64,000 nucleotides of DNA from Hymenobacter jeollabukensis (GTDB taxonomy: Bacteria > Bacteroidota > Bacteroidia > Cytophagales > Hymenobacteraceae): positions 434,001 through 498,000 of the forward strand of contig NZ_VAJM01000004.1 in the NCBI RefSeq assembly GCF_005771675.1. The letters are read 5' to 3'. The position numbers were made by a program, and so were the translations under genes. Of the stretch, positions 1 through 64,000 are shown piece by piece; within the stretch, counting starts at the first letter, position 1; each line of letters starts with the position of its first letter. Under the pieces are notes generated by a model, which saw only the letters and a list, made by a program, of their open reading frames with translations, was not told the DNA's origin and searched no databases.

Positions 1-350
1 GCTGGCCGAAAAACGCGTTGAAGTGGCGGTCGAGGCGTTCGGGCGGGCCGGTGCGGTAGGCGTCGTAGGTGGCGCGCCCGCCCTGGCTGAGCCAGCTCGG
101 GCTGACGTCTGCGGCGGCGGGCTGGGTGGCCATCCACGCGGCCGTCCACCAGTCGTGGTTGCCGGCCAGCCAGATGCTGTTCGGAATGGCCAGCAGCAGC
201 TCTACGCAGCGCGGCGTTTCGGGCCAGCCGTCGGCCACGTCGCCGAGCTGAATAAGCCGGTCGAGGCCCGGGCGGAAGGGGCTGCGCTCCAGCACCTGCG
301 CCAGGGCGCGGGCCGCGCCGTGGATGTCGCCGAGGACGTAGGTTTCCATG
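1..350 (-). CDS. Metallophosphoesterase (calcineurin-like), 3' end cut off by window
   Basis: About 116 N-terminal residues are present. The first metal-binding motif, GDIHG, lies near residue 8, GDVADG near residue 38, and GNHDWW near residue 63. Together these are the canonical ligand motifs of the calcineurin-like metallophosphatase fold, in the order seen in bacterial Ser/Thr protein phosphatases and Ap4A hydrolases of the PrpA/ApaH type. The protein should hydrolyse phosphoesters using a two-metal site; the substrate cannot be told. The start is the ATG at 350, right before the VLGDIHG strand, as is typical. There is no signal peptide, so it should be cytoplasmic. The C-terminal half, including the remaining metal-binding histidines, lies outside the window. 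Confidence 0.9.
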
Positions 351-421
351 GGTGGCTTTTACGCGGCTTCAGCAGCCGGGGCTGAGGCGGATGGTGCGCA
401 GCAGGCGTAACGGCAAAAGCA

Positions 422-1234
422 TCAGATGCGGCCCAATTGAAAGTCCTGGATCAGGCGCTGGGTTACGGCATGCAAGTGCGCCCGCCCGAGTTGCTCGTAA
501 GGCAGCAGCATGGCTTGCAAAAGCTCGACGGCTCGTTCGTGGCTCGTGGCCCAGGTGTGCCAGAATGCCTCTTTCAGGTAATACAACTGCGAGCCATACA
601 AGGCCTCGTTGCGGCAGTCATCGGCGAGTTGTTGAAAATCGGCGGCTTCATCAGCAGCACTCGGATTGTAAGAGCGGTGCCGGGTCCTGAAGTATTGGTC
701 GGGCGCAAATACGCCGACGCCATCCGAAGTCGGTTGCCAGTGCCAGCCCGCGCGAGCCGCTGGCTGCGCACGAAACTTAGCCTCAAAATACCGCCAGCGC
801 TGCTTTTGAGTGGCAATGGCTTCGAGCCCGAGCGTTTGCAGCAAACCAGCATACCGGGCACGAACGTCTGCATCTTCCTCAAGCAAATTTTGCCACAGCT
901 CCTGTGGGTTGTGGGCTAGCAAGATGGCGCCGTCGCTATCCATTGGGCAGATTTCCGCAGCCGGGTAGGATGGGTGGCCTTCCTCGTGCATCACGAAACC
1001 GTAGTGAATTCCGTCGCCACCGGTGCGGGCGAAAGGAAACAGCTCCGGCGGCGTCTGCGAGTACCGTAGCGAGTAACCACCAAGCTCTACTACGCCAAAC
1101 AGGTCCCAGGCAATATCCTCCAGTGTGGTGCCGTACGTGGATGCAGCAGCCTGAAGCTGGTACACGCCCGCCAGGAATTGGGCCGGCATTTCAGCGCCGA
1201 AATACGAGCGGGCATTTTGGGGAGTAATAAACAT
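422..1234 (-). CDS. Hypothetical protein, SMI1/KNR4 (SUKH)-like
   Basis: A soluble protein of about 270 residues without signal peptide or membrane segments. The N-terminal part carries a run of features seen in SUKH-superfamily proteins: PELFPFARTGGDG followed by HYGF and then the conserved ICPMDSDG segment. SUKH proteins are often immunity proteins against toxins, but many family members have unknown roles and no toxin gene is visible here. The reading frame continues upstream to 1276. I prefer the ATG at 1234 because the extra residues look unlike a protein N-terminus. Neighbours on both sides are unrelated, so context gives no hint. The SUKH assignment is tentative. Confidence 0.65.
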   Translation of the reverse strand: MFITPQNARSYFGAEMPAQFLAGVYQLQAAASTYGTTLEDIAWDLFGVVELGGYSLRYSQTPPELFPFARTGGDGIHYGFVMHEEGHPSYPAAEICPMDSDGAILLAHNPQELWQNLLEEDADVRARYAGLLQTLGLEAIATQKQRWRYFEAKFRAQPAARAGWHWQPTSDGVGVFAPDQYFRTRHRSYNPSAADEAADFQQLADDCRNEALYGSQLYYLKEAFWHTWATSHERAVELLQAMLLPYEQLGRAHLHAVTQRLIQDFQLGRI

Positions 1235-1507
1235 AGAGCGGAAAAATAGCCGGTAAGAATTACGCGCCGAAGCCACGGCAGCAACTGCCGCGCCGCCCGC
1301 GCCCGGCAGCTCAGCCAGAAACCGAGCAGAACACCTATAACATGATCATGCGAGGGGTGCAACCCGCTCCTGCAACGCGTGTCTAGATGAAGTGAGTTAT
1401 ATTGGAGCTAAGTTGCGCCACTCCGGGCCGGCCGGTTTGCCTCCGGCCCGCGCATACTTACGGTTCTCCCGCCCGCATCCTCGTTTCCGCTTTTTCCCGC
1501 CCACCGC

Positions 1508-3652
1508 ATGGCGCCTTTTCGCTCTTCCCTCGGTTTCTTCTCGGTGCTGCTGCCGGGCTTTCTGCTGACCATTCCCGGCTCCTTCACCCCGCACGCGGCA
1601 GCCCCGGCCGACGGCGTGCCGCCCCAAAAAAAGCAGGTGCTGCTCGGCACCGTGGCCCAGGGCATGACGGTGGCCCACGTACAGCCCGAGCAAATCGACG
1701 ACGCCTTCTCGCGCCGCGTGTACGCGCTCTACCTCAAGCGCCTCGACGCGGGCAAGAAATTCCTGCTGCAGAGCGACATCAAGCAGCTGCAGCGCTACGA
1801 AACCGGCATCGACAACGAGGTGAAGCAGGGCAAGAGCGAGTTTCTGGACCTGAGCACCAAGCTCATCAACCAGCGCCAGCGCGAGGCCCAGACCATCTAC
1901 CGCGAGCTGCTGGCCCAGCCCTTCGACTTCACGGTCCAGGAAACCTTCGAAACCGACACCGACAAGCTCAGCTACCCCGCCGACGAGGCCGGACGCCGTG
2001 ACCTGTGGCGCCGCCTGCTCAAGTACCAGACCATGACGCGCCTCTCGGAGCTGATGGACGAGCAGGAGCGGCAGCAGACCAAGGCCCTGGCCGCCGCCGG
2101 CGCCAAGCCCTCCGACGCCACCATGTCGGCCCCGGTGCGCACCGCCGCCCAGCTGGAGGTCGATGCCCGCAAGCAGGTGCTGAAGTACTACGACGAGTAC
2201 TTCAACGACCTGCTGCAGACCGACGAGGCCGACCGCCTGACCGCCTTTGCCAACACCATTGCTAATACCTTCGACCCGCACTCGGAGTACTTCGCGCCCA
2301 AGGACAAAACCAACTTCGACATTGCCGTGACCGGCCGCCTCGAGGGCACCGGCGCCCAGATGGGGGAGAAGGACGGCCAGATCCTCGTCACCTACATCGT
2401 GCCGGGCTCGGCCTCGCACCGCCAGGGCGAGCTGAAGGCCGGCGACGTGGTGCAGCGCGTGGGCCAGGGCGCCGCCGAGCCGGTAGCCGTGGAGGGCATG
2501 CGCCTCGATAAAGTGGTGCAGATGATCCGGGGCAAGAAGGGCACGGAGGTGCGCCTGACGGTGAAAAAGCCCGACGGCAGCGTCAAGGTCATTCCCATTA
2601 TCCGCGACATCGTGGTCATCGAGGAAACCTACGCGCAGTCGGCCGTCATCAACGAGGGCGGCAAGAAAATCGGTTACATCCTGCTGCCCAGCTTCTACGC
2701 CGACTTCAACCGCAACGGCGGGCGCAACTCGGCCCAGGACGTGCGCCAGGAGCTGGAAAAGCTCAAGGCCCAGAACGTGCAGGGCGTGGTGCTCGATCTG
2801 CGCTTCAACGGCGGCGGCTCCCTCTACGACGCGGCCGAAATGGCCGGCCTCTTCGTGCCCGGCGGGCCCATGGTGCAGGTGAAAAGCCGGCAGCGCGCCG
2901 CCGAACTGGTGAGCGACCCGGACGGCAGCACCCAGTACGACGGCCCGCTGGTGGTGCTGGTGAACCGCTACAGCGCCTCGGCCTCCGAAATCCTGGCCGG
3001 GGCCATTCAGGACTACCAGCGCGGCGTCATCATGGGCAACACCACTTACGGCAAGGCCACGGTGCAGCGCGTGTTCGAGCTCGACGACATGATGAACCCC
3101 GAGCTGGCGGCCTACAAGCCCTTCGGCTCGCTGAAAATGACCATCCAGAAGTACTACCGCGTGACGGGCTCCAGCCCCCAGTTCAAGGGCGTCACGCCCG
3201 ACATCATGGTGCCCGACGCCTACAGCACCCTGGCCGACGGCGAGCAGGACACCGACTACCCGCTGCCCTGGGACGAAATCACGCCGGCCAAGTTCCAGCC
3301 CTGGACCGCCGCCCCGCCTGTGGCCAAGCTCAAAGCCGCCAGCAACGCCCGCGTGGCCGCCAACCCCTCGTTCCGCCTGCTCACCGACGCGGTGCAGACC
3401 ATGGCCAAGCGCCGCGAGGAAACCCGCGAGTCGCTGAGCCTAGCCAGCTACCGCGCCCAGCAGAAGGAAGGCCGCGCCCTGAACGAGAAGTTCAAAACCA
3501 TTCAGCAGCAGACCGCCGCCCTGAACGTGACGGCCCTGACCGCCGCCCCGGCCGATAGTGTGCAGAATGGCCGCTCCCAGCGCTTCATCGCCCCGCTGCG
3601 CAAGGACCTGACGCTGCGCGAAGCCGTAGCCGTGCTGCAGGACGAGTTGTAG
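1508..3652 (+). CDS. prc: Carboxy-terminal processing (tail-specific) protease, S41 family
   Basis: A 714-residue protein with an N-terminal signal peptide ending near residue 33, so it should act in the periplasm, trimming or degrading proteins from their C-terminus. An N-terminal Tsp-type helical region precedes a PDZ domain at roughly residues 280-365, and the S41 catalytic domain follows. The serine sits in SASASEIL (about 487) and the lysine in YGKATVQ (about 514), the Ser-Lys dyad of this family. The long C-terminal region resembles the DUF3340-type extension of E. coli Prc. A second copy lies at 23759-25897 on the other strand. This copy has a one-residue shorter loop before the catalytic lysine and Ala instead of Gly after it. 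It is followed by a strong terminator. Confidence 0.93.
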   Translation: MAPFRSSLGFFSVLLPGFLLTIPGSFTPHAAAPADGVPPQKKQVLLGTVAQGMTVAHVQPEQIDDAFSRRVYALYLKRLDAGKKFLLQSDIKQLQRYETGIDNEVKQGKSEFLDLSTKLINQRQREAQTIYRELLAQPFDFTVQETFETDTDKLSYPADEAGRRDLWRRLLKYQTMTRLSELMDEQERQQTKALAAAGAKPSDATMSAPVRTAAQLEVDARKQVLKYYDEYFNDLLQTDEADRLTAFANTIANTFDPHSEYFAPKDKTNFDIAVTGRLEGTGAQMGEKDGQILVTYIVPGSASHRQGELKAGDVVQRVGQGAAEPVAVEGMRLDKVVQMIRGKKGTEVRLTVKKPDGSVKVIPIIRDIVVIEETYAQSAVINEGGKKIGYILLPSFYADFNRNGGRNSAQDVRQELEKLKAQNVQGVVLDLRFNGGGSLYDAAEMAGLFVPGGPMVQVKSRQRAAELVSDPDGSTQYDGPLVVLVNRYSASASEILAGAIQDYQRGVIMGNTTYGKATVQRVFELDDMMNPELAAYKPFGSLKMTIQKYYRVTGSSPQFKGVTPDIMVPDAYSTLADGEQDTDYPLPWDEITPAKFQPWTAAPPVAKLKAASNARVAANPSFRLLTDAVQTMAKRREETRESLSLASYRAQQKEGRALNEKFKTIQQQTAALNVTALTAAPADSVQNGRSQRFIAPLRKDLTLREAVAVLQDEL

Positions 3653-3673
3653 CCGCTGCTACCCATTCATGAA

Positions 3674-3709
3674 AAACGCCCCGCCGCGAAGCTTCGCGGC
3701 GGGGCGTTT
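3674..3709. terminator. Intrinsic terminator between convergent genes
   Basis: A near-perfect GC-rich hairpin (AAACGCCCCGCCGCGAAG and its complement) with short A and T flanks. It lies 22 bp after prc and 24 bp before the stop of the convergent YiaA-like gene, so it can serve both. Confidence 0.85.
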
Positions 3710-3733
3710 GACGTTTGTGGGAAAGCGAATCGA

Positions 3734-4177
3734 CTACGCCTCCTGCTCCACACGCGGGCGTTCCTCCACGCGGCGCGGCTCCTTGTCGTCGCCGGGGCGG
3801 TGGTTGTCGCGGGTGTTTTTCTGCACGGCAATGGCGGCAAACAAACTCAGGGTAAACGACATGGCGTAGAAGCCCTTTTCGCTGAGCGTGAGGGTGGCAT
3901 TCCACAGGCCTACTATCAGCAGCACCACGCACAGCACCGTGGAAAACCAGCTGATGGCGTAGTACAGGTTGGTCACCGGAATGCCTTCCAGCCGGTCGCG
4001 CACGCTCTTCTGCACCGAAATGGCGGCGAACAGCCCGTACATGAGCACGGCGAAGTAGTAGCCCTTCTCATTCAGAGCCATCTGGGCATTCCACAGCCCG
4101 ACGATGTAGGCCAGCATACCGATGAGCAGGGCGGCCCAGGAGGCACCGACGAAAGCGGAAGAGGGTTGTTGGTTCAT
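3734..4177 (-). CDS. YiaA/YiaB-family inner membrane protein
   Basis: A 147-residue membrane protein built from two homologous halves. Each has a pair of hydrophobic helices and the shared signature VGLWNA followed by LxEKGxY and then FAAIxVQK, near residues 26-58 and 85-120. This is the two-helix duplication of the YiaA/YiaB family of enterobacteria, whose function is poorly known. The C-terminal 25 residues are highly charged (Arg, Glu, Asp) and probably cytoplasmic. It is transcribed alone toward prc, with the shared terminator between them. Confidence 0.85.
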
Positions 4178-4264
4178 GGCAGCGCAGTTGCGGCGGAAAC
4201 AGGATTACGTCCGCCAGTTGACATTAGTACGGGCTAATATACTGGCTCAGACGCGCCGACGCTT

Positions 4265-4296
4265 CGCCAAAAGCCCGGTGTATCTGACTTTTGGCG
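4265..4296 (-). terminator. Hairpin after the 4322-5056 lipoprotein gene
   Basis: Inverted repeat CGCCAAAAG / CTTTTGGCG separated by 14 bases, 26 bp downstream of the stop on the minus strand. There is no strong T-run, so terminator function is likely but not certain. Confidence 0.5.
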
Positions 4297-4321
4297 AGGC
4301 GCCTACGAGGACTGCCGCCTG

Positions 4322-5056
4322 CTAGCGCAGCAGCGGAATTTCGCGCTCCTGCACCACCACCGTGTCGCCGGTGCCGAGCAGGCTTGGCAGGGTTTCGCTC
4401 AGCATATTCCACTCGCCCGTGTAGGCCGTCTGGCAGCCGCCCGACTGCACCAGGTAGCTGAACAGCGGAATCGACAGATCCTTCGCCCGGGCCTTGAGCA
4501 CGCGCACGCGGCGCACCTGGCAGTACTGCGAATAGCCCGTCACCGGCGGCATGGCCTGGCAGGTTTTGTCGTGGCGGGCCTGGAGCACCGCCTCGGCCAG
4601 CTGGTTGACGCGCGTCATGCAGCCCGTGGTGATAGGCATCATCACGCGGGCCGTGTCCAGCTGCCTGAGCAGGAGGGCACCGGGCGTCCGGTCGGTTATT
4701 TCGGTGCGGATGCTGTCGACGGAGGTGGGCGTGGTGGTGGTGAGCGTGGCGCGGTTGGCGCTGCGGAACGTCAGCGTGAGCGTGGTGTTGCCGACGGGCA
4801 CGTCGGTGTGCGAGAAGTAGCCGGCCGCCCAGGGCCGGCGGGCCAGGAATCGGTCCACCTGAGCCTTGTTGTTGATGACCCCGTTCTGGGTATATATCAG
4901 GATGGGGCTGGAGGCATAGATGGTGGGCCCGGTGTGGTAGCGGCCCGTCGCGTCGTACCGGATTACCAGGTCATCGAAGCTCTCGTTGGGAACGTCGTGG
5001 CAGTTGGTCAGCAGCAGGGCCGTGGCCGCCAGGGTGAGGGAGGTGAGTAAGCGCAT
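4322..5056 (-). CDS. Hypothetical lipoprotein
   Basis: A 244-residue protein beginning with a short hydrophobic signal and the lipobox LLTNC (Cys19), so it should be a lipid-anchored envelope protein. Four further cysteines lie in the C-terminal half (for example QYCQVRRVR and GGCQTAYTGEW) and could form disulfides in the periplasm. No domain that I recognise is present. It is transcribed alone, with a hairpin behind it and the SDR gene's terminator in front. Confidence 0.75.
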   Translation of the reverse strand: MRLLTSLTLAATALLLTNCHDVPNESFDDLVIRYDATGRYHTGPTIYASSPILIYTQNGVINNKAQVDRFLARRPWAAGYFSHTDVPVGNTTLTLTFRSANRATLTTTTPTSVDSIRTEITDRTPGALLLRQLDTARVMMPITTGCMTRVNQLAEAVLQARHDKTCQAMPPVTGYSQYCQVRRVRVLKARAKDLSIPLFSYLVQSGGCQTAYTGEWNMLSETLPSLLGTGDTVVVQEREIPLLR

Positions 5057-5175
5057 TTCGCGGATAGTAATGAGTACGGCAGCAATGGAGGCTGTAAAGA
5101 TAGCACCGCCCGCGCCCGGGCAACGCCTGGTAAGTCGGTTGGATCGGTAGGCGCTTTTGAGGGTGGAGCCGCTAA

Positions 5176-5208
5176 AAAAGCCCGCCCGTATCGTACGGGC
5201 GGGCTTTT
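5176..5208 (-). terminator. Intrinsic terminator of the SDR gene
   Basis: A perfect 15-bp stem (AAAAGCCCGCCCGTA) with a 3-base loop, 21 bp downstream of the SDR stop. It is flanked by A and T runs, so it can work in both directions. Confidence 0.9.
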
Positions 5209-5228
5209 CTGTATGAGTTGCGTGCCGC

Positions 5229-6038
5229 CTACTTGGCGCTTTCGTCGCCGTCGACGGGCTTGCTCTCGGTGTGCACCTTGGCCGCCACCAGCTCGTCGGG
5301 AATCACGTTGCTGGCCGTCACCTGCACCTTGTTCATCAGGCCCGAAATGACGCGGTTCTGGCCGGCCATCAGGGCCTTGTAGCCGTCCTTGGCCACGTCG
5401 GCGGGCTGCATCATGCCTTTCTTCTCGGCCACGTTTTCGGCGCGGGTCATGTCGGCCTTGTTGAAGAAGTCGGTGTCGGTCAGGCCGGGCAGCAGGTTGG
5501 TGATGGTGACCTTGCTGTCCTTGTTTTCCTCCTGGATAGAAGTCGCGAAGGAGTTGACGAAGGCCTTGGTGGCGTGGTAGACGGCCTGCAGCGGGCCGGG
5601 CAGCTGCCCGGCAATGCTGCCCACCAGCAAAATCTTGCCCTCCTGGCGAGCCAGCATTTCCTGCAGGTAGAGCTTGGTCAGGGCCACGTAGGCGCCGCAG
5701 TTGAGCTGAATGATGTCCAGCTCGCGCTGAATGTCGGTGGTGTCGAAGGTGCCGTACTGGCCCTGCCCGGCGTCGTTCACCAGGATGTCGACCCGCAGGC
5801 CCTGGCCCTTGACTTCGTCGTAGAGCTCGAACGGGGCCTCGCGCCGGAACAGGTCCTTGGCAATGGTGGTGACCTGCACGCCGTACTGCTGCTTGATTTC
5901 CTGGGCCGTCTGGGCCAGCTCCTGCTCGTTGCGGGCGACCAGGATGAGGTTGTGCTTGTCCTGCGCGAAGCAGTTGGCCAGCTCGCGGCCGATGCCGCTG
6001 GTGCCGCCCGTAATCAGGGCCGTTTGGGTGGTTGCCAT
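5229..6038 (-). CDS. Short-chain dehydrogenase/reductase (SDR)
   Basis: A 269-residue classical SDR. The nucleotide-binding motif TGGTSGIG is at about residues 11-18, the structural motif NDAG at about 89-92, the catalytic serine in VGSIAG near 139, and the YxxxK pair in YHATK at about 154-158. It should be an NAD(P)H-dependent oxidoreductase of the cytoplasm. The DltE-like layout (LLVGS then LPGPLQAVYHATK) is common in general-purpose SDRs, so the substrate cannot be inferred. The C-terminal tail past residue 245 is acidic and probably disordered. It has its own terminator and appears monocistronic. Confidence 0.93.
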   Translation of the reverse strand: MATTQTALITGGTSGIGRELANCFAQDKHNLILVARNEQELAQTAQEIKQQYGVQVTTIAKDLFRREAPFELYDEVKGQGLRVDILVNDAGQGQYGTFDTTDIQRELDIIQLNCGAYVALTKLYLQEMLARQEGKILLVGSIAGQLPGPLQAVYHATKAFVNSFATSIQEENKDSKVTITNLLPGLTDTDFFNKADMTRAENVAEKKGMMQPADVAKDGYKALMAGQNRVISGLMNKVQVTASNVIPDELVAAKVHTESKPVDGDESAK

Positions 6039-6129
6039 GATGGAATAAGGACGTTTGGTTGTAGCTACAGCCTAACGCACCAGTTCGCACCCCGGTTATG
6101 GTCGGGCTTGGCCGAAGTTCAGCCCGCTG

Positions 6130-7143
6130 CTACTTCTTCTGCAGGTACACCAGCGTCGACTGGTTGGAGGGGCCGTATTTGTCGTTGATCAGGAAGTAGC
6201 CCTCCTTGTAGCCCGCCAGGCCTTCCCAGTTGTAGGTCATGTATTCGGCGGGCAGCTCCATCAGCGGCTTCCAGCTCAGCTTGCCGCCCTTGTAGCGCAC
6301 GCTGATGAGGCGGCAGTAGTTTTTGTAGCCGCTGCCTTCCTGCACGAGGCGGGCGTTGGCATCCCCGGCGGCGGGGCGGTACACGGCGTCGTCGTCGCCC
6401 TTGTAGAAGTAGTTGATGGCCGTGAAGCGGTCCGGGCCCACGCTCACCATGTCCGTCACGCGGAAGGGCAGGCGGGCCACCGGCACGTAGCGCGGCACCT
6501 CGCCCGAGGCCGTGGTGGGCACCTCGAAGGCGTAGTTGTCGCGGGCGAAGTAGTTGTACTCAAATAGGGCCAGCACCTGCTGGTGGTAGCCGACCAGCGA
6601 CTCGAAGCCCGCGTTGTGCACGTGGGTGCCGTTGGTGGGCGCGGGCTTGGGCAGCGGCACCAGGTAGCCCGGGTCGAGGCTGATGCGGGTGGCGGCGTCG
6701 TCCACCGTGCCCCGGATCAGGTAGCAGTAGGCCGAGGGCGTGGTGGTTTCGATGGACATGTAGGCCACGTCGCCGAGCATAGTCAGGCCCTCCAGCCCCT
6801 CGTAGGTTTGCCCGGCGCTGTCGAGTCGGGCGCGCACCTGCTCCAGGCCCTGAATGGCGTACTTCTTATAGGCCAGCTCCCGGGTCTTGTCGGTGAGCTG
6901 CTGGTCGACGCTGGCCAGGTCCACGGCGTACACCTTGGCCTCGGCCCGCTCCTGCAGTCGGCTTTCGGAGAGTAGCAGCAGCTGCGCGCCGCGCAGGTAC
7001 AGGCCCGAAAACTGGTTGTTCTTGTCGGCCAGCTCGCGGGGCAGCGTGAGGGTGCGGAGGTTGAACGGGGTCTTCTGGGCCAGGGCCAGGGTGGCGGGCA
7101 AGCTCAGAAGGAGGAGAAGAACGAGGCGCTTCAGGGGCGACAT
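6130..7143 (-). CDS. Secreted hypothetical protein, possibly esterase-like/phytase-type propeller
   Basis: A 337-residue protein starting at the ATG at 7143, chosen because it opens directly into a clean signal peptide with an ALAQ cleavage site. The open frame extends further upstream but reads as non-protein. The mature part contains repeated strands such as LYLRGAQLLLLSESRLQ, GLEGLTMLGDVAYMSIE and YNWEGLAGYKEGYFLINDK. These resemble the acidic EGL segments of periplasmic beta-propeller proteins with esterase-like or phytase-like activity. That assignment is tentative, and no catalytic site is certain. It is transcribed alone toward the SDR gene. Confidence 0.7.
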   Translation of the reverse strand: MSPLKRLVLLLLLSLPATLALAQKTPFNLRTLTLPRELADKNNQFSGLYLRGAQLLLLSESRLQERAEAKVYAVDLASVDQQLTDKTRELAYKKYAIQGLEQVRARLDSAGQTYEGLEGLTMLGDVAYMSIETTTPSAYCYLIRGTVDDAATRISLDPGYLVPLPKPAPTNGTHVHNAGFESLVGYHQQVLALFEYNYFARDNYAFEVPTTASGEVPRYVPVARLPFRVTDMVSVGPDRFTAINYFYKGDDDAVYRPAAGDANARLVQEGSGYKNYCRLISVRYKGGKLSWKPLMELPAEYMTYNWEGLAGYKEGYFLINDKYGPSNQSTLVYLQKK

Positions 7144-7377
7144 ACGGCAAACGGATAGGTAACACGCCCGCGACGAGGGGCGGCGCAACACAAAGATGGG
7201 CAGGGAAGGGCGTTGTCGAGTGCGGCAACGGTCCTTGTCTCGCCTAACCGCCCCGCCGGCCATGCGAAGGCGGCATCTGCGTGGCTGGTGGTTGCTCGGC
7301 CCCGGTTGGTACGGAATCAGACCGGCCCGCTGGGGTGCTTTCTGGCCGGTAAGACGTGGGACCGGCTAAAAATAAAC

Positions 7378-7417
7378 GCCGCTCCTGACTGCTCGCGCAG
7401 GAGCACTCAGGAGCGGC
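7378..7417 (-). terminator. Intrinsic terminator of the PRISE-type reductase gene
   Basis: An 11-bp outer stem (GCCGCTCCTGA / TCAGGAGCGGC) enclosing a smaller GCTC/GAGC hairpin, 22 bp after the stop on the minus strand. It is followed on that strand by a short T-containing tail. Confidence 0.75.
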
Positions 7418-7439
7418 GCACGGGCAGCCGAGCAGTCGG

Positions 7440-8519
7440 CTACGGAATCAGGCGGTCGGCGCGCAGCTGCTCGAACAGGTCGAAAAACGAGTCCTCCGTG
7501 GACTGGTACAACAGGAAGCCCCGCTTCCGGCTTTTCGTCATGTCGGTCATCACCTCCAGCGGCCGGCCCAGGTCCAGGTCGGTGTGCCAGGGCGAGGTCA
7601 GGCGGTTCAGGTCGGGCTCGGCCAGGCCGTGGCGCTCGGCAATGGCGCGCCACAAATCGGCGTCATTGGCCAGCTCGGCTTCCAGGGGGCGCACGGCGCC
7701 GTCGAAGCCCGCCGCCTCCACGCCGAACCAGGCGGCCAGCCGCGGCCACAGCCAGCTCCAGCGGAACACGTCCCCGTTGACGATGTTGAAGGCTTCGTTG
7801 CGAGCGGCGTCGGTGGTGGCGGCCCACACCAGCTGCTTGGCCAGCACGCGGGCGTCGGTCACGTCGGAGAGGCCGTTCCACTGGGCTTCGGAGCCCGGAA
7901 ACTGAAACTTGCGCCCAGTCTCCTTGCAGATGGTGGCGTACACGGCCAGCGTGGTGCCCATGTTCATCTGGTTGCCCACGGCCTTGCCGATGACGGTGTG
8001 CGGGCGGTGGATGCTCCACGTAAACCCGTCGCGGGCCGCCGCGGCGTACACCTCGTCTTCCTGGGCGTAGTAGAAGTTGTCGAGGGCCAGGCGGGGCTGC
8101 TCCTCGCGCAGGGGCGTGAGCGGCAGCGTGCCGCTTTTGGCGTAGGCATCGAAGGGCCCGAGGTAGTGCTTCAGCCCGGTCACCAGCGCCACGTGCTGCA
8201 CCGTGCCCTTCGGCGAGAGGGCCGCGAGCAGGTTGCGCACCATGCCGGCGTTGACGCGGATGTTCTCGGCCTCCGTGTCCTGGCGCAGCCAGCTGGTGAT
8301 AAACACGTGGGTGGGCTGCACCTCGGCCAGGGCCGCGGCCAGGCCGGCCGGGTCCAGCAAATCGGCCGCTACCGGGCGCAGGCCGGCCACGTCGGTGCCG
8401 GGGTTGCGGGCCAGGCCGTAGGTAATCCAGCCGCCCCGCAGCAGCTCCTGGGCCAGGTTGCTGCCGATGATGCCGCTTGCGCCCACGACCAAGGCAATAT
8501 TATTGGAGTCAGAAGTCAT
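7440..8519 (-). CDS. NAD(P)-dependent SDR of the PRISE (progesterone 5-beta-reductase/iridoid synthase-like) type
   Basis: A 359-residue atypical SDR. The glycine-rich motif is GASGIIGSNL near residue 13. NFYYAQED near residue 147 replaces the usual YxxxK, as in plant progesterone 5-beta-reductases and their bacterial relatives, which reduce activated C=C bonds. TGLKHYLGPF (about 112) and WSIHRPHTVIG (about 167) are also conserved in that group. The protein has no signal peptide and should be cytoplasmic. It is transcribed alone, with its own terminator. Substrate is unknown. Confidence 0.88.
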   Translation of the reverse strand: MTSDSNNIALVVGASGIIGSNLAQELLRGGWITYGLARNPGTDVAGLRPVAADLLDPAGLAAALAEVQPTHVFITSWLRQDTEAENIRVNAGMVRNLLAALSPKGTVQHVALVTGLKHYLGPFDAYAKSGTLPLTPLREEQPRLALDNFYYAQEDEVYAAAARDGFTWSIHRPHTVIGKAVGNQMNMGTTLAVYATICKETGRKFQFPGSEAQWNGLSDVTDARVLAKQLVWAATTDAARNEAFNIVNGDVFRWSWLWPRLAAWFGVEAAGFDGAVRPLEAELANDADLWRAIAERHGLAEPDLNRLTSPWHTDLDLGRPLEVMTDMTKSRKRGFLLYQSTEDSFFDLFEQLRADRLIP

Positions 8520-8678
8520 GATGCTGTTCGAGGCTGTACCGGCACGGAATTGCGCGGTAGAAGCCTTGGGAACAGCTGAAGCCGGGAATGGTTGCCGGTG
8601 GGTGGCTACCGAACGCCGCTCAACGGGCCATCGAAGGCCGGTACGCCGCGGGCCGCCGCCTGCGGATTGCCCGGCATG

Positions 8679-8942
8679 TCAGGCCAGCACGATGCGCTTC
8701 GGGGCCATTTCCACCGCGTAATCCTGGATTACCTGCCGCAGAATCTGCATGTCGCGGGGGCAGCAGCGGGCAAACTCCTCCCAGTTGGTCAGGGTAAGCT
8801 GCTCCGGCATTTCCACGATGGCCACAACGGAGTCCCAGAAAGCGTCCCAGCTCGGGCCGTACCAGTCTTCAAAGCCCAGCTGCTCCTTGAACAGTTGGTG
8901 AATGGCGGCTTTGCTGGTGATGCCGGTCAGGTCGAGAGTCAT
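8679..8942 (-). CDS. Barstar-family (barnase inhibitor-like) protein, orphan
   Basis: An 87-residue acidic protein with the barstar layout. An N-terminal helix (SKAAIHQLFKEQLGF) is followed by YGPSWDAFWDSVV, the loop and helix that barstar uses to plug the barnase active site, then a strand LTLTNWEEF and a C-terminal helix and strand. Barstar folds inhibit guanyl-specific ribonucleases. Here I see no ribonuclease, YeeF/CdiA-type toxin or secretion gene nearby, so the partner is unknown or lost. The upstream gap holds the 42-bp palindrome array. Confidence 0.85.
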   Translation of the reverse strand: MTLDLTGITSKAAIHQLFKEQLGFEDWYGPSWDAFWDSVVAIVEMPEQLTLTNWEEFARCCPRDMQILRQVIQDYAVEMAPKRIVLA

Positions 8943-9043
8943 GGCAGATGAAGGAACATTGGGTCAGCTAGTACGGTTGCAGCCGCTTCGGAGTCGGGTG
9001 CCGCCCCCGTTTCGGCGGCGTACCGGATGCAACGCCCCCTGCG

Positions 9044-9308
9044 CCGCCTGGGCGGCAAGGCCGGCAGCCTTGCCAATAGCCGCTCCCGCCTGGGCGGCAG
9101 GCGCTGAGGCAGTACAAAAAACCAGTCCCGCCTAGGCGGAATGCCCTTTCAAGCGCTAAAAACATCTTGCCGCCTAGGCGGCGACAATTCTTTATCCGCT
9201 GAAAGCTGCCCCCGCCTAGGCGGGGGGGCATTTCGGCCCTTTGGGAAGACCCCTCCGCCTAGGCGGGGGCACTACCATAAACGGAATCAGCCGCCCCCGC
9301 CTAGGCGG
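9044..9308. repeat. Seven-unit array of the palindrome CCGCCTAGGCGG with a 42-bp period
   Basis: The 12-bp palindrome CCGCCTAGGCGG (the first two copies are CCGCCTGGGCGG) starts at 9044, 9086, 9128, 9170, 9212, 9255 and 9297. The spacing is 42, 42, 42, 42, 43 and 42. The six 30-31 bp spacers differ, although on the minus strand several begin with a weak GGGCGGCTTT-like consensus, so the whole is a degraded tandem repeat with a strictly kept palindromic core. A weaker possible eighth unit lies near 9001-9020. 42 bp equals 14 codons, so short open frames with RLGG repeats appear on both strands; I do not treat them as genes. It fills the gap between the 9345-10046 gene and the barstar gene. Confidence 0.95.
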
Positions 9309-9344
9309 AAACGGCTGATAGTACTGTGGAACGGGCGTGGCGGC

Positions 9345-10046
9345 TTACCCGGCCATCGGAGCGGCTGCTTGTTTGGCAGCTTTGCGAACGGAAGCGCCCT
9401 TGTTCACCCGCCCGAAATCAAAGAACCGGTACACCTCGGCCGGCTCCTCGAAGCGCAGCTCCAGCTGGGCCTTGAGGCGGCGCAGCGCCCGGGCCAGGGC
9501 CAGCCAGTCGCCCGACAAGGCCACGCGGGCCTTGCCGATGGTGGCCTCGTTGGTGTCGCGCTCCGCGTGGGCCTGGGCTAGCTGCTGATACACGGCGTCG
9601 GCCTCGGCGGGCAGCTCGGGATACTTCATGGTGGCGGCATACGCCTGGTATAGCTCCAGCAGCTGCTTGGATTGCTGCAGCAGCTCCACCTGCGGCAGCT
9701 GGCTGAGCTTGGTCTTCTGGTATTTCTTGAAATCAGCGTACACCGGCAGCTTGCGCAGCTTCGGCGTCACGTAGTCCTTCATGGTATCGTCCACGAACGT
9801 GAGCCACTGCCGGCGCGCCGTCCGGAAGGCCTCCGTGTCGCCCGTAGTCGATTCGTCGGCGTCGAGCAGGCTCCCGTCGAAGCCGTTGAGGGCCGCCTGC
9901 AGCGCGTCTTCGTGCGGGTCAAAGGCGGCACCCAACTTGGCCTCGCGCAGGGTGCGCAGGGTGGAGGCGCCCAGCTCCTTGAAGTTGGCCCGCGAAATGG
10001 GCAGCGAGGCAAAAAAATTGTCGAAATAACTCTGGTAAGCAGGCAT
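9345..10046 (-). CDS. Hypothetical alpha-helical protein
   Basis: A 233-residue soluble, charged, helix-rich protein with no signal peptide. Features include ALQAALNGFDGSL near residue 48 and PVYADFKKYQKTKLSQL near 101, then a long helical C-terminal half. The broken gene at the right end of the window (63420 onward) shows the same pattern: a YDN/FDN start, ALQAALDRF, and FYPDKLSGLTQ at matching distances. The two appear to be distant members of one family. I do not recognise the family and propose no function. Its 3' end abuts the 42-bp palindrome array. Confidence 0.75.
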   Translation of the reverse strand: MPAYQSYFDNFFASLPISRANFKELGASTLRTLREAKLGAAFDPHEDALQAALNGFDGSLLDADESTTGDTEAFRTARRQWLTFVDDTMKDYVTPKLRKLPVYADFKKYQKTKLSQLPQVELLQQSKQLLELYQAYAATMKYPELPAEADAVYQQLAQAHAERDTNEATIGKARVALSGDWLALARALRRLKAQLELRFEEPAEVYRFFDFGRVNKGASVRKAAKQAAAPMAG

Positions 10047-10168
10047 GCGGGTAACGGATTGATGTGGAAAACATAGCCCGACCCGGCGAGGCCGGACCGG
10101 GCGTAAGTTATTGGGTTTTAGAAGTTGGGCAAATGGGCCGGGCAGGAATATTTTTAGTGGTTAGCTGG

Positions 10169-10337
10169 CGCGCGTTTAGGGCAGCGTAACTCGTGCCGGA
10201 ATAGGCCGCGAGTTTCCAACTCGCCCGCCAGCACGATGACGCCCGTCCGGAACGGTACCGGCTTGCCGCTGGCGCGGCAGGGGAGGCGCAGCCTCCCCGT
10301 CAAGGCTGGTCACGAATTATACTGTGCTAAACGCGCG
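10169..10337. repeat. MITE-like element with 11-bp terminal inverted repeats
   Basis: The ends CGCGCGTTTAG (10169-10179) and CTAAACGCGCG (10327-10337) are perfect inverted copies, and the next inner bases (TAACTCGTGCC versus GGTCACGAATTA) match imperfectly. Inside are two compact hairpins: GCGAGTT-TCC-AACTCGC at 10208-10224 and GGGGAGGC-GCA-GCCTCCCC at about 10280-10298. It has no coding capacity. It fills the 307-bp gap between the 9345 gene and the AT-rich gene at 10354. A transposon-derived or REP-type repeat is the likeliest explanation. Confidence 0.55.
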
Positions 10338-10353
10338 TTAAGTGGGGAGTAAA

Positions 10354-11037
10354 CTACTTTTTTTCTTGTAAATTGCCTATATATAGATATAGGTTGTTTA
10401 AATCTTTGGATATGTTTTTTATACTATCGCGGAGGATGGTTATTCTCTTGTCTTTGTAATGCATGTCAATGGTATTCTTTGATATAATTTTGTTTAGTCC
10501 CTTTTGATTTGCCTTTAAATTTTTTATTTCATCATAATAGTCGCTCTTTTCCTTGTCGAATTTGGCGCCTCCAAAAAGCTGTCCTATAAAGAAAGCTGCT
10601 ACAATACAACCAGAAAATAGTGTCCAAAACAGCTCTGCAGACATTCCCAAAGGCAACTGAGTTTTAGTTACAGTGTTAGTTGTTGTTTTTATATCAGGAA
10701 TATTTGTGGGTTTTACCTTAGAATTTGCTTCTGTGTTTTTTATATAAAGTAGTTTTTCTCGTTCGCGCTGTTTTGCTTCATTTAAGTAACTGATGTTATT
10801 TTCTATATACTCTAGTGCTTTATTTTTGAATATAACAATATCTTTTGGTTCTATGCCTGTTATTTTTTTGATTTGATAGTCATGGACTAGATCTGCGAAA
10901 TTACGAGCTCTAGGTGCTAATGGGCCGAAGTGTTCAATGATAAAAGAGTGTGTAGTTTTTAACCACACCTCAGTGTCTCCATTGTCTACATTCCTGTATT
11001 GTTGTTCAAGTTTTCTGACTGTATAATCAAAATCCAT
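10354..11037 (-). CDS. Hypothetical membrane-anchored coiled-coil protein, AT-rich and probably acquired
   Basis: A 227-residue protein with base and codon use sharply unlike its neighbours: AT-rich, many Lys, Asn and Ile codons ending in A or T. The N-terminal 100 residues form a charged helical region. One hydrophobic segment (from FWTLFSGCIVAAFFIGQLF near residue 137) should cross the membrane, and the rest is a Lys/Asp/Ile-rich coiled coil. I do not recognise a family. The composition and the adjacent MITE-like repeat point to horizontal transfer. The start at 11037 opens the only long frame. Confidence 0.75.
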   Translation of the reverse strand: MDFDYTVRKLEQQYRNVDNGDTEVWLKTTHSFIIEHFGPLAPRARNFADLVHDYQIKKITGIEPKDIVIFKNKALEYIENNISYLNEAKQREREKLLYIKNTEANSKVKPTNIPDIKTTTNTVTKTQLPLGMSAELFWTLFSGCIVAAFFIGQLFGGAKFDKEKSDYYDEIKNLKANQKGLNKIISKNTIDMHYKDKRITILRDSIKNISKDLNNLYLYIGNLQEKK

Positions 11038-11116
11038 TACTTCCTTCCGGTAAGATGAGGGTTGGTGAAGAATAATACGAAGTTAATTGATAGTCATTGA
11101 TAAGGTTCCTAGGTTC

Positions 11117-12928
11117 TCACGCCGCCGTATCCTCCACCTCGTCCCCGTCATCCACCAGCACCCGGGCCAGCTTCTCGATGTTGAGGCTGCGCGCCGAGGC
11201 GTCGAATATCTCGCGGTAGGTGCCGCGCATATCGTAGAGCTGCTCGTGGGTGCCGCTTTCCACCATGCGGCCCTGCTTCATCACGTAGATGACGTCGGAG
11301 TCGACAATCTGGGCCAGCGAGTGGGAGATGATGACCACCGTGCGGCCCTTTTTAATAGCGTCGAGCGAGTTTTTGATCTGCTCGGTGGCAATGGCGTCGA
11401 GGGAGGCGGTGGGCTCGTCGAGGAAGATGATGGGCGGGTTTTTCAGGAACAGCCGGGCAATGGCAATGCGCTGCTGCTGCCCGCCCGAGAGTTGCTGGGC
11501 GTCCGACTGGTAGCCCTTGGGTAGGTCCATGATCTGCTCGTGCAGATACGCCTGCCGGGCCGCGTGCTGAATCTGCTCCAGCGTCGCATCCATCAGCCCG
11601 TAGCGGATGTTTTCCTCGATGGTACCCTTGAAAATGTGGTTTTTCTGCAGCACCAGCCCGATTTGCTGGCGCAGGGCGTGGGTATCGTAGTCGGCCAGGG
11701 GCTGGCCGTCGAGCAGCATCTGGCCGCGCTGGGGCTCGTAGAACTTGCAGAGCAGATTGATGATGGTGCTCTTTCCTGCTCCCGATAGCCCCACCAGCGC
11801 AGTGGTTTTGCCCGCTTCGATGCGCAGGCACACGTCGTGCAGGGCCTGGGTGCCGCTGGGGTAGGTGAAGTCCACGTTGCAGATGTCGAAGGTGCCTTGC
11901 AGGTGCGTGGGCTGCAGCGGGCCGGTGGGCTCCTGGGCGTCCTGGGCGTCGAGGATGTCGAAGAAGCCCTCGGAGTAGGTCAGCGCGTCGTTCATCTCGT
12001 CGTAGATGCGGTGCAGCTGCCGGATCGGGGCCGACACGTTGTTGAACAGCAGGATGTGGAACATGATGGCCCCGATGCTGATCTGCCGGTCGAGCACCAG
12101 GTAGGCCGTCAGGATGATGATGAGCACCACCCCGATCTGCTCGGTAAAGGTTTTGAGGCCGTCGTAGAGGAAGTTGGTTTTGCGCGTCTGCAGCTGGGCT
12201 TCCTGCAGGGCGTCCTGCTGCCGGTTTTGCTTCTCGGCCTCGTAGTCCTCGCGCACGAAGCTCTTGATGACCACGGCCGAATCGATGAGGTTCACGAGGC
12301 CCTGGCTGCGGGCCTCGCGCAGGCCGCGCAGGGCCCGGCGGGTGCCGTTGAGCTTGTCGGCCTGCCGGTAGCTGAGCCAGAAGTACACCGGCAGCACCGC
12401 CACGGCCACCAGCCCCACGTACACGTTGGCCATAAACATGACTACCAAGGCCACGATGGAATTGGCGAACAAGGGCAGAATGTCGATAAAGAAGTTCTGC
12501 ACCAGCTTCATCAGGCTTTCCACGCCCCGGTCGATGCGGGTCTGCAGCTTGCCAGTCTGGTTGCCGGTGTCGGCGTAGAAGCCGAGCTGGTAGTTCACCA
12601 CCCGCGCCACCGCGTCGTGCATCAGGTTGCTCGACACGTTGATGCGGATTTTCTCGCCGTAGAACTTCTGCCCGAACTGGATCAGGGTGTTGATGATTTC
12701 CTTGCCCAGCAGCAGCCCGCTCACCGCCAGCAGCAGGGGCATGCCCTGGGCCAGCGTGGCGTTCTGGCCGAGCAGCCGCTGCACCGTATCCACCGTGTAG
12801 CGCAGCACGAAAGGATTCACCTGCGCCGCCAACGAGCCCACCAGCGTGAGCAGCAAAGTGGCAATGATGAGCCCGCGGTAGGGCCGCACGTACGGAAACA
12901 GGCGCTTGATAATTTCCCAGAGACTCAT
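11117..12928 (-). CDS. ABC exporter, fused permease and ATPase (MsbA-like)
   Basis: A 603-residue half-transporter. The N-terminal 330 residues hold six hydrophobic helices of the ABC type I exporter membrane domain, followed by a nucleotide-binding domain. The Walker A motif GLSGAGKST is near residue 382, the signature LSGGQQQR near 476, Walker B IIFLDEPTA near 499 and the switch histidine in VIISHSL near 531. Such proteins dimerise in the inner membrane and export lipids, peptides or drugs. The fold resembles MsbA, but the substrate cannot be assigned. It has no partner gene, which agrees with a homodimer. Confidence 0.93.
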   Translation of the reverse strand: MSLWEIIKRLFPYVRPYRGLIIATLLLTLVGSLAAQVNPFVLRYTVDTVQRLLGQNATLAQGMPLLLAVSGLLLGKEIINTLIQFGQKFYGEKIRINVSSNLMHDAVARVVNYQLGFYADTGNQTGKLQTRIDRGVESLMKLVQNFFIDILPLFANSIVALVVMFMANVYVGLVAVAVLPVYFWLSYRQADKLNGTRRALRGLREARSQGLVNLIDSAVVIKSFVREDYEAEKQNRQQDALQEAQLQTRKTNFLYDGLKTFTEQIGVVLIIILTAYLVLDRQISIGAIMFHILLFNNVSAPIRQLHRIYDEMNDALTYSEGFFDILDAQDAQEPTGPLQPTHLQGTFDICNVDFTYPSGTQALHDVCLRIEAGKTTALVGLSGAGKSTIINLLCKFYEPQRGQMLLDGQPLADYDTHALRQQIGLVLQKNHIFKGTIEENIRYGLMDATLEQIQHAARQAYLHEQIMDLPKGYQSDAQQLSGGQQQRIAIARLFLKNPPIIFLDEPTASLDAIATEQIKNSLDAIKKGRTVVIISHSLAQIVDSDVIYVMKQGRMVESGTHEQLYDMRGTYREIFDASARSLNIEKLARVLVDDGDEVEDTAA

Positions 12929-12985
12929 AAAACGGCTACGCGGTAGGTGGTGTAGCCGGTTTAGACGAGTGGTAGGGGAGTGGGG

Positions 12986-13474
12986 TTATGATAGCAGTTT
13001 CTCTGCACGCATGATTGATACGGCCTTTTCAGTTTCAGCTTTGCCGTCAGACAAAGAGCCAGGTAACATGATGAGCCGCTTTTTCTGCTTGCCCCGCGCA
13101 TCCAAAAAGGTCACTTCAAAGTGCGCTCTGGTCAGGCCAGGCAGCCCGGGGCGAAAGGAAACTCTCTGGATATGTTTCCGATCCAGTACTGGCTGCGCAG
13201 AATTATTCAGGCTGCGTAGAATCCCGTAAGCAAGCAGTACTACCAGCAAACTGAAGAAGCCGGTAAGCCCATAGTTGGCTTGTAAGTAGTAGTCATAAGC
13301 TAAGTATGCCAAGCCCGCAGTGAACAAGCCATACAAGGCGAGTGGACGAGCTATGTTATTTCCAGCAACAGCCTCAGCGGCTTGGCCGATGGCGCCTTCC
13401 CGGGTCAGTACAATATTGTCGGGCAGGACGTGGCAGTAACCCGTTTTGGTTTTAAAAACGCTGTTGTCTTCCAT
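12986..13474 (-). CDS. Hypothetical membrane protein
   Basis: A 162-residue protein with a short hydrophilic N-terminus, two hydrophobic segments in the middle (about residues 43-60 and 72-88), and a C-terminal beta-rich domain (HIQRVSFRPGLPG, then HFEVTFLDARGK). The layout of two helices followed by a PH-like cytoplasmic domain occurs in several uncharacterised bacterial membrane proteins, but I cannot name a family. It lies upstream of the ABM-domain gene on the same strand as its neighbours. Confidence 0.7.
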   Translation of the reverse strand: MEDNSVFKTKTGYCHVLPDNIVLTREGAIGQAAEAVAGNNIARPLALYGLFTAGLAYLAYDYYLQANYGLTGFFSLLVVLLAYGILRSLNNSAQPVLDRKHIQRVSFRPGLPGLTRAHFEVTFLDARGKQKKRLIMLPGSLSDGKAETEKAVSIMRAEKLLS

Positions 13475-13522
13475 AAGAATACTCTATCAAACATGGCCCG
13501 CAGATGTAATGGGGCTAATTGC

Positions 13523-13813
13523 TCACGCCACCACCGCGTAGTGCTGCATCTCCTCAATACCCTCGTAAAACGGCTTCACCAGCTGAAAAAACGCCGGGAA
13601 CTCCGCACTCTTTCGGAAGCCCTGCAGGTGCCGCTCCACCGAAATCCACTCGATGCGCCAGACAAACCGCGCAGGGTCTTCCTCGCAGTGGGTCAGCTCG
13701 TAGCGCAGGCAATCGGGCGCGGCGTCCAGCATTTCGTTGGCGGCGCGGATGGCTTCGACAAAGGCCGGCTGCTGCTCGGCGCTGATGCGGTAGCGGATGT
13801 ATTCGACGGTCAT
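13523..13813 (-). CDS. Antibiotic biosynthesis monooxygenase (ABM) domain protein
   Basis: A 96-residue single-domain protein with the ferredoxin-like ABM fold pattern. The first strand is VEYIRYRI, a helix follows (AAFVEAI-like), then CLRYELTHCEEDP and the strand FVWRIEWISVERHLQGF ending in the HLQGFRKS motif typical of ABM and quinol monooxygenase relatives. Members of this family act in quinone or antibiotic metabolism or simply as small stress proteins. The gene begins 47 bp after the stop of the RsbQ-like hydrolase on the same strand, so the two are probably co-transcribed. Confidence 0.85.
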   Translation of the reverse strand: MTVEYIRYRISAEQQPAFVEAIRAANEMLDAAPDCLRYELTHCEEDPARFVWRIEWISVERHLQGFRKSAEFPAFFQLVKPFYEGIEEMQHYAVVA

Positions 13814-13860
13814 GGCGCGGGCGGGAATGGATGCGGCAAAGTAGGCTTTTCCGCGCTGGT

Positions 13861-14655
13861 TCAGGCCGCCATGTACGCCTCCATAGCGGCCAGCGTCTCG
13901 CGCGGGGCACTCACGTGCGGGCAGTGCCCGCTCACCGGCAGCGTCACCAGCTTGGAGTCGGGAAGGACCGTGTGCAGGTAGTCACCGACTTCCAGCGGGG
14001 CAATCAGGTCTTCGGCGCACTGCACCAGCAGGCAGGGCGTGTGCAGCCGGGCCAGGTCGGAGCGGTTGTCGGAGAGAAAGGTGACGCGGGCAAACTGCTT
14101 GGCAATGACCGGGTCGTTCTGGCAGAAGCTGTGGATGAGCTCAGCCGAGAGGGTAGGGCGGTCGGGGTTGCCCATGATGAGCGGGGCAAACGTATCGGCC
14201 CACTCCACGAAGTCGCGCTCCATGAAGCTGAGCATGTTGTCGATATCGACCCGGTCGAAGCCGCCGTGGTAATCGGCCTCGTTGAGGTAGCAGGGCGAGG
14301 GGCAGAGCAGCAGCAGGCGCTGAAATCGGGCGGGCTCCTGAATGGCCGCCAGCGCCCCGATCATGGCCCCGACGGAATGGCCCACCAGCGTCACGTCGGT
14401 CAGGGCCAGCTCGGCGCACACGTCGAGCACGTCCTGGGCGTAGCCCTGCAGCGAGGCGTACTTGGTCGGGTCATAAGCCTTGGCATCGGAAAGGCCCGCC
14501 CCCACGTGGTCGAAGAGCACCAAGCGGTACTGCTCGGCCAGCGCCGGCAGAATGTAGCGCCAGATGGTCTGGTCGCAGCCGAAGCCGTTGACGAACAGCA
14601 AGGTTTGCTGCCCCCGACCGGCTACGTGCACGTTGTTGCGTTTCAATACACTCAT
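13861..14655 (-). CDS. Alpha/beta hydrolase, RsbQ-like
   Basis: A 264-residue alpha/beta hydrolase. The start at 14655 gives an N-terminus matching RsbQ-type proteins (SVLKRNNVHVAG). The oxyanion region is FVNGFGCDQTIWR near residue 21, the nucleophile serine lies in GHSVGA near 92, the acid in CAEDLIAP near 215 and the histidine in SGHCPHVSAP near 243. RsbQ hydrolyses or senses a small hydrophobic ligand and in Bacillus works with the PAS phosphatase RsbP. No RsbP is visible here. The downstream ABM-domain gene is a likely operon partner. Confidence 0.9.
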   Translation of the reverse strand: MSVLKRNNVHVAGRGQQTLLFVNGFGCDQTIWRYILPALAEQYRLVLFDHVGAGLSDAKAYDPTKYASLQGYAQDVLDVCAELALTDVTLVGHSVGAMIGALAAIQEPARFQRLLLLCPSPCYLNEADYHGGFDRVDIDNMLSFMERDFVEWADTFAPLIMGNPDRPTLSAELIHSFCQNDPVIAKQFARVTFLSDNRSDLARLHTPCLLVQCAEDLIAPLEVGDYLHTVLPDSKLVTLPVSGHCPHVSAPRETLAAMEAYMAA

Positions 14656-14885
14656 GGCCAGTTGCAGTTGACATCTCCTGCCTATGATATTAGGAAGCTT
14701 TGGTGGTTGATGCAAGTCAATTTCATATTGGGAAAGTATCAACTTGCCGCAATCCATTTGCTGCCCCTTGTCCGTTTTTTCGGCCCAAATCGGGAGAAGA
14801 GCACGCCGCGCAACGCCGCCGTGGAAACCTCGTCCCTTTCGCGTTTCTTCGGTCCTTACACGACCGAAACCCATTCGCTGCCCCC

Positions 14886-16460
14886 ATGCAAAAACTCCTT
14901 TACCTGGCCGTCGCCTACGGCCTCAGCGCCACGGCGCCCGCGTTGGCCCAGCAGGCCGCCGAAAAAGTCGATGCGGCCACCCTGGCCAAAATCCGCGACG
15001 AGGGCCTGAACCGCTCCAAGGTCATGGAAACGGCCTTTTACCTGACCGACGTGTGCGGCCCGCGCCTCGCCAACTCCGAGGGCCTGAAGCGCGCCAACGA
15101 GTGGACGCAGAAGCAAATGGCGCTGTGGGGCCTTTCCAACGCGAAAATTGAGCCCTGGGGCGACTTCGGCCGCGGCTGGGACATCGAGAAGTCCTACGTG
15201 GCCATGACGGCGCCCTACTACCACGCCATGATCGGGGCGCCGAAAGCCTGGACGCCCGGCACCAACGGCGTGCTGAAAAAGCAGGTGGTGCTGGTGAAAG
15301 CCGCCACCGAGGCCGACCTCGACAAGTACAAAGGCCAGCTGCGCGACAAAATCGTGCTGACGGAAGTAGCCAACGAGCCCAAAACCACCTTCACGGCCGA
15401 CGCCAAGCGCTATACCGACGAGGAGCTGCAGAAAATGACCGCGCCCGCCGAGCCTCGCCCCGCCCGCGAAGGCGGCGACGAGGCGGCCCGCACGGCCTTC
15501 CGCGCCCGCGCCGCCCTGCGCACCAAAATGACGGAAATGTTCATGCAGGAAGGCGCCGCGGCCGTGCTCAGCACCCGGGGTGGCTCGCACGGCACTTTCT
15601 TCACCAGCAACGGCGCCCCCTACGCCGCCGACGCCAAGCCCGTGCTGCCCGAAATCGAAATGGCGCCCGAAGACCAGCTGCGGCTGATTCGGCTGGTGGA
15701 AGCCGGCATCCCGGTGGAGCTGGAAATGGACACCAAAACCAAATTCCAGACCCAGGACCTGAAGGGCTACAACGTGGTGGCCGAAATTCCCGGCACCGAC
15801 CGCAAACTCAAGAGCGAAGTAGTGATGCTCGGCGCCCACCTCGACTCCTGGCACGCCGCCACCGGCGCCACCGACAACGCCGCCGGCTGCGCCGTGATGA
15901 TGGAAGCCGTACGCATTCTGAAGACCTTGAGCGTGAAGCCGCGCCGCACCATCCGCGTGGCCCTGTGGGGTGAGGAGGAGCAGGGCCTGCACGGCTCGCG
16001 CAACTACGTGAAGAACCACTTCGGCGACCCCGCCACCATGAAGCTGCTGCCCGAGCACGAAAAGCTGGCCGCCTACTTCAACCTCGACAACGGCTCGGGC
16101 AAAATCCGCGGCATCTACGCCCAGGGCAACGAGCAGGTGCAGCCCATCTTCGCCGAGTGGCTCCGGCCCTTCGCCGACCTCGGCGCCACCACCGTCACGC
16201 CCCGCACCACCGGCGGCACCGACCACCTCGCCTTCGACGCGGTGGGCCTGCCCGGCTTCCAGTTCATCCAGGACGGCCTCGACTACAACACCCGCACCCA
16301 CCACACCAACATGGACACCTACGAGCGGCTGCAGCCCGATGACCTGAAGCAGGCGTCGGTGCTAGTAGCCTCGTTCGTGTATAACGCCGCCATGCGCGAC
16401 CAGAAGCTGCCGCGCAAGCCGCTGCCCGCGGCGCCGACGGCGTCCCCAACCAAGTCATAA
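14886..16460 (+). CDS. M28-family zinc metallopeptidase with PA-domain-like insert, secreted
   Basis: A 524-residue exported peptidase. The ATG at 14886 opens into a signal peptide ending at an ALAQ site. The M28 core starts with AHLDSWHAATGATDNAAG (about residue 317), supplying the His and Asp zinc ligands, then EEEQGLHGS near 363 with the catalytic and ligand glutamates. NLDNGSG follows near 401, and TDHLAFDAVGLPGF near 448 carries the last His. The preceding 200 residues look like the protease-associated insert common to this group. It should cleave N-terminal residues from peptides in the periplasm or outside the cell. Confidence 0.92.
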   Translation: MQKLLYLAVAYGLSATAPALAQQAAEKVDAATLAKIRDEGLNRSKVMETAFYLTDVCGPRLANSEGLKRANEWTQKQMALWGLSNAKIEPWGDFGRGWDIEKSYVAMTAPYYHAMIGAPKAWTPGTNGVLKKQVVLVKAATEADLDKYKGQLRDKIVLTEVANEPKTTFTADAKRYTDEELQKMTAPAEPRPAREGGDEAARTAFRARAALRTKMTEMFMQEGAAAVLSTRGGSHGTFFTSNGAPYAADAKPVLPEIEMAPEDQLRLIRLVEAGIPVELEMDTKTKFQTQDLKGYNVVAEIPGTDRKLKSEVVMLGAHLDSWHAATGATDNAAGCAVMMEAVRILKTLSVKPRRTIRVALWGEEEQGLHGSRNYVKNHFGDPATMKLLPEHEKLAAYFNLDNGSGKIRGIYAQGNEQVQPIFAEWLRPFADLGATTVTPRTTGGTDHLAFDAVGLPGFQFIQDGLDYNTRTHHTNMDTYERLQPDDLKQASVLVASFVYNAAMRDQKLPRKPLPAAPTASPTKS

Positions 16461-16481
16461 GGCTGATCAAACCTGCATGCG

Positions 16482-16518
16482 CAACGCCCCGCCGGTCAAC
16501 GTGACTGGTGGGGCGTTG
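16482..16518 (+). terminator. Intrinsic terminator between convergent genes
   Basis: A stem CAACGCCCCGCC-GGTCA paired with TGACTGGTGGGGCGTTG and followed by TT. It lies just past the M28 gene and one base before the stop of the convergent 16520 gene. Confidence 0.85.
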
Positions 16519-16519
16519 T

Positions 16520-17098
16520 TTATTGCATCTGACTGCGCAAAGCCTGTACAATGCGAATTCGGGCTTGTGCGCGACTTTCCGGTTCGGGCCCGAATTGGAT
16601 CTGGCTGCGGTCGATGCGCCGCAACAAGTCTAACGCTTCACCCTGCGTCGTGAACCAGAAAGGTGAGCAGCCGAGGGCCGCCTGTGTTCCGGGTTGGGCT
16701 GACCACCAAGTCAGGTCTACCTCTGTGGTTTCGGAAACCAGCGCCGCTTTAGCTGCTGGGAAATCCGTTTGTGCCAGCGCATGTGCGACGAAGCAGGCTG
16801 GTAGCCGCACATGATGATGCTCCACGTAATGCGTCAGTCCTGCGGGCCAGCAGTAAGTGCCATCGGTCATGTCCGCCGCCCCTATGTTGCTGTCGGGTAT
16901 TCCGCAGTGAAAACGACACCAGCTATAACCCATCCAGCAGCGCAACTCCTGGCCCTGGCGTAGGTAATCCACAACCCCTTGCCGTTCGGCAGCATCCCAT
17001 TGCTGGTCGATAAAAGCCGAGGGAGCCGGTAGCTCTGGCTCGTAAAAGCTGTACCAGAAACCCAGGCCGATTAGTACAGATGCTGGAGAATCAGCCAC
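16520..17098 (-). CDS. Hypothetical protein
   Basis: A 192-residue soluble protein with conserved-looking aromatic and Cys/His clusters: WMGYSWCRFHCG near residue 55, DMTDGTYCWPAGLTHYVEHH near 75-95, and VRLP near 97. The arrangement (Cys-rich turn, TDGTYxWPxGLxHYVxxHxVxLP) looks like a widely spread family of uncharacterised bacterial proteins, and the His-rich centre could bind metal. The start is a GTG at 17098, two bases past the stop of the dienelactone hydrolase gene, which suggests coupled expression. Confidence 0.75.
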   Translation of the reverse strand: MADSPASVLIGLGFWYSFYEPELPAPSAFIDQQWDAAERQGVVDYLRQGQELRCWMGYSWCRFHCGIPDSNIGAADMTDGTYCWPAGLTHYVEHHHVRLPACFVAHALAQTDFPAAKAALVSETTEVDLTWWSAQPGTQAALGCSPFWFTTQGEALDLLRRIDRSQIQFGPEPESRAQARIRIVQALRSQMQ

Positions 17099-17100
17099 GC

Positions 17101-17958
17101 TTAGCCCAGTTGCTCCCTGAACAGTCGCAGCGTCCGCTCCCAGGCCAGCTTAGCCGCCGCCTCGTTGTAGCGCGCCGGCGAGGAGTCGTTGTTGAAGGCG
17201 TGCTGCACGTCGGGGTACACGAACTGCTCGTACTTCACCCCGTACTTTTTCAGGGCTTCCTCCCAGGCGGCCATACCGGCATTCACGCGCTCATCCAGCC
17301 CGGCGTAGTGCATCATCAGGTGGGCTTTGATGTTGGCTGCTTCCGCGGCTTCGGGCTGCCGGCCATAATACGCCACTGCGGCGTTTAGCCTGGCGTCGTG
17401 GGTTGCCAGCTGATTGGCCATGGCCCCGCCCCAGCAGAAGCCCACGCAGCCGGTTTTGCCGTTCGAGTCGGGGCGGCCGCGCTGGTAGTCCAGGGCGCTG
17501 AGGTAGTTGCGCAGGGTCTGCGGCGCCTCCAGCTTGCCAATCAGCTCCCGGCCTTTTTCCTCATCGGCCGGTGTGCCCCCGAACACCGACAGCGCGTCGA
17601 CGCCCAGGGCCAGGTAGCCGGCTTTGGCTACGCGCCGCGTCACGTCCTTGATGTGGGGCGTCAGGCCGCGGTTTTCGTGAATGACCACCACGGCCCCGCG
17701 CTTCTTCTTGCCCTTCGGATGCACCAGGTAGCCCTTCATGGTGGTGCCGTCGCCGGGCCAGCTCACGTCCTCCGCCACCAGATCCTTGTCGTCCTCGGGC
17801 ACGGTGGCGGCTTCGGCGTAGCCCGGGTCGAGCAGGCCCAGGGCAGTGGTGGCCAGCGCGAGGCTGCCGGTGAGCTGCACCAGCCGCCGCATAAACTCCT
17901 GGCGGGTGAGCGGGCGGTGGGTATACTCGTCGAAGAGGTTGATGATGCGCTGATCCAC
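17101..17958 (-). CDS. Dienelactone hydrolase family protein
   Basis: A 285-residue protein starting with GTG at 17958 (MDQRIINLFDEYTH is the usual N-terminus of this family). An N-terminal segment with RR followed by a hydrophobic stretch (about residues 27-48) looks like an export signal, possibly Tat-type. The catalytic cysteine is in GFCWGG near residue 173, with HENRG near 97, and the histidine is in QHAFNN near 255. The family hydrolyses lactones such as dienelactone; many members act on other esters. It is followed after two bases by the 16520-17098 gene. Confidence 0.9.
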   Translation of the reverse strand: MDQRIINLFDEYTHRPLTRQEFMRRLVQLTGSLALATTALGLLDPGYAEAATVPEDDKDLVAEDVSWPGDGTTMKGYLVHPKGKKKRGAVVVIHENRGLTPHIKDVTRRVAKAGYLALGVDALSVFGGTPADEEKGRELIGKLEAPQTLRNYLSALDYQRGRPDSNGKTGCVGFCWGGAMANQLATHDARLNAAVAYYGRQPEAAEAANIKAHLMMHYAGLDERVNAGMAAWEEALKKYGVKYEQFVYPDVQHAFNNDSSPARYNEAAAKLAWERTLRLFREQLG

Positions 17959-17986
17959 GGGGAAGCAGGGAATAGGTGACAACGAA

Positions 17987-18012
17987 AAAGGCGCCTGAAT
18001 ATAGGCGCCTTT
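17987..18012 (-). terminator. Intrinsic terminator of the cupin gene
   Basis: Stem AAAGGCGCCT / AGGCGCCTTT with a 6-base loop and a T-run on the minus strand, 20 bp after the cupin stop. Confidence 0.85.
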
Positions 18013-18032
18013 GCCGGGCATTGAGCCGCCGC

Positions 18033-18404
18033 TTACTCGTCTTCGCGGTGCACCGTGGCCGGGCTGAACGCCGGCACGCACACCGACCAGTACTCGCACT
18101 CCTCTGCGAAGGGGTTGGAGTAGCGCACCCGCGCCCCGCCCTTGATGAGCAGGGCCTGCCCGGCCGCCAGCTCCACCACCTCCCCGTCGATTTCGAAGCG
18201 CTTCCGTCCGCGCACCACGATGGTAATTTCGTCGAATTCCGGGCGCTGGGGCGGTTCGCTCCACTCGGGCGGCGCCACCATGTGCGCCAGGCTGTACTGC
18301 CCGGTGCCGGTGCTGGCCAGCCCCACGTGCTCCTCGATGAGCTTGCCGTCGGTGGTGGGCACCACGAAGGGCGCCGGGTTCAGGATGTAGCGTTTCTCCG
18401 CCAT
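18033..18404 (-). CDS. Cupin-domain protein
   Basis: A 123-residue single cupin. The first cupin motif region is SLAHMVAPPEWSEPPQRPEFDEITIVVRGRKRFEI, which carries a His and a Glu ligand position (EFDEI), and the second is GQALLIKGGARVRYSN near residue 91. The usual second-motif His is replaced here (GARVRYSN), so metal binding may be weakened or absent. It has no signal peptide. It lies 9 bp downstream of the Kazal-domain lipoprotein gene, so the two form an operon. Function within the cupin superfamily is open. Confidence 0.85.
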   Translation of the reverse strand: MAEKRYILNPAPFVVPTTDGKLIEEHVGLASTGTGQYSLAHMVAPPEWSEPPQRPEFDEITIVVRGRKRFEIDGEVVELAAGQALLIKGGARVRYSNPFAEECEYWSVCVPAFSPATVHREDE

Positions 18405-18413
18405 GTCGTAGGG

Positions 18414-18668
18414 TTAGTTTTGGGTGCCGGGGCAGGCGCCCTGGGTGAAGCTGGTCACGCCGGCGTTGGTGGCCTGGCAGGGGTTGCTGTAGGTTTTGTT
18501 GTCGCAGCCGCACACCGGGTTGTACTCCATGGTGCACATGGCGTCCTTGCGAATCTTGCTCGGATCGATGCAGTCGGCAGCCGTTTCAGTAGGCGAGGCC
18601 GTGCGCTGGCAGGCGCCGGTCAGCAACAGGGCCAGTAGGGGCGCGGCCAGTAGCAGGCGGGTTGGCAT
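18414..18668 (-). CDS. Kazal-type protease-inhibitor-domain lipoprotein
   Basis: An 84-residue lipoprotein. The lipobox LLTGAC gives Cys20 as the lipidated residue. The mature part is a single Kazal-like domain with cysteines in the expected order: DCIDPSKIRKDAMCTMEYNPVCG, then CDNKTYSNPCQA, and a final Cys near 78. Kazal domains inhibit serine proteases by presenting a reactive loop after the second cysteine, here in the CTMEYNP segment. It would sit on the envelope, perhaps guarding against host or self proteases. It is the first gene of the operon with the cupin. Confidence 0.88.
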   Translation of the reverse strand: MPTRLLLAAPLLALLLTGACQRTASPTETAADCIDPSKIRKDAMCTMEYNPVCGCDNKTYSNPCQATNAGVTSFTQGACPGTQN

Positions 18669-18935
18669 GGGAAAAAGAGCTTGGTCAGCCGAAAAATACG
18701 TGGAAAGCCGGGCCTGCGGCCATATCCAGAGGTAAATGCCACGACCTCAGCGCGGAGCCGGCAAGGTGAATATATTTTTAAAACTATATTTTCGCCGCCC
18801 GGTATTGCTTTTCGCCAGGCCGCCTACAACCCGACGGTAGGCCTTTCGTATAGGCAGGTCAAATCGACTGTCGGATATATAGGCAGCGCGGTTTATCAAC
18901 CCTGAACCTTTCTTTCAACCACATTCTCCTTCACC

Positions 18936-19370
18936 ATGTCTTACAACGAAGACAACAACACGGGCAAAGTCCTGCTGGCCCTGCTGGCCGGCGCCAGCGC
19001 TGGTATCGTAGCCGGCCTGCTCATCGCTCCCGATAAAGGCAGCGCCACCCGCGACAGCCTGAAAAACTACGCCGGCAAATACGGCGACCAGCTCGGCGAC
19101 CAGCTGTCGAAGTTCGGCACCCAGCTCGACGGCTCCTTCAAAAACCTCGTGGAGAAACTGGAAGACCTCGGCGTAACCGGCGCCGGCTCCAGCCTGAACC
19201 TGAAAGGCAACTGGGACGAAGCTAAAGGCAAGCTGAAGCAGCAGTATGCCCAGCTCACCGACGAAGACCTGGAGTACGCCGAAGGCAAGGGCGACGAGCT
19301 CGTGGGCCGTCTGCAGGACAAGCTCGGCAAAGGCAAGCGCGAAATCGTGAAGCTGCTCAACGACCTGTAG
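18936..19370 (+). CDS. YtxH-domain (gas-vesicle/stress-type) protein
   Basis: A 144-residue protein. It begins with a short polar tail, then one hydrophobic helix rich in Gly and Ala (LLALLAGASAGIVAGLLIAP) followed by the conserved DKGSATRDSL turn, as in YtxH-domain proteins of the stress-induced envelope group. The remainder is an amphipathic, Lys/Asp-rich helical region resembling LEA/CsbD-type segments (NWDEAKGKLKQQYAQLTDEDL near residue 92). It is probably a membrane-anchored stress protein. A paralogue follows at 19522. Confidence 0.88.
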   Translation: MSYNEDNNTGKVLLALLAGASAGIVAGLLIAPDKGSATRDSLKNYAGKYGDQLGDQLSKFGTQLDGSFKNLVEKLEDLGVTGAGSSLNLKGNWDEAKGKLKQQYAQLTDEDLEYAEGKGDELVGRLQDKLGKGKREIVKLLNDL

Positions 19371-19393
19371 GCCGGAGCCCTTTCTGCTTCCCC

Positions 19394-19427
19394 AAACGCC
19401 CCGTACCAGCCCGGTACGGGGCGTTTT
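19394..19427 (+). terminator. Intrinsic terminator of the first YtxH gene
   Basis: Stem AAACGCCCCGTACC with its complement GGTACGGGGCGTTT, a short loop, and six Ts, 24 bp downstream of the stop. Confidence 0.92.
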
Positions 19428-19521
19428 TTGTGATAACCTTCGCTGCACATTATCGTTAGCAACTACCGGCCCCGGCGGCCAGCTGCATTCTTCCCCCACA
19501 TCCAAACTCATCTGGTTTTTT

Positions 19522-19947
19522 ATGAAAGACAACGGCGGTAAAGTAATCCTCGCCCTGCTGGCCGGTGCCAGCGCCGGCATTGTGGCCGGCCTGCTGATGG
19601 CCCCCGAAACCGGCACGGCTACCCGCGAAAACTGGGGTAAGTCGCTCGGCAAATTCGGCGACGACCTCAACAAGCTCCTGCAGGATGGTTTGTCCAAGCT
19701 CGATGCCCTGAAAGGCGGCGCCAGCGACCAGGAAGGCGATGCGGACCGCTCCGGGGCCGAAGACGCACTGGCCGGCCTGGGCGACACCAGCAAGACCAGC
19801 GGCAGCAAGGTCGGCAACGGCCGCAAGCCTTCCGCTGGCTCAGGCACCGTCGACGGCCCCGACTCCGCTTCCACGGCTACCTACTCGCAGGGCGCCGGCG
19901 GCTCCAACGCGGGTGGTACCACCGGCGGCAGCGGCGTAGGCAGCTAA
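19522..19947 (+). CDS. YtxH-domain protein, paralogue of the preceding gene
   Basis: A 141-residue protein whose first 60 residues copy the layout of the upstream paralogue: GGKVILALLAGASAGIVAG in the hydrophobic helix, followed by APETGTATREN. The C-terminal 70 residues are different: low-complexity Gly, Ser, Thr and Asp, probably disordered. The pair likely arose by tandem duplication followed by tail divergence. A terminator separates them, so each may have its own promoter. Confidence 0.85.
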   Translation: MKDNGGKVILALLAGASAGIVAGLLMAPETGTATRENWGKSLGKFGDDLNKLLQDGLSKLDALKGGASDQEGDADRSGAEDALAGLGDTSKTSGSKVGNGRKPSAGSGTVDGPDSASTATYSQGAGGSNAGGTTGGSGVGS

Positions 19948-19967
19948 CGAAAAAAATCTGTGGCCGT

Positions 19968-20217
19968 GTAACCTTTCGGTAACACGGCCGTTAGAGAAGG
20001 TAGAAATTGACTTAGAGAAGTCACTGCACTTACATTCTGAAGCAAAATTGCCAACAAGTTGAGCTTCTGCGCGGATTGGTCAAACAACCGTATCAGCAAA
20101 ATCAGCCTGGATTTTACCGGTAAGCTTCTTCAGATCTTTTAAGCAGCTGAGTTAGCTACAGACAGTTTCAAAAAGAAAGGCCTCGTACCCGTTGAGACTG
20201 GTGCGAGGCCTTTCGAT
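19968..20217 (+). ncRNA. Candidate small RNA, copy A of a duplicated hairpin-ended module
   Basis: No plausible protein is encoded here. The stretch shares with copy B (20250-20486) the blocks GTAACCTT..GTAAC..CGTTA near the start, AAAATTGCCRACA followed by GAGCTTCTGC (from about 20044), GGTCAAACAACC near 20088, and AGCAAAATC near 20095. It ends in a hairpin with stem GAAAGGCCTCGTACC and its complement, followed by CGATTTTT. Conservation of the internal blocks at matching distances and of the terminal hairpin suggests a transcribed RNA unit. A promoter was not found, and strand is inferred from the T-run. Confidence 0.4.
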
Positions 20218-20249
20218 TTTTGGGCCGCTTCAAAAAAAGTGAACCTGTC

Positions 20250-20486
20250 GTAACCTTCTCGTAACGTAGTCGTTAAAGCTAGTGTAGTCAGTTTATTGAG
20301 AAGGTCGGATAAACCTTCGAAGTAAAATTGCCGACAGTGGAGCTTCTGCCAGGAGCTGGTCAAACAACCTCGCAGCAAAATCGCACTTGTCCATCGCACA
20401 TTTCTTCGATGCGTACCGACTGGAATGGTTAACTGATTAACAAAAGAAAGCCCCCCGTGCACCTTACTAGCACGAGGGGCTTTCGA
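20250..20486 (+). ncRNA. Candidate small RNA, copy B of the duplicated module
   Basis: Second copy of the module, offset about 280 bp from copy A. The core AAAATTGCCGACAG-TGGAGCTTCTGC lies at about 20324-20349 and GGTCAAACAACC at about 20358-20369, with AGCAAAATC just after. The terminal hairpin (GAAAGCCCCCCGTGC / GCACGAGGGGCTTTC, about 20445-20484) differs in sequence from that of copy A but sits at the same place. On the minus strand the same hairpin is followed by TTTT and can terminate lysS. The region could therefore be only a duplicated terminator region rather than an RNA gene. Confidence 0.38.
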
Positions 20487-20551
20487 CGTTTTACCGCTAC
20501 TCGCCGCAGTACGTGTTGCACTGCTGCGTTTCATTTGGTTGGCGGTAGCCG

Positions 20552-22114
20552 TTATTCCACTGGCTTCTCCGATTTCTCGGTTTTCTTCTCGGCCTGCTCC
20601 GGCTTCATCTGCGGGAAGAACAGCACGTCCTGAATGGAGTTGGAGTTGGTCATAATCATCGAGAGGCGGTCGATGCCGATGCCCAGGCCGGCCGTGGGCG
20701 GCATGCCGTACTCCAGGGCGCGCAGGAAGTCCTCGTCGAGCACCATGGCCTCAGTGTCGCCGCGCTTGCCCAGCTCCAGCTGGTCCTCGAAGCGCTGGCG
20801 CTGGTCGATGGGGTCGTTTAGCTCGCTGAAGGCGTTGCAGATTTCCTTGCCGTTGCAGATGGCCTCGAACCGTTCTACCAGGCCCGGCTTCGAGCGGTGC
20901 TTCTTGGCCAGCGGCGACATTTCCACCGGGTAGTCGGTGATGAACGTGGGCTGAATCAGCTTCGGCTCCACGTGCTCCCCGAAGATTTCGTCGATGATCT
21001 TGGCCTTGCCCATGGTCGGGTCGAGGCCCACTTTCAGGTCCTTGGCGGCGGCGCGTAGCTCATCTTCGCTCTTGCCGTCGATGTTGAAGCCGGTGTAGTG
21101 CTCAATGGCTTCGGCCATCGTGAAGCGCTTCCAGGGGCGCTGGAAGTTGATGACGTTGGAGCCCACCTGCACTTCGGTCTGCCCGTGCAGGGCCAGAGCT
21201 ACGCGCTCCACCATTTCCTCCACCAGGTCCATCATCCAGTAGTAGTCCTTATAGGCTACGTACAGCTCCATCTGGGTGAATTCCGGGTTGTGGAACCGGC
21301 TCATGCCCTCGTTGCGGAAGTCCTTGCTGAACTCGTACACCCCGTCGAAGCCGCCCACGATGAGGCGCTTTAGGTACAGCTCGTTGGCAATGCGCAGGTA
21401 CAGCGTCATGTCCAGCGTGTTGTGGTGCGTTTTGAAGGGCCGGGCTGCCGCGCCACCGTACAAGGGCTGCAGGATGGGCGTTTCCACCTCCAGGTAGCCT
21501 TTGTCGTTGAGGTAGTTGCGCATGGCCTGCACCAGCTGGGTGCGCTTCACGAAAGCGTCGCGCACGTGCGGATTCACCACTAGGTCCACGTAGCGCTGCC
21601 GGTAGCGCAGTTCCGGGTCGGTGAGGCCGTCGTACACCACTTCTTCGCCCGTGGCTTCGTCGCGGCGCGTTTTCACCACCGGCAGGGGGCGCAGGCTCTT
21701 GCTCAGCAGCGTGAAACCGGTGACGTGGATGGACGTTTCGCCCACCTGCGTCTTGAACACGTGGCCTTTCACGCCCACGAAGTCTCCCAGGTCCACCAGT
21801 TTCTTGAACACGGTGTTGTAGAGCGTCTTGTCTTCGCCGGGGCAGATTTCGTCGCGGTTGATGTAGAGTTGAATCCGGCCCGAAGCGTCCATCAGTTCCG
21901 CAAACGAAGCCTTGCCCATCACCCGCACCGACATCAGTCGGCCGGCCAGGCTCACGTCCTGGAAGTTGTTCAGCTCGGGGTGGTAGTTGTCGTGAATTTC
22001 CTGGGCGTAGAAGTTCACGTCGAACAGCTCCGACGGATACGGCTCGATGCCGAGCTTCTGCAGCTCGTCGAGCTTGTTGCGGCGAATGATTTCCTGTTCG
22101 CTAAGGTGGTGCAT
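20552..22114 (-). CDS. lysS: Lysyl-tRNA synthetase, class II
   Basis: A 520-residue class II aminoacyl-tRNA synthetase that charges tRNA-Lys. The start at 22114 gives the usual [19 protein letters not shown] opening. An OB-fold anticodon-binding domain occupies about residues 50-170 ([17 protein letters not shown]). Motif 2 lies near residues 245-260 ([18 protein letters not shown]) and motif 3 near the C-terminus ([12 protein letters not shown]). The sequence [10 protein letters not shown] near 395 is typical of LysS. The C-terminal tail is Lys/Glu/Pro-rich. The terminal hairpin of the candidate RNA B lies right behind the gene. Confidence 0.97.
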
Positions 22115-22170
22115 GGCACGAGGCGTAAAAACAAGGCCCACAGCGGGCCGCGAAAGTCAAGCCGCAAAGA

Positions 22171-22453
22171 TAGAATCCACGGACCACGGATTCGACGGAT
22201 TTTTCGGATGACACGGATTTTGTGGACGGTTTGGGTATGTAGTGCGCATGTGCATACTTACTCGTAGGCTGGTTTTCTGGGTAAGCGCGGGGCGCACCCA
22301 AACAAGCATCAACAAGCTTTGGGTCTACCGTAAAAAAGAAAGGCCCAAAAACAAAACGGCCCGCCTAACTGGCGGGCCGTTGCTGCATAGTCAATCGTCC
22401 ACAAAATCCGTGTCATCCGAAAAATCCGTCGAATCCGTGGTCCGTGGATTCTA
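22171..22453. repeat. 58-bp inverted repeat flanking 167 bp
   Basis: The arm at 22171-22228 is matched base for base by the reverse complement at 22396-22453. Both are made of the words ATCCGTG, GAATCCG and GACACGGATTTTGTGGAC, which are common in dispersed bacterial repeats. The loop carries a short terminator hairpin (22355-22381). The right arm overlaps the stop codon of the 22451-23500 gene. The element occupies the 336-bp gap before lysS; no other feature is visible there. Confidence 0.9.
22355..22381. terminator. Hairpin inside the inverted repeat
   Basis: Stem AACGGCCCGCC / GGCGGGCCGTT with a 5-base loop, preceded by an A-rich stretch that reads as a T-run on the minus strand. It is 70 bp past the stop of the 22451-23500 gene and may end that transcript. 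Confidence 0.75.
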
Positions 22454-23500
22454 GGCGGCCATTCCCATCTGCGGCTCCTGGCCCGTCAGCGTCGGGGCTA
22501 CGCGGGTGCGCAGGCGGTCCTCCACGAAGCCGTGCTGCAGATGCTTGGGCAGGTTGTCCACTATTGCCTGGTACTGCTCCAGGCCCAGCGCCTTGGCCAC
22601 GTAGGTTTCGTGGATGCCGTTGAGGTAGCTCACGATGTCGAGCAGGGACTGGTGAAACAGGCGGAAGTCGATTTCGGCTTCCACGTAGCGCTCAATCTCG
22701 CGGCTGGTCTGCGAGATGCGCAGGCGGCCCAGCAAGTCGAAGATGGTGGTGTAGCCCAGGCGCCAGGTAATCTGCTGCCAGTGCTGCGCCGTCCACTTCT
22801 CCAGCGGCTGGCCCGTCTTCTGACTGCGGATGGCGGTGGTGGGGTTGGCCTGCACCTGCTGCCGCACGCCCACGGCCTTCTGCTTGCGGGTCGTGCGCAG
22901 AAACTGCCCGATCTGGGCCTGCGCATCAATGGCCTTGCCGGCAATCTGCAGCCCGGCCTTGTAGCCGGCCAGCGGCAGGCGGTGGATGCTGAAGTCGCCG
23001 TAGGAGCCAGCGGCGTAGAAGGCCACCGGGCGCGGATAGGCGTTGCGCACCACCAGGCGGCCCACCTCCCGGCGAATCAGCGAGGGGTTGTTGCTGCGGA
23101 CGCCGGCCGTGTGCAGAAAGGCCTGCAGCCCGGCCATAATGGCGTGGTAGGCCTGCGGGAAGGTCCAGTGCAGGGCGTTGCGCAGGTAGTCGTCGTCGCC
23201 CAGGTCGGCGGTGGCCCGCAGGGCGTACTCCGTGCTCCAGCAGCTGTGCAGGTACTTCTCCACGGCGGCGCGGTCGGCGTCGGTCAGCTCGGCCTGGTGG
23301 GCGCGGAAGAAGGGGAGATGCTGCAGCCCGCCCGTAGCATCATCCGCTTCGCGGATGTGGTAGCTTAGGGCGAAAAAGTAGTTCAGGAACACCTGCGCCG
23401 GGATGGACTTGCGCCATGCCTCATCATGCTGAAGCTGCGCGTCGTCGGACACCGGCAATTGCAGGACGTTGTCGGTCAGTTGTTCTTGGTTCGTCATCAT
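22451..23500 (-). CDS. Hypothetical protein
   Basis: A 349-residue soluble protein without signal peptide or membrane segments. It is helix-rich, with notable stretches FLNYFFALSYHIREADD near residue 38, HSCWSTEYALRATADLGDDDYLRNALHWTFPQAYHAIM near 88-125, and SLIRREVGRLVVRN near 140. The early histidines and the mostly helical pattern remind me of HEPN or nucleotidyltransferase-associated proteins, but I see no RxxxxH motif and make no functional claim. The upstream 258 bp are AT-rich and probably hold its promoter. The stop codon lies within the 58-bp inverted repeat. Confidence 0.75.
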   Translation of the reverse strand: MMTNQEQLTDNVLQLPVSDDAQLQHDEAWRKSIPAQVFLNYFFALSYHIREADDATGGLQHLPFFRAHQAELTDADRAAVEKYLHSCWSTEYALRATADLGDDDYLRNALHWTFPQAYHAIMAGLQAFLHTAGVRSNNPSLIRREVGRLVVRNAYPRPVAFYAAGSYGDFSIHRLPLAGYKAGLQIAGKAIDAQAQIGQFLRTTRKQKAVGVRQQVQANPTTAIRSQKTGQPLEKWTAQHWQQITWRLGYTTIFDLLGRLRISQTSREIERYVEAEIDFRLFHQSLLDIVSYLNGIHETYVAKALGLEQYQAIVDNLPKHLQHGFVEDRLRTRVAPTLTGQEPQMGMAA

Positions 23501-23697
23501 ATCTGCTCAACGCAAGTTAGCTGGATATGGTGCCTTTTTGCTAATAATTTTGGTAAAAATGATAGCAAATTTTATGGCTGATAATCAGGTGTTTGTATGG
23601 TTGATTGTCAAACGTGTTGGCTGTGATAATCGACACTGATTTCCTGCCGGTTCGTGCCAGCCGATGGGAGGCTGAACCGGCTACCCGCCGCAACGAA

Positions 23698-23733
23698 AAA
23701 CGCCCCCGGCGCCTCGAAGGCACCGGGGGCGTT
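23698..23733 (-). terminator. Intrinsic terminator of the second prc gene
   Basis: Stem AAACGCCCCCGGCGCCT pairing with AGGCACCGGGGGCGTTT with one mismatch, 25 bp after the stop, with an A/T-flanked tail. It may also work for the plus strand. Confidence 0.88.
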
Positions 23734-23758
23734 TGCTAAACTTCGTAGCAGGCAGCGC

Positions 23759-25897
23759 TTAACGCTTGGTCACCTGCGGGGCGTCGATCTGGTCTTTCAC
23801 CACCGCTACGGCTTCGCGCAGGTTGATGTCTTTCACCAGATTCTTCGACATGCGGCTGCGGCGGTTCACCTGCACCGAGTCGTTCTGCACCGTGCGCAGG
23901 TCGGCGGCCAGCGGGGCGATGCTCAGGGCCGGAGCGGCCTTCTGCAGGTCGTCGTACTTCTTCGACTCGGCCTTGGCCTGCGCCTGCTCGGCGCGGTAGG
24001 TGGCCAGCTTCAGGGATACGTTGGTGTCGTCCTTGCGCTTGCGCATACGCTCCACCACGTCGGTAACCAGCTTGAAGCTCGGGCTGGCGGCCACGCGGGC
24101 CGTGCTGGCGGCTTTCAGCTTGTCGAGCTGCGGGGCCTGCTGCCAGGCGCGGTAGCGGGCCGGGTTGATTTCGTCCCACTTCAGCGGGTAGTCCGAGTCC
24201 TTCTCACCCTGATCAAGGTAGCTGTAAGCGTCGGGCAGGATGATGTCCGGCACCACGCCTTTGAACTGCGTCGAGCCACCGTTGATGCGGTAGAACTTCT
24301 GCGTGGTAAGCTTCAGCGAGCCGAAGGGCTTGATGGCGTTGAACTCAGCCGGCAGCGCGTCATCGAGGTTGAAGATGCGCTGCACCGTGCCTTTGCCGTA
24401 GGTGCTGGTCGAGCCCATAATCACGCCGCGCTTGTAGTCCTGAATGGCAGCGGCGAGGATTTCGGAGGCCGAGGCGCTGTACTTGTTCACCATCAGCACC
24501 AGCGGGCCGTCGTACTGCACGCGCGGGTCACGGTCGTTGAGCACCTGGGCCGAGCCCTGGCCCGAGCGCACCTGCACCACGGGGCCGCTGTCGATGAAGA
24601 GGCCGGCCATTTCCACCGCATCGGTGAGGGAGCCGCCGCCGTTGGTGCGCAGGTCAAACACGATGCCCTGCACGTTTTCGGCTTTCAGCTTCTCCAGCTC
24701 CTTCTTCACGTCTTCGGCCGAGCTGCGGCCGCCTTTCTCGTCGTTGAAGTTGGCGTAGAAGGTCGGCAGACGCAGGTAGCCGATTTTCTTGCCACCCTCG
24801 TTGATGACGGCCGACTGCGCGTAGGTTTCCTCCACAATAACCACGTCGCGGATGATCGGGATGATCTGGGTGCTGCCGTCGGGCTTTTTCACCGTCAAGC
24901 GCACCTCGGTGCCCTTGGCGCCGCGGATAAAGCTGATGGCTTTGTCGAGGCGCATGCCCTCAATGGTTACCGGTTCGGCCGGGCCCTGGGCTACGCGCTG
25001 AATGATGTCACCAGTTTTGAGCTGGCCCTGGCGGTACGAGGCCGAGCCCGGGATGATGTCGGCGACTTTGATCTGGCCGTCTTTTTCCGACAGCGTGGCG
25101 CCAATGCCTTCGAAACGGCCCGTCATGGCAATGTCAAACGACTCCTTGTCCTTCGGGGCGAAGTACTCGGTGTGCGGGTCGTAGGTGTTAGCAATAGTGT
25201 TGGCCCACAGCGCCAGCCGGTCGTTGGCGTCGTTCTGCATCATGTCGCTGAACTGCTCGTCGAAGTACTTCAGCACGCGCTTGCGGGCTTCGGCTTCCAT
25301 TTGCGGCGCAGTCATAGCGGCTTCGGTAGCCTTTTTCGGGTCACGCTTGGCCTGCTCGTCCTGGATTTCGGCCAAGCGCGTCATGGTGTGGTACTTCACG
25401 TAGCGGCGCCACTCGTCGCGTTGCGCAGCTTTGTCGGCCGGAAACTGAGCCTTGTCGAAATCGGTCTGGAAGGTTTCTTCCGTAGTGAAATCGAGAGGCT
25501 TGCTCAGCAACTCGCGGTAGAGGCTTTGCACCTCTTTTGTGCGCTGATCCATCAGCTGTGTCGACAGCTCCAGGAACTCGTGCGACCCACGTTTTACCTC
25601 GTCGTCGATGTCGGTCTGGTACTTGCGCAGCTGGGCCACGTCCGACTGTAGCAAGAACTTCTTGGAGTAGTCGATGCGCTTCAGGTACAGGTCGAACACC
25701 CGCTTCGAGAAGTTGTCGTCGATTTGCTCGGGCTGGTAGTGGGCCTGGCTCAGGCCCTGCAGCATGGCCTTGATCAGGACTTCTTCTTTTTCGGGCGCCG
25801 GGGCGTCGTTGCCGCGGTAAAGCTTGTAGGAAGCCAGCACGAACACTGCCATCACGACAGCGGCGTACAGACCTATTTTCAGGCGGATGAATGACAT
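23759..25897 (-). CDS. prc: Carboxy-terminal processing protease, S41 family (second copy)
   Basis: A 712-residue paralogue of the 1508-3652 protein, with the same order of domains: an N-terminal signal anchor (LYAAVVMAVFVLASYKLY), a Tsp-type helical region, PDZ, the S41 core and a C-terminal extension. The serine lies in SASASEIL (about residue 475) and the lysine in TYGKGTVQ, matching the canonical family better than the other copy. The start at 25897 was chosen because it opens into the membrane anchor. The two copies likely divide periplasmic protein quality control. It has its own terminator. Confidence 0.93.
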   Translation of the reverse strand: MSFIRLKIGLYAAVVMAVFVLASYKLYRGNDAPAPEKEEVLIKAMLQGLSQAHYQPEQIDDNFSKRVFDLYLKRIDYSKKFLLQSDVAQLRKYQTDIDDEVKRGSHEFLELSTQLMDQRTKEVQSLYRELLSKPLDFTTEETFQTDFDKAQFPADKAAQRDEWRRYVKYHTMTRLAEIQDEQAKRDPKKATEAAMTAPQMEAEARKRVLKYFDEQFSDMMQNDANDRLALWANTIANTYDPHTEYFAPKDKESFDIAMTGRFEGIGATLSEKDGQIKVADIIPGSASYRQGQLKTGDIIQRVAQGPAEPVTIEGMRLDKAISFIRGAKGTEVRLTVKKPDGSTQIIPIIRDVVIVEETYAQSAVINEGGKKIGYLRLPTFYANFNDEKGGRSSAEDVKKELEKLKAENVQGIVFDLRTNGGGSLTDAVEMAGLFIDSGPVVQVRSGQGSAQVLNDRDPRVQYDGPLVLMVNKYSASASEILAAAIQDYKRGVIMGSTSTYGKGTVQRIFNLDDALPAEFNAIKPFGSLKLTTQKFYRINGGSTQFKGVVPDIILPDAYSYLDQGEKDSDYPLKWDEINPARYRAWQQAPQLDKLKAASTARVAASPSFKLVTDVVERMRKRKDDTNVSLKLATYRAEQAQAKAESKKYDDLQKAAPALSIAPLAADLRTVQNDSVQVNRRSRMSKNLVKDINLREAVAVVKDQIDAPQVTKR

Positions 25898-26044
25898 GGG
25901 CAGGGACGCGGTAAAAAGTGGTGTTGAGATGTACGTAAGGCTGCACCGAATGGGTATGGTCAAAAACCGGCCCATTCATCTTGCTAAACCAGCCTCGCTG
26001 GGCAATAGTGCCCAAGGAATAGCTTCCGGACTATAGAAACAAAA

Positions 26045-26072
26045 AAGACCTCCCCGGTTGCGGGGAGGTCTT
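26045..26072 (-). terminator. Intrinsic terminator of the general-stress gene
   Basis: Stem AAGACCTCCCCG / CGGGGAGGTCTT with a 4-base loop and flanking A/T runs, 49 bp past the stop on the minus strand. Confidence 0.9.
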
Positions 26073-26120
26073 GATAGCCAGCCTTAAAAAGTTGGCTGGA
26101 GGTCGGTACTAGCTCCGGGG

Positions 26121-26963
26121 CTAGTAGTAGATACGGTCGCCGTTGTTACGACGGAACTCTTCCTGGAAGTGACGGGCGTCTTCATCGTTACGGGGTTTCA
26201 CGCCCATCACGATGCCACCGTTCTTGATGTCGTGCTCATACTCAGCAGCACGCTCTTCGGGGATACCCGAGCCTACCAGGGCGCCTACCAGGCCACCCGT
26301 CAGGCCACCAGCACCGGCACCGGCCAGCGCCGCGGCCAGCGGACCGGCGATGATCAGGCCCAAGCCCGGCAGGGCTACCGAAGTGCCAATGGCGGCAATG
26401 GCGCCGATAACGGCACCAGCCGTGCCACCGATAGCCGAGCCTACGCCGGCACCTTCCATGGCTTTGCTGCCCAGTTCGGTATCGGCAGTGTTATCACCGA
26501 AGTGCGTCTTGCGGGTGTCGTCCGACATCAGCAGGTTCACGTCGTCCTTGGTATAGCCGCGCGAAGACAGCGAGTCGTAAGCGCGCTCGGCCGAGGCACG
26601 GTCGCGGAAGGTCGAAGTCAGGTAGCGGTTCGACGACTGATAGTTGTCGCCGTAGGTCTTGTTTTCACCGGATACGGCGCGGGCGGCGTCGCCGGCGGCG
26701 TTCTGCACGGCATCCACGCCACGGCCTACTACGGCCCCGGGGGTACCGGCGATGTTGGCGCCTTTTTCGGTGGCGCTGAAGTCGTGGTGCGGGTTAGAGC
26801 TAGTTTCGTCGATGCCGGCACGGTTTACCGGGGTGGTCGACGATACGTTGCTGCTGGCATTGATGTCCGAGGCGCCCATGGAGCTGCTGCCCGTGTGGCC
26901 GGTGGTACCGTAGCCGGCACCTGCGCCGGTGCCCGTGTTGGCAGGATTCTGGTCGTTATTCAT
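26121..26963 (-). CDS. General stress protein 17M-like, glycine-zipper membrane protein
   Basis: A 280-residue protein. The N-terminal 100 residues are Gly/Asn/Thr/Ser-rich and probably disordered. Residues about 105-150 (LTSTFRDRASAERAYDSL, then GYTKDDVNLLMSDDTR) match the YflT/GSP17M fold, a small alpha/beta domain of general-stress proteins. A long Gly/Ala-rich glycine-zipper segment follows (about 170-235, including GGTAGAVIGAIAAIG), which likely spans or inserts in membranes. A second GSP17M-like strand (GGIVMGVKPRND) closes the domain. It is transcribed alone. Confidence 0.85.
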   Translation of the reverse strand: MNNDQNPANTGTGAGAGYGTTGHTGSSSMGASDINASSNVSSTTPVNRAGIDETSSNPHHDFSATEKGANIAGTPGAVVGRGVDAVQNAAGDAARAVSGENKTYGDNYQSSNRYLTSTFRDRASAERAYDSLSSRGYTKDDVNLLMSDDTRKTHFGDNTADTELGSKAMEGAGVGSAIGGTAGAVIGAIAAIGTSVALPGLGLIIAGPLAAALAGAGAGGLTGGLVGALVGSGIPEERAAEYEHDIKNGGIVMGVKPRNDEDARHFQEEFRRNNGDRIYY

Positions 26964-27160
26964 CTTTGCTTAGGTTTTGGTTGGATGGTAGGGAAGGAGT
27001 TTAAGCGAGCTGCAAGTCGAGGGGTCGAGCTTACACTCGTTTGGCTACCTTAACGCGGGCCTTTCCATCCGGGTTACGTTGGCGCGCACAAAACGCCGCT
27101 TGGCTTAGCCACCGCCACGCCGGAAAATGCACCTGACACAGATAGTAGCGGGAATTAAAA

Positions 27161-27191
27161 AAGCGGAGCCGCATCCAGTGCGGCTCCGCTT
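27161..27191 (-). terminator. Intrinsic terminator of the 27226 gene
   Basis: Stem AAGCGGAGCCGCA / TGCGGCTCCGCTT with a 5-base loop, preceded by six As that form the T-run on the minus strand, 35 bp past the stop. Confidence 0.92.
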
Positions 27192-27225
27192 CTACTTCTA
27201 TATTATTCCGACCAGCCCAGGCGCG

Positions 27226-27609
27226 CTATTCCACCATTGCGCCCGAAAACTGCGCGTAGTTCTTTTCGTCGCGCCAAAACTCGCGGCATTCGGTACGCAG
27301 GCCCGAGAGGAAGTCGGGGTTTTGCTTCAGCTCGCGCCAGGGCCCCAGGCCCAGCCGTTCGCAGAGCTTGAAAAAGTTGTCCCCCTGGCCCTTCGAGCCT
27401 TCCACTTTCACCAGGCAGCTCAGGATGGGGCGGCCGGCCGTGTATTCGGTTTCCGAAATTTCGGCCAGCAACTCGTTCAGACGCGATTTTTCGTGTGAGA
27501 TGTCGAGGTTGAGGCCCAGTTCCGCTTCTTGGACCACCGTCAGGTAGCTGACGGTGCCGGTCTGGTTCCGGGAGTAGTTGATGAGAAAGCGGCGGACGCG
27601 AGTTATCAT
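27226..27609 (-). CDS. Hypothetical protein
   Basis: A 127-residue soluble protein. The core SYLTVVQEAELGLNLDIS, SRLNELLAEISETEY, GRPILSCLVKVEGSKGQGDNFFKLCERLG resembles a small winged-helix-like module found as a stand-alone or fused domain in many uncharacterised bacterial proteins. The characteristic GRPxLSxLV...GxGFFKL pattern is visible from about residue 58. No function is known to me. The C-terminus (CREFWRDEKNYAQFS) is aromatic and charged. Terminators on both sides make it monocistronic. Confidence 0.75.
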   Translation of the reverse strand: MITRVRRFLINYSRNQTGTVSYLTVVQEAELGLNLDISHEKSRLNELLAEISETEYTAGRPILSCLVKVEGSKGQGDNFFKLCERLGLGPWRELKQNPDFLSGLRTECREFWRDEKNYAQFSGAMVE

Positions 27610-27652
27610 GTGGGTGGTAAGGGGAGTTGAGAGGGGTTAAAATACAAAAAAA

Positions 27653-27686
27653 GCCCGTGGCGTAGGATAATTCCAACGCCGCGGGC
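27653..27686 (-). terminator. Intrinsic terminator of the proline dehydrogenase gene
   Basis: Stem GCCCGTGGCGT / ACGCCGCGGGC with one G-T pair, followed on the minus strand by a run of seven Ts. Confidence 0.88.
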
Positions 27687-27714
27687 CGCGTTTCAACAAC
27701 TATGCCATTGATTG

Positions 27715-28914
27715 TTAGCGCACTTTATTTTTGCGCCGCTCCATTTCGCGCTTAATAAGGAGGAATTCCCGGCTGCTTTGGCCTGAAATAGCGGTGTTTT
27801 CGTCGGCGCGGCGCAGCAGGTAGGGCATCACCGCTTCCACCGGGCCGTAGGGCACGTACTTGGCCGTATTGTAGCCGGCGTGGGCGAGGTTGTAGCTTAG
27901 GTTGTCGCTCATGCCGTAGAGCTGGGCAAACCACACCCGTTCGTCGCCGGGGGCGAGGCCGGCATCGGCCAGTAGCTCGGTGAGCAGGCGCGAGGAGGCT
28001 TCGTTGTGGGTACCGGCGCAGATGGCGAGGCGGTCGAGATGGGCCACCGAAAAGCGCAGGGCTTCATCGTAGAGGTCATCGGTAGCCTGCTTCGTGGGGT
28101 TGATGGGGTTCCGGTACCCGCGCTGCTGGGCCACGCGGGCTTCTTTTTCCATATAGGCGCCGCGCACCAGCTTGGCCCCCACGAAGTAGCCCTCCTGGAC
28201 GCCCCGCTCGTAGTCGGCCTGCAGGGCCTCCAGCCGGTCGTGGCGGTAGAGCTGGTAGGTATTCCACACGATGGGGCGCTGCTGGTTGTAGCGGCGCATC
28301 ATGTCGCGGGCTAGATCATCGATAGTAGCCTGAAACCAGCTTTCCTCCGCATCAACGAAGATACGCACGCCCTTGTCGTGGGCGCGGCGGCAGAGCGCGT
28401 CGATGCGCTGCTGGGCGCGCTCGTAGGCCTGCTGCTCCAGAATAGTGAGCGACTGGCCGGCCTGCACTTTCTCCAGCAGGGCGCTGTCGGCCACGCCCGT
28501 CACCTTAAACACCGAAAACGGAATGTGCGGGTTGCCAGCGGCCAAATCAATAGTGCGCAGCAGCTCGTCGCGGGTCTTATCGAAGCTGGCTTCGCTGCCT
28601 TCGCCCTCCACCGAGTAATCGAGGATGGTGCCGATGTGGTATTTGCCCAGCTCGGCAATGACGGGCTTGCACTCGGCAATGGTTTCGCCGCCGCAGAACT
28701 GCTGGAAGATGGTGTGCTTGATAATGCCCTTGGTGCCCGGAATGCCCCAACTGAGCGCCTTCTTCATTACGCCGCCGCCGAAACTCACCAGGGAGTTGTT
28801 GTTCATGGCGGCGAACAGGGCGTACATCTGGCGCAGCTCCGCGTTGGATTTGCTGGCGAAGGCAACGGCCGTATTGTCGAAGGAAACAGCAGGGTGGGTT
28901 TGGGGCTCGGGCAT
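27715..28914 (-). CDS. Proline dehydrogenase
   Basis: A 399-residue stand-alone proline dehydrogenase that oxidises proline to pyrroline-5-carboxylate with FAD as the acceptor, the first step in proline breakdown. The family signature KLVRGAYMEKEARVAQ (near residue 245) lines the flavin site. Upstream lie SVEGEGSE near 102 and DAEESWFQ near 185, and near the C-terminus is the LLRRADENTAISGQSSRE segment, whose Arg pair binds the substrate carboxylate. The second enzyme, P5C dehydrogenase, is not adjacent. The start is the ATG at 28914. Confidence 0.93.
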   Translation of the reverse strand: MPEPQTHPAVSFDNTAVAFASKSNAELRQMYALFAAMNNNSLVSFGGGVMKKALSWGIPGTKGIIKHTIFQQFCGGETIAECKPVIAELGKYHIGTILDYSVEGEGSEASFDKTRDELLRTIDLAAGNPHIPFSVFKVTGVADSALLEKVQAGQSLTILEQQAYERAQQRIDALCRRAHDKGVRIFVDAEESWFQATIDDLARDMMRRYNQQRPIVWNTYQLYRHDRLEALQADYERGVQEGYFVGAKLVRGAYMEKEARVAQQRGYRNPINPTKQATDDLYDEALRFSVAHLDRLAICAGTHNEASSRLLTELLADAGLAPGDERVWFAQLYGMSDNLSYNLAHAGYNTAKYVPYGPVEAVMPYLLRRADENTAISGQSSREFLLIKREMERRKNKVR

Positions 28915-29071
28915 GCGGGGCGGGGAAAGAGTGGGGGCGCGAAGATAGCCACGAAACATCGGACGAAGGGCCGTAGTTTAGCAGCTGAACGCGCCGGTGG
29001 CGCCCTTACAACGCTTACGCGCAAGCAGGAGTTCGGCCCCGGACGGGCGGCCCGGCTTGCCGCCGCTTTTC

Positions 29072-30154
29072 ATGCAAATCGACACGTATTTCACCCGCCG
29101 CCTGGCCCAGAAAGGCCAGCCGCTGCTACTGGCCGGCCCCTGCTCGGCCGAAACCGAAGAACAGGTAATGGCCACGGCCCGCGGCCTGCAGGGCCTGGGC
29201 GTCGACCTGTTCCGGGCCGGCATCTGGAAGCCGCGTACCCGACCGGGCTCCTTCGAGGGCATTGGCACGGAGGGGCTGCGCTGGCTGCAGCGCGTGCAGC
29301 AGGAAACCGGCCTCGCGGTGACGGTGGAGGTAGCCACGCCGCGCCACGTGGAGGAAGCCCTGGCCCACGGCGTCGATGTGGTCTGGATCGGGGCGCGCAC
29401 CACGGTGAACCCCTTCGCGGTGCAGGAACTGGCCGAGGCGCTGGGCGGCACGGGCGTGCCGGTGATGGTGAAAAACCCCGTCAACCCCGACCTAGCCCTG
29501 TGGGCCGGGGCCTTGGAGCGGCTGGACCGCGCCGGCGTCACGGACCTGGCGGCCATTCACCGGGGCTTCAGCACCGGCGCGCCCAGCAAGTACCGCAACG
29601 CGCCCACCTGGGGCATTGCCATCGAGTTGAAAACGCGCTTTCCGGAAATTCCGCTGATCTGCGACCCGAGCCACATCACCGGCCGCCGCGACCTGCTGCT
29701 GCCCGTGGCCCAGAAAGCCCTCGACCTCGACTACGACGGGCTGATGCTGGAAACCCACCCCGACCCCGACCACGCCTGGAGCGACGCCGCCCAGCAGGTA
29801 ACGCCCGAACGCCTGGGCGAAATCCTGCGCGAGCTGAAGCACCGCTACCGCAGCACCGACAACGCCGACTACCTCAACAAAGCCGAGGAACTGCGCCAGA
29901 AAATGGACGTGGCCGACCAGGAAATCATCGAGGCCCTGGCCCGGCGCATGGCCCTGGTGGAAGAGCTAGCCGAGTATAAGAAGCAGAACAACGTGAAGAT
30001 TCTGCAGCTGGACCGCTGGAACGATATCTTCAAAAGCCGCCCGGAATGGGCCGCCCGCCTCGGCGTGAACGATAAGTTCGTGGCCGAGCTCTACAAGCTC
30101 ATCCACATCGAGAGCATCCGTAAGCAGACGGAAATCATGCAGCGGCCGGAGTAG
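29072..30154 (+). CDS. Bifunctional DAHP synthase / chorismate mutase (type II)
   Basis: A 360-residue fusion. Residues 1-265 are a KDPG-aldolase-fold DAHP synthase (LLAGPCSAETEEQ near 21, GIWKPRTRPGSFEG near 53, and DPSHITGRRD near 205), which joins PEP and erythrose-4-phosphate. Residues 270-360 are an AroQ-type chorismate mutase (RQKMDVADQEIIEALARRM, then YKKQNNVKILQLDRW), which makes prephenate. Such fusions are usual in Bacteroidota and allow feedback on the first step. It is followed by aroB and aroA on the same strand, with a lipoprotein gene on the other strand between. Confidence 0.95.
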   Translation: MQIDTYFTRRLAQKGQPLLLAGPCSAETEEQVMATARGLQGLGVDLFRAGIWKPRTRPGSFEGIGTEGLRWLQRVQQETGLAVTVEVATPRHVEEALAHGVDVVWIGARTTVNPFAVQELAEALGGTGVPVMVKNPVNPDLALWAGALERLDRAGVTDLAAIHRGFSTGAPSKYRNAPTWGIAIELKTRFPEIPLICDPSHITGRRDLLLPVAQKALDLDYDGLMLETHPDPDHAWSDAAQQVTPERLGEILRELKHRYRSTDNADYLNKAEELRQKMDVADQEIIEALARRMALVEELAEYKKQNNVKILQLDRWNDIFKSRPEWAARLGVNDKFVAELYKLIHIESIRKQTEIMQRPE

Positions 30155-30157
30155 CGG

Positions 30158-30568
30158 CTACTGGCCCGCGCGGCGCGGCGCGAGGGTGTAGGTCTTGCGC
30201 GGCGCGTCGTGGCACAGGCCCTGGTCGATGGTGAGCTTGCCGTCGACCAGGGTATAGGAGGCCGGCGAGTTATTGGACCAGCTGAAGGTCATCAGCTGCG
30301 CGTTGGCGGCGCAATCGGTCGAGCCGGAGCTGAGCTGGTAGGTGCCCGTCTGCACGGCTTGCCCGTTTTGGTACTCGGTCACGTTGCCGTTGCCGTCGAA
30401 TTCAACCGCCTCGTCGGGCGTGGGCGTGCCGGGCGGACAGAAGCATTCCTGCCGGCTGAGCTGCCAGTATCCGGTCAGGCCGTTGGATTTGAGGGCGTCT
30501 TTATCGGTTTTGCAGCCGGTGAAAGCAGCTGTACTCAACAACAGGCAAAGCGTAGCGCGCAACAGCAT
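30158..30568 (-). CDS. Hypothetical lipoprotein, lipocalin-like
   Basis: A 136-residue lipoprotein starting at 30568, with lipobox AAFTGC. The mature protein is beta-rich, with GYWQLSRQECFCPPG, VEFDGNGNVTEYQNGQ, GTYQLSSGS and SYTLVDGKLTIDQG, which resemble the strands of the lipocalin-like domain common in Bacteroidota lipoproteins. Four extra cysteines may form disulfides. It stands alone on the minus strand between the aromatic genes. Confidence 0.78.
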   Translation of the reverse strand: MLLRATLCLLLSTAAFTGCKTDKDALKSNGLTGYWQLSRQECFCPPGTPTPDEAVEFDGNGNVTEYQNGQAVQTGTYQLSSGSTDCAANAQLMTFSWSNNSPASYTLVDGKLTIDQGLCHDAPRKTYTLAPRRAGQ

Positions 30569-30674
30569 GATCTGGAAAATATAGGTTTGAATAGGTGATA
30601 CGCAGCGGGGCGGTTTAGTTGCAGGCGCCCGGCATTTCGCGTATACAGACTCCAACCCCCGAACTTAGCGCCCC

Positions 30675-31712
30675 ATGACCGACTACCTCCACCTTGGCTC
30701 CGCGGCCCTGCCCGCCCTCACGGCCCTGCTCACGCGGCCCGGCACCACGCAGGTGGCCGTGCTGGCCGACGGCAACACCGCCCGCCTGTGCTACCCTGCC
30801 CTGCAACCGCACCTGCCCGCCGGCCACCGCCTCATCGAAATACCGGCCGGTGAAGACTACAAAACGCTGGAAACCTGCCAGCGGGTGTGGGACGAGCTGA
30901 CCGAGCACGGCTTCGACCGGCACAGCGTGCTGGTGTGCCTGGGCGGCGGCGTCGTTACCGATCTGGGCGGCTTCTGCGCGGCCCTCTACAAGCGCGGCCT
31001 GCGCTGCGTACTGGTGCCTACTACCCTGCTGGCCCAGGTTGATGCGGCCATTGGTGGGAAGACGGGCGTGGATTACCACGGCTACAAAAACCACCTCGGC
31101 GTGTTTCAGCTGCCCGAAGCCGTGTGCATCGATACGCAGTTTCTGGCCACGCTGGATCCGCGCGAGTTGCGCGCCGGCTACGCCGAAATTGTGAAGCACT
31201 GGCTGATTGCCGACGCCGACGCGTTTGCCCAGGGGCGGCAGCAGGGTTTGTTTGTGGACGACTGGCTGCCGGTGGTGGAGCAGTCGGTGGCGGTGAAGCA
31301 GGGCATTGTGCGGCAGGACCCCACGGAGCGGGGGCCGCGCAAGCTGCTCAACTTCGGCCACACCGTGGGCCACGCCCTCGAAAGCTACCTGCTGCTGCAG
31401 GGCCGCGCCATTTTGCACGGCGAGGCCGTGGCGGCGGGCATGATCTGCGAGGCCTGGCTGTCGGTGCAGAAAGGCCTGCTCGACGCCGAGGCGCTGGACA
31501 AAATCGAAACCTTCCTCTTCACCGTGTTCGAGAAGGTGCAGTTCGTCTTGCTCGAAACCGAAGCCATTGCCGAGCTGGCCCGCCAGGACAAGAAAAACCA
31601 GGGCGAAATCATCAACTGCACCCTGCTGCGCGGCATTGGAGAGGGCGTGTACGACCAGCCCGTGACCCTGGCCGAGCTGGCGGCTAGCCTGCGCTACTAC
31701 CACCGGTTGTAA
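30675..31712 (+). CDS. aroB: 3-dehydroquinate synthase
   Basis: A 345-residue enzyme that cyclises DAHP to 3-dehydroquinate, the second step of the shikimate pathway, using NAD and a metal ion. Visible motifs are CLGGGVVTDLGGF near residue 93, PTTLLAQVDAAIGGKTGV near 117, and NFGHTVGHALE near 225, which carries the metal-binding histidine. No signal peptide is present. The gene lies downstream of DAHP synthase/chorismate mutase and 59 bp upstream of aroA on the same strand. Confidence 0.96.
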   Translation: MTDYLHLGSAALPALTALLTRPGTTQVAVLADGNTARLCYPALQPHLPAGHRLIEIPAGEDYKTLETCQRVWDELTEHGFDRHSVLVCLGGGVVTDLGGFCAALYKRGLRCVLVPTTLLAQVDAAIGGKTGVDYHGYKNHLGVFQLPEAVCIDTQFLATLDPRELRAGYAEIVKHWLIADADAFAQGRQQGLFVDDWLPVVEQSVAVKQGIVRQDPTERGPRKLLNFGHTVGHALESYLLLQGRAILHGEAVAAGMICEAWLSVQKGLLDAEALDKIETFLFTVFEKVQFVLLETEAIAELARQDKKNQGEIINCTLLRGIGEGVYDQPVTLAELAASLRYYHRL

Positions 31713-31771
31713 GTTCGCCGGCTCAACATCCATCACCCGCGCGGCTCCGTGCTGCGCTACCCGTTGCCTAC

Positions 31772-33028
31772 GTGCTGTCCCCTCAGTTTCCCGATTCCCT
31801 GACGCTGCACTGGTCCGGCGGCCCCCTGCGGGGCACGGCCCTGCTGCCCGCCTCCAAAAGTGAAAGCAACCGCGCCCTCATCATCCAGGCCCTGGCCGGC
31901 GCGGGCACGCTGCACAACCTCTCCGAAGCCAACGACACCCAGCTGATGCGCCGCCTGCTGGCGCACCCCGAGGCCCCCGAGTTCGACGCCGAGGATGCCG
32001 GCACCGTCATGCGCTTTCTGACCGCCTACCTCGCCGCCACCGACCGCCATGCCCTGCTCACCGGCACCGCCCGCATGCAGGAGCGTCCCATCGGCGTGCT
32101 GGTAGATGCCCTGCGCCAGCTCGGCGCCCATATCAGCTACGAGGCCCGCGAGGGATACCCGCCGCTGCGCCTGCGGGGCTGGCAGCCCACCAGCGGCGCC
32201 CCGCTGAGCGTGCGCGGCGACATCAGCAGTCAGTTTATTTCGGCCCTGATGATGATTGGCCCGCTGCTGCCCACGGGCCTGCACCTGCAGCTCACCGGCG
32301 CCATCGGCTCGCGGCCCTACATCCTGATGACGGCCGCGCTGATGCGCCATTTCGGCGCCGAAGTCGACGTGCAGGAGCGCGAGGTGCGCGTGGCCCCCAA
32401 GCCCTACCAGCCCGCCGACTACACCGTGGAAGCTGATTGGTCGGCGGCCAGTTACTGGTACAGCCTGGTGGCGCTGGCGCCCGAAGGCTCGCAGCTGCAC
32501 CTGCCCGGCCTGCGCCGCCACTCCTGGCAGGGCGACCAAGCTATTGCCCGCCTGATGGAGCCGCTGGGCGTGCGCACCGAGTTCGTGGCCGACGGCGTGG
32601 TGCTGCGCCAGGTCCCTGAGCGTGCTGCCCGCGTGGCCATGAACTTTACCGACTGCCCCGATCTGGCCCAGACTATTGCCGTAGCAGCCGCTGCCACCGG
32701 CGTGGTGGTCGAGATGACCGGCCTGGAAAGCCTGCGCATCAAGGAAACCGACCGTATTACCGCCCTGCAGCGCGAACTGGCCAAGTTTGGCGCCCTGCTG
32801 GCCCCCGCCGGCCGCGACATATTTCAGGCCTCGGCTCCGAATCTGCACGTGGGCGGCCAGACCGTGCATACCTACCACGACCACCGCATGGCCATGGCCT
32901 TTGCCCCCCTGGCTCTGCGCGGCGCCGTAACCGTGGAAACGCCCGCCGTGGTGCGCAAATCCTACCCGTTTTTCTGGGAAGAGCTGCGACAGGCCGGCTT
33001 CGAGCTGGGAGAGTTGGGTGAAAAGTAG
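31772..33028 (+). CDS. aroA: 3-phosphoshikimate 1-carboxyvinyltransferase (EPSP synthase)
   Basis: A 418-residue protein that joins shikimate-3-phosphate and PEP. The N-terminal PASKSESNRALI motif (near residue 29) and DAGTVMRFLTAYLAA (near 75) bind the substrates, and QERPIGVLVDALRQLG near 103 is characteristic. The second lobe includes ESLRIKETDRITAL near 320 and HDHRMAMAF near 370. The start is a GTG at 31772, the first one consistent with a normal N-terminal length. It follows aroB. The glyphosate class was not assessed. Confidence 0.95.
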   Translation: MLSPQFPDSLTLHWSGGPLRGTALLPASKSESNRALIIQALAGAGTLHNLSEANDTQLMRRLLAHPEAPEFDAEDAGTVMRFLTAYLAATDRHALLTGTARMQERPIGVLVDALRQLGAHISYEAREGYPPLRLRGWQPTSGAPLSVRGDISSQFISALMMIGPLLPTGLHLQLTGAIGSRPYILMTAALMRHFGAEVDVQEREVRVAPKPYQPADYTVEADWSAASYWYSLVALAPEGSQLHLPGLRRHSWQGDQAIARLMEPLGVRTEFVADGVVLRQVPERAARVAMNFTDCPDLAQTIAVAAAATGVVVEMTGLESLRIKETDRITALQRELAKFGALLAPAGRDIFQASAPNLHVGGQTVHTYHDHRMAMAFAPLALRGAVTVETPAVVRKSYPFFWEELRQAGFELGELGEK

Positions 33029-33036
33029 GACCCGGG

Positions 33037-33852
33037 CTACCGGGCCATTTGGCTGCGCAGCTCCTGGAAGTACGCCGCCGACTGCCGCAGCCGGCTGCCG
33101 TACCAGCTGAACAGCTCCCCGTCGACCACCAGCACCCGGGCCTGGGGGCACAGCGCCTGAAACTCGGCCACGTGCTTGTCCTGGAAGGGGTAGGGCTCGG
33201 AGGATAGCAGAATTACCGCCGGATTGGCCGCCGCCAGCTGTTCCGGGCTGATTTCGGGGTAGCGCGTCAGGTCGGCAAACACGTTGCGGAAACCCGCCAG
33301 CGGCAGCATTTCGTGGATGAACGTGCCCGCGGCGGCCACCATGTAGGGCTGGCGCCAGATAAAATAGGCCGCCGATACCAGCTCGTCGACCGGTGGCAGG
33401 GCGGCCAGTGAGGCGCTGATTTCGGCGGTCAGCTGCTCGGCGCGCGTTTTGGTGCCCGTTATCAGGCCCACGCGCCGCATCATGTCCAGCGCGTCGTCCA
33501 GGGTCACGATGTCGCTCATCCACACCGGGTACTGCGCGGCCAGCTGCTCGATGCCCTCCTGGTAGTTTTCCTCCTTGTTGCCGATGATGAGGTCGGGCTT
33601 CAGCGCGGCAATCCGGTCGAAATGGAAGTTTTTGGTGCCGCCGATGACGGTGGACTGCTGCCGCGCTTCGGCCGGGTGAAGGCAGAACTTCGTCACGCCC
33701 ACCACCCGCGCGCCCAGGCCCAGATCAAACAGCAGCTCCGTCTGCGAGGGCACCAGCGACACGATGCGCTGCGGCGGAAACGGCACGGCCACGCGCCGGT
33801 TCATCTGGTCGGTGACGGTGAGGGGCGGAAAGATGGGTGGCAGGTTGAGCAC
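33037..33852 (-). CDS. BtuF-like periplasmic-binding-fold protein (helical-backbone metal receptor)
   Basis: About 271 residues starting with GTG at 33852. It has the clamshell substrate-binding layout of cobalamin/iron-siderophore-binding proteins: RIVSLVPSQTELLFDLGLGARVVGVTKFC near residue 30, IAALKPDLIIGNKEENYQ near 82, and the long linking helix around 130-160. No signal peptide is evident, unlike classical BtuF, so it may be cytoplasmic or have lost export. The gene is convergent with aroA (stops 8 bp apart). Confidence 0.85.
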   Translation of the reverse strand: MLNLPPIFPPLTVTDQMNRRVAVPFPPQRIVSLVPSQTELLFDLGLGARVVGVTKFCLHPAEARQQSTVIGGTKNFHFDRIAALKPDLIIGNKEENYQEGIEQLAAQYPVWMSDIVTLDDALDMMRRVGLITGTKTRAEQLTAEISASLAALPPVDELVSAAYFIWRQPYMVAAAGTFIHEMLPLAGFRNVFADLTRYPEISPEQLAAANPAVILLSSEPYPFQDKHVAEFQALCPQARVLVVDGELFSWYGSRLRQSAAYFQELRSQMAR

Positions 33853-34025
33853 GGATTCGGCGTAGGGCGGCAAGATACGGCAGCAGGGCGGAGCTCCTGG
33901 GGTTGTACCACCGGAGAGGCAGCCGGCGCGTTGGCGAAGCCCCAGCAACAGCCCGGCCGGCGCGGCAGAAGTATGAGCTTCTGCCGCGCCGGCCGGATGG
34001 TATCACGCAGGTAGCTGCTCAGCGG

Positions 34026-34577
34026 TTACGCAAGGCGCTGTTTCAGCGCGCCATTGGAGGTGTCGGCGCGCTGAAACAGCCAGGCCGAACCGAGCCAGAA
34101 GGCAGCGAATACCACGCTGATGCCCCATTCCTGCGGCTTTACCTCCAGGTGCGAAACGAGCAGCGCCAGCACCGGCACCAACAGTTGCAGCAGGGCTGCG
34201 GCTACCATGGCGTAGGCCATGCCGTGGGCCTGAAAACGCACCATAAACGCCCCGCCCAGGGCCAGCAGCGGCACGGCGCCGCAGAGCAGGTTGGCGGCGT
34301 TAGGCCCACTGCCGATAAAGCCCACGGCCAAGTTCGACCACACCAGCAGCAGCGTCGTCAGGATGGCCCCGGCGGCCGCCAGCCGGTACACCACCGGACC
34401 CCGCTGGCTGGCTACCAGCTCCAGCGCCATGCCCACACTAAACAGCAGCGCGCCCATCACCACGAAATCGAACGGGCTCCAGTTGACTTCGGCCGTGAAC
34501 TGCATGGCCAGCAGGGGCACCAGCAGCAGGGCGCCGGTGATAAGCGAAACACGGGTCAGGCTTTTGGTCAGGTTCAT
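34026..34577 (-). CDS. Hypothetical multi-pass membrane protein
   Basis: A 183-residue protein dominated by hydrophobic stretches (about residues 10-26, 34-50, 66-90, 96-112, 117-137 and 145-167), which suggests five or six membrane helices. No characteristic motif is present, and I do not recognise a family. A palindrome lies in the upstream gap at 34754-34770. Confidence 0.75.
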   Translation of the reverse strand: MNLTKSLTRVSLITGALLLVPLLAMQFTAEVNWSPFDFVVMGALLFSVGMALELVASQRGPVVYRLAAAGAILTTLLLVWSNLAVGFIGSGPNAANLLCGAVPLLALGGAFMVRFQAHGMAYAMVAAALLQLLVPVLALLVSHLEVKPQEWGISVVFAAFWLGSAWLFQRADTSNGALKQRLA

Positions 34578-34753
34578 GGCTTCGGGCGTTTTCTGAGGGC
34601 GGAAAGGGTGAATTTCTGAGCCCGGCGAACAGACGTATCGACAGGCGAGGCTACGGATAAGCGGCTGGTAACAAAGAGGAAATAGGCGCTTGGCCTGTTC
34701 CGGCGGCCGCTGACGAAGGCTAGCTGGCCAGCGACATTGTAAAGGAAATAAAG

Positions 34754-34770
34754 AACTTTGAAATTCAAAG
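34754..34770. promoter_or_regulatory. Palindrome upstream of the 34026-34577 gene, possible operator
   Basis: ACTTTGA-AAT-TCAAAGT, two perfect 7-bp arms around 3 bp, in an AT-rich patch 177 bp upstream of the start. It could bind a dimeric regulator, but no regulator gene is adjacent and the site may be fortuitous. Confidence 0.3.
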
Positions 34771-34820
34771 TAAGCGGCGCCGATTTTATTTTCAGCCGGG
34801 GATTCCAGCCTCGCGGTGGT

Positions 34821-35693
34821 TTACACCAGCCGGTAGTTGCGGTACTCAAACAGCCGCTTGCCCGTCAGCTGTTCAATCCAGTGGAGCACGCGGTTTTTCA
34901 GCTTGAAGTGCTTGCGGGTCACGTCGATTTCGACCTGCCAGTTCTGACGGTGCACGCGCGCCTGCATCACCGCCGGGTGCGTGCCCTCGAAGCGGCGCAG
35001 CGAGTCGTAGTCGTCGAAGTTGAAGGCTTCAGCCGCCGCCAGCGGGTGCTGCTCGGGCGCCCGGCCCTCGTCCCAAAGCGAGTCGAGGTTTTTGATTTTG
35101 GTGAGCATCTGCTGCGGACTTTTCACCCAGCCGTAGTGGTACACGCTGGCGTGGGCCGGCTTCACGCGCAGCTTTTCGCCCTCGCGCCGGAAGCCCTGGG
35201 CGTCGCGGTAGGAGCGGATGGCCTTGTCATTCCGCACGATGCGCACCTCGCGCCGGTACCAGCGCCGACTGTCGCCCACGTAATCATAGGTACCATAGAA
35301 GTGGGTATAGTCGAACAGCAGCCCGTCCACTTCTGGGTCGTGCAGGTGCTGCTTGCAGGCCTTGCGGATGGCCGCGTGGTACTGCTCGTGCACCACCTCG
35401 TCGGCCTGGATGTAGAAGGCCCAATCGGCCTCGGGGCTGATCTGGGCAAAGGCTTTGTCCGTTTCGGCGGCCAGCACCGCGCCGCCCTTGCGCAGGGCCG
35501 GATCCCAGGTGGAATGCACGATGCGAATCTTGGGCGAGTCGATGCTGCGAATCAGCCCCTCGGTGTCGTCGTCGCTGTCGCCCACGCTTACCACCATCTC
35601 ATCGACCACCGGCAGAATGGAACGAATAGCCTCCACGATGGGGTAGTCGTTGATGACCGCGTTGCGGATGATGGTGAAGCCGGAAATGAACAT
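34821..35693 (-). CDS. Glycosyltransferase family 2 protein
   Basis: A 290-residue GT-A-fold enzyme that transfers a sugar from a nucleotide-sugar donor. SGFTIIRNAVINDYPIVEAI is at the N-terminus, VVSVGDSDDDTEGLI near residue 37, and a DEVVHEQYH-type acidic site (FYIQADE) near 100. The arrangement recalls WaaE/KdtX-type GT2 enzymes that modify lipopolysaccharide core, but acceptor and donor are open. The start at 35693 was chosen over an earlier ATG that lies inside the repeat at 35730-35857. Confidence 0.87.
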   Translation of the reverse strand: MFISGFTIIRNAVINDYPIVEAIRSILPVVDEMVVSVGDSDDDTEGLIRSIDSPKIRIVHSTWDPALRKGGAVLAAETDKAFAQISPEADWAFYIQADEVVHEQYHAAIRKACKQHLHDPEVDGLLFDYTHFYGTYDYVGDSRRWYRREVRIVRNDKAIRSYRDAQGFRREGEKLRVKPAHASVYHYGWVKSPQQMLTKIKNLDSLWDEGRAPEQHPLAAAEAFNFDDYDSLRRFEGTHPAVMQARVHRQNWQVEIDVTRKHFKLKNRVLHWIEQLTGKRLFEYRNYRLV

Positions 35694-35729
35694 GCGGGCG
35701 GTGGTGAAATAGAACTGCGGGTAACAAAA

Positions 35730-35857
35730 GAACGTCATTCCGAGCGAAGCCGAGGAATCTCGCGTGCTGATGTCGGATAGCATTTTTCTCGTTCAACGAG
35801 GATTTTACTACCTGGAGTCAGCATGCGAGATTCCTCGACAAGCTCGGAATGACGTTC
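35730..35857. repeat. Inverted pair of REP-like repeats
   Basis: GAACGTCATTCCGAGC...GAGGAATCTCGCGTGCTGA (35730-35770) faces its imperfect reverse complement (35818-35857), with 47 bp between. The words CATTCCGAGC and GAGGAATCTCG are typical of dispersed bacterial repeats. The pair would form a long RNA hairpin between the two genes. Confidence 0.85.
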
Positions 35858-35875
35858 TACTTGTTCAGTGCCGGC

Positions 35876-36946
35876 TTACTTGAAGTACCGGAAGTCGTGG
35901 CCGTCCTCGATGCGCAGCAGCGACTCGTAGATCAGGTTGATGACGTTCTGCACGTCGTCGTGGCTGACGGTTTCGACGGTGGTGTGCATGTACTTCAGCG
36001 GCAGCGAAATCAGGGCCGAGGCCACGCCGGCGCCGGCGTAGGCAAAGGCGTCGGTATCGGTGCCGGTGGCGCGGGTGGCGGCGGCGCGCTGGAACGGAAT
36101 TTCCTTTTGCTCAGCTGCCTCGATAATCAGGTCGCGCAGGTTGTTCTGCACCGCCGGGCCGTAGGTGATGACTGGGCCTTTGCCGCAGTGCAGGTCGCCA
36201 GAAGTCTTCTTCTCGTACATCGGCGACTGGGTATCGTGGGTCACGTCCGTCACGATGGCCACGTCGGGCATGATGCGATGGGCAATCATTTCGGCTCCGC
36301 GCAGCCCGATTTCCTCCTGTACCGCATTCACGATGTAGAGGCCGAAGGGCAGGGTATTGCCTTCTTCCTTGAGGCGGCGGGCCACCTCGGCAATCATAAA
36401 GCCGCCGATGCGGTTGTCCAGCGCCCGGCCCACCAGGTACTTGCCGTTCAGCTCCATCAGCTCGTCCTCGAAGGTGACGACCGAGCCGACGTGGATGCCC
36501 ATTTCCTCCACTTCCTTCTGCGAGGCGGCGCCGCAGTCCAGGAAAATGGTTTCGATGGTCGGGGCCTTGTCCTGCTCCACCTTGCGCACGTGGATGGCCG
36601 GCCAGCCGAACACGGCCCGCACCGGCCCGTTCTTGGTGTGAATCAGCACCCGCTTGGAGGGCGCAATCAGCGCGTCGGAGCCGCCGTTGCGGCGCAGGTA
36701 GATGTAGCCCTCCTTCGTGATGTAGTTCACGAACCAGCTGATTTCGTCGGCGTGAGCTTCGATGACCACCTTGTACTTCGCCTCCGGATTCACGACGCCG
36801 ACCACGGTGCCGTAAGTATCCACGAAGTACTCGTCGATGTAGGGCTTGATGTACTCCAGCCACACCTTTTGGCCTTCCTTTTCGAAGCCGGTGGGGGAGT
36901 GAGTGTTCAGATATTTCTGGAGGAAGTCGAAGCTTTCTGGGCGCAT
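35876..36946 (-). CDS. M42-family metallopeptidase
   Basis: A 356-residue zinc or cobalt aminopeptidase of the TET/deblocking type. Metal ligands and catalytic residues are visible in EAHADEISWFV near residue 66, RALDNRIGG near 177, VNAVQEEIGLRGAE near 208 (catalytic and ligand Glu), and IVTDVTHDT near 232. Ligand His is in KYMHTTVETV near 317. It is cytoplasmic and likely forms a tetrahedral dodecamer that trims peptides. It starts at 36946 and is transcribed alone. Confidence 0.92.
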   Translation of the reverse strand: MRPESFDFLQKYLNTHSPTGFEKEGQKVWLEYIKPYIDEYFVDTYGTVVGVVNPEAKYKVVIEAHADEISWFVNYITKEGYIYLRRNGGSDALIAPSKRVLIHTKNGPVRAVFGWPAIHVRKVEQDKAPTIETIFLDCGAASQKEVEEMGIHVGSVVTFEDELMELNGKYLVGRALDNRIGGFMIAEVARRLKEEGNTLPFGLYIVNAVQEEIGLRGAEMIAHRIMPDVAIVTDVTHDTQSPMYEKKTSGDLHCGKGPVITYGPAVQNNLRDLIIEAAEQKEIPFQRAAATRATGTDTDAFAYAGAGVASALISLPLKYMHTTVETVSHDDVQNVINLIYESLLRIEDGHDFRYFK

Positions 36947-37144
36947 AGTTTGGAAAAGGAGCAATTAGCTCACGGGTTGGTTAAGACTGTAAATGAATAA
37001 GGAAAATACCAAAAAGCTACCTTGAATTGGTATTAAAAAGTGACTAAGCCGGGGAGCCGCAACCCGCCAATGGCCAGACGACACGTTCGGCCCATTGGCA
37101 GCAGGTGCTTTCATTCGCCAGCCGATTGACGCCTAACATCTTAG

Positions 37145-37408
37145 CTAACGGGTTGCGGCACTGATACCCCAGCCAATCAGCAGACAGAAGCCACCGATAA
37201 TCAGAAACCAGCGGCTGGTCTTGAGCGGGTCGGAGTCGAGCCCGGAGCCGGGGTCCGACCAGTCGCCGCTGAACAGCGACGCCAGCGTGAAGACGACCAG
37301 CAGCGCCCCCAGAAACCAGCGCCCGACCTTGAACCGCAGCAGCAGCCCGATAACGACCAGCACGATGCCCAGGCCGCCAATGATACTCCCAGTCAGCTGC
37401 CAATCCAT
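37145..37408 (-). CDS. Small hypothetical membrane protein
   Basis: An 87-residue protein with three hydrophobic segments (about residues 7-24, 31-47 and 66-84) and a short loop SGDWSDPGSGLDSDP. No family is recognised. It lies 15 bp downstream of the carboxylase beta-subunit gene on the same strand, so it may be read together with it. The gap from here to the M42 gene shows nothing else. Confidence 0.65.
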   Translation of the reverse strand: MDWQLTGSIIGGLGIVLVVIGLLLRFKVGRWFLGALLVVFTLASLFSGDWSDPGSGLDSDPLKTSRWFLIIGGFCLLIGWGISAATR

Positions 37409-37423
37409 GCGGCCGTCGTCAGG

Positions 37424-38992
37424 TTACAGGGGAATATTCCCGTGCTTCTTACGCGGCAGCTGGTCTACTTTGTTTTCGAGCATCTTGAAAGCGCGCATCA
37501 GCTTCTGCCGGGTCTGCGAGGGTAGAATCACCTCGTCCACGAAGCCGCGGTGGGCGGCGCGGTAGGGGGTGGCAAACTTGCGCTGGTACTCGTCCACCTT
37601 CTCCTGCAGCTTGGCTTCGGGGTCATCGGCAGCGGCTATTTCACGCTTGAAGATGATTTCGGCCGCGCCCTTGGCGCCCATCACCGCAATTTCGGCCGTG
37701 GGCCAGGCGTAGTTCATGTCCGCCCCGATGTGCTTGCTGTTCATCACGTCGTAGGCCCCACCGTAGGCTTTACGGGTAATCACGGTGATGCGCGGCACGG
37801 TGGCTTCGCAGAAAGCGTAGAGCAGCTTGGCGCCGTTGGTGATGATGCCGCGCCACTCCTGGTCGGTGCCGGGCAGGAAGCCGGGCACGTCCTCCAGCAC
37901 CAGCAGCGGGATGTTGAACGAGTCGCAGAAGCGCACGAAGCGGGCCGCCTTGGTCGAGGCGTTGATGTCGAGCACACCGGCCAGCACCGCCGGCTGGTTG
38001 CCCACGATGCCGATGCTGCGCCCGCCCAGCCGCGCGAAGCCCACCACGATGTTCTCGGCGAAGTTCTGGTGCACCTCCATAAACGAGTCCGCATCAATAA
38101 TACCGCTGATGACCTCGCGGATGTCGTAGGGCTGGTTGGGGTTTTCGGGGATGATGCTGTCCAGTTCGGGGCGCAGCTCGTCGCCCTGGGCCTCGTAGGG
38201 GTACACCGGGGCGGTATCCTCGCAGTTCTGCGGCATGTAGCTCAGCAGCTGCTTGAGCTGCTGAATGATGGCCACCTCGTTGGGCGCCGTGAAGTGCGTC
38301 ACGCCGCTCTTGCTGCTGTGGGTGCTGGCGCCGCCCAGTTCCTCGCTGGTCACCGTTTCGTGGGTAACCGTCTTCACCACGTTCGGGCCGGTCACGAACA
38401 TGTAGCTCGTGTCCTCCACCATCAGGATGAAGTCGGTAATGGCCGGCGAGTACACCGCGCCGCCCGCGCACGGCCCCATGATGGCCGACAGCTGCGGCAC
38501 TACGCCCGAGGCCAGGGTATTCTTGTAGAAGATATCGGCGTAGCCGCCCAGGCTCACCACGCCCTCCTGAATGCGGGCCCCGCCCGAGTCGTTCAGGCCA
38601 ATGACCGGGGCCCCGTTCTTCATGGCCAGGTCCATGATCTTCACGATTTTCTCGGCGTGGGTTTCGCTCAGGGAGCCGCCCAGCACCGTGAAATCCTGCG
38701 AAAACACGTAGGTCAGGCGGCCGTTGATGGTGCCGTAGCCGGTCACCACGCCGTCGCCCAGGTAGTATTCCTTGTCGAGGCCGAAGTCCTTGGAGCGGTG
38801 CATCACAAACTTGCCGATTTCCTCGAAGGAGCCGGGGTCCATCAGCAGGTCCAGCCGTTCGCGGGCCGTCAGCTTGCCCTTCTTGTGTTGGGCCTCGATG
38901 CGGGCCTGGCCGCCGCCCAGCAGGGCCTCGGCGTTTTTCTTATCCAGGATTTCAAGGGCGCTCAGCGTCGGGTCGGCGTGCGGATCGGACAT
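37424..38992 (-). CDS. Acyl-CoA carboxylase beta subunit (carboxyltransferase)
   Basis: A 522-residue carboxyltransferase subunit of the propionyl-/methylmalonyl-CoA family. The N-terminal region has [18 protein letters not shown] near residue 35, the acyl-CoA half has [12 protein letters not shown] near 97 and [13 protein letters not shown] near 122, and the biotin half has [14 protein letters not shown] near 380. It moves CO2 from carboxybiotin to an acyl-CoA such as propionyl-CoA. The biotin-carboxylase and carrier subunits are not in this window. The start at 38992 was selected because the earlier ATG reads into non-protein sequence. Confidence 0.93.
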
Positions 38993-39108
38993 GGGGTGGG
39001 AGAGAGGATGCGGAAAGTCAGTGGGGAAAGGAGGCCAAAGGTAAGTTGTGGAGGCAAGATAGCCGAATGGGGAATCCATGAGAGGTTACTATATCGACCG
39101 GACGCTGA

Positions 39109-39812
39109 CTAATCACCACGTCTCAGCTTTTCGATGGTGTACCACCAATCGGCTACGCGCAGGGTCCGTTTGTGCAGCAACACCATAATGGGCACGTTAT
39201 CGGGGGTACTACAATGAGCGCTGCAGGCCACTACCAGGCCCACCAGCACGTAGCGCCGGCCGACCAGGGGCCGATGCACGGTCAGGTAGTAGGGGGGGGC
39301 GAGGGGGGGCCTTCGCGGGGCATGACCAGGGCGCGCTGGTACGCGGCGCTGGGCACGCGCCGCAGCGGGGCGCGCACGGGCAGGGCCTCGGCCGCCAGCG
39401 AGTCGCGCTGGCGCAGGTCGTGCCGCCTGTCGTCGCCGACATACGTGGCGGAATCGAAGTCTTGTCTGAGGGCGCTGGAACGGACCTTAACTCAGTTTGT
39501 GATTCGTATACGCCTAGCAACGGATCGATACACGCTGAAATCACGCATCTGCGGATGAAATCGGGACCGGCCCCGCACGTCCTTATACCAGGTCGGGTCG
39601 AGCCACCAGTCCCCGACGCACTGGGGGGCCACGGTGCCGTCGTAGCAAATCGGGGCCGCCCGGTGGTGGGGGTAGAAGTGCTCCGCGTTGACGTTGGGCA
39701 GGATGCGGTGGCAGAACACGCGCAGGGCCTTGCGCTCAGCCCGCCGTTGGGCGTGGGCGTTCTGACTCGCACTCCACAAGATGACAAGGATGATAAATAG
39801 CTTGCGTAACAT
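39109..39812 (-). pseudogene. Broken secreted-protein gene: in-frame TGA and a frameshift in a C-run
   Basis: The start at 39812 opens into a clean signal peptide (ending NAHAQ). The frame runs to a TGA at 39492-39494, but the same frame continues with protein-like sequence beyond it (VKVRSSALRQDFDSATYVGD). It then breaks in a stretch of eight Cs (on this strand, 39292-39299). One extra base restores a frame that runs to TAG at 39109 (YYLTVHRPLVGRRYVLVG, then WWYTIEKLRRGD). The total length of 704 bp is not divisible by three, which fits one frame shift. I infer two lesions in a formerly intact gene of unknown family. Confidence 0.7.
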
Positions 39813-39830
39813 GGCGGCATGATAACAAAA

Positions 39831-39909
39831 AAACGGCCGGCTCCCCTGTGGGAACCGGCCGTTCTTCATTTACTCCAGACTACTTACTCGCCTTTCTTGC
39901 CTTCCGGCG
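39831..39909 (-). repeat. Second copy of the clpC 3' end plus terminator
   Basis: By hand count 71 of 79 positions match 40566-40644, which holds the last codons of clpC and its terminator. This copy encodes APEGKKGE-stop in frame directly after the Uma2 stop codon, then the hairpin with stem ACGGCCGGCTCCC (39833-39862), where the differences fall in the loop. The two copies are direct repeats flanking the Uma2 gene. Confidence 0.9.
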
Positions 39910-39916
39910 CAGCCAA

Positions 39917-40531
39917 TCATAACTCCACATCCTCGTACAAATCCGTCACCTTTAGCGTCACGCCCAAGCTCGGCAACGTAACCGCGCCCTGAGCATCCAG
40001 AATTTCCGTCAGCGTCCACTGCCCGGTTTCGGTGCGCGAGTACAGTTCCACCCGCAAGCTGCGCGAGTCAATCAGCAGATAGTCCCGCACCGATTCGATG
40101 CTGCGGTAGCGCATGAATTTGCCGCTACGGTCGTAATCGGCCGTGGAATCCGAAAGTACTTCGATAATGACGACCGGGTTAGTCAGCAAATCCAGCTTGC
40201 CGTTTTGCTGAATTTCCGGCTTGCCGCATACCACCAGCGCGTCGGGGTACAGGTATGTGCCGGTCAGCGGCACGTACACCCGCATGTCGCTGCCGAAGGT
40301 TCGGCAGCCCTTGCCGCGCAGGGCATTCTGGAGTACGCCGGAAACGTTGCCCGTAATGATGTTGTGTGCCAACGACGCCCCCGACATAGCCTGCACGTCG
40401 TACATGCCCAGCATATCCGGGTGGCCCCACGGGTAAATCTGCCCGTCCACGAATTCGTGCTTGAACTCGGAGGCGTACTCCATAGCCGCGTATTCTTCCT
40501 CGGTGTAGCGACGCTTTCGGGGTGACTCCAT
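39917..40531 (-). CDS. Uma2-family (DUF820) PD-(D/E)XK nuclease-like protein
   Basis: A 204-residue protein of the Uma2 family, a restriction-endonuclease-fold group common in Bacteroidota and Cyanobacteria whose role is uncertain. Motifs in order: EFKHEFVDGQIY near residue 22 (first Glu), YPDALVVCG near 93 (the Asp of the PD motif), VVIIEVLSDST near 120 (the ExK region), and SVRDYLLIDSRS near 147. The usual second catalytic Lys is not obvious, so activity is uncertain. It is inserted between two copies of the clpC tail. Confidence 0.88.
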   Translation of the reverse strand: MESPRKRRYTEEEYAAMEYASEFKHEFVDGQIYPWGHPDMLGMYDVQAMSGASLAHNIITGNVSGVLQNALRGKGCRTFGSDMRVYVPLTGTYLYPDALVVCGKPEIQQNGKLDLLTNPVVIIEVLSDSTADYDRSGKFMRYRSIESVRDYLLIDSRSLRVELYSRTETGQWTLTEILDAQGAVTLPSLGVTLKVTDLYEDVEL

Positions 40532-40567
40532 AACGGTTTTGGCTCTAGCTCAAAGGTAAATACAAAA

Positions 40568-40597
40568 ACGGCCGGCTCCCTCGCGGGAACCGGCCGT
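40568..40597 (-). terminator. Intrinsic terminator of clpC
   Basis: Stem ACGGCCGGCTCCC / GGGAACCGGCCGT with a 4-base loop, preceded by an A-run (T-run on the minus strand), 22 bp past the clpC stop. A near-identical hairpin follows Uma2 at 39833-39862. Confidence 0.9.
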
Positions 40598-40618
40598 TCT
40601 TCATTTACTCCGGGCTAC

Positions 40619-43219
40619 TTACTCGCCCTTCTTACCATCCGGCGACTCCGGCGCTTCGGCCGGCCGCTCGTCGCTGGCGAGGTTCGGGGCTTCGTCGCTC
40701 TTGTGCGAGCTGAACGTGAGTTCCTCCTTGCCTTCCTCGAAGTCGGCGGTGATGACGTCGCCCTGGGTCAGCTGGGCCTTCAGGATTTCCTCCGCAATCG
40801 GGTCTTCGATGTACTTCTGGATGGCCCGGTTCAGCGGACGCGCGCCGTACTTGGGGTCGTAGCCTTTCTCGGCCACGTAGGTCTTCGCGGCCTCGGTCAG
40901 CTCCAGGCGGTAGCCCAGGGCCTGTACGCGCTGGCGCAGCTTGGAGAGGGAGATGTCGATGATCTTGAAGATATCCTCCTTCTGCAGGCCGTTGAACACG
41001 ATAACGTCGTCCAAGCGGTTCAGGAACTCCGGTGCGAAGGTCTTGCGCAGCGCGCTGGCAATGGTGCCCTTCATCATATCGTCCACGCCTTCCGTGCGGG
41101 CCTTCGTGCCAAACCCGATACCCACGCCGAAGTCGGCCAAATCACGCGCCCCGATGTTCGAGGTCATGATGATGATGGTGTTGCGGAAGTCCACCTTGCG
41201 GCCCAGGCCATCGGTCAGGATACCGTCGTCGAGCACCTGCAGCAGCAGGTTGTACACGTCCGGGTGCGCCTTTTCGATTTCGTCGAGCAGGATAACCGAG
41301 TACGGCTTGCGGCGGATTTTCTCCGTCAGCTGACCGCCCTCTTCGTAGCCCACGTAGCCGGGAGGGGCGCCCACCAGGCGCGACACGCTGAATTTCTCCA
41401 TGTACTCCGACATGTCGATGCGCACCAGCGAATCTTCCTTGTCGAATAGGTAGGTAGCCAGCACCTTGGCCAGCTCCGTCTTACCCACGCCCGTCGGGCC
41501 GAGGAACACGAACGAGCCGATGGGCTTCTTCGGGTCTTTCAGGCCGACGCGGGTGCGCTGGATGGCCTTCACGAGCTGGGCAATGGCCTTGTCCTGGCCG
41601 ATTACCTTGCCCTTCAGCTCCTCACCCATGTTGAGCAGCTTGGCGCTTTCGTTCTGGGCCACGCGGCTTACCGGGATGCCGGTCATCATGGCAATAACCT
41701 CGGCCACGTTTTCCTCCTTCACGGTGTAGCGCTTCTTCTTGGTCTCCTCTTCCCAGTTCTTCTTGGCCTGGTCGAGTTGCTCAATCAGCTTCTTCTCCGT
41801 GTCGCGCAGGCGGGCGGCTTCCTCGTATTTCTGCGACTTCACCACCGCGTTTTTCTCGCCCTTGATGTTCTCGATCTGCTCTTCGAGCTTCACGATATCG
41901 TCGGGCACCACGATGTTGTTGATGTGCACGCGGGCACCAGCCTCATCGAGGATGTCGATGGCCTTGTCCGGCAGGAAGCGGTCCGACATGTAGCGGTCCG
42001 ACAGCTTCACGCACGCCTCAATGGCCTTATCGGTGTACACCACGTGGTGGTGGTCCTGATACTTGTCCTTGATGTTGTGCAGAATTTCGATGGTTTCCTC
42101 CGGCGTGGTCGGGTCCACCATCACCATCTGGAAACGACGGGCTAGGGCGCCGTCCTTCTCGATGTACTGGCGGTACTCATCCAGCGTGGTGGCGCCGATG
42201 CATTGAATTTCGCCGCGGGCCAGGGCCGGCTTGAACATGTTCGAAGCGTCGAGCGAACCGGAAGCGCCGCCGGCGCCTACGATGGTGTGCAGCTCGTCGA
42301 TGAACAGAATCACGTCGGGCGACTTCTCCAGCTCGTTCATCACGGCCTTCATGCGCTCTTCGAACTGGCCGCGGTACTTGGTACCGGCTACCAGCGAGGC
42401 GAGGTCCAGCGTCACCACGCGCTTGTTGAAGAGCACGCGCGACACTTTCTTCTGTACGATGCGCAGGGCGAGGCCTTCGGCAATAGCCGTTTTGCCTACA
42501 CCAGGCTCACCGATGAGAATCGGGTTGTTCTTTTTGCGACGCGACAGGATTTGGGCAACGCGCTCAATCTCCTTTTCGCGGCCCACGATGGGGTCGAGCT
42601 TGTCGTCTTCGGCCAGCTTGGTCAGGTCGCGGCCGAAGTTATCGAGCACCGGGGTGCGCGACTTTTCGCCGGGCTTCTTGGAAGCAGCGGCGCCGGAGCC
42701 TTTCGAGGAGCCAAACAACTTGTCGTTGTCGTCGTCGTCGGTATCGGAGGGGCCGGCGGTGGGGTTTTGGTTGGTATTACCAGTGCCGTGGTAATCCAGC
42801 GAGTCGCGTACGGATTCGTAGTTCACGTTGAACTTGCTCAGGATTTGGGAAGAAATGTTGTCTTCATCGCGCAGAATCGAGAGCAGCAGGTGTTCGGTGC
42901 CGATGATTTCGCTCTTGAAGATTTTGGCTTCGAGATACGTAATCTTCAGGACCTTTTCCGTCTGCTTCGTCAGCGGGATACTGCCCGTTATACTGATACC
43001 CTGGGTGGCAGTGTTACGGGTGGCTTGTTCGAGGGCGTATTTCAGCTCCTCCACGGAGACGCCGAGCTTCTTCAACAGAGCAATGGCCGTGCCTTCGCCC
43101 TCCCGAATCATGCCTAGCAACAGGTGCTCGGTGCCTATATAGTCATGGCCAAGTCGGATGGCTTCCTCCCGACTCAGGGAGATGACCTCCTTGACTCTAT
43201 TTGAGAATTTCGCTTCCAT
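40619..43219 (-). CDS. clpC: ATP-dependent Clp protease ATP-binding subunit ClpC
   Basis: An 866-residue class I Hsp100 unfoldase that feeds proteins to ClpP. The N-terminal repeats (about 1-145) are followed by a Ser/Asp-rich linker. The first AAA module has Walker [14 protein letters not shown] near residue 238 and [16 protein letters not shown] near 295, and a coiled middle domain lies near 440-520. The second AAA module has [13 protein letters not shown] near 575 and [14 protein letters not shown] near 648. The C-terminal tail is acidic and ends GKKGE. An IGF/LGF-type loop that would dock ClpP was not searched for; ClpP is not in the window. Confidence 0.97.
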
Positions 43220-43271
43220 GCAGATAAGGTGAGAAAGAATCCGGATACGCGCAAATCAGTGGCACCGGACA

Positions 43272-43949
43272 TCAAATACTTAAACCGGGTCTGGGGGCAG
43301 AAGGTTCGCCGCCGGTTTGGGGGGCCGGGAGCAGCAGCTGGCCGGCCGCCGGACCCAGGGCAAACAGCAGGTCCAGCACGCTCAGCCCGGGTACAAACGC
43401 CGCGCCAAAGCACTGCCGGTACGCCCCGCGCAGCCCGGCACCTGACGCAGTGTCAGGCAGCTCTTTGGGACTGAGCCAGTCGCGCCGGTCGAGCAGCTGC
43501 GCGGCGGGGTAGTGCGCGTGCCACTCCGGGGTAAACTCCACCGGCAAGGTCAGGCGCAGGCAGCGCAGGATCAGTTGGAGCAGGGCCAGGTTCAGGTCGA
43601 AGAGACGGTCGGGCTTGCTAACGAAGACGTCGTGAAAATAGTCGGCGTAGTAGGCGAAAAAAGAGCTGTTGCCGTAGGCTGTCTGCAGGGTGCGCCAGTG
43701 GCGGTGCACCCAGTTCTGGCGGTAATCTATTTCCAGCGCGTCGATGCGCACCTTCTCGCTGCGGTTGCCGTCGATGACGGGCACGGTGAGGGGCTGCACG
43801 CCCTGGGCGGTTAGCACAAGGCAGCGGTTGCGGTAGGTTTGCTTGTGGTAATGCTCATGGCGCTCCAGCAGCAGGCGGTCGGCCGTCAGCAGCTCGGCGA
43901 AGAAAGCGGCTGGTGGGCAGTAGGGCAGCTCGAAGAGGACGGTGGACAT
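43272..43949 (-). CDS. WbqC-like family protein
   Basis: A 224-residue soluble protein. The start at 43949 gives STVLFELPYCPPAAFFAELL, the canonical N-terminus of WbqC-type proteins. The motif HYHKQTYRNRCLVLTAQGVQPLTVPV near residue 38 and WVHRHWRTLQTAYGNSSFF near 75 are the conserved blocks. The family is often linked to surface polysaccharide loci, but its biochemistry is not established. It is transcribed alone. Confidence 0.88.
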   Translation of the reverse strand: MSTVLFELPYCPPAAFFAELLTADRLLLERHEHYHKQTYRNRCLVLTAQGVQPLTVPVIDGNRSEKVRIDALEIDYRQNWVHRHWRTLQTAYGNSSFFAYYADYFHDVFVSKPDRLFDLNLALLQLILRCLRLTLPVEFTPEWHAHYPAAQLLDRRDWLSPKELPDTASGAGLRGAYRQCFGAAFVPGLSVLDLLFALGPAAGQLLLPAPQTGGEPSAPRPGLSI

Positions 43950-44200
43950 TGTGGCAGGTTTGGCTACTCGGGCGGAAGTGGTTCTACGACGCAAAGTCGT
44001 AGGCCCCCTTCCGTAGAATGACGGCAAAGGTGGGAAATGCAGGGTGCTTATTGGATGGCGAATAGATGAGCCGCACCCATTGAGCGTTCAACTTCAGCAA
44101 CGGCGGTAGTAGCACGACTTGGAGCCGTACTGCCATTTAGGGCACTTCGGCGGCATTTTTGCGTTGTAGGCGCAGTACCTTTCCGCACCACTGCATTTCT

Positions 44201-45097
44201 ATGCCCATACGTCCGCGCTTCCTGCTGCCCCTGCTGCTGTTATTGCTGACTGCCCTGTCAGTTTCCGCCGCCACGCCCACGCTGTTGCTCGATGTGGCCC
44301 GCTTCCGTCCGCTGGCAGCTGGCAACAGCTACGAGGTGGAACTGTACGTGACCGTGCCGGGCAACGGCCTGACCTATATCAAGCGCACCCGCGACACCTA
44401 CCAGGCCGGCGCCACCGTGGCGCTGCAGGTGCTCGGGGCTGATGGGCGGGCGGTGCATTCGGAGACGATTACGCTGAAGCCGCCGGTCATCAGCGACACC
44501 ACTATCGGTATTAAGAACCCGCAGAGCTTTCTGCGCCGCCTGACCCTGCGCGGCGGGCAGTACACCATCAAGGCCGAGCTGAAGGACATGTACCGCAAAA
44601 CGGCGGGCACCTTCAAGGTGGAGGAGCCGCTGGCGTTGGATATGTCGGCCACGGCGCCGGTGCTCAGCGACATCGTGTTTCTGGCCAAGGCAGCCGGCAA
44701 AACCACCGAACAGAACAACTTCACCCGCGGCGGCTACTCGTTGGTACGCACGCCGGCCGGCAACTACGGCCGCGGCGCCGACCAGCTCTACTTCTACCTG
44801 GAGCTGTACAACGCCCCGGCCGGGCAGCCCCTGACGCTGCACTACCACGTGGAGTCGGCCGAGGGCTTCGCGGCGGATGCCGACGCGCCGCTGGGCCAGG
44901 CCAAGGCCGGGCGGCCGACGACGGTGGCGGGCGAGCTGCCGCTGGGCGGGCTCAGCCAGCTGGGCGTGGAAACCGACGGCACCTACGCGCTGACGGTGGA
45001 GGTGCGCAGCGGCAAGAAAGTGCTGGCCTCGCGCAAGGGGCAGTTTGTGCGCACCCGGCAGGAGTACGCGCCGGCGGGTGCATCTTTGCCGCGATGA
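44201..45097 (+). CDS. Exported hypothetical protein
   Basis: A 298-residue protein with a long hydrophobic signal peptide ending near residue 25. The mature part is beta-rich with an Ig-like pattern (LLLDVARFRPLAAGNSYEVELYV near 29-51, then YTIKAELKDM near 125 and GADQLYFYLELYNAPAG near 187). It is reminiscent of the N-terminal part of GWxTD-domain proteins of Bacteroidota, but no GWxTD motif is visible. Its stop overlaps the start of the acyltransferase gene (ATGA), so the two are translationally coupled. Confidence 0.75.
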   Translation: MPIRPRFLLPLLLLLLTALSVSAATPTLLLDVARFRPLAAGNSYEVELYVTVPGNGLTYIKRTRDTYQAGATVALQVLGADGRAVHSETITLKPPVISDTTIGIKNPQSFLRRLTLRGGQYTIKAELKDMYRKTAGTFKVEEPLALDMSATAPVLSDIVFLAKAAGKTTEQNNFTRGGYSLVRTPAGNYGRGADQLYFYLELYNAPAGQPLTLHYHVESAEGFAADADAPLGQAKAGRPTTVAGELPLGGLSQLGVETDGTYALTVEVRSGKKVLASRKGQFVRTRQEYAPAGASLPR

Positions 45098-45996
45098 ATA
45101 CCGCCGCAAAACCGGCCGTAAGGCCTTTTTCCTGGTATTACCTGCCCTTGCAGTGGCTGCTGCTGGGGCTGGCCCGACTGCCGCTGCCGGTGCTGCACCG
45201 CCTGGCCGACGGGCTGTATCTGCTGATGCGCTTCGTGCTGAACTACCGGCAGCGGGTGGTGCTGGAAAACCTGCGCAACTCGTTTCCGGAAAAGCCAGAG
45301 GCCGAAATCCGGCGGCTGCAGCATGGCTTCTACCGCCACTTCGCCGACGTCATCGTGGAAATTCTAAAGCTGGCGGCCATCAGTCCGGCCGAGATGCGGC
45401 GGCGCGTGCAGATTCGCAACCTGGAGCTGTTTGAGCGGCATTTCGCGGCCGGGCGCACCGTATTGGCGCTGGGCTCGCACATCGGCAACTGGGAATGGAT
45501 TCTGCCGGCAGGCGCGGTGTACTTCCCCGGCAAGGCCGACGGCGTGTACAAACCCCTGCACAACCCGTTTTTCGAGGACTTCATGCTGCGGCTGCGGACC
45601 CACACCGGCGCCCGGCTCATCCCCATGCGCGACACCCTGCGCGACATGCTGCGCCTGCGCGGGCAGCCCCGCAGCCTCTCCATGCTCTCGGACCAAAGCC
45701 CCGGCGGCCTGGAGCAAACCTACTGGACCGATTTCCTGCACCAGGACACGCCCTTCTACACCGGCGCCGATAAACTGGCGGCCCAATTCGGCTGCCCGGT
45801 GCTCTACGTGAACATCGTGCGCCTGCGCCGCGGCTACTACGAAATCGTGGTGGAGGAACTGCACGACGGGCAGACCCCGCTCGACAAGCAGGCCCACGTC
45901 GTCACCGAGCAGTTTGCCCGCCGCGTGGAGCGCGACATCCGCGCCCAGCCCGCCGACTACCTCTGGTCGCACCGGCGGTGGAAGCACAAGCGGTGA
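45094..45996 (+). CDS. Lysophospholipid / lipid A acyltransferase (LpxL/HtrB-like)
   Basis: A 300-residue member of the LABLAT acyltransferase superfamily, which transfers fatty acyl chains to lipid A or a similar lipid at the inner membrane. It has an N-terminal hydrophobic segment (LQWLLLGLARLPLPVL), then GSHIGNWEW near residue 129 in the position of the HxxxxD/E catalytic motif, MLSDQSPGG near 200, and LQHGF-type basic segments. The end of the gene overlaps a 40-bp perfect inverted repeat. It overlaps the preceding gene by four bases. Confidence 0.92.
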   Translation: MNTAAKPAVRPFSWYYLPLQWLLLGLARLPLPVLHRLADGLYLLMRFVLNYRQRVVLENLRNSFPEKPEAEIRRLQHGFYRHFADVIVEILKLAAISPAEMRRRVQIRNLELFERHFAAGRTVLALGSHIGNWEWILPAGAVYFPGKADGVYKPLHNPFFEDFMLRLRTHTGARLIPMRDTLRDMLRLRGQPRSLSMLSDQSPGGLEQTYWTDFLHQDTPFYTGADKLAAQFGCPVLYVNIVRLRRGYYEIVVEELHDGQTPLDKQAHVVTEQFARRVERDIRAQPADYLWSHRRWKHKR

Positions 45997-46080
45997 AATA
46001 GGGAGGTGGTGAACTGGTGAGTTTGACGTTCAGGCAATTCGAACGTCAAACTCACCAGTTCACCACCTCCCTATTTCACC
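45992..46080. repeat. Perfect 40-bp inverted repeat between convergent genes
   Basis: Arms 45992-46031 and 46041-46080 are exact reverse complements around a 9-base loop. The left arm includes the stop codon of the acyltransferase, and the right arm ends 3 bp from the stop of the Sua5-like gene. An RNA across it would make an uninterrupted 40-bp stem. It can serve as a two-way terminator, although it is far longer than needed and only moderately GC-rich. Confidence 0.95.
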
Positions 46081-46083
46081 AAC

Positions 46084-46713
46084 TCACAGATACTGCTCGA
46101 TGTCCCCGGCGCCCTGGCGGATGACTTCGAAGTCCTCGGTGGTGCAGTCGATGACGGTGCTGGCTACGTTGTTGCCGTAGCCGCCGTCGATGACCAGGTC
46201 CACGAGCGGGCGGTACTTCTCGAAAATCAGCTCCGGGTCGGTGCTGTACTCAATCAGCGTGTCGTCGTCGTGAATGGATGTGCTGACGATGGGGTTGCCC
46301 AGCTCCCGCACCAGGGCCAGGCTGATGGCGTTGTCGGGCACGCGGATGCCGACAGTTTTGCGCTTCACGCCGCCGTACTTGGGTGCCTTGGCGCTGGCTT
46401 CGAAGATGAAGGTGAAGGGCCCGGGCAGCGCCTTCTTGAGCAGCTTATACACCGGCGTGCTGATGCCGTGGGCGTAGTCGCTGATGTGGGAGAGGTCGGA
46501 GCAGATAAAGGACAGGTTGGCCTTTTCGGGCTTCAGGCCGCGGATGCGGCAGAGCTTTTCGACGGCGCGCTGGTTGGTGATGTCGCAGCCCAGGCCGTAA
46601 ATCGTGTCGGTGGGGTAGATGATGATGCCACCTTGCCGCAGCACGTCCACGGCTTGCTGAATCTTGTTCTGGGGCGGATTGTCGGGGTGAATGCGCAGCA
46701 GGGTAGCGGCCAT
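46084..46713 (-). CDS. Threonylcarbamoyl-AMP synthase family protein (Sua5/YciO/YrdC)
   Basis: A 209-residue protein of the Sua5/YrdC/YciO fold. The substrate pocket motif GIIIYPTDTIYGLGCDITN lies at about residue 29, then KLCRIRGLKPEKANLSFIC near 53, KALPGPFTFIF near 93 and TVGIRVPDN near 119. YrdC and Sua5 make threonylcarbamoyl-AMP for t6A modification of tRNA. The single-domain, YciO-like length and sequence leave open whether this copy does that or is the YciO relative of unknown role. It starts at 46713. Confidence 0.88.
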   Translation of the reverse strand: MAATLLRIHPDNPPQNKIQQAVDVLRQGGIIIYPTDTIYGLGCDITNQRAVEKLCRIRGLKPEKANLSFICSDLSHISDYAHGISTPVYKLLKKALPGPFTFIFEASAKAPKYGGVKRKTVGIRVPDNAISLALVRELGNPIVSTSIHDDDTLIEYSTDPELIFEKYRPLVDLVIDGGYGNNVASTVIDCTTEDFEVIRQGAGDIEQYL

Positions 46714-46796
46714 AGGATGTCGGCGGGCAAAGGTGAATGAAAGGGCGGCTTAGTTACACAATCTAGGTATGACGCGCAAGCGGGCCGCAGAGTTGC

Positions 46797-46878
46797 CAAT
46801 GATTGACGGAGGGAACGAGCGAATGATTGAATCCAGACCGGAAATCAATCATTCGCTCGTTCCCTCCGTCAATCATTG
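46797..46878. repeat. 34-bp perfect inverted repeat upstream of mltG
   Basis: Arms 46797-46830 and 46845-46878 match exactly around 14 bases and contain the word AATGATTGA repeated in each arm. It lies 83 bp upstream of the Sua5-like start and before the mltG start, between the divergent genes, so it is not a simple terminator for either. Confidence 0.95.
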
Positions 46879-46959
46879 CGGCGGGTTGTATTTTTGAGCG
46901 AACGAGCCAGCCAGATAAAGTCTGCCGCCCGCCCGTTTGTTTGTCATTCGCCCCATTTT

Positions 46960-48033
46960 ATGCCAACTCCTGACGAGTACCGCGCCCGCGCCACCCGCCG
47001 CCGAAACCGCTTTGCCTACCCGCTGGGCATCTTCGGCATCCTGCTGATTACCTTTTCCTACTACGCCTACCAGATCATCTACACGCCGAACGTGGAAACC
47101 CACGGCCGGCCCACCTACGTGGTGGTGCGCCCCGGCGAGTCGGCCAAGGCCGTGCTCGACAGCCTCGACCATTCGGGTGCCATCATCGACAAGCTCAGCC
47201 TGCACTTCGTGGCCCGGCTGATGAAGTACGACAAGCTGGTGAAGCCCGGCCGCTACGAGCTGAAAGACGGCTACACCAACCGCCAGCTCATCAACGACCT
47301 GCGCCGCGGCATTCAGGCCCCAGTGAAGCTCACCTTCCAGAACATCCGCCTGCGTCAGGATTTGGCCCGCAAGCTCAGCCAGAGCTTCGCCGCCCGGCCC
47401 CAGGAATTTGACTCCCTGCTCCGCAGCAACGCCTACGCCGCATCCTTGGGCTTCAAGGACACCACCCAGCTGCTGACGATGTTCATCCCGAACACCTACG
47501 AGCTGTACTACACCACTGCCCCTCGGAAGGTGCTCAGCCGCATGAAGGAGGAGTACGAGAAGTTCTGGACGCCCGCCCGCGACGCCAAGGCCAAGGCCCA
47601 GGGTCTGAGCCGCGCCGAAGTGAGCACCCTGGCCAGCATCGTGGAGGCCGAGCAGCAGCAGCACCCCGACGAGCGGCCCCGCGTAGCCGGCGTGTACCTG
47701 AACCGCCTCAAGCGCGGCCAGAAGCTGCAGGCCGACCCGACGGTGGTGTACGCCAACGGGGACTTCGGCATCCGCCGGGTGCTCAACGTACATCTGCAGA
47801 AGGACTCGCCCTACAACACCTACAAGTACGCCGGCCTGCCGCCCGGCCCCATCAACCTGCCCAGCATTGCCAGCATCGACGCGGTGCTCAACCCCGAGCA
47901 GCACAACTACTACTACTTCTGCGCCCGCGAAGACTTCAGCGGCTACCACGCCTTTGCCAGCACCGAGCGAGAGCATATCCTGAACGCCCGTCGCTACCAG
48001 GCCGCCCTGAACCGTAGCGGAATCATGAAATAA
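46960..48033 (+). CDS. mltG: Endolytic transglycosylase MltG
   Basis: A 357-residue membrane-anchored YceG-like protein that cuts nascent glycan strands and so ends peptidoglycan chains. One helix near residues 25-45 anchors it. The periplasmic part includes a LysM-like segment (TYVVVRPGESAKAVLDSL) and the catalytic domain with LASIVEAEQQQHPDERP (catalytic Glu near residue 230), AGVYLNRLKRGQKLQADPTV, and NTYKYAGLPPGPINLPS. The start at 46960 was chosen because it precedes the anchor directly. A TATTTTTG element at 46889-46896 fits the promoter -7 pattern. Confidence 0.94.
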   Translation: MPTPDEYRARATRRRNRFAYPLGIFGILLITFSYYAYQIIYTPNVETHGRPTYVVVRPGESAKAVLDSLDHSGAIIDKLSLHFVARLMKYDKLVKPGRYELKDGYTNRQLINDLRRGIQAPVKLTFQNIRLRQDLARKLSQSFAARPQEFDSLLRSNAYAASLGFKDTTQLLTMFIPNTYELYYTTAPRKVLSRMKEEYEKFWTPARDAKAKAQGLSRAEVSTLASIVEAEQQQHPDERPRVAGVYLNRLKRGQKLQADPTVVYANGDFGIRRVLNVHLQKDSPYNTYKYAGLPPGPINLPSIASIDAVLNPEQHNYYYFCAREDFSGYHAFASTEREHILNARRYQAALNRSGIMK

Positions 48034-48059
48034 ATGTGCTTCGCTTCGCTAATGTGGGA

Positions 48060-48138
48060 AATGTGCTGATGTGCTAAGAGGTCAATGCACCTACTACCCC
48101 AGCCTCTGTTTCCCTGTTCATTAGCACATCAGCACATT
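48060..48138. repeat. 18-bp inverted repeat downstream of mltG
   Basis: AATGTGCTGATGTGCTAA at 48060-48077 is matched by its exact reverse complement at 48121-48138; further GTGCTGATGTG-like words lie around it. It ends 25 bp before the thioesterase start. The tandem wording inside each arm is like that of the other inverted repeats nearby. Confidence 0.9.
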
Positions 48139-48163
48139 CAACCACATCAGCACATTAATTAAA

Positions 48164-48574
48164 ATGTATCAATCCGACGTCCACATCCGCGTCCGCTACG
48201 CCGAAACCGACCAGATGGGCTACGTGTACCACGGCAACTTTGCCGCGTACTTTGAAGTGGCCCGCACCGAAGCCTTCCGCCAGCTCGGCATCAGCTACAA
48301 GGAAATGGAGGCCGAAGGCGTGGGCATGCCGGTGGGCGAGCTGCGCATCAAGTTCAAGCGCCCCGCCCGCTACGACGACCTGCTGCGCGTGCGCATGATG
48401 CTGCGCGAAATGCCGCAGGGCTCCCGGGTGCTCTTCGAGTACGAAATCTACAACGAGGCTGACGAGCTGCTCACCGAAGGCAGCACGCTGATGGTGTTCG
48501 TGAACGGCGCCACCGGCCGGCCCACCGCCATTCCCGGCCACGTACTCGACAGCATCCGGCCGTATTTTGGTTGA
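48164..48574 (+). CDS. Acyl-CoA thioesterase, YbgC/4HBT family
   Basis: A 136-residue hot-dog-fold thioesterase. RVRYAETDQMGYVYHGNFAAYFEVARTEAFRQLG near residues 9-42 carries the catalytic Asp (TDQMG) and the HGN turn of the 4HBT family. It should hydrolyse short to medium acyl-CoA thioesters in the cytoplasm. In many bacteria YbgC is linked to the Tol-Pal system; here the neighbours are mltG and a YihY-like protein, both envelope related. Confidence 0.92.
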   Translation: MYQSDVHIRVRYAETDQMGYVYHGNFAAYFEVARTEAFRQLGISYKEMEAEGVGMPVGELRIKFKRPARYDDLLRVRMMLREMPQGSRVLFEYEIYNEADELLTEGSTLMVFVNGATGRPTAIPGHVLDSIRPYFG

Positions 48575-48582
48575 TAGTGTTT

Positions 48583-48663
48583 GAGTTGTCAGCTGTCAGT
48601 TACGAGTTGTTAGTTCGTGCTGACGTTGCTACCTGACAACTGATAACCTGCAACTGACAACTC
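48583..48663. repeat. Imperfect inverted repeat between thioesterase and YihY genes
   Basis: GAGTTGTCAG (48583-48592) faces CTGACAACTC (48654-48663), with further paired words GTCAGTTACGAGTTGTTAG and CTGATAACCTGCAAC inside. The wording is of the same tandem style as the other inverted repeats in this segment but the stem is broken. Confidence 0.7.
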
Positions 48664-48669
48664 GCTCCC

Positions 48670-49635
48670 ATGGACCTGCCCGACCGTTACCGCAAAGCCC
48701 TGATTCTGCGGCGCCGCCGCACCTATCGCCGCTTCATTCAGTGGCTGGAAGGGTTCCGGCTGCGCGGCGGGGCGTCGGTGTACGATGTGGTCGACCGGGT
48801 GCTCTACGAGCTGCGCTTCGACTCGCTGACCAAGCGCAGCTCTTACATGGCCTTCAACTTCACGGTGGCCGTGTTTCCCACGATTATCTTCCTGTTCACG
48901 CTCATTCCGTACATCCCGGTGCCGGGCCTGAACATTGACATCCTGCAGTTTCTGGGCGACATCATGCCCCGGGAAATGTACGCCGCCACCCGCGACACCA
49001 TCGACGACATCGTCAACATTCCGCACGGTGGGCTGCTCTCGTTCGGTTTTGCTACCGCCCTGGTGCTCAGCTCCAACGGCATCATGGCCCTGCTCGATGC
49101 CTTCGACAAAAAGCACGGCATCTTCAAGCGGCGTAGCTACCTGCACAAGCGCCTTATTGCCACGGTGCTGACGGTGGTGCTGTCCCTGGCCCTACTGGTG
49201 GCCGTGGCCAGCCTGTTCTTCGGTACTTACATCATCGACGCGCTGGTGTACTACGAAATCGTGCCCGAGCGCCTCACCGAATTCATGATTACGGTGCTGC
49301 GCTACGGCTCCGTCATCGGGCTGTTTCTGTTCGTCACCTGCCTGATTTATTACTACGTGCCGGCCGTGCAGGACCGGTGGCCCTTCCTCTCGGCCGGGGC
49401 CGTGGTGGCCACCATTCTCATCCTGCTGGTGTCCCTGCTGTTCGTGCTCTACATCAAGATTTTCGACAGCTACAACCACTTCTACGGCTCCATCGGCACG
49501 CTCGTGGGTTTCATGGTGTGGCTGGACTTCGTGTGCATGACGCTGATTCTGGGCTTCGAAGTCAACGTGAGCGTGGATGCCGTGACCGGGCGCGGCAAAA
49601 TGCGGCCGGAAGAAGCCGCGGCCCCGAAATCCTGA
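48670..49635 (+). CDS. YihY/virulence factor BrkB family membrane protein
   Basis: A 321-residue inner membrane protein. After a basic N-terminal region (about 1-55), six hydrophobic helices follow: around 57-80, 112-135, 160-183, 205-228, 235-258 and 270-292. The SYMAFNFTVAVFPTIIFLFTLIPYIP segment is the conserved first helix region of the YihY/BrkB family. The function of the family is not settled. It is preceded by the imperfect inverted repeat. Confidence 0.92.
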   Translation: MDLPDRYRKALILRRRRTYRRFIQWLEGFRLRGGASVYDVVDRVLYELRFDSLTKRSSYMAFNFTVAVFPTIIFLFTLIPYIPVPGLNIDILQFLGDIMPREMYAATRDTIDDIVNIPHGGLLSFGFATALVLSSNGIMALLDAFDKKHGIFKRRSYLHKRLIATVLTVVLSLALLVAVASLFFGTYIIDALVYYEIVPERLTEFMITVLRYGSVIGLFLFVTCLIYYYVPAVQDRWPFLSAGAVVATILILLVSLLFVLYIKIFDSYNHFYGSIGTLVGFMVWLDFVCMTLILGFEVNVSVDAVTGRGKMRPEEAAAPKS

Positions 49636-49710
49636 AAAAAATAGTGGCCTGAAAGCCAAAGTGCTGCGCTCCTTGAGCGCCATGTCGCGAAAAAAAGTTG
49701 GGCGGCGGGC

Positions 49711-49741
49711 TTGCATCAGCTGATTCGGCCTTCTACTTTTG
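49711..49741 (+). promoter_or_regulatory. Bacteroidota-type promoter of the serine tRNA genes
   Basis: TTG at 49711-49713 and TACTTTTG at 49734-49741 are separated by 20 bp, matching the TTG / TAnnTTTG pattern. It ends 28 bp upstream of the first tRNA-Ser. Confidence 0.7.
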
Positions 49742-49769
49742 CCATCCCAAACCACTCGATTTGGGCTAC

Positions 49770-49856
49770 AGAGAGGTGGCAGAGTGGTCGAATGCGACGG
49801 ATTCGAAATCCGTTATACCTGCAAGGGTATCGGGGGTTCGAATCCCCCCCTCTCTG
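49770..49856 (+). tRNA. tRNA-Ser (anticodon CGA)
   Basis: An 87-base cloverleaf with a 7-bp acceptor stem AGAGAGG/CCTCTCT and discriminator G. The D-arm begins GCAGAGTGGTCG, and the anticodon stem ACGGA/TCCGT encloses loop TTCGAAA (anticodon CGA). A long variable arm follows (ACCTGCAAGGGT), then T-arm GGGGGTTCGAATCCCCC. It decodes UCG. CCA is not encoded. Confidence 0.95.
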
Positions 49857-49858
49857 CG

Positions 49859-49897
49859 AAAAGGCTTTTCCGGGTCACCGAAAAAGCCTTTTTTTGT
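49859..49897 (+). terminator. Hairpin between the two tRNAs
   Basis: AAAAGGCTTTTCCGGG pairs imperfectly with CCGAAAAAGCCTTTT, ending in a run of seven Ts. It probably ends or attenuates transcription after the first tRNA, so the second may have its own promoter or be reached by read-through. Confidence 0.75.
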
Positions 49898-49909
49898 GAA
49901 TACCGCCAC

Positions 49910-49994
49910 AGAGGAGTGGCAGAGTGGTCGATTGCGGCGGTCTTGAAAACCGTTGAGGGTAACACCTCCGGGGGTTCGAATCCCTCCTCCTCTG
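49910..49994 (+). tRNA. tRNA-Ser (anticodon TGA)
   Basis: An 85-base cloverleaf with acceptor stem AGAGGAG/CTCCTCT, discriminator G, the same D-arm start as its neighbour (GCAGAGTGGTCG), anticodon loop CTTGAAA (anticodon TGA), and a long variable arm. The T-arm is GGGGGTTCGAATCCCTC with one G-T pair. It decodes UCA and related codons. Confidence 0.95.
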
Positions 49995-50000
49995 CACCAA

Positions 50001-50034
50001 AAAAGCCCGTTCCTGCCGCAGGAACGGGCTTTTT
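50001..50034 (+). terminator. Intrinsic terminator after the second tRNA
   Basis: Stem AAAAGCCCGTTCCTG / CAGGAACGGGCTTTT with a 4-base loop and a T-rich tail. Immediately past the tRNA. Confidence 0.93.
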
Positions 50035-50260
50035 ATTTTGTCTATGGCGTCGATATTATTTATCTGCCCATAGGCTTTTCGGCTACTCCTGGGCTTCCGG
50101 ATGTAGCTCCTCCCGGCCCCGGCGGCACCTGCTGATACATTGCGCGAGGCCGTCGGGGCGACTGGCGGATCAGGGCGGAACGGCCGCAAGCCCCGGCCGG
50201 CCAACCCGGAAAGCGGATTCAACGGTAAACAATGCGGCTATTCGCCAATTTCCTACTCCG

Positions 50261-50596
50261 ATGAAGAACTTCCTGATGCTCCCGTTGGCCGCCAGCCTGC
50301 TCGTTGGCTGCCAGCAGACGCCCACTACCGAAAATCCGCCCGTGGTGCAGAACGCGCCCGCCCCGACCAGCACCGGCGCCGCCACCGAAGCCGACGCCCA
50401 CGTGGCGCTGGCCCGCTACCTGCAGCAGCAGCCTGAAGCCAATCTGTACGTGGTCGACTCGGCCCGTTTCGTGGAAGTCGATGCGCTGTGGCAGGCCCTG
50501 GTACCGCGCACCGACTGGGCCAAGCGCATGCCCAACCGCGCCGCCTTCGAAATCGACAAGCTCACGGGCGAGGTGCGCCCGCTGCCGGTGCGCTAG
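50261..50596 (+). CDS. Small hypothetical lipoprotein
   Basis: A 111-residue lipoprotein starting at 50261, with lipobox LLVGC (Cys17). After a Pro/Thr/Ala-rich linker comes a compact domain (VALARYLQQQPEANLYVVDSA, then DWAKRMPNRAAFEIDKLTG). No family is recognised. Its TAG stop overlaps that of the convergent endonuclease gene (positions 50593-50596), so the two share CTAG. Confidence 0.75.
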   Translation: MKNFLMLPLAASLLVGCQQTPTTENPPVVQNAPAPTSTGAATEADAHVALARYLQQQPEANLYVVDSARFVEVDALWQALVPRTDWAKRMPNRAAFEIDKLTGEVRPLPVR

Positions 50597-51441
50597 CTGG
50601 TGGGGCCCGCGTCGGTGCGGGCTTCCAGGCTGGCCTGCACGCTGGCTTTCACGGCCGAGAGCAGGTCGAGGCCGGTAGCGGCTTCGATGGCGTCGACGGA
50701 TGTGCGGTAAGTGCCCCAGCTGCTGCTCAGGCCGTTGTCGTTGGGCGTATCGATGGCAATGACGCGGGTGCCGGCCTCGACGCGGGCGGCGTCGTTGCTG
50801 CCTGCGGGCAGTACCACCACCACTTTCCAGAAGCGGGCGGGCACCGCCACGCGGCCCTGGTCGGTGGTGGTGGCGTAGCCGTTGGAGCCGGTGCCGCCCG
50901 CGCCGTAGGAGCCGCAGACGACGTACAACTCGTTGCCCTGCCCGACGAGCGTGCGGCAGTATTCCTCCAGCGCGGCCCAGGTGCGCTGGTTGTTGTTGGG
51001 GGCCTGCGGGGCCATGTTGGTCATCAGGAAAGTCACCGAGTTATCGGCCACCGACTTGGTGCGGTCGGCCGAGGGGCAGTGGTGGCCGCGGTCGAAGCCC
51101 GAGCCCTGGTAGCTGCTGGCCGTGGGCTGATACCAGCCGGCGGGCAGCGCGGCGTCGGCCCGAAAGTCGTCCTGCCGGGCGGCGGTGCCCAGCCAGTCGG
51201 CGCTCAGGTGCCAGCTCACCCAGTTCGGAATGCCCCGGTCGCGGTGGTAGCTGAGGGCGTACTGGGGCTTGTCGAGCAGGTAGTTGCGCGTATTCGCGGC
51301 GTCAGCGGTGGCGCCGCTGGGGTTGCCCAGGGTCAGATGCTCGCCAAACACCGGGGAGGGTGTGGGCTTGTCGTCGGCGCAGGCGCCGAGCAGTAGCAGC
51401 GGCAGGGCCGCGGCTGCGAAACGAGGAAAGGCAATAGGCAT
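50593..51441 (-). CDS. DNA/RNA non-specific endonuclease (NUC1 type), lipoprotein
   Basis: A 282-residue lipid-anchored nuclease (lipobox LLGAC, starting at 51441). The active site motif DRGHHCPSADRT near residue 117 carries the catalytic His after DRGH, and the metal-binding Asn lies in MTNMAPQAPNNN near 143. ELYVVCGSYG near 172 is conserved as well. These are the features of the beta-beta-alpha-metal NUC1/EndA family. It would degrade nucleic acids outside the inner membrane. Confidence 0.92.
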   Translation of the reverse strand: MPIAFPRFAAAALPLLLLGACADDKPTPSPVFGEHLTLGNPSGATADAANTRNYLLDKPQYALSYHRDRGIPNWVSWHLSADWLGTAARQDDFRADAALPAGWYQPTASSYQGSGFDRGHHCPSADRTKSVADNSVTFLMTNMAPQAPNNNQRTWAALEEYCRTLVGQGNELYVVCGSYGAGGTGSNGYATTTDQGRVAVPARFWKVVVVLPAGSNDAARVEAGTRVIAIDTPNDNGLSSSWGTYRTSVDAIEAATGLDLLSAVKASVQASLEARTDAGPTS

Positions 51442-51576
51442 GAGGATGGTAGGAGCGGTGTGGCACAAAGGTCGACAGCCGGGCAGCAAGGCCGCCGCGC
51501 AACGGCGTGGTAAAGCGGCCAGTTACGGGTTTACCCGGATAGATTCCGTAGATGTACGGACAAGAATCGTCCCACT

Positions 51577-51610
51577 TTGAAACTTTCTGCGCCGCCGCGC
51601 GGTATCTTTG
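51577..51610 (+). promoter_or_regulatory. Candidate Bacteroidota-type promoter for the 51645 gene
   Basis: TTG (51577-51579) and TATCTTTG (51603-51610) with 23 bp between, ending 34 bp before the ATG at 51645. The -7 element is a full match, and the spacing is at the long end. Confidence 0.6.
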
Positions 51611-51644
51611 CCAGCCCATTTATTCCGCCGTCCACCGTTTGCGC

Positions 51645-52007
51645 ATGTCCGATCTGCTCTTCGACGTCAACCTGCAGCAGTTGCCGGATGATTTCCTGAC
51701 CGGCGCCTGGCACGTCGCCGATCGGGTGCTGAACCGCACGGACCCCGGCAGCGCGCTGGCCCAGGCCACCCAGCTGCGGCTGGAGCCCGGCCACCTGCAG
51801 GTGCAGACCCCCGACGCCTCGGCCCAGAACGGGCAGTGGTCGGTGCAGCGCGACGCGCTGCTGCAGCGGCCTTACCTGGAGATTCAACTGGCCGAAGAAC
51901 GCACGCGTGCCCTGATTACGCGCCTGCGCCGCTCGGCCGACGGCCTCACCAGCCAGCTTAACCTATATTTCCTCTCGGGCATGGAAGTTCTCCTGACCCA
52001 GCCCTGA
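51645..52007 (+). CDS. Hypothetical protein
   Basis: A 120-residue soluble protein with no signal peptide, chosen to start at the ATG at 51645 after the promoter-like element. It has a beta-rich centre (LRLEPGHLQVQTPDAS), a helical C-terminal part (EERTRALITRLRRSADG) and ends LYFLSGMEVLLTQP. No family is recognised. The PAS protein gene begins 26 bp after its stop, so the two may be an operon. Confidence 0.7.
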   Translation: MSDLLFDVNLQQLPDDFLTGAWHVADRVLNRTDPGSALAQATQLRLEPGHLQVQTPDASAQNGQWSVQRDALLQRPYLEIQLAEERTRALITRLRRSADGLTSQLNLYFLSGMEVLLTQP

Positions 52008-52033
52008 GCGTGCCCGTTTCTGCCTTACCACCC

Positions 52034-52909
52034 ATGCTAACGCCCGACAACCCGACCCTCCCGACCAGCTATGAGCGCCTGCAAGCCGCCGTTGAAGCCG
52101 CCGGCGTGGGCACCTGGGACTTCAATCCCCTCACCGGCGAGCTGCTGTGGTCGGCCCGCTGCAAGGAGCTGTTTGGCCTGCCGGTTACCGAAGACGTGGA
52201 TTACCCGCGCTTCCTGGCCGGCCTGCACCCCGACGACCGCGCCCGCACCGATGCCGTGGTGCAGCAGGCCCTGGACCCGCGCGGCTCGGGCGAGTATGAC
52301 ATCGAATACCGCACCGTGGCGCCCGACGGGCAGGTGCGCTGGCTGCGCGCCACCGGCCGCGCCTACTTCGACGCGAGCCGCACCCAGGCCGTGCGCTTTA
52401 TCGGCACCATCAGCGACATCAGCCAGGCCAAGCGCCGCGACGAGGAGTACCGCTTCGTGGTGGAGTTTATTCCGCAGATGGTGTGGCTGACCGACCCGGC
52501 TGGTTTTCACACTTTCTTCAACCAGCGCTGGATCGACTACACGGGCTACACCGTGGAGCAGAGCCGGGGCACCGAAATGTGGAACAACCTGCTGCACCCC
52601 GACGACCAGGAGCGCGCCCGGCAGGTGTGGGGCCACTCGCTGGCCACCGGCGACGACTACGAAATCGAGTACCGCTTCAAAGGGCGCGACGGGCAGTACC
52701 GCTGGTTTCTGGGGCTAGCCAAGCCCATCCGCGACGAGCAAGGCCAGATTGTGCAGTGGTTTGGCACCTGCACCGACATTGCCGAGCAGAAAGAAATGCA
52801 GGAGCGCATCGAGCGCGCCTACGCCGACCTGGAAGCCAAAGTGACCTTCCGCACGCTGGACCTGGAGCATCAAGTGCAGGAGCTGAAGCAGCAGCTCGGT
52901 CAGGCCTGA
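52034..52909 (+). CDS. PAS-domain sensor protein without an output domain
   Basis: About 291 residues with two PAS/PAC domains. The first spans roughly residues 12-125 (VGTWDFNPLTGELLWSARCKELFG, closing with FIGTISDISQAKRR). The second spans roughly 132-250 (FIPQMVWLTDPAGFHTFFNQRW, closing with WFGTCTDIAEQKEM). A C-terminal coiled coil follows (AYADLEAKVTFRTLDLEHQVQE). Such proteins bind small ligands or cofactors and usually pass the signal to a kinase or cyclase, but none is fused here. A GTG 24 bp upstream (52010) is an alternative start. Confidence 0.85.
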   Translation: MLTPDNPTLPTSYERLQAAVEAAGVGTWDFNPLTGELLWSARCKELFGLPVTEDVDYPRFLAGLHPDDRARTDAVVQQALDPRGSGEYDIEYRTVAPDGQVRWLRATGRAYFDASRTQAVRFIGTISDISQAKRRDEEYRFVVEFIPQMVWLTDPAGFHTFFNQRWIDYTGYTVEQSRGTEMWNNLLHPDDQERARQVWGHSLATGDDYEIEYRFKGRDGQYRWFLGLAKPIRDEQGQIVQWFGTCTDIAEQKEMQERIERAYADLEAKVTFRTLDLEHQVQELKQQLGQA

Positions 52910-52939
52910 GCACTGCCATTTAATAAGGATAACCAACCG

Positions 52940-52965
52940 GCCGGCGCCTCACCTGGGGCGCCGGC
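52940..52965 (+). terminator. Intrinsic terminator of the PAS gene
   Basis: Stem GCCGGCGCC / GGCGCCGGC with an 8-base loop, followed by TTCGTTTTG. 30 bp past the stop. Confidence 0.75.
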
Positions 52966-53005
52966 TTCGTTTTGTAGCTTGCCGCCGACCATTACGCGCC
53001 TTGCT

Positions 53006-53767
53006 ATGACTACCCCCGACATTTCGACCCCGACCCCGCAGGATACGGCCGCGGCGCGGCAGCAGGAGCGGAAGTTTCTGGAAGGGCCGCGGGCGCGCAC
53101 CAACGAGCTGAAGTTCCTGCTGGTGGTGCTCTGGGAGTTTTTCCGCGGCATCCGCACCCTGCACTTCGTCGGGCCGTGCGTGTCGGTGTTCGGCTCGGCG
53201 CGGGTGGCGCCGGGCACGCCCTTCTACGAGCAGGCCCGGGCGCTGGGCGCGGGTCTGAGCCGGCTGGGCTTCACCATCCTGACGGGCGGCGGGCCGGGGC
53301 TGATGGAAGCCGCCAACCGCGGCGCCCGCGAAGCCGGCGGCCTTTCGGTGGGCCTGAACATTCTGCTGCCCCAGGAACAGGCGCCCAATCCCTACCTCGA
53401 TAAGTGGCTGACCTGCCGCTATTTTTTCGTGCGCAAGGTGCTGCTGGTCAAGTATTCCTACGCCTTCGTCATTATGCCCGGCGGCATCGGCACCATGGAC
53501 GAGTTCTTCGAGGCGCTGACGCTGATTCAGACCGGCAAAATCCAGGACTTTCCGGTGGTGGTGGTAGGCCGGGCGTACTGGGCGCCGCTGACCGCGCTGC
53601 TCGAGCAAATGGCCCAGCACCACACCATCTCGGCCCGCGACCTGAACCTGCTCACCTACACCGACTCGGTGGAAGAGGCCCTGGCCCACATCGAACGGCA
53701 CGCCGTGGAGCGGTACAAGCTGCGCACGCGCGCCAAGCCCCGGCGGCGCTGGTGGCTCGGCGAGTGA
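53006..53767 (+). CDS. LOG-family (lysine-decarboxylase-like) Rossmann protein, TIGR00730 type
   Basis: A 253-residue cytoplasmic protein. GGGPGLMEAANRGA near residue 90 and PGGIGTMDEFFEALTLIQTGK near 160 are the signature of the LOG family (nucleotide 5'-monophosphate phosphoribohydrolases that in some members release free cytokinin bases). The PGGxGTxxE motif carries the catalytic residues. A role in nucleotide salvage or detoxification is likely; true lysine decarboxylase activity is not. Confidence 0.92.
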   Translation: MTTPDISTPTPQDTAAARQQERKFLEGPRARTNELKFLLVVLWEFFRGIRTLHFVGPCVSVFGSARVAPGTPFYEQARALGAGLSRLGFTILTGGGPGLMEAANRGAREAGGLSVGLNILLPQEQAPNPYLDKWLTCRYFFVRKVLLVKYSYAFVIMPGGIGTMDEFFEALTLIQTGKIQDFPVVVVGRAYWAPLTALLEQMAQHHTISARDLNLLTYTDSVEEALAHIERHAVERYKLRTRAKPRRRWWLGE

Positions 53768-53844
53768 GGGCGCTTGCAGCCCCGGCGCGGCCGGCGGTGT
53801 CAGTAGCGCACTGAACCCTGCCGGCCTGGGCCGGTTTGCCAGGT

Positions 53845-54339
53845 ATGAACAAGCTCCTCCGACTCCTCGCGTTGCTTCTGCTGCTGGCCGTGGCCCCCGT
53901 CGCCTGGGCCCAGCAGGTGCGCGTGGTGAAGCTGCCCGCCCTGCAACAGCTGCTGCAGCGCCCCACCGATACCACCTACGTGGTGAACTTCTGGGCCACC
54001 TGGTGCAAGCCCTGCATCGAGGAGCTGCCGCACTTCGAGCAGCTGCGCGCGAGGTACGCCCGCCAGAAGGTGCAGGTGCTGCTGGTGAGCCTGGATTTCC
54101 CCTCGAAGCTCGACGCCAAGGTGCGGCCCTTCGTGCAAAAGCAGGGGCTGAAGTCGCGGGTGTGGCTGCTGAATGAGACGGACCAGAACGCGTACATTGA
54201 CGCCATCGACCGGCAGTGGTCGGGGGCCTTGCCCTTCACGCTGGTGCTGAATAACGCCCGGCAGCGGCGGCAGCGCTTCGAGCAGCCGCTCACCCTGGCC
54301 GAGCTGGAAAAGGCCGTCGTGGCCGCGCAGGCGCCATAG
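53845..54339 (+). CDS. Thioredoxin-fold protein, TlpA/ResA-like
   Basis: A 164-residue exported protein with a signal peptide ending AWAQ. The redox motif WCKPC lies in NFWATWCKPCIEELPHF near residue 52, and the cis-Pro is in GALPFTLVL near 133. It should act as a periplasmic disulfide reductase or for cytochrome c or copper-site assembly. It is 34 bp upstream of another thioredoxin-fold gene and opens the copper-related stretch, so a role in metal protein maturation is plausible inference. Confidence 0.9.
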   Translation: MNKLLRLLALLLLLAVAPVAWAQQVRVVKLPALQQLLQRPTDTTYVVNFWATWCKPCIEELPHFEQLRARYARQKVQVLLVSLDFPSKLDAKVRPFVQKQGLKSRVWLLNETDQNAYIDAIDRQWSGALPFTLVLNNARQRRQRFEQPLTLAELEKAVVAAQAP

Positions 54340-54373
54340 TGTTTCTGATGTTCACCTTTTTCCTCGTCTACGC

Positions 54374-55006
54374 ATGAAAAAGTCCCTTTTCCTCCTGTTT
54401 GCGCTGCTGGCCGTGGTTCTCACCGTCGGCACCGCGTTCCGTTTCGCCCCGGCCGAGGGCGGCTACCAGGTCGGCGACAAAGTCGCGGACTTCAAGCTCA
54501 AGAACGTCGACGGCAAGCTGGTGTCGCTGAGCGGCAACGCGGCCGCGAAGGGCTACATCGTGGTGTTTACCTGCAACACCTGCCCCTACGCCAAGGCCTA
54601 CGAGGACCGCGTCATGGCCCTGAACCAGAAGTACGCCGCCCAGGGTTACCCGGTGCTGGCCATCAACCCCAACGACCCGCAGGTGGCCCCCGGCGACTCC
54701 TACGCCGACATGCAGAAGCGCGCCAAGGACAAGCAGTACGCCTTCCCGTACCTGCTGGACGAAACGCAGGACGTGGCCCGCAGCTTCGGCGCCACCCGCA
54801 CCCCGCACGTGTACGTGCTGCAGCGCGCCGGCCAGGACTTCAAGGTGGCCTACATCGGGGCCATCGACAACAACACCGAGGACGCCAAAGCCGCCACCCA
54901 GCGCTACGTGGAGGACGCCATGACCCAGCTGCTGGCCGGCCAGGCCGTGCAGACCAGCTCGACCAAGGCCATCGGCTGCACCATCAAGTGGAAGAAGAAG
55001 GCGTAA
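54374..55006 (+). CDS. Thioredoxin-family protein (AhpC/TSA-like)
   Basis: A 210-residue protein with an N-terminal signal or anchor helix. The redox region TCNTCPYAKAYEDRV near residue 59 is the CxxC form seen in peroxiredoxin-like exported proteins. The partner helix and cis-Pro strand follow (FGATRTPHVYVLQ near 137). It lies 34 bp after the TlpA-like gene on the same strand, so they are probably co-transcribed. A terminator follows. Confidence 0.9.
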   Translation: MKKSLFLLFALLAVVLTVGTAFRFAPAEGGYQVGDKVADFKLKNVDGKLVSLSGNAAAKGYIVVFTCNTCPYAKAYEDRVMALNQKYAAQGYPVLAINPNDPQVAPGDSYADMQKRAKDKQYAFPYLLDETQDVARSFGATRTPHVYVLQRAGQDFKVAYIGAIDNNTEDAKAATQRYVEDAMTQLLAGQAVQTSSTKAIGCTIKWKKKA

Positions 55007-55031
55007 CGGCCTGCACCCTGAAACGCAAAGA

Positions 55032-55070
55032 GGGGCCGATGAAGCAGTAGTTCGTCGGCCCCGCTTTTTT
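55032..55070. terminator. Terminator after the thioredoxin gene pair
   Basis: Stem GGGGCCGA / TCGGCCCC with a 15-base loop, followed by GCTTTTTT, 26 bp past the stop. Confidence 0.75.
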
Positions 55071-55084
55071 GCGTGCCAATCGGC

Positions 55085-55465
55085 TTATTTCACCACCAGC
55101 GCACCGCGCAGCATGCCCATTCCGCAGGTAAACTCGAAGCGGCCGGGCTGCCGGGGCAGCAGCTCGATGCGGGTGGTCTGGAAGGCCGGCAGCGCGCGGC
55201 GCAGGTTGAAATCGGGGAAGACGACCTCCTCGGAGCAGTCGGCGTCTTCGTCGCGGTAGAAGCTGAGCTGCACCGGCCGCCCGTGCTGCACCTCGATGAC
55301 GGCCGGGGAGTAGCCGCCCTTCACCGTTACGGCCACTTCCTGCACCCCGCCCGCCGTGGCAACGGCGCTGACGGCGTCTTCGCGGGATGAAAAGAAGAAG
55401 TACCAGACGACCAGCGCGGCCAAGATCAGTCCGCCGGCGGTGACGATGATTTCGATGAAGTCCAT
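55085..55465 (-). CDS. Cupredoxin-domain protein, membrane anchored
   Basis: A 126-residue protein starting at 55465, with one N-terminal membrane helix (VTAGGLILAALVVWYFFF) and a C-terminal cupredoxin fold (about residues 40-126). A conserved Cys (DADCSEEVVF near 83) and FTCGMGMLRG near 112 (Cys and Met ligands) can bind copper. The pattern matches the Cupredoxin_1 group found beside CopA. It is the gene downstream of copA on the same strand (55 bp gap) and so probably handles exported copper. Confidence 0.88.
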   Translation of the reverse strand: MDFIEIIVTAGGLILAALVVWYFFFSSREDAVSAVATAGGVQEVAVTVKGGYSPAVIEVQHGRPVQLSFYRDEDADCSEEVVFPDFNLRRALPAFQTTRIELLPRQPGRFEFTCGMGMLRGALVVK

Positions 55466-55520
55466 AGAGCGGTGCGAAGGGCGCGGGATTGTCGAATGAG
55501 CAGCAAAGAACAACGCCGGC

Positions 55521-57815
55521 TTAGCGCGGCCGGAAGCTGCGCAGCCGCAGCGAGTTGGTGAGCACCGATACCGAGCTGAGGGCCATGGCCCCGGCGGCCA
55601 GCATCGGCGAGAGGGTGAGGCCGAAAAGCGGGTAGAGCAGCCCGGCCGCAATCGGAATGCCCAGGGTGTTGTAGACGAAGGCGAAAAACAGGTTCTGGCG
55701 GATGACGCCGATGGTGCGCCGCGACAGTTCGATGGCCGTAACTACGCCTTGCAGATCGGAACGCATGAGGGTGATGCCGGCGGCTTCCATAGCCACGTCG
55801 GTGCCCGAGCCGATGGCCAGGCCCAGGTCGGCCCGGGCCAGCGCGGGCGCGTCGTTAATACCGTCGCCGACCATGGCCACCACCCGGCCCTCGGCCTGTA
55901 GCTCCTGAACCTTGGCGGCTTTGTCCTGGGGCAGCACCTCGGCGAAAAAGCGCCGGATGCCCACCTGCGCGGCCACGCGGGCAGCCGTGTGCTGGTTGTC
56001 GCCGGTCAGCATCACCACTTCCAACCCCAGCTGCTGCAGCCGCCGCACCGCCGCCACCGATGACTCGCGCAGGGTATCGGCCACGGCCAGCAGCGCCACG
56101 GCCCGCCCGTCGACGGCGGCGTAGAGCACCGTGTTGGCCTCGGCCTGCAGCTGCTCGGCTTGCCGGCTCAGCTCCGGGCTCAGTTCGATTCCATGTTCCT
56201 GCAACAGGCGCCGATTGCCGATGAGCACCTGGGCCCCGGCCACCGTGGCGCCGGCCCCGCGGCCCTCGTAGGCCCGAAAATCGGTCACGGCCGGCAGGGG
56301 CTGCGCGTCGGTTTGCGCGGCGGCGTAGCGCACCACGGCGTCGGCCAGCGGGTGCTCCGACTGCCGCTCCACGGCGGCCAGCTGCCGGAGCAGGGCGGTT
56401 GGATCCGCTACGTCGGCAGCGGGCAGGTAGGTCGTTACGCTGGGCTCCCCGCGGGTGAGGGTGCCGGTTTTGTCGAGCAGCACGGTGGTGACCTGGTGGG
56501 CTTTTTCTAGGGCTTCGGCGTTGCGCACCAGCACGCCGTATTCGGCGCCCTTGCCGGTGCCCACCATAATGGCCGTGGGCGTGGCCAGGCCCAGCGCGCA
56601 GGGGCAGGCAATGATGAGCACGGCCACGAAATTGCTCAGGGCCAGCGGCAGGCGGGTGGCCACCGGCGCCAGATCAAACCAGAGCACGAAGGTGAGCAGG
56701 GCAATGACCACCACCGTGGGCACGAAGATGGCGCTGACGCGGTCGGCCAGGCGTTGAATGGGGGCGCGGGAGCCCTGCGCGTCCTCCACCAGCCGGATGA
56801 TGTGGGCCAGCATGGTATCGGCGCCTACCTGCGTGACGCGGAAGCGGAAGGCGCCGGTTTTGTTGAGCGTGGCCCCGTACACCGCCGCGCCGGCTCGTTT
56901 TTCCACCGGCAGACTCTCGCCCGTCAGCATGCTTTCGTCGACGGCGGAATGACCGTCGACGACCACACCGTCGGTGGCCACTTTCTCGCCGGGGCGCACC
57001 AGCACTACGTCGCCAGGCTGCACCTGCTCGATGGGCACGTCGGCCTCGGTGCCGTCGGGGCGGAGCAGGCGGGCGGTGCGGGCCTGCAGGCCGATGAGCT
57101 GGCGAATGGCGGCCGAGGTGCGCGTTTTGGCGCGCTGCTCCAGCACCTTGCCCAGCAAAATCAGCGTGATGATGGTGGCGGTGGTGTCGTAGTAGACCTC
57201 GGCCGCGAGGCCCCGGGCGGTGAACAGGCCCGGCGCCACGGTGGCGGCCAGGCTGTAGAGAAAGGCCGCGCCGGTGCCCACGGCCACCAGCGTATCCATG
57301 TTGGCGGCGCGGTGGCGGAAGGCGTTCCAGGCCGAGGTGTAAAACTCCCGCCCGCTGTAGAGGAGCACCGGCAGGGTGAGCAGCAGCAGCGCGTAGTTGG
57401 CCGCCGTCATGGGCACGCGCATCATCACTGCCGGCAGCATCAGCAGCATGGAAGCGGGCATAATGACGAGCGTCAGGCCCAGCGCTACCTGAAAGCGGCG
57501 CTTCAGGCGGGCGTAAGCGGCGGCTTTCTGCGCATCCAGCTCGGCCGTGCGCTCAGCAGCCGATACCGTGGGCGCGGGCAGCGCGGCCACGCCGTAGCCG
57601 GCATTGACCACCGCGGCGGTGAGGCCGGCCCGGTCAACCTGCGCGGGCTGGTAGTCGACGGTGGCTTTTTCGGTGGCCAGATTCACCACGGCGCGCTGCA
57701 CGCCGGGCGTACGCGTCAGGGCCTTTTCCACGAAACGGGCGCAGGAGGCGCAGGTCATGCCCTCGATGTCGAGGGTGGCGGTTTGGGTGGGCGAAGTGAG
57801 GGTGTGCGGTTCCAT
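55521..57815 (-). CDS. copA: Copper-translocating P-type ATPase (CopA-like)
   Basis: A 764-residue P1B-type ATPase that exports Cu(I). One HMA domain at the N-terminus has MTCASC at residues 20-25. The membrane region has the ion site CPC in IACPCALG near residue 403, the phosphorylation motif DKTGT near 448, and the hinge [11 protein letters not shown] near 650. There is one HMA domain, not two as in many relatives. It is followed by the cupredoxin gene, and the neighbouring genes are metal related. Confidence 0.96.
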
Positions 57816-58043
57816 AAAATCAGGCGGGAAACCGGCCCGGTGGGGCGGGCAAGCAAAGCATCAGCGCGGCGGCGTGGAGAGCCGGCGGCGGACAATACAA
57901 AGTACGGCCCGATGTCAGCGGGCGGCGGTACGAAATCAGGCCCGGCGGCGTACGGGATTTGGCCCGCTGGGCGCCGTGGGTGCAGAATCCGGGCCCGGGC
58001 CGTACGCAATTCGGGGGCGCGGCGGTGCTGGGCCGGCGCGCCC

Positions 58044-58051
58044 TACCTTTG
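58044..58051 (+). promoter_or_regulatory. Candidate -7 element for the metal-binding lipoprotein gene
   Basis: TACCTTTG matches TAnnTTTG, 42 bp upstream of the ATG at 58094. I see no clear -33 TTG at the expected distance, so the call is weak. Confidence 0.35.
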
Positions 58052-58093
58052 CCGGGCGGGAATCAACCGGCCCGCCGCATTGTCTCTGCCGAT

Positions 58094-58384
58094 ATGAACA
58101 AGCTCTTCACCCTGCTGGTTGCGGCCAGCCTGCTCACCGCCTGCAACAGCAAGCCCACCAACGAAGCCGAAACGCCCGCCGCGCCCACCGCTGCTACCGC
58201 CGATTCGGCCACCATCCAGCAGCCCACCGACGAAGTGGCCCGCCCCGAAACCGAAGGCGGCACCGGCGACCAGACCAACCTCGGCACCACCACCTACGTG
58301 TGCCCCATGGGCTGCGAGGGCAGCACCAGCACCAAGCCCGGCAAGTGCCCGGTGTGCGAAATGGACCTGGAAAAGAAAGGCTAA
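58094..58384 (+). CDS. Heavy-metal-binding-domain lipoprotein
   Basis: A 96-residue lipoprotein with lipobox LLTAC (Cys17). A Thr/Ala/Pro-rich linker leads to a C-terminal module YVCPMGCEGSTSTKPGKCPVCEMDLEKK with four Cys and two Met, the small heavy-metal-binding domain found beside copper exporters and in CusB-like proteins. It would bind Cu or Ag in the periplasm. It lies divergently from copA, and about 110 bp upstream of the copper-storage gene. Confidence 0.87.
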   Translation: MNKLFTLLVAASLLTACNSKPTNEAETPAAPTAATADSATIQQPTDEVARPETEGGTGDQTNLGTTTYVCPMGCEGSTSTKPGKCPVCEMDLEKKG

Positions 58385-58491
58385 GCCGGCATCTGGCACG
58401 GGCTCGGGTTGAATCTTGTACCAACCCAAGGCGCGGTACGGGGGTAAAACGGGACAAGCGTCATTTTTCGCTTGCCTAACCCCCACAACCC

Positions 58492-58821
58492 ATGCACCAG
58501 CAAAATCAAACCCTCCTGCAGGCCCTCAACGCCTGCGTGGCCGCCTGCGAACATTGCGCCTCCGCCTGCCTGCAGGAAGCCGACGTGCAGATGATGGTGC
58601 GCTGCATCTCGCTCGACCGCGACTGCAGCGACATCTGCGCCCTGACGGCCCGCCTCGTGGCCCGCGGCTCGGCGCACGCCGCCCACCTGCTGCGCGAGTG
58701 CGCCGAAGTGTGCCGCCTCTGCGCCGCGGAGTGCGGCCAGCACCAGCACGAGCACTGCCAGCAGTGCGCCGAGGCCTGCCGCCGCTGCGAAGAAGCCTGC
58801 CGCGCGGGCCTGGCCGCGTAA
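58492..58821 (+). CDS. Four-helix-bundle copper-storage protein (Csp-like)
   Basis: A 109-residue protein with 16 cysteines, nearly all in helices and spaced as CxxxC or CxxC: positions 15, 19, 22, 26, 38, 45, 49, 70, 74, 77, 81, 89, 92, 96, 99 and 103. This is the pattern of Csp proteins, whose helical bundle core is lined by Cys and can hold many Cu(I) ions. No signal peptide, so it should be a cytosolic Csp3-type store. It follows the metal-binding lipoprotein gene. Confidence 0.9.
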   Translation: MHQQNQTLLQALNACVAACEHCASACLQEADVQMMVRCISLDRDCSDICALTARLVARGSAHAAHLLRECAEVCRLCAAECGQHQHEHCQQCAEACRRCEEACRAGLAA

Positions 58822-58831
58822 GCAGTAACGC

Positions 58832-59023
58832 CCGTCATCCTGAGCAACGCGAAGGACCTTCTTCGCACCCCGCACCGCCGCTGCCTACGAAGTGCAGATG
58901 CTTTCTGGGAAACGCAGCAACAGTAAAAGCGCAGCCACTTTGCCCTTACGATTGGGTGTTGGTGGCTGCGCTTCTTAGTTGGTGCAGGGTTCGAGCAAGG
59001 TCCTTCGCGTTGCTCAGGATGAC
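58832..59023. repeat. Inverted pair of REP-like repeats downstream of the Csp gene
   Basis: GTCATCCTGAGCAACGCGAAGGACCTT-like sequence at 58832-58858 and its exact reverse complement at about 58997-59023 enclose about 138 bp that holds no evident gene. The word GTCATCCTGAGC...GAAGGACCTT is a common dispersed repeat of this phylum. It fills the 327-bp gap up to the porin gene. Confidence 0.85.
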
Positions 59024-59148
59024 AGTCCTTCCCGTTTAGCACCAGCCAAACCAACGCCGCCCGGCGCTACCGGAGTAACCAAGAAACTCTCTCACCAATA
59101 TCCTGAACACTGCTGAGCGAGCCACCGGGCTGCGCGGTTTGAGGCGGG

Positions 59149-60567
59149 TTAGTTGAACGACACCTGGTACTGGGCCACCACGACGCCCCGGTCGCTGGTG
59201 CGGTTGAATTTTCCGTCGCCGGCGGGGGTGAAGATGGGGCGGTTCTGGTAGGCCACGGTGAGCTTGGAGGTGTGGCCGGCCAGCAGCCAGTTCACGCCCA
59301 CGTCGTAGTAGTTCATCGGGTCGTGCAGGCGCTGGTAGCGGGCGTGCTCCAGGCTCAGGTAGGGCATGAAGGTGGTCGAGCCCAGCAGGTTGTCGGGCAG
59401 CTTGTAGCCGAGCTGCGCGTACACCACGTTGCCGGTGCCGTAGGCGGGCCAGCCGTTGCCACCGTTGTTGAGGGTGCTGGTGCCCGGGGCTATGCCGTTG
59501 GTCGGGCTCAGCGGGGCCGTGTTGCGGATGTAGTTCGGGCCGTAGTCGAGGTGGTAGAAGGCGGCGTAGGCGTTCAGGGCCTGCCCTTTATCAGCTGCCC
59601 CAATGGGCGCGTCGTAATAGGCATCGACGGCCCACTGCCTCATGGCCACCTGCACCGTGTCGGGGCCGGTGGCGGCGCCGCCAATGGCGCCCGGGCGGTA
59701 CCACATGGCCCGGGGCTGCACGATAAAGCCGGCGCCGAGGTTGAGCACCCGCTTTTTGCCCAGGTAGGTGCCAGCGTTGTAAGGCGTCAGGTTGCTTTCT
59801 TGGTCCAGAAACTGCCACTGCAGGTAGCCCTGGTACTGGGCCCGCGGCGCGAGGCTGGAAAACGCGGCCACGCCCACGGCCGGAGCGTTGACGGGCACGA
59901 TGAGCGGCTTGCTGATGGCCAGGCGGTAGTCCAGCTTGCTGAGCTTGCCCTTGGCGTAGATGCTCAGCTTGCGCCCGAACTGGTCGTTCACGTCGTTGGT
60001 GGTTTCGGCTACCAGCGGCAGGTCGAGGCCCATGATGGAGCCGGTGGACGAGGCCGTGAAACGCGACAAGCCGTTCCAGGCGCCCAGGCCGGTGCCCAGC
60101 ACAAGCTTGGTTTTCACCACGGCGTACTCGCCCACCGCGTCGTGCAGGAAGAAGAACTGCTTCCGCTCGGAGAGGTAGCCGAAGTTGTTGATACCGATCT
60201 GCGAGTAGATGAACACGCGGTCGGTGAGCTGCCCGTAGAACTGGATGCGGAAGCGGCGGATGGCCGCGTCGAGGGTGTGCGGCTCGTTGCGGCCGTTGAT
60301 GCGTGAGCCAGGGTTGTTCTGGTTGTAGCGCACCCAGGCCTGGTTGAGCAGGGTCAGCTTCACGTAGCGGCTGGCGTCCTCGTTCAGCGGCAGCTTGCCC
60401 TCCTTCAGCGGCACGATGGCGGGCGTGGTGGGGGCCTGCGGCGTGGGCGAGGCCTGGGCAGTTTGGGTATCGGAGGAGGGTGGGGGAGTGGTCTGGGCTT
60501 GGGCGCCAACCGGGCCGGCCAGCGAAACCGCGGCCAGGGCGGCGGCGCGCCACCAATTCTGCGACAT
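59149..60567 (-). CDS. Outer-membrane porin-like protein
   Basis: A 472-residue protein with a signal peptide (ending AQAQ), a Pro/Thr/Gln-rich linker (about 25-60) and then an amphipathic beta-rich body. The body includes RRFRIQFYGQLTDRVFIYSQIGINNFG near residue 108 and the C-terminal strand VVVAQYQVSF. The features fit a phosphate-selective-porin (OprO/P)-like beta-barrel. It stands among the metal genes but is read in the opposite direction to most, so a role in metal handling is only a guess. Confidence 0.8.
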   Translation of the reverse strand: MSQNWWRAAALAAVSLAGPVGAQAQTTPPPSSDTQTAQASPTPQAPTTPAIVPLKEGKLPLNEDASRYVKLTLLNQAWVRYNQNNPGSRINGRNEPHTLDAAIRRFRIQFYGQLTDRVFIYSQIGINNFGYLSERKQFFFLHDAVGEYAVVKTKLVLGTGLGAWNGLSRFTASSTGSIMGLDLPLVAETTNDVNDQFGRKLSIYAKGKLSKLDYRLAISKPLIVPVNAPAVGVAAFSSLAPRAQYQGYLQWQFLDQESNLTPYNAGTYLGKKRVLNLGAGFIVQPRAMWYRPGAIGGAATGPDTVQVAMRQWAVDAYYDAPIGAADKGQALNAYAAFYHLDYGPNYIRNTAPLSPTNGIAPGTSTLNNGGNGWPAYGTGNVVYAQLGYKLPDNLLGSTTFMPYLSLEHARYQRLHDPMNYYDVGVNWLLAGHTSKLTVAYQNRPIFTPAGDGKFNRTSDRGVVVAQYQVSFN

Positions 60568-60765
60568 GCAAAACGGGATAAGGTGAGAAGAATCAAACGC
60601 CGGCAGCGGCGTCGTCGAACGGGCGGGCAGGGCCCAAACCGGCCGCTGGGCACGCCCCGGCCGCGTGAGCGGCTGCTGAACGTACGGCGAAGCGGCCGTT
60701 GCCGCCACGAAAATATTGTAAGTAGCGCCCACGAATCCTGTACCGGCCGCCCGGCACCCGGCCGC

Positions 60766-60773
60766 TAGCTTTG
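60766..60773 (+). promoter_or_regulatory. Candidate -7 element for the HMA protein gene
   Basis: TAGCTTTG fits TAnnTTTG and lies 54 bp upstream of the ATG. A -33 TTG is not evident at the usual distance. Confidence 0.35.
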
Positions 60774-60827
60774 TTGTTACCCCGGCAGCCCCGCGTTCGG
60801 GCTGATTTCAAGCGGATTCCCTTTTTT

Positions 60828-61037
60828 ATGAAAACCCTGCGTTTTACCACCACCATCAACTGCCAGAACTGCGTGCGCGCCGTCACGCCCGTGCTCAACG
60901 AGCTGGCCGGCCCCGGCCACTGGCAGGTCGACACCGCCAACCCGGAGAAAGTCCTGACCGTGCAGTCCGACACGCTCACGCCCCGGCAGGTCGTGGCCGC
61001 CGTCGAGGAAGAAGGCTTCGAGATAAAGGAGGCGTAG
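60828..61037 (+). CDS. Heavy-metal-associated (HMA) domain protein, copper chaperone-like
   Basis: A 69-residue single HMA domain. The metal site is NCQNC (Cys12 and Cys15) in place of the usual MxCxxC Met, with FEIKEA at the end of the fold. It would deliver Cu(I) or a similar ion to CopA or the store. The start at 60828 gives MKTLRFTTTINCQNCV. The loop Cys pattern lacks the Met, so the metal preference may differ. Confidence 0.88.
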   Translation: MKTLRFTTTINCQNCVRAVTPVLNELAGPGHWQVDTANPEKVLTVQSDTLTPRQVVAAVEEEGFEIKEA

Positions 61038-61122
61038 GCTCGGACTCTGAGAAGTGACGTCAATCCAGAACGTCGACCTCCGGTTCGGCTGCGCCTCGGG
61101 ATGACGGGCAACTTATCCCCTT

Positions 61123-61308
61123 TTACTTGTTGCCTGTCATCTCTTTCCGCCGGCTGGCCGGCCGCGGGTGGCGCTTGTTGTCCCACGAGATGTAACCGCC
61201 GAACCGCAGCGCGCCCGGCATACCCAGGGTGATGTAGCGTGGCAGGTGCGTGGCTTGGGGCGGGCAGTCAGGCGGGAGCGGGGAGGGTATTGCCCGGCGG
61301 TACGGCAA
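61123..61308 (-). other. Doubtful small open frame in the gap before the phospholipase gene
   Basis: Sixty-one codons on the minus strand whose last part (LPRYITLGMPGALRFGGYIS, then a basic tail ending MTGNK) looks somewhat protein-like, but the first 20 codons do not. No promoter is evident. The rest of the 333-bp gap shows only a short REP-like fragment (TCGGGATGACGG) near 61097. Confidence 0.3.
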
Positions 61309-61370
61309 CGCCCCGGCCCGGTTTGCCGTTTGGGCCCCTGAGGGCGCCGCTGCCGCCGCCCGTTCCGCCT

Positions 61371-62636
61371 ATGTTGCTCCGCCTTCTGCTGGTGCTGCTG
61401 CTCGCCGCGCCGCTGCCCGCCACCGCCTATTCCGTGCTCACGCACCAGGCCAACGTCGATACCTGCTGGCGCCGCTGCCTGCGCCCGCTGCTCGATCAGC
61501 GCTACCCCGGCGCCACCCCCGAGCAGTGGAAGGAGGCCAAAAGCTACGCCTACGGCGGGGCCATCGTGCAGGATATGGGCTACTACCCCTTCGGCTCCAA
61601 GCTCTTCACCAACCTCACCCACTACGTGCGCTCCGGCGACTTCGTGCGCAACCTGCTGCTCGAAGCCAAGGACCGCAACGAGTACGCCTTTGCCCTCGGG
61701 GCCATGGCCCACTACGCGGCCGACATCAAGGGCCACTCCGAGGGCACCAACCGCGCCATGGCCTCGGTGTACCCCGAGCTGGGCGCCAAATTCGGCCCGT
61801 CCGTGACCTACTTCGAAGCGCCCATTCAGCACACCCAGCTGGAGTTTGCCTTCGACGTGGTGCAGCTGGCCGCCGGCCGCTACCGCTCCGATACCTACCA
61901 CGACTTCATCGGCTTCCGCGTGAGCAAGGACGTGCTGGAGCGGGCCTTTCTCAAGACCTACGGCCTGGAGCTCAAGCAGATTGTGGTAAACCTGGACGTG
62001 AGCGTGGCCACCTTCCGCTTCGCCGTCAGCCAGCTGATTCCGACCGCTGCCCGCGCCGCCTGGCACGCCGAGCGCGACAACATTCGCAAGCTGGACCCGC
62101 GCGCCCGCCGCCGCGACTACCTCTACCGCCACAACGAGCACCGCTTCCGCCAGCAGTACGGTACCGGCTACGACAAGCCCGGCTTCGGGGCCCGCGTCAT
62201 GGCCAAGTTCATCAAGGTGCTGCCCAAAATCGGCCCGCTGCGGCCCTTTGCCTTCAAGCTGCCCACGCCCGAGGCCCAGCGGCTCTTCAAGCAGAGCTTC
62301 AGCGACGTAATGACCGAGTACTGCCGCCTGCTCACCGAAACGCGCGCGGCCCAGGCCACGTACCCGGCCGCCCTGCCCAACTTCGACTTCGACACCGGCA
62401 AGCCCACCAAAGTGGGCGAATACGGCTTGGCCGACGAAACCTACGGCGAGTGGGTACGCAAGCTGGAAAAGGACAAGTTCTCGAACGTGACGGCCCCGGT
62501 GCAGGCCAACATCCTGGCCTTCTTCGGTGGGGCCGACAAACCTCCGCAGGCCGAGGAAGAAAAGGAGAAGAAAACCCTGAAGGAAACCCAGGACGCGCTG
62601 CAACAGCTGCGGACGCTGGCACCGCCGAAGCCGTAG
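61371..62636 (+). CDS. Secreted zinc-dependent phospholipase C-like protein
   Basis: A 421-residue exported protein with a signal peptide ending around residue 21 (starting at the ATG at 61371; the earlier frame is not protein-like). AMAHYAADIKGHSEG near residue 117 supplies zinc-binding histidines, and TYHDFIGF near 178, with the helical arrangement, resembles the zinc-dependent phospholipase C/P1 nuclease fold. A role in phospholipid breakdown outside the cell is likely but not proved. The C-terminus is Lys/Glu-rich. Confidence 0.82.
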   Translation: MLLRLLLVLLLAAPLPATAYSVLTHQANVDTCWRRCLRPLLDQRYPGATPEQWKEAKSYAYGGAIVQDMGYYPFGSKLFTNLTHYVRSGDFVRNLLLEAKDRNEYAFALGAMAHYAADIKGHSEGTNRAMASVYPELGAKFGPSVTYFEAPIQHTQLEFAFDVVQLAAGRYRSDTYHDFIGFRVSKDVLERAFLKTYGLELKQIVVNLDVSVATFRFAVSQLIPTAARAAWHAERDNIRKLDPRARRRDYLYRHNEHRFRQQYGTGYDKPGFGARVMAKFIKVLPKIGPLRPFAFKLPTPEAQRLFKQSFSDVMTEYCRLLTETRAAQATYPAALPNFDFDTGKPTKVGEYGLADETYGEWVRKLEKDKFSNVTAPVQANILAFFGGADKPPQAEEEKEKKTLKETQDALQQLRTLAPPKP

Positions 62637-62733
62637 CCGAAAGGGAACGGGCGGCTAAGCCAGCACAAGCGTGGGTAGCCATGAACCTGTCGCGCTGCAT
62701 ACGCCGCACAGCAGGCGTGTTTATCGGAGCGCT

Positions 62734-63168
62734 TCAGTCCTGCCGTAGCAGCCACTGCACGGCCGGGCCCTCGTCGATGAAGGTGCTGAGGCGGTAGGGC
62801 TGCGCGGGGGCCTGGGCCGCGGCGGTAGCGTCGCGCAGGCCCGCGTCGCGGCGCAGCTCGTGGGCCCGCATGGGCGAGAGCAGGTAGGCCACGTGCAGCG
62901 TAGCCGGCGCCAGGGCCGCGGCGGCTTCGGGCAGCAGGTGCTGCGCCACCCAGCCGGAAGAGGCCGCATCCAGCTCGGTGCGGCGGCGCACATCTACCAG
63001 CCAGCGGGTGGCCTGCCGGGCCACGCCCAGGGCCAGCGCCGCCCGGAAGCCCTGCTGCAGTTCCTCAAACGTGACGGCCCGCAGCCAGCGCACGGCCAGC
63101 GTCTGCAGGTCGGGGCGGTAGGAGAGGTCGAGGAAGTCGAAATCGGGGCTGGGCGCGACGGAGCTCAT
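62734..63168 (-). CDS. Hypothetical protein, SpoIIAA/STAS-like
   Basis: A 144-residue soluble protein with a beta/alpha alternation: FLDLSYRPDLQTLAVRWLRAVTFEELQQGF, a central VDVRRR strand, and a helix-strand WVAQHLLPEAA. The layout is similar to SpoIIAA-like/STAS-type proteins that are common in Cytophagales. No function is proposed. It is read toward the phospholipase gene. Confidence 0.7.
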   Translation of the reverse strand: MSSVAPSPDFDFLDLSYRPDLQTLAVRWLRAVTFEELQQGFRAALALGVARQATRWLVDVRRRTELDAASSGWVAQHLLPEAAAALAPATLHVAYLLSPMRAHELRRDAGLRDATAAAQAPAQPYRLSTFIDEGPAVQWLLRQD

Positions 63169-63419
63169 GCCACAAACTTACAACGTCGGGGGCCTTCGGG
63201 CCCGCCCCGGCCGCCGTGGCCTACCCGCCGCGCGACACCCGGGCGTCGCGCGGCCCAAAAAACGCGCGCAGCGGCGGATCAGGCTTGCATCGGCGCGCTT
63301 TTCTGCTAATATTTCTGCCCCTTACCCCGCTCTATCCGCTTGGCCCGAGCCCCTTTACACACCGCGCTTACCCCGCCCCGGCCGCCTGTCTTTTTCCCAC
63401 CATTCTTACCCCTACTGCC

Positions 63420-64000
63420 GTGTACGACGAACGGTACGACAACCATTTCCGGCGCATTTAGGCCTCGCGCGACGCTTTCGCGGACTTCGCCGATTTCACT
63501 CTGGAGGCCCTGGTGCTCAGCGCCACGCCCAAGCTGCTGCGCGACGAGCGCGCCGCCCTGCAAGCCGCCCTCGACCGGTTTCGCGGCGGGCTGAGCGGGC
63601 GCGCCTCCGGCAGCGGCCAGCGCCAGAGCGGCACCCAAACCGAGGACCAGGCCTTTGCCGCCCTCAAAGCCCAGGTGCAGGCCACCGACCAGAAGCTGCT
63701 CGGGCCGCGCTTCTACGACCACCCGGCCGAGAAGGCCCGGTTCTACCCCGACAAGCTGAGCGGCCTCACCCAGGCCCCCAAGGCCAAGCGCCTCACCCGC
63801 TTCACCGCCTACGTGAAGCAGCTGGAGGGTCACGACGAGGCCGCCATCCAGGCCGCCGGGCAGCAGACCCGCGCCCTGCTCGCGGCCTACACCGCCGCCA
63901 CTGCCGCCAAAAACCAGGGCGCCAAGGCCGTGAAGGACACCATCAGCGCCCTCGGCCCCGACGCGCTGGCCCTGGCCGACGCGCTGTGGAGCGTGCATTG
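63420..64000 (+). pseudogene. Gene broken by in-frame TAG, related to 9345-10046; continues past the window
   Basis: A GTG at 63420 opens YDERYDNHFRRI, then TAG at 63459-63461. The same frame then runs open to the window end (ASRDAFADFADFTLEAL, ALQAALDRFRGGL, FYPDKLSGLTQ). The sequence aligns along the whole length, across the stop, with the intact 9345-10046 protein (FDN start, ALQAALNGF, PVYADFKKYQKTKLSQL). I infer a nonsense mutation in an old gene. Expression from an internal start such as the GTG at 63510 cannot be excluded. Confidence 0.6.

Follow-up and report, generated by a model that had tools for sequence, protein, structure and literature searches.

Seven short palindromes stand at regular intervals between two minus-strand genes of the window, the 64-kb stretch of DNA analysed here (C22:434001-498000 of genome G000, 6.18 Mb in 27 contigs). 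The questions raised by this locus are to which gene, if either, the array belongs and what could be reading it. One neighbour encodes a barstar, upstream of which the original prediction had placed the array. The other encodes a protein for which the name PAAP (palindrome-array-associated protein) was coined in this analysis. The window array is one copy of a recurring pair of PAAP gene and array, and its conserved partner is the PAAP gene, not barstar.

Anatomy of the window array

The palindromes (Table 1) follow one another in steps of 42, 42, 42, 42, 43 and 42 bp. Seven perfect palindromes had been predicted, and all seven sites are found at the predicted starts and steps; however, only five are perfect (CCGCCTAGGCGG), and the first two by coordinate (CCGCCTGGGCGG) have a mismatched central pair. 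No other match to the core with up to one mismatch is found in the window, and a count of seven was reached in none of 100 dinucleotide-preserving shuffles (mean 0.69, maximum 3). The spacers have diverged around intact palindromes, as the prediction held: compared pairwise, the units have an identity of 0.96 over the core and of 0.32 over the spacers. A tandem-repeat program run on the window gave no row at the array, which lies 36 bp past the stop codon of the PAAP gene and 101 bp ahead of the barstar start.

Of 84 outer-arm positions, 40 pair with the partner in the same unit, whereas the full set of 5040 permutations averages 29.7 (P=0.0036). This pairing was unforeseen and keeps alive a reading of the array as RNA. 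The array folds with z values of -8.15 and -7.98 on the two strands, and a terminator scan of positions 8900-9400 gave five matches, compared with 0.5 in shuffled sequence. Units 4 and 5 both carry minus-strand matches, and unit 4 also carries one on the plus strand. The minus strand is the sense strand of the PAAP gene, and the positions of the matches at units 4 and 5 thus suggest that much of the array may be transcribed.

Table 1. Features of the window discussed in the text; units are numbered from the PAAP stop codon.
Feature	Position	Strand	Basis
Palindrome array: seven 12-bp sites at 42/43-bp spacing	9044-9308		Core matches, spacing
Unit 1, CCGCCTAGGCGG; complementary outer arms ATCAGCCG/CGGCTGAT	9297-9308		
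Unit 2, CCGCCTAGGCGG; 43-bp step to unit 3	9255-9266		
Unit 3, CCGCCTAGGCGG; single-unit fold of -28.1 kcal/mol, the most stable among the seven	9212-9223		
Unit 4, CCGCCTAGGCGG; terminator-like match on both strands	9170-9181		
Unit 5, CCGCCTAGGCGG; minus strand has a terminator-like match	9128-9139		
Unit 6, CCGCCTGGGCGG; central mismatch	9086-9097		
Unit 7, CCGCCTGGGCGG; central mismatch	9044-9055		
PAAP gene, 233 aa, predicted all-helical, without family match; 3' end adjoins the array	9345-10046	-	
Barstar gene (PF01337), neighbour on the downstream side; conserved partner is PAAP	8679-8942	-	
Second PAAP-family gene, cut by the window end; one in-frame TAG reported	63417-64000	+	

The PAAP family and its flanking arrays

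A profile built from 18 members recovers PAAP from 43 of the 204 taxonomic-family genomes, in two of six genera. Across the order it is found in 21 of 390 genomes, including four that do not belong to the family; the hosts of the arrays are presumably Hymenobacter-like. An AlphaFold2 model made with 72 sequences is all-helical (pLDDT 88.6, pTM 0.61). Structure searches found no solved or viral counterpart at E<=0.001, none of the members scanned against Pfam and NCBIfam scored above cut-off, and neither a DNA-binding domain nor a fold match could be recognised in the protein. The profile scores obtained against the PDB (best E 0.0039, to a globin stretch) and against PADLOC and PHROGs (best 0.0066 and 0.011, one member each) were weak and were taken as chance. 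In the C-terminal 25 residues, basic residues outnumber acidic ones in 65 of 71 PAAPs. One query found no PAAP in plasmid records, and a search with one query protein found none in viral contigs.

The association between gene and array was tested systematically at 73 PAAP places, comprising 29 loci from the profile search, 40 hand-picked from its list and four others. Two places have less than 200 nt of 3' flank, leaving 71 for the 3' side; periods of 15-90 were allowed, and the threshold was the best score among 71 block-shuffled flanks. A palindrome array above this threshold is found in the 3' flank of 48 of the 71 genes, with periods of 42 (34 arrays), 43 (8), 41 (1), 21 (4) and 32 (1), so that 43 of the 48 fall at 41-43 bp. 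On the 5' side, seven of the 73 places pass. Five of these belong to a distant subfamily, defined as the six loci with a profile score below 75 (L282-L287), with periods of 41, 41, 42, 42 and 21; the other two have periods of 18 and 34. The main subfamily thus has a 3' array at 48 of 65 loci and a 5' array at two of 67, and the distant subfamily has a 3' array at none of six and a 5' array at five of six. An array that lies 3' in one subfamily and 5' in the other is not simply the terminator of the gene. Among the 17 of 65 main-subfamily loci below threshold, eight have a best period of 21, 42 or 43. Three of the four loci of homologs outside the taxonomic family have no clear array, and L294 has a weak 42-bp signal in its 5' flank.

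As a control, 450 predicted genes of G000, G168 and G156 were scanned, giving eight array matches. Six of these are PAAP arrays, three reached from the PAAP gene and three from the adjoining gene, and two lie outside PAAP loci. A survey of neighbours at 77 PAAP loci, with flanks of about 0.7-1.5 kb in most, identified no neighbour common to more than six of them. Barstar is one of those reaching six of 77, and it is not supported as the partner of the array, the conserved partner being on the other side.

The window's own genome has five PAAP genes by profile search. The window gene and two members of the distant subfamily pass the array test, the score of a paralog at C22:431984 equals the threshold (21.4, period 42), and the remaining gene ends at a contig edge. 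The second PAAP gene of the window, near the contig end, has 90 nt of 3' flank, too short for the test. Contig C237 of G168 carries four PAAP genes by profile, each followed by a 41-43 bp repeat, of which one (383k) fails the strict test. On the same contig, positions 73983-74192 contain five units of 42 bp in which the linker, GAAAATACAGAGG, is conserved and the hairpins vary; a T run follows the last unit.

Spacing and cores in related genomes

The exact core pair at the window spacing is found in one of the 204 family genomes, that of the window itself. Two matches elsewhere in genome_contigs are in unrelated places and were rejected: a Crocinitomicaceae pair lies within one large inverted repeat, and an Olsenella match lies in a 42-bp tandem repeat containing CCGCCTAGGCGG (contig L022, 4732-4860), the units of which are alike over their full length. 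With steps limited to 41-43, a relaxed triple pattern was present in 56 of the 204 genomes, mostly as single matches resembling coding DNA, with some true arrays having other cores. Because the spacing was fixed in that pattern, the search was repeated with open spacing. Pairs with gaps of 15-45 were matched in 24 of the 204 genomes, and adjacent pairs forming an array were found only in G000 (10 pairs, steps 42/43), G093 (3, step 43) and G156 (2, step 43). G103, G135 and G147 each have two separate pairs on different contigs, and the remaining genomes have one pair each, with spacings from 27 to 54; spacing 43 occurs once among the single pairs (G108) and once among the separate pairs (G135).

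An any-core scan with periods of 15-99 was applied to samples of G168, G000:C22, G156, G158, G009 and G017 and to the window. In 399 kb of G168 it found arrays at 42 and 43 bp, plus two 84-bp rows within the 42-bp array; 400 kb of G000:C22 gave one array at 62-63, 400 kb of G156 one at 43 and one at 60-62, and 200 kb of G009 one at 91-92. The window gave the palindrome array and one at 18-20, and no array was found in 400 kb of G158 or 200 kb of G017.

Orthologs of the window gene carry an array in the same place with other cores: GCTTC-nn-GAAGC in G006, GCCGTCTAGACGGC in G003, GGGAC-nn-GTCCC in G016, and CCCGCC-nn-GGCGGG on 43 bp in G093 and G156. An array of GAGTACTC in G001 and at the paralog in G000 was seen by eye and lies below the threshold adopted later, and the G002 ortholog has a single hairpin only. 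The relatives lack the window core and have the same spacing with other cores, from which it follows that the periodicity is not accidental, the alternative that the original prediction had named.

For the anatomy of the arrays we compared 47 of them, comprising 249 units, with the period restricted to 40-44; this set includes L276, for which the best period had earlier been 32. Their 202 steps are 41 (9), 42 (155) and 43 bp (38), several arrays stepping by 43 throughout. The mean of 42.14 bp, taken over four turns, gives 10.54 bp per turn. The first palindrome centre lies at a median of 28 nt past the stop codon. Dyad pairing falls from 0.91-0.98 at positions 1-4 to 0.85 at position 5, 0.73 at position 6 and 0.34 at position 8. 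The central pair scores 0.45, below the swapped-halves value, since a dinucleotide and its complement alternate at the centres, and C-nn-G centres are found in 34 of the 47 arrays. Identity between units of an array is 0.91 in the core and 0.48 in the spacer. Farther out, own-partner pairs at positions 12-19 number 965, whereas permuting halves within each array gives 904.6 (sd 15.6; P about 0.001), and the units therefore also have hairpin potential. The most stable hairpin is the first or second unit after the stop codon in 36 of 47 arrays. Terminator-like units number 24 in total, of which 16 are unit 1 or 2, and at least one is present in 19 of the 47 arrays. In arrays A-D the unit plan, AAGCCC...GGGCTT, is terminator-like. 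Given that the strongest and the terminator-like units are mostly the first two, later units may often fall outside the transcript.

Cores are uniform within an array and diverse between arrays, the 47 arrays having 24 different half-site sequences. Half-sites are identical in 54% of the 13 pairs with protein identity above 80%; the share is 16% for the 76 pairs at 60-80% and 1% for the 759 pairs below 30%. The resulting correlation between core and protein relatedness has a Mantel r of 0.29, compared with 0.12 for the largest of 2000 permutations; co-inheritance would account for it as well as recognition would. The possibility of one core per genome was rejected, since PAAP arrays of the same genome have differing cores, with a half-site common to one of 22 pairs of same-genome paralogs. 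Paralogs of one genome could thus provide it with several distinct addresses.

Orphan arrays, with no PAAP gene in the DNA examined, are found at L010, L086, L091 and L094. The nine exact copies of CCGCCTAGGCGG in G000 all lie within the window array (A) and a second array with the same core (B, G000:C2:219392-219770, or L010 4392-4770). Array B is flanked by convergent genes for diphthamide-synthase-like and metallo-beta-lactamase-fold proteins, and no PAAP gene was found in the 10 kb examined there. Its 42-bp register runs on into degenerate units and a strong hairpin, and a terminator scan of it gave no match. Two orphan arrays bear the core of a PAAP-linked array in their own genome (B with A, and I with H), a pattern that may reflect either action in trans or copying. 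In L091 (G168:C254), a 42-bp palindrome array at 5030-5240 lies in frame in a gene encoding a B12-binding/radical-SAM protein, with SPSPAMAGEHFTPL-like repeats, and its core matches a PAAP-linked array of the same genome.

A third palindrome array in G000, at C22:213380-213526, has another core, GTGTTCC-n7-GGAACAC on 42 bp, which matches no PAAP array seen in that genome; its spacers include a sequence together with its reverse complement. Intergenic arrays on a 21-bp ruler also occur, at G000:C22 51576, 127375, 154333, 281489 and 305643 and at G168:C237 206245 and 230561. They have a conserved core of 4-8 bp, degenerate remainders and about 7-15 units in register without indels, and they may be coding; closure of all six frames is too strict a criterion for non-coding 21-bp repeats in GC-rich DNA. 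In the samples of both genomes, intergenic autocorrelation is highest at lag 21.

Candidate readers of the arrays

From this anatomy we tentatively favor, at somewhat short of even confidence, a helically phased putative binding array for a dimeric protein, most simply PAAP, cooperating along the array. The module would consist of the PAAP gene and about 5-7 adjoining two-fold symmetric sites, four helical turns apart, each with half-sites of about 5 bp around a 2-bp centre. A dimer would bind each palindrome, and dimers on one face of the DNA could cooperate from site to site, building up a local nucleoprotein patch where the gene ends. Candidate roles for such a patch include self-regulation, gene-end insulation and local chromosome organisation. 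The original prediction had likewise proposed a cooperative multi-dimer array on one DNA face. The ruler on which that proposal stood recurs in many genomes, and cores change between arrays and stay symmetric and uniform within them; the binding itself is putative. Symmetry up to the centre, the uniform core, helical phase and the presence of arrays on either side of the gene argue for binding at the DNA level, as do the linkage to one gene family, the correlation of core with protein relatedness, the first or second unit being mostly the most stable, the cores that orphan arrays share with PAAP-linked ones and the basic C-terminus of PAAP. Against it, own-partner pairing of the outer arms is needless for DNA binding, and C-nn-G centres are what a stem-loop might favor. 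The lack of a recognised DNA-binding domain in PAAP, the main-subfamily loci below threshold, the homologs outside the taxonomic family, the terminator-like matches at units 4 and 5 of the window and the unmatched core at C22:213380 also count against it.

A more elaborate form of this proposal, in which we place less confidence, is a self-addressing system. Each PAAP paralog would read a private, helically phased barcode beside its own gene and form a nucleoprotein filament there and, in trans, at the rare orphan arrays. Barcode and protein would diversify together, the barcode of a whole array being swapped in concert between species.

The arrays could alternatively act as RNA, with the unit of about 42 nt forming a stem-loop, in which case they would be stacked bidirectional terminators, a 3' barrier, or a repeat RNA bound by PAAP as in type III toxin-antitoxin systems. 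The covarying outer arms, the folding of the window array, the C-nn-G centres, the AAGCCC...GGGCTT plan, the terminator-like units of 19 arrays and the matches at units 4 and 5 of the window are consistent with this proposal, which we nevertheless consider rather unlikely. Pairing reaches position 1 next to the centre, which is needless in a loop, and it is the core sequence itself that is uniform, beyond mere pairing. A seemingly positive same-strand G-U preference (71 compared with 33) equals the swapped-halves value and was rejected as an effect of composition. Arrays are found on either side of the gene, and the strongest unit is mostly the one closest to the stop codon. The type III systems ToxIN, CptIN and TenpIN resemble the present loci in having a protein gene adjoining a tandem array of short units, similar in unit length and copy number (ToxI, 36 nt x 5.5), and closely related proteins tend to share repeats (PMC5086642). 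However, the predicted PAAP fold is all-helical rather than that of a beta-core endoRNase, the PAAP array is mostly 3' and not upstream with a terminator between, and conservation within its units is confined to the core. We accordingly place recognition of DNA ahead of a function in RNA, without certainty.

It is also possible, if improbable, that the arrays are satellites, seeded by tandem duplication of the gene's terminator hairpin, spread by recombination and without function beyond termination. Some arrays look young, with similar spacers (L094 and L239), unit 1 is often a terminator, and the 21-bp-phased repeats of the same genomes occur without PAAP. Drift should, however, wear core and spacer equally, which is at odds with their identities across the arrays; one gene family is preferred over the 450 control genes; and a period of 41-43 recurs with unrelated cores. 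Some units do resemble intrinsic (Rho-independent) terminators in having GC stems between A and T runs, but about five units stand in a row with a uniform apical sequence, and most have no T run.

The arrays might instead be read by some host factor distinct from PAAP, such as one acting in the nucleoid or in termination, with PAAP as a passenger. The orphan arrays would fit such a factor, whereas a single factor does not explain 24 half-sites and cores specific to paralogs, and we regard this as a poor prospect. A remnant of a 14-residue coding repeat, for which the in-frame array of L091 and the divisibility of 42 by 3 offer a precedent, can be dismissed as very improbable, as several arrays step by 43 throughout, and for the window array it is refuted by at least one stop in every one of the six frames across 9040-9312, beside its own 43-bp step.

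In iteron- and centromere-type operator arrays, such as parS and plasmid iterons, a gene for a small protein lies near several phased sites, which the protein likely reads cooperatively. The PAAP arrays share phased sites adjoining the gene of a small protein, as well as two-fold symmetry in helical phase, as in cooperative operators, but differ in having multiple chromosomal paralogs with differing site sequences. CRISPR repeats, which are conserved over at least 20 bp, likewise alternate with diverged spacers of regular length. The conserved part of the present repeats is 10-12 bp (a 12-bp core in the window), with the low spacer identity and lack of a tandem-repeat row noted above, and the prediction that the repeats are too short for a CRISPR array was borne out. 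REP/BIME elements are also clustered extragenic palindromes with regular spacing and sometimes alternating orientation, often near gene ends, and their palindromes carry a GT(A/G)G head (PMC2817692). The window core lacks this head, is private to its locus and PAAP-linked, and has nine exact copies in two arrays, compared with usually more than 100 copies per genome for REP/BIME. The only Y1_Tnp (RAYT-like) gene of G000 (L158, G000:C3:154920, 1334-2097) is flanked by GTAG-bearing palindromes that contain GTAGTACC, not by the window core, and an identity with REP/BIME and RAYT was rejected on head, copy number and flanking.

Literature searches returned no description of PAAP arrays in the excerpts that they yielded. 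The module could not be placed in any known family and looks like an undescribed kind of pairing between a protein and a DNA address, in which an unannotated protein family is tied to a repeat array of fixed spacing and locus-private sequence. If PAAP reads its own array, the family would supply a large natural set of orthogonal protein-palindrome pairs, in which the concerted change of sites could be studied. If the array acts as RNA instead, it would represent a new class of protein and repeat-RNA pair. On either reading, a gene family with no assigned function gains a testable partner.
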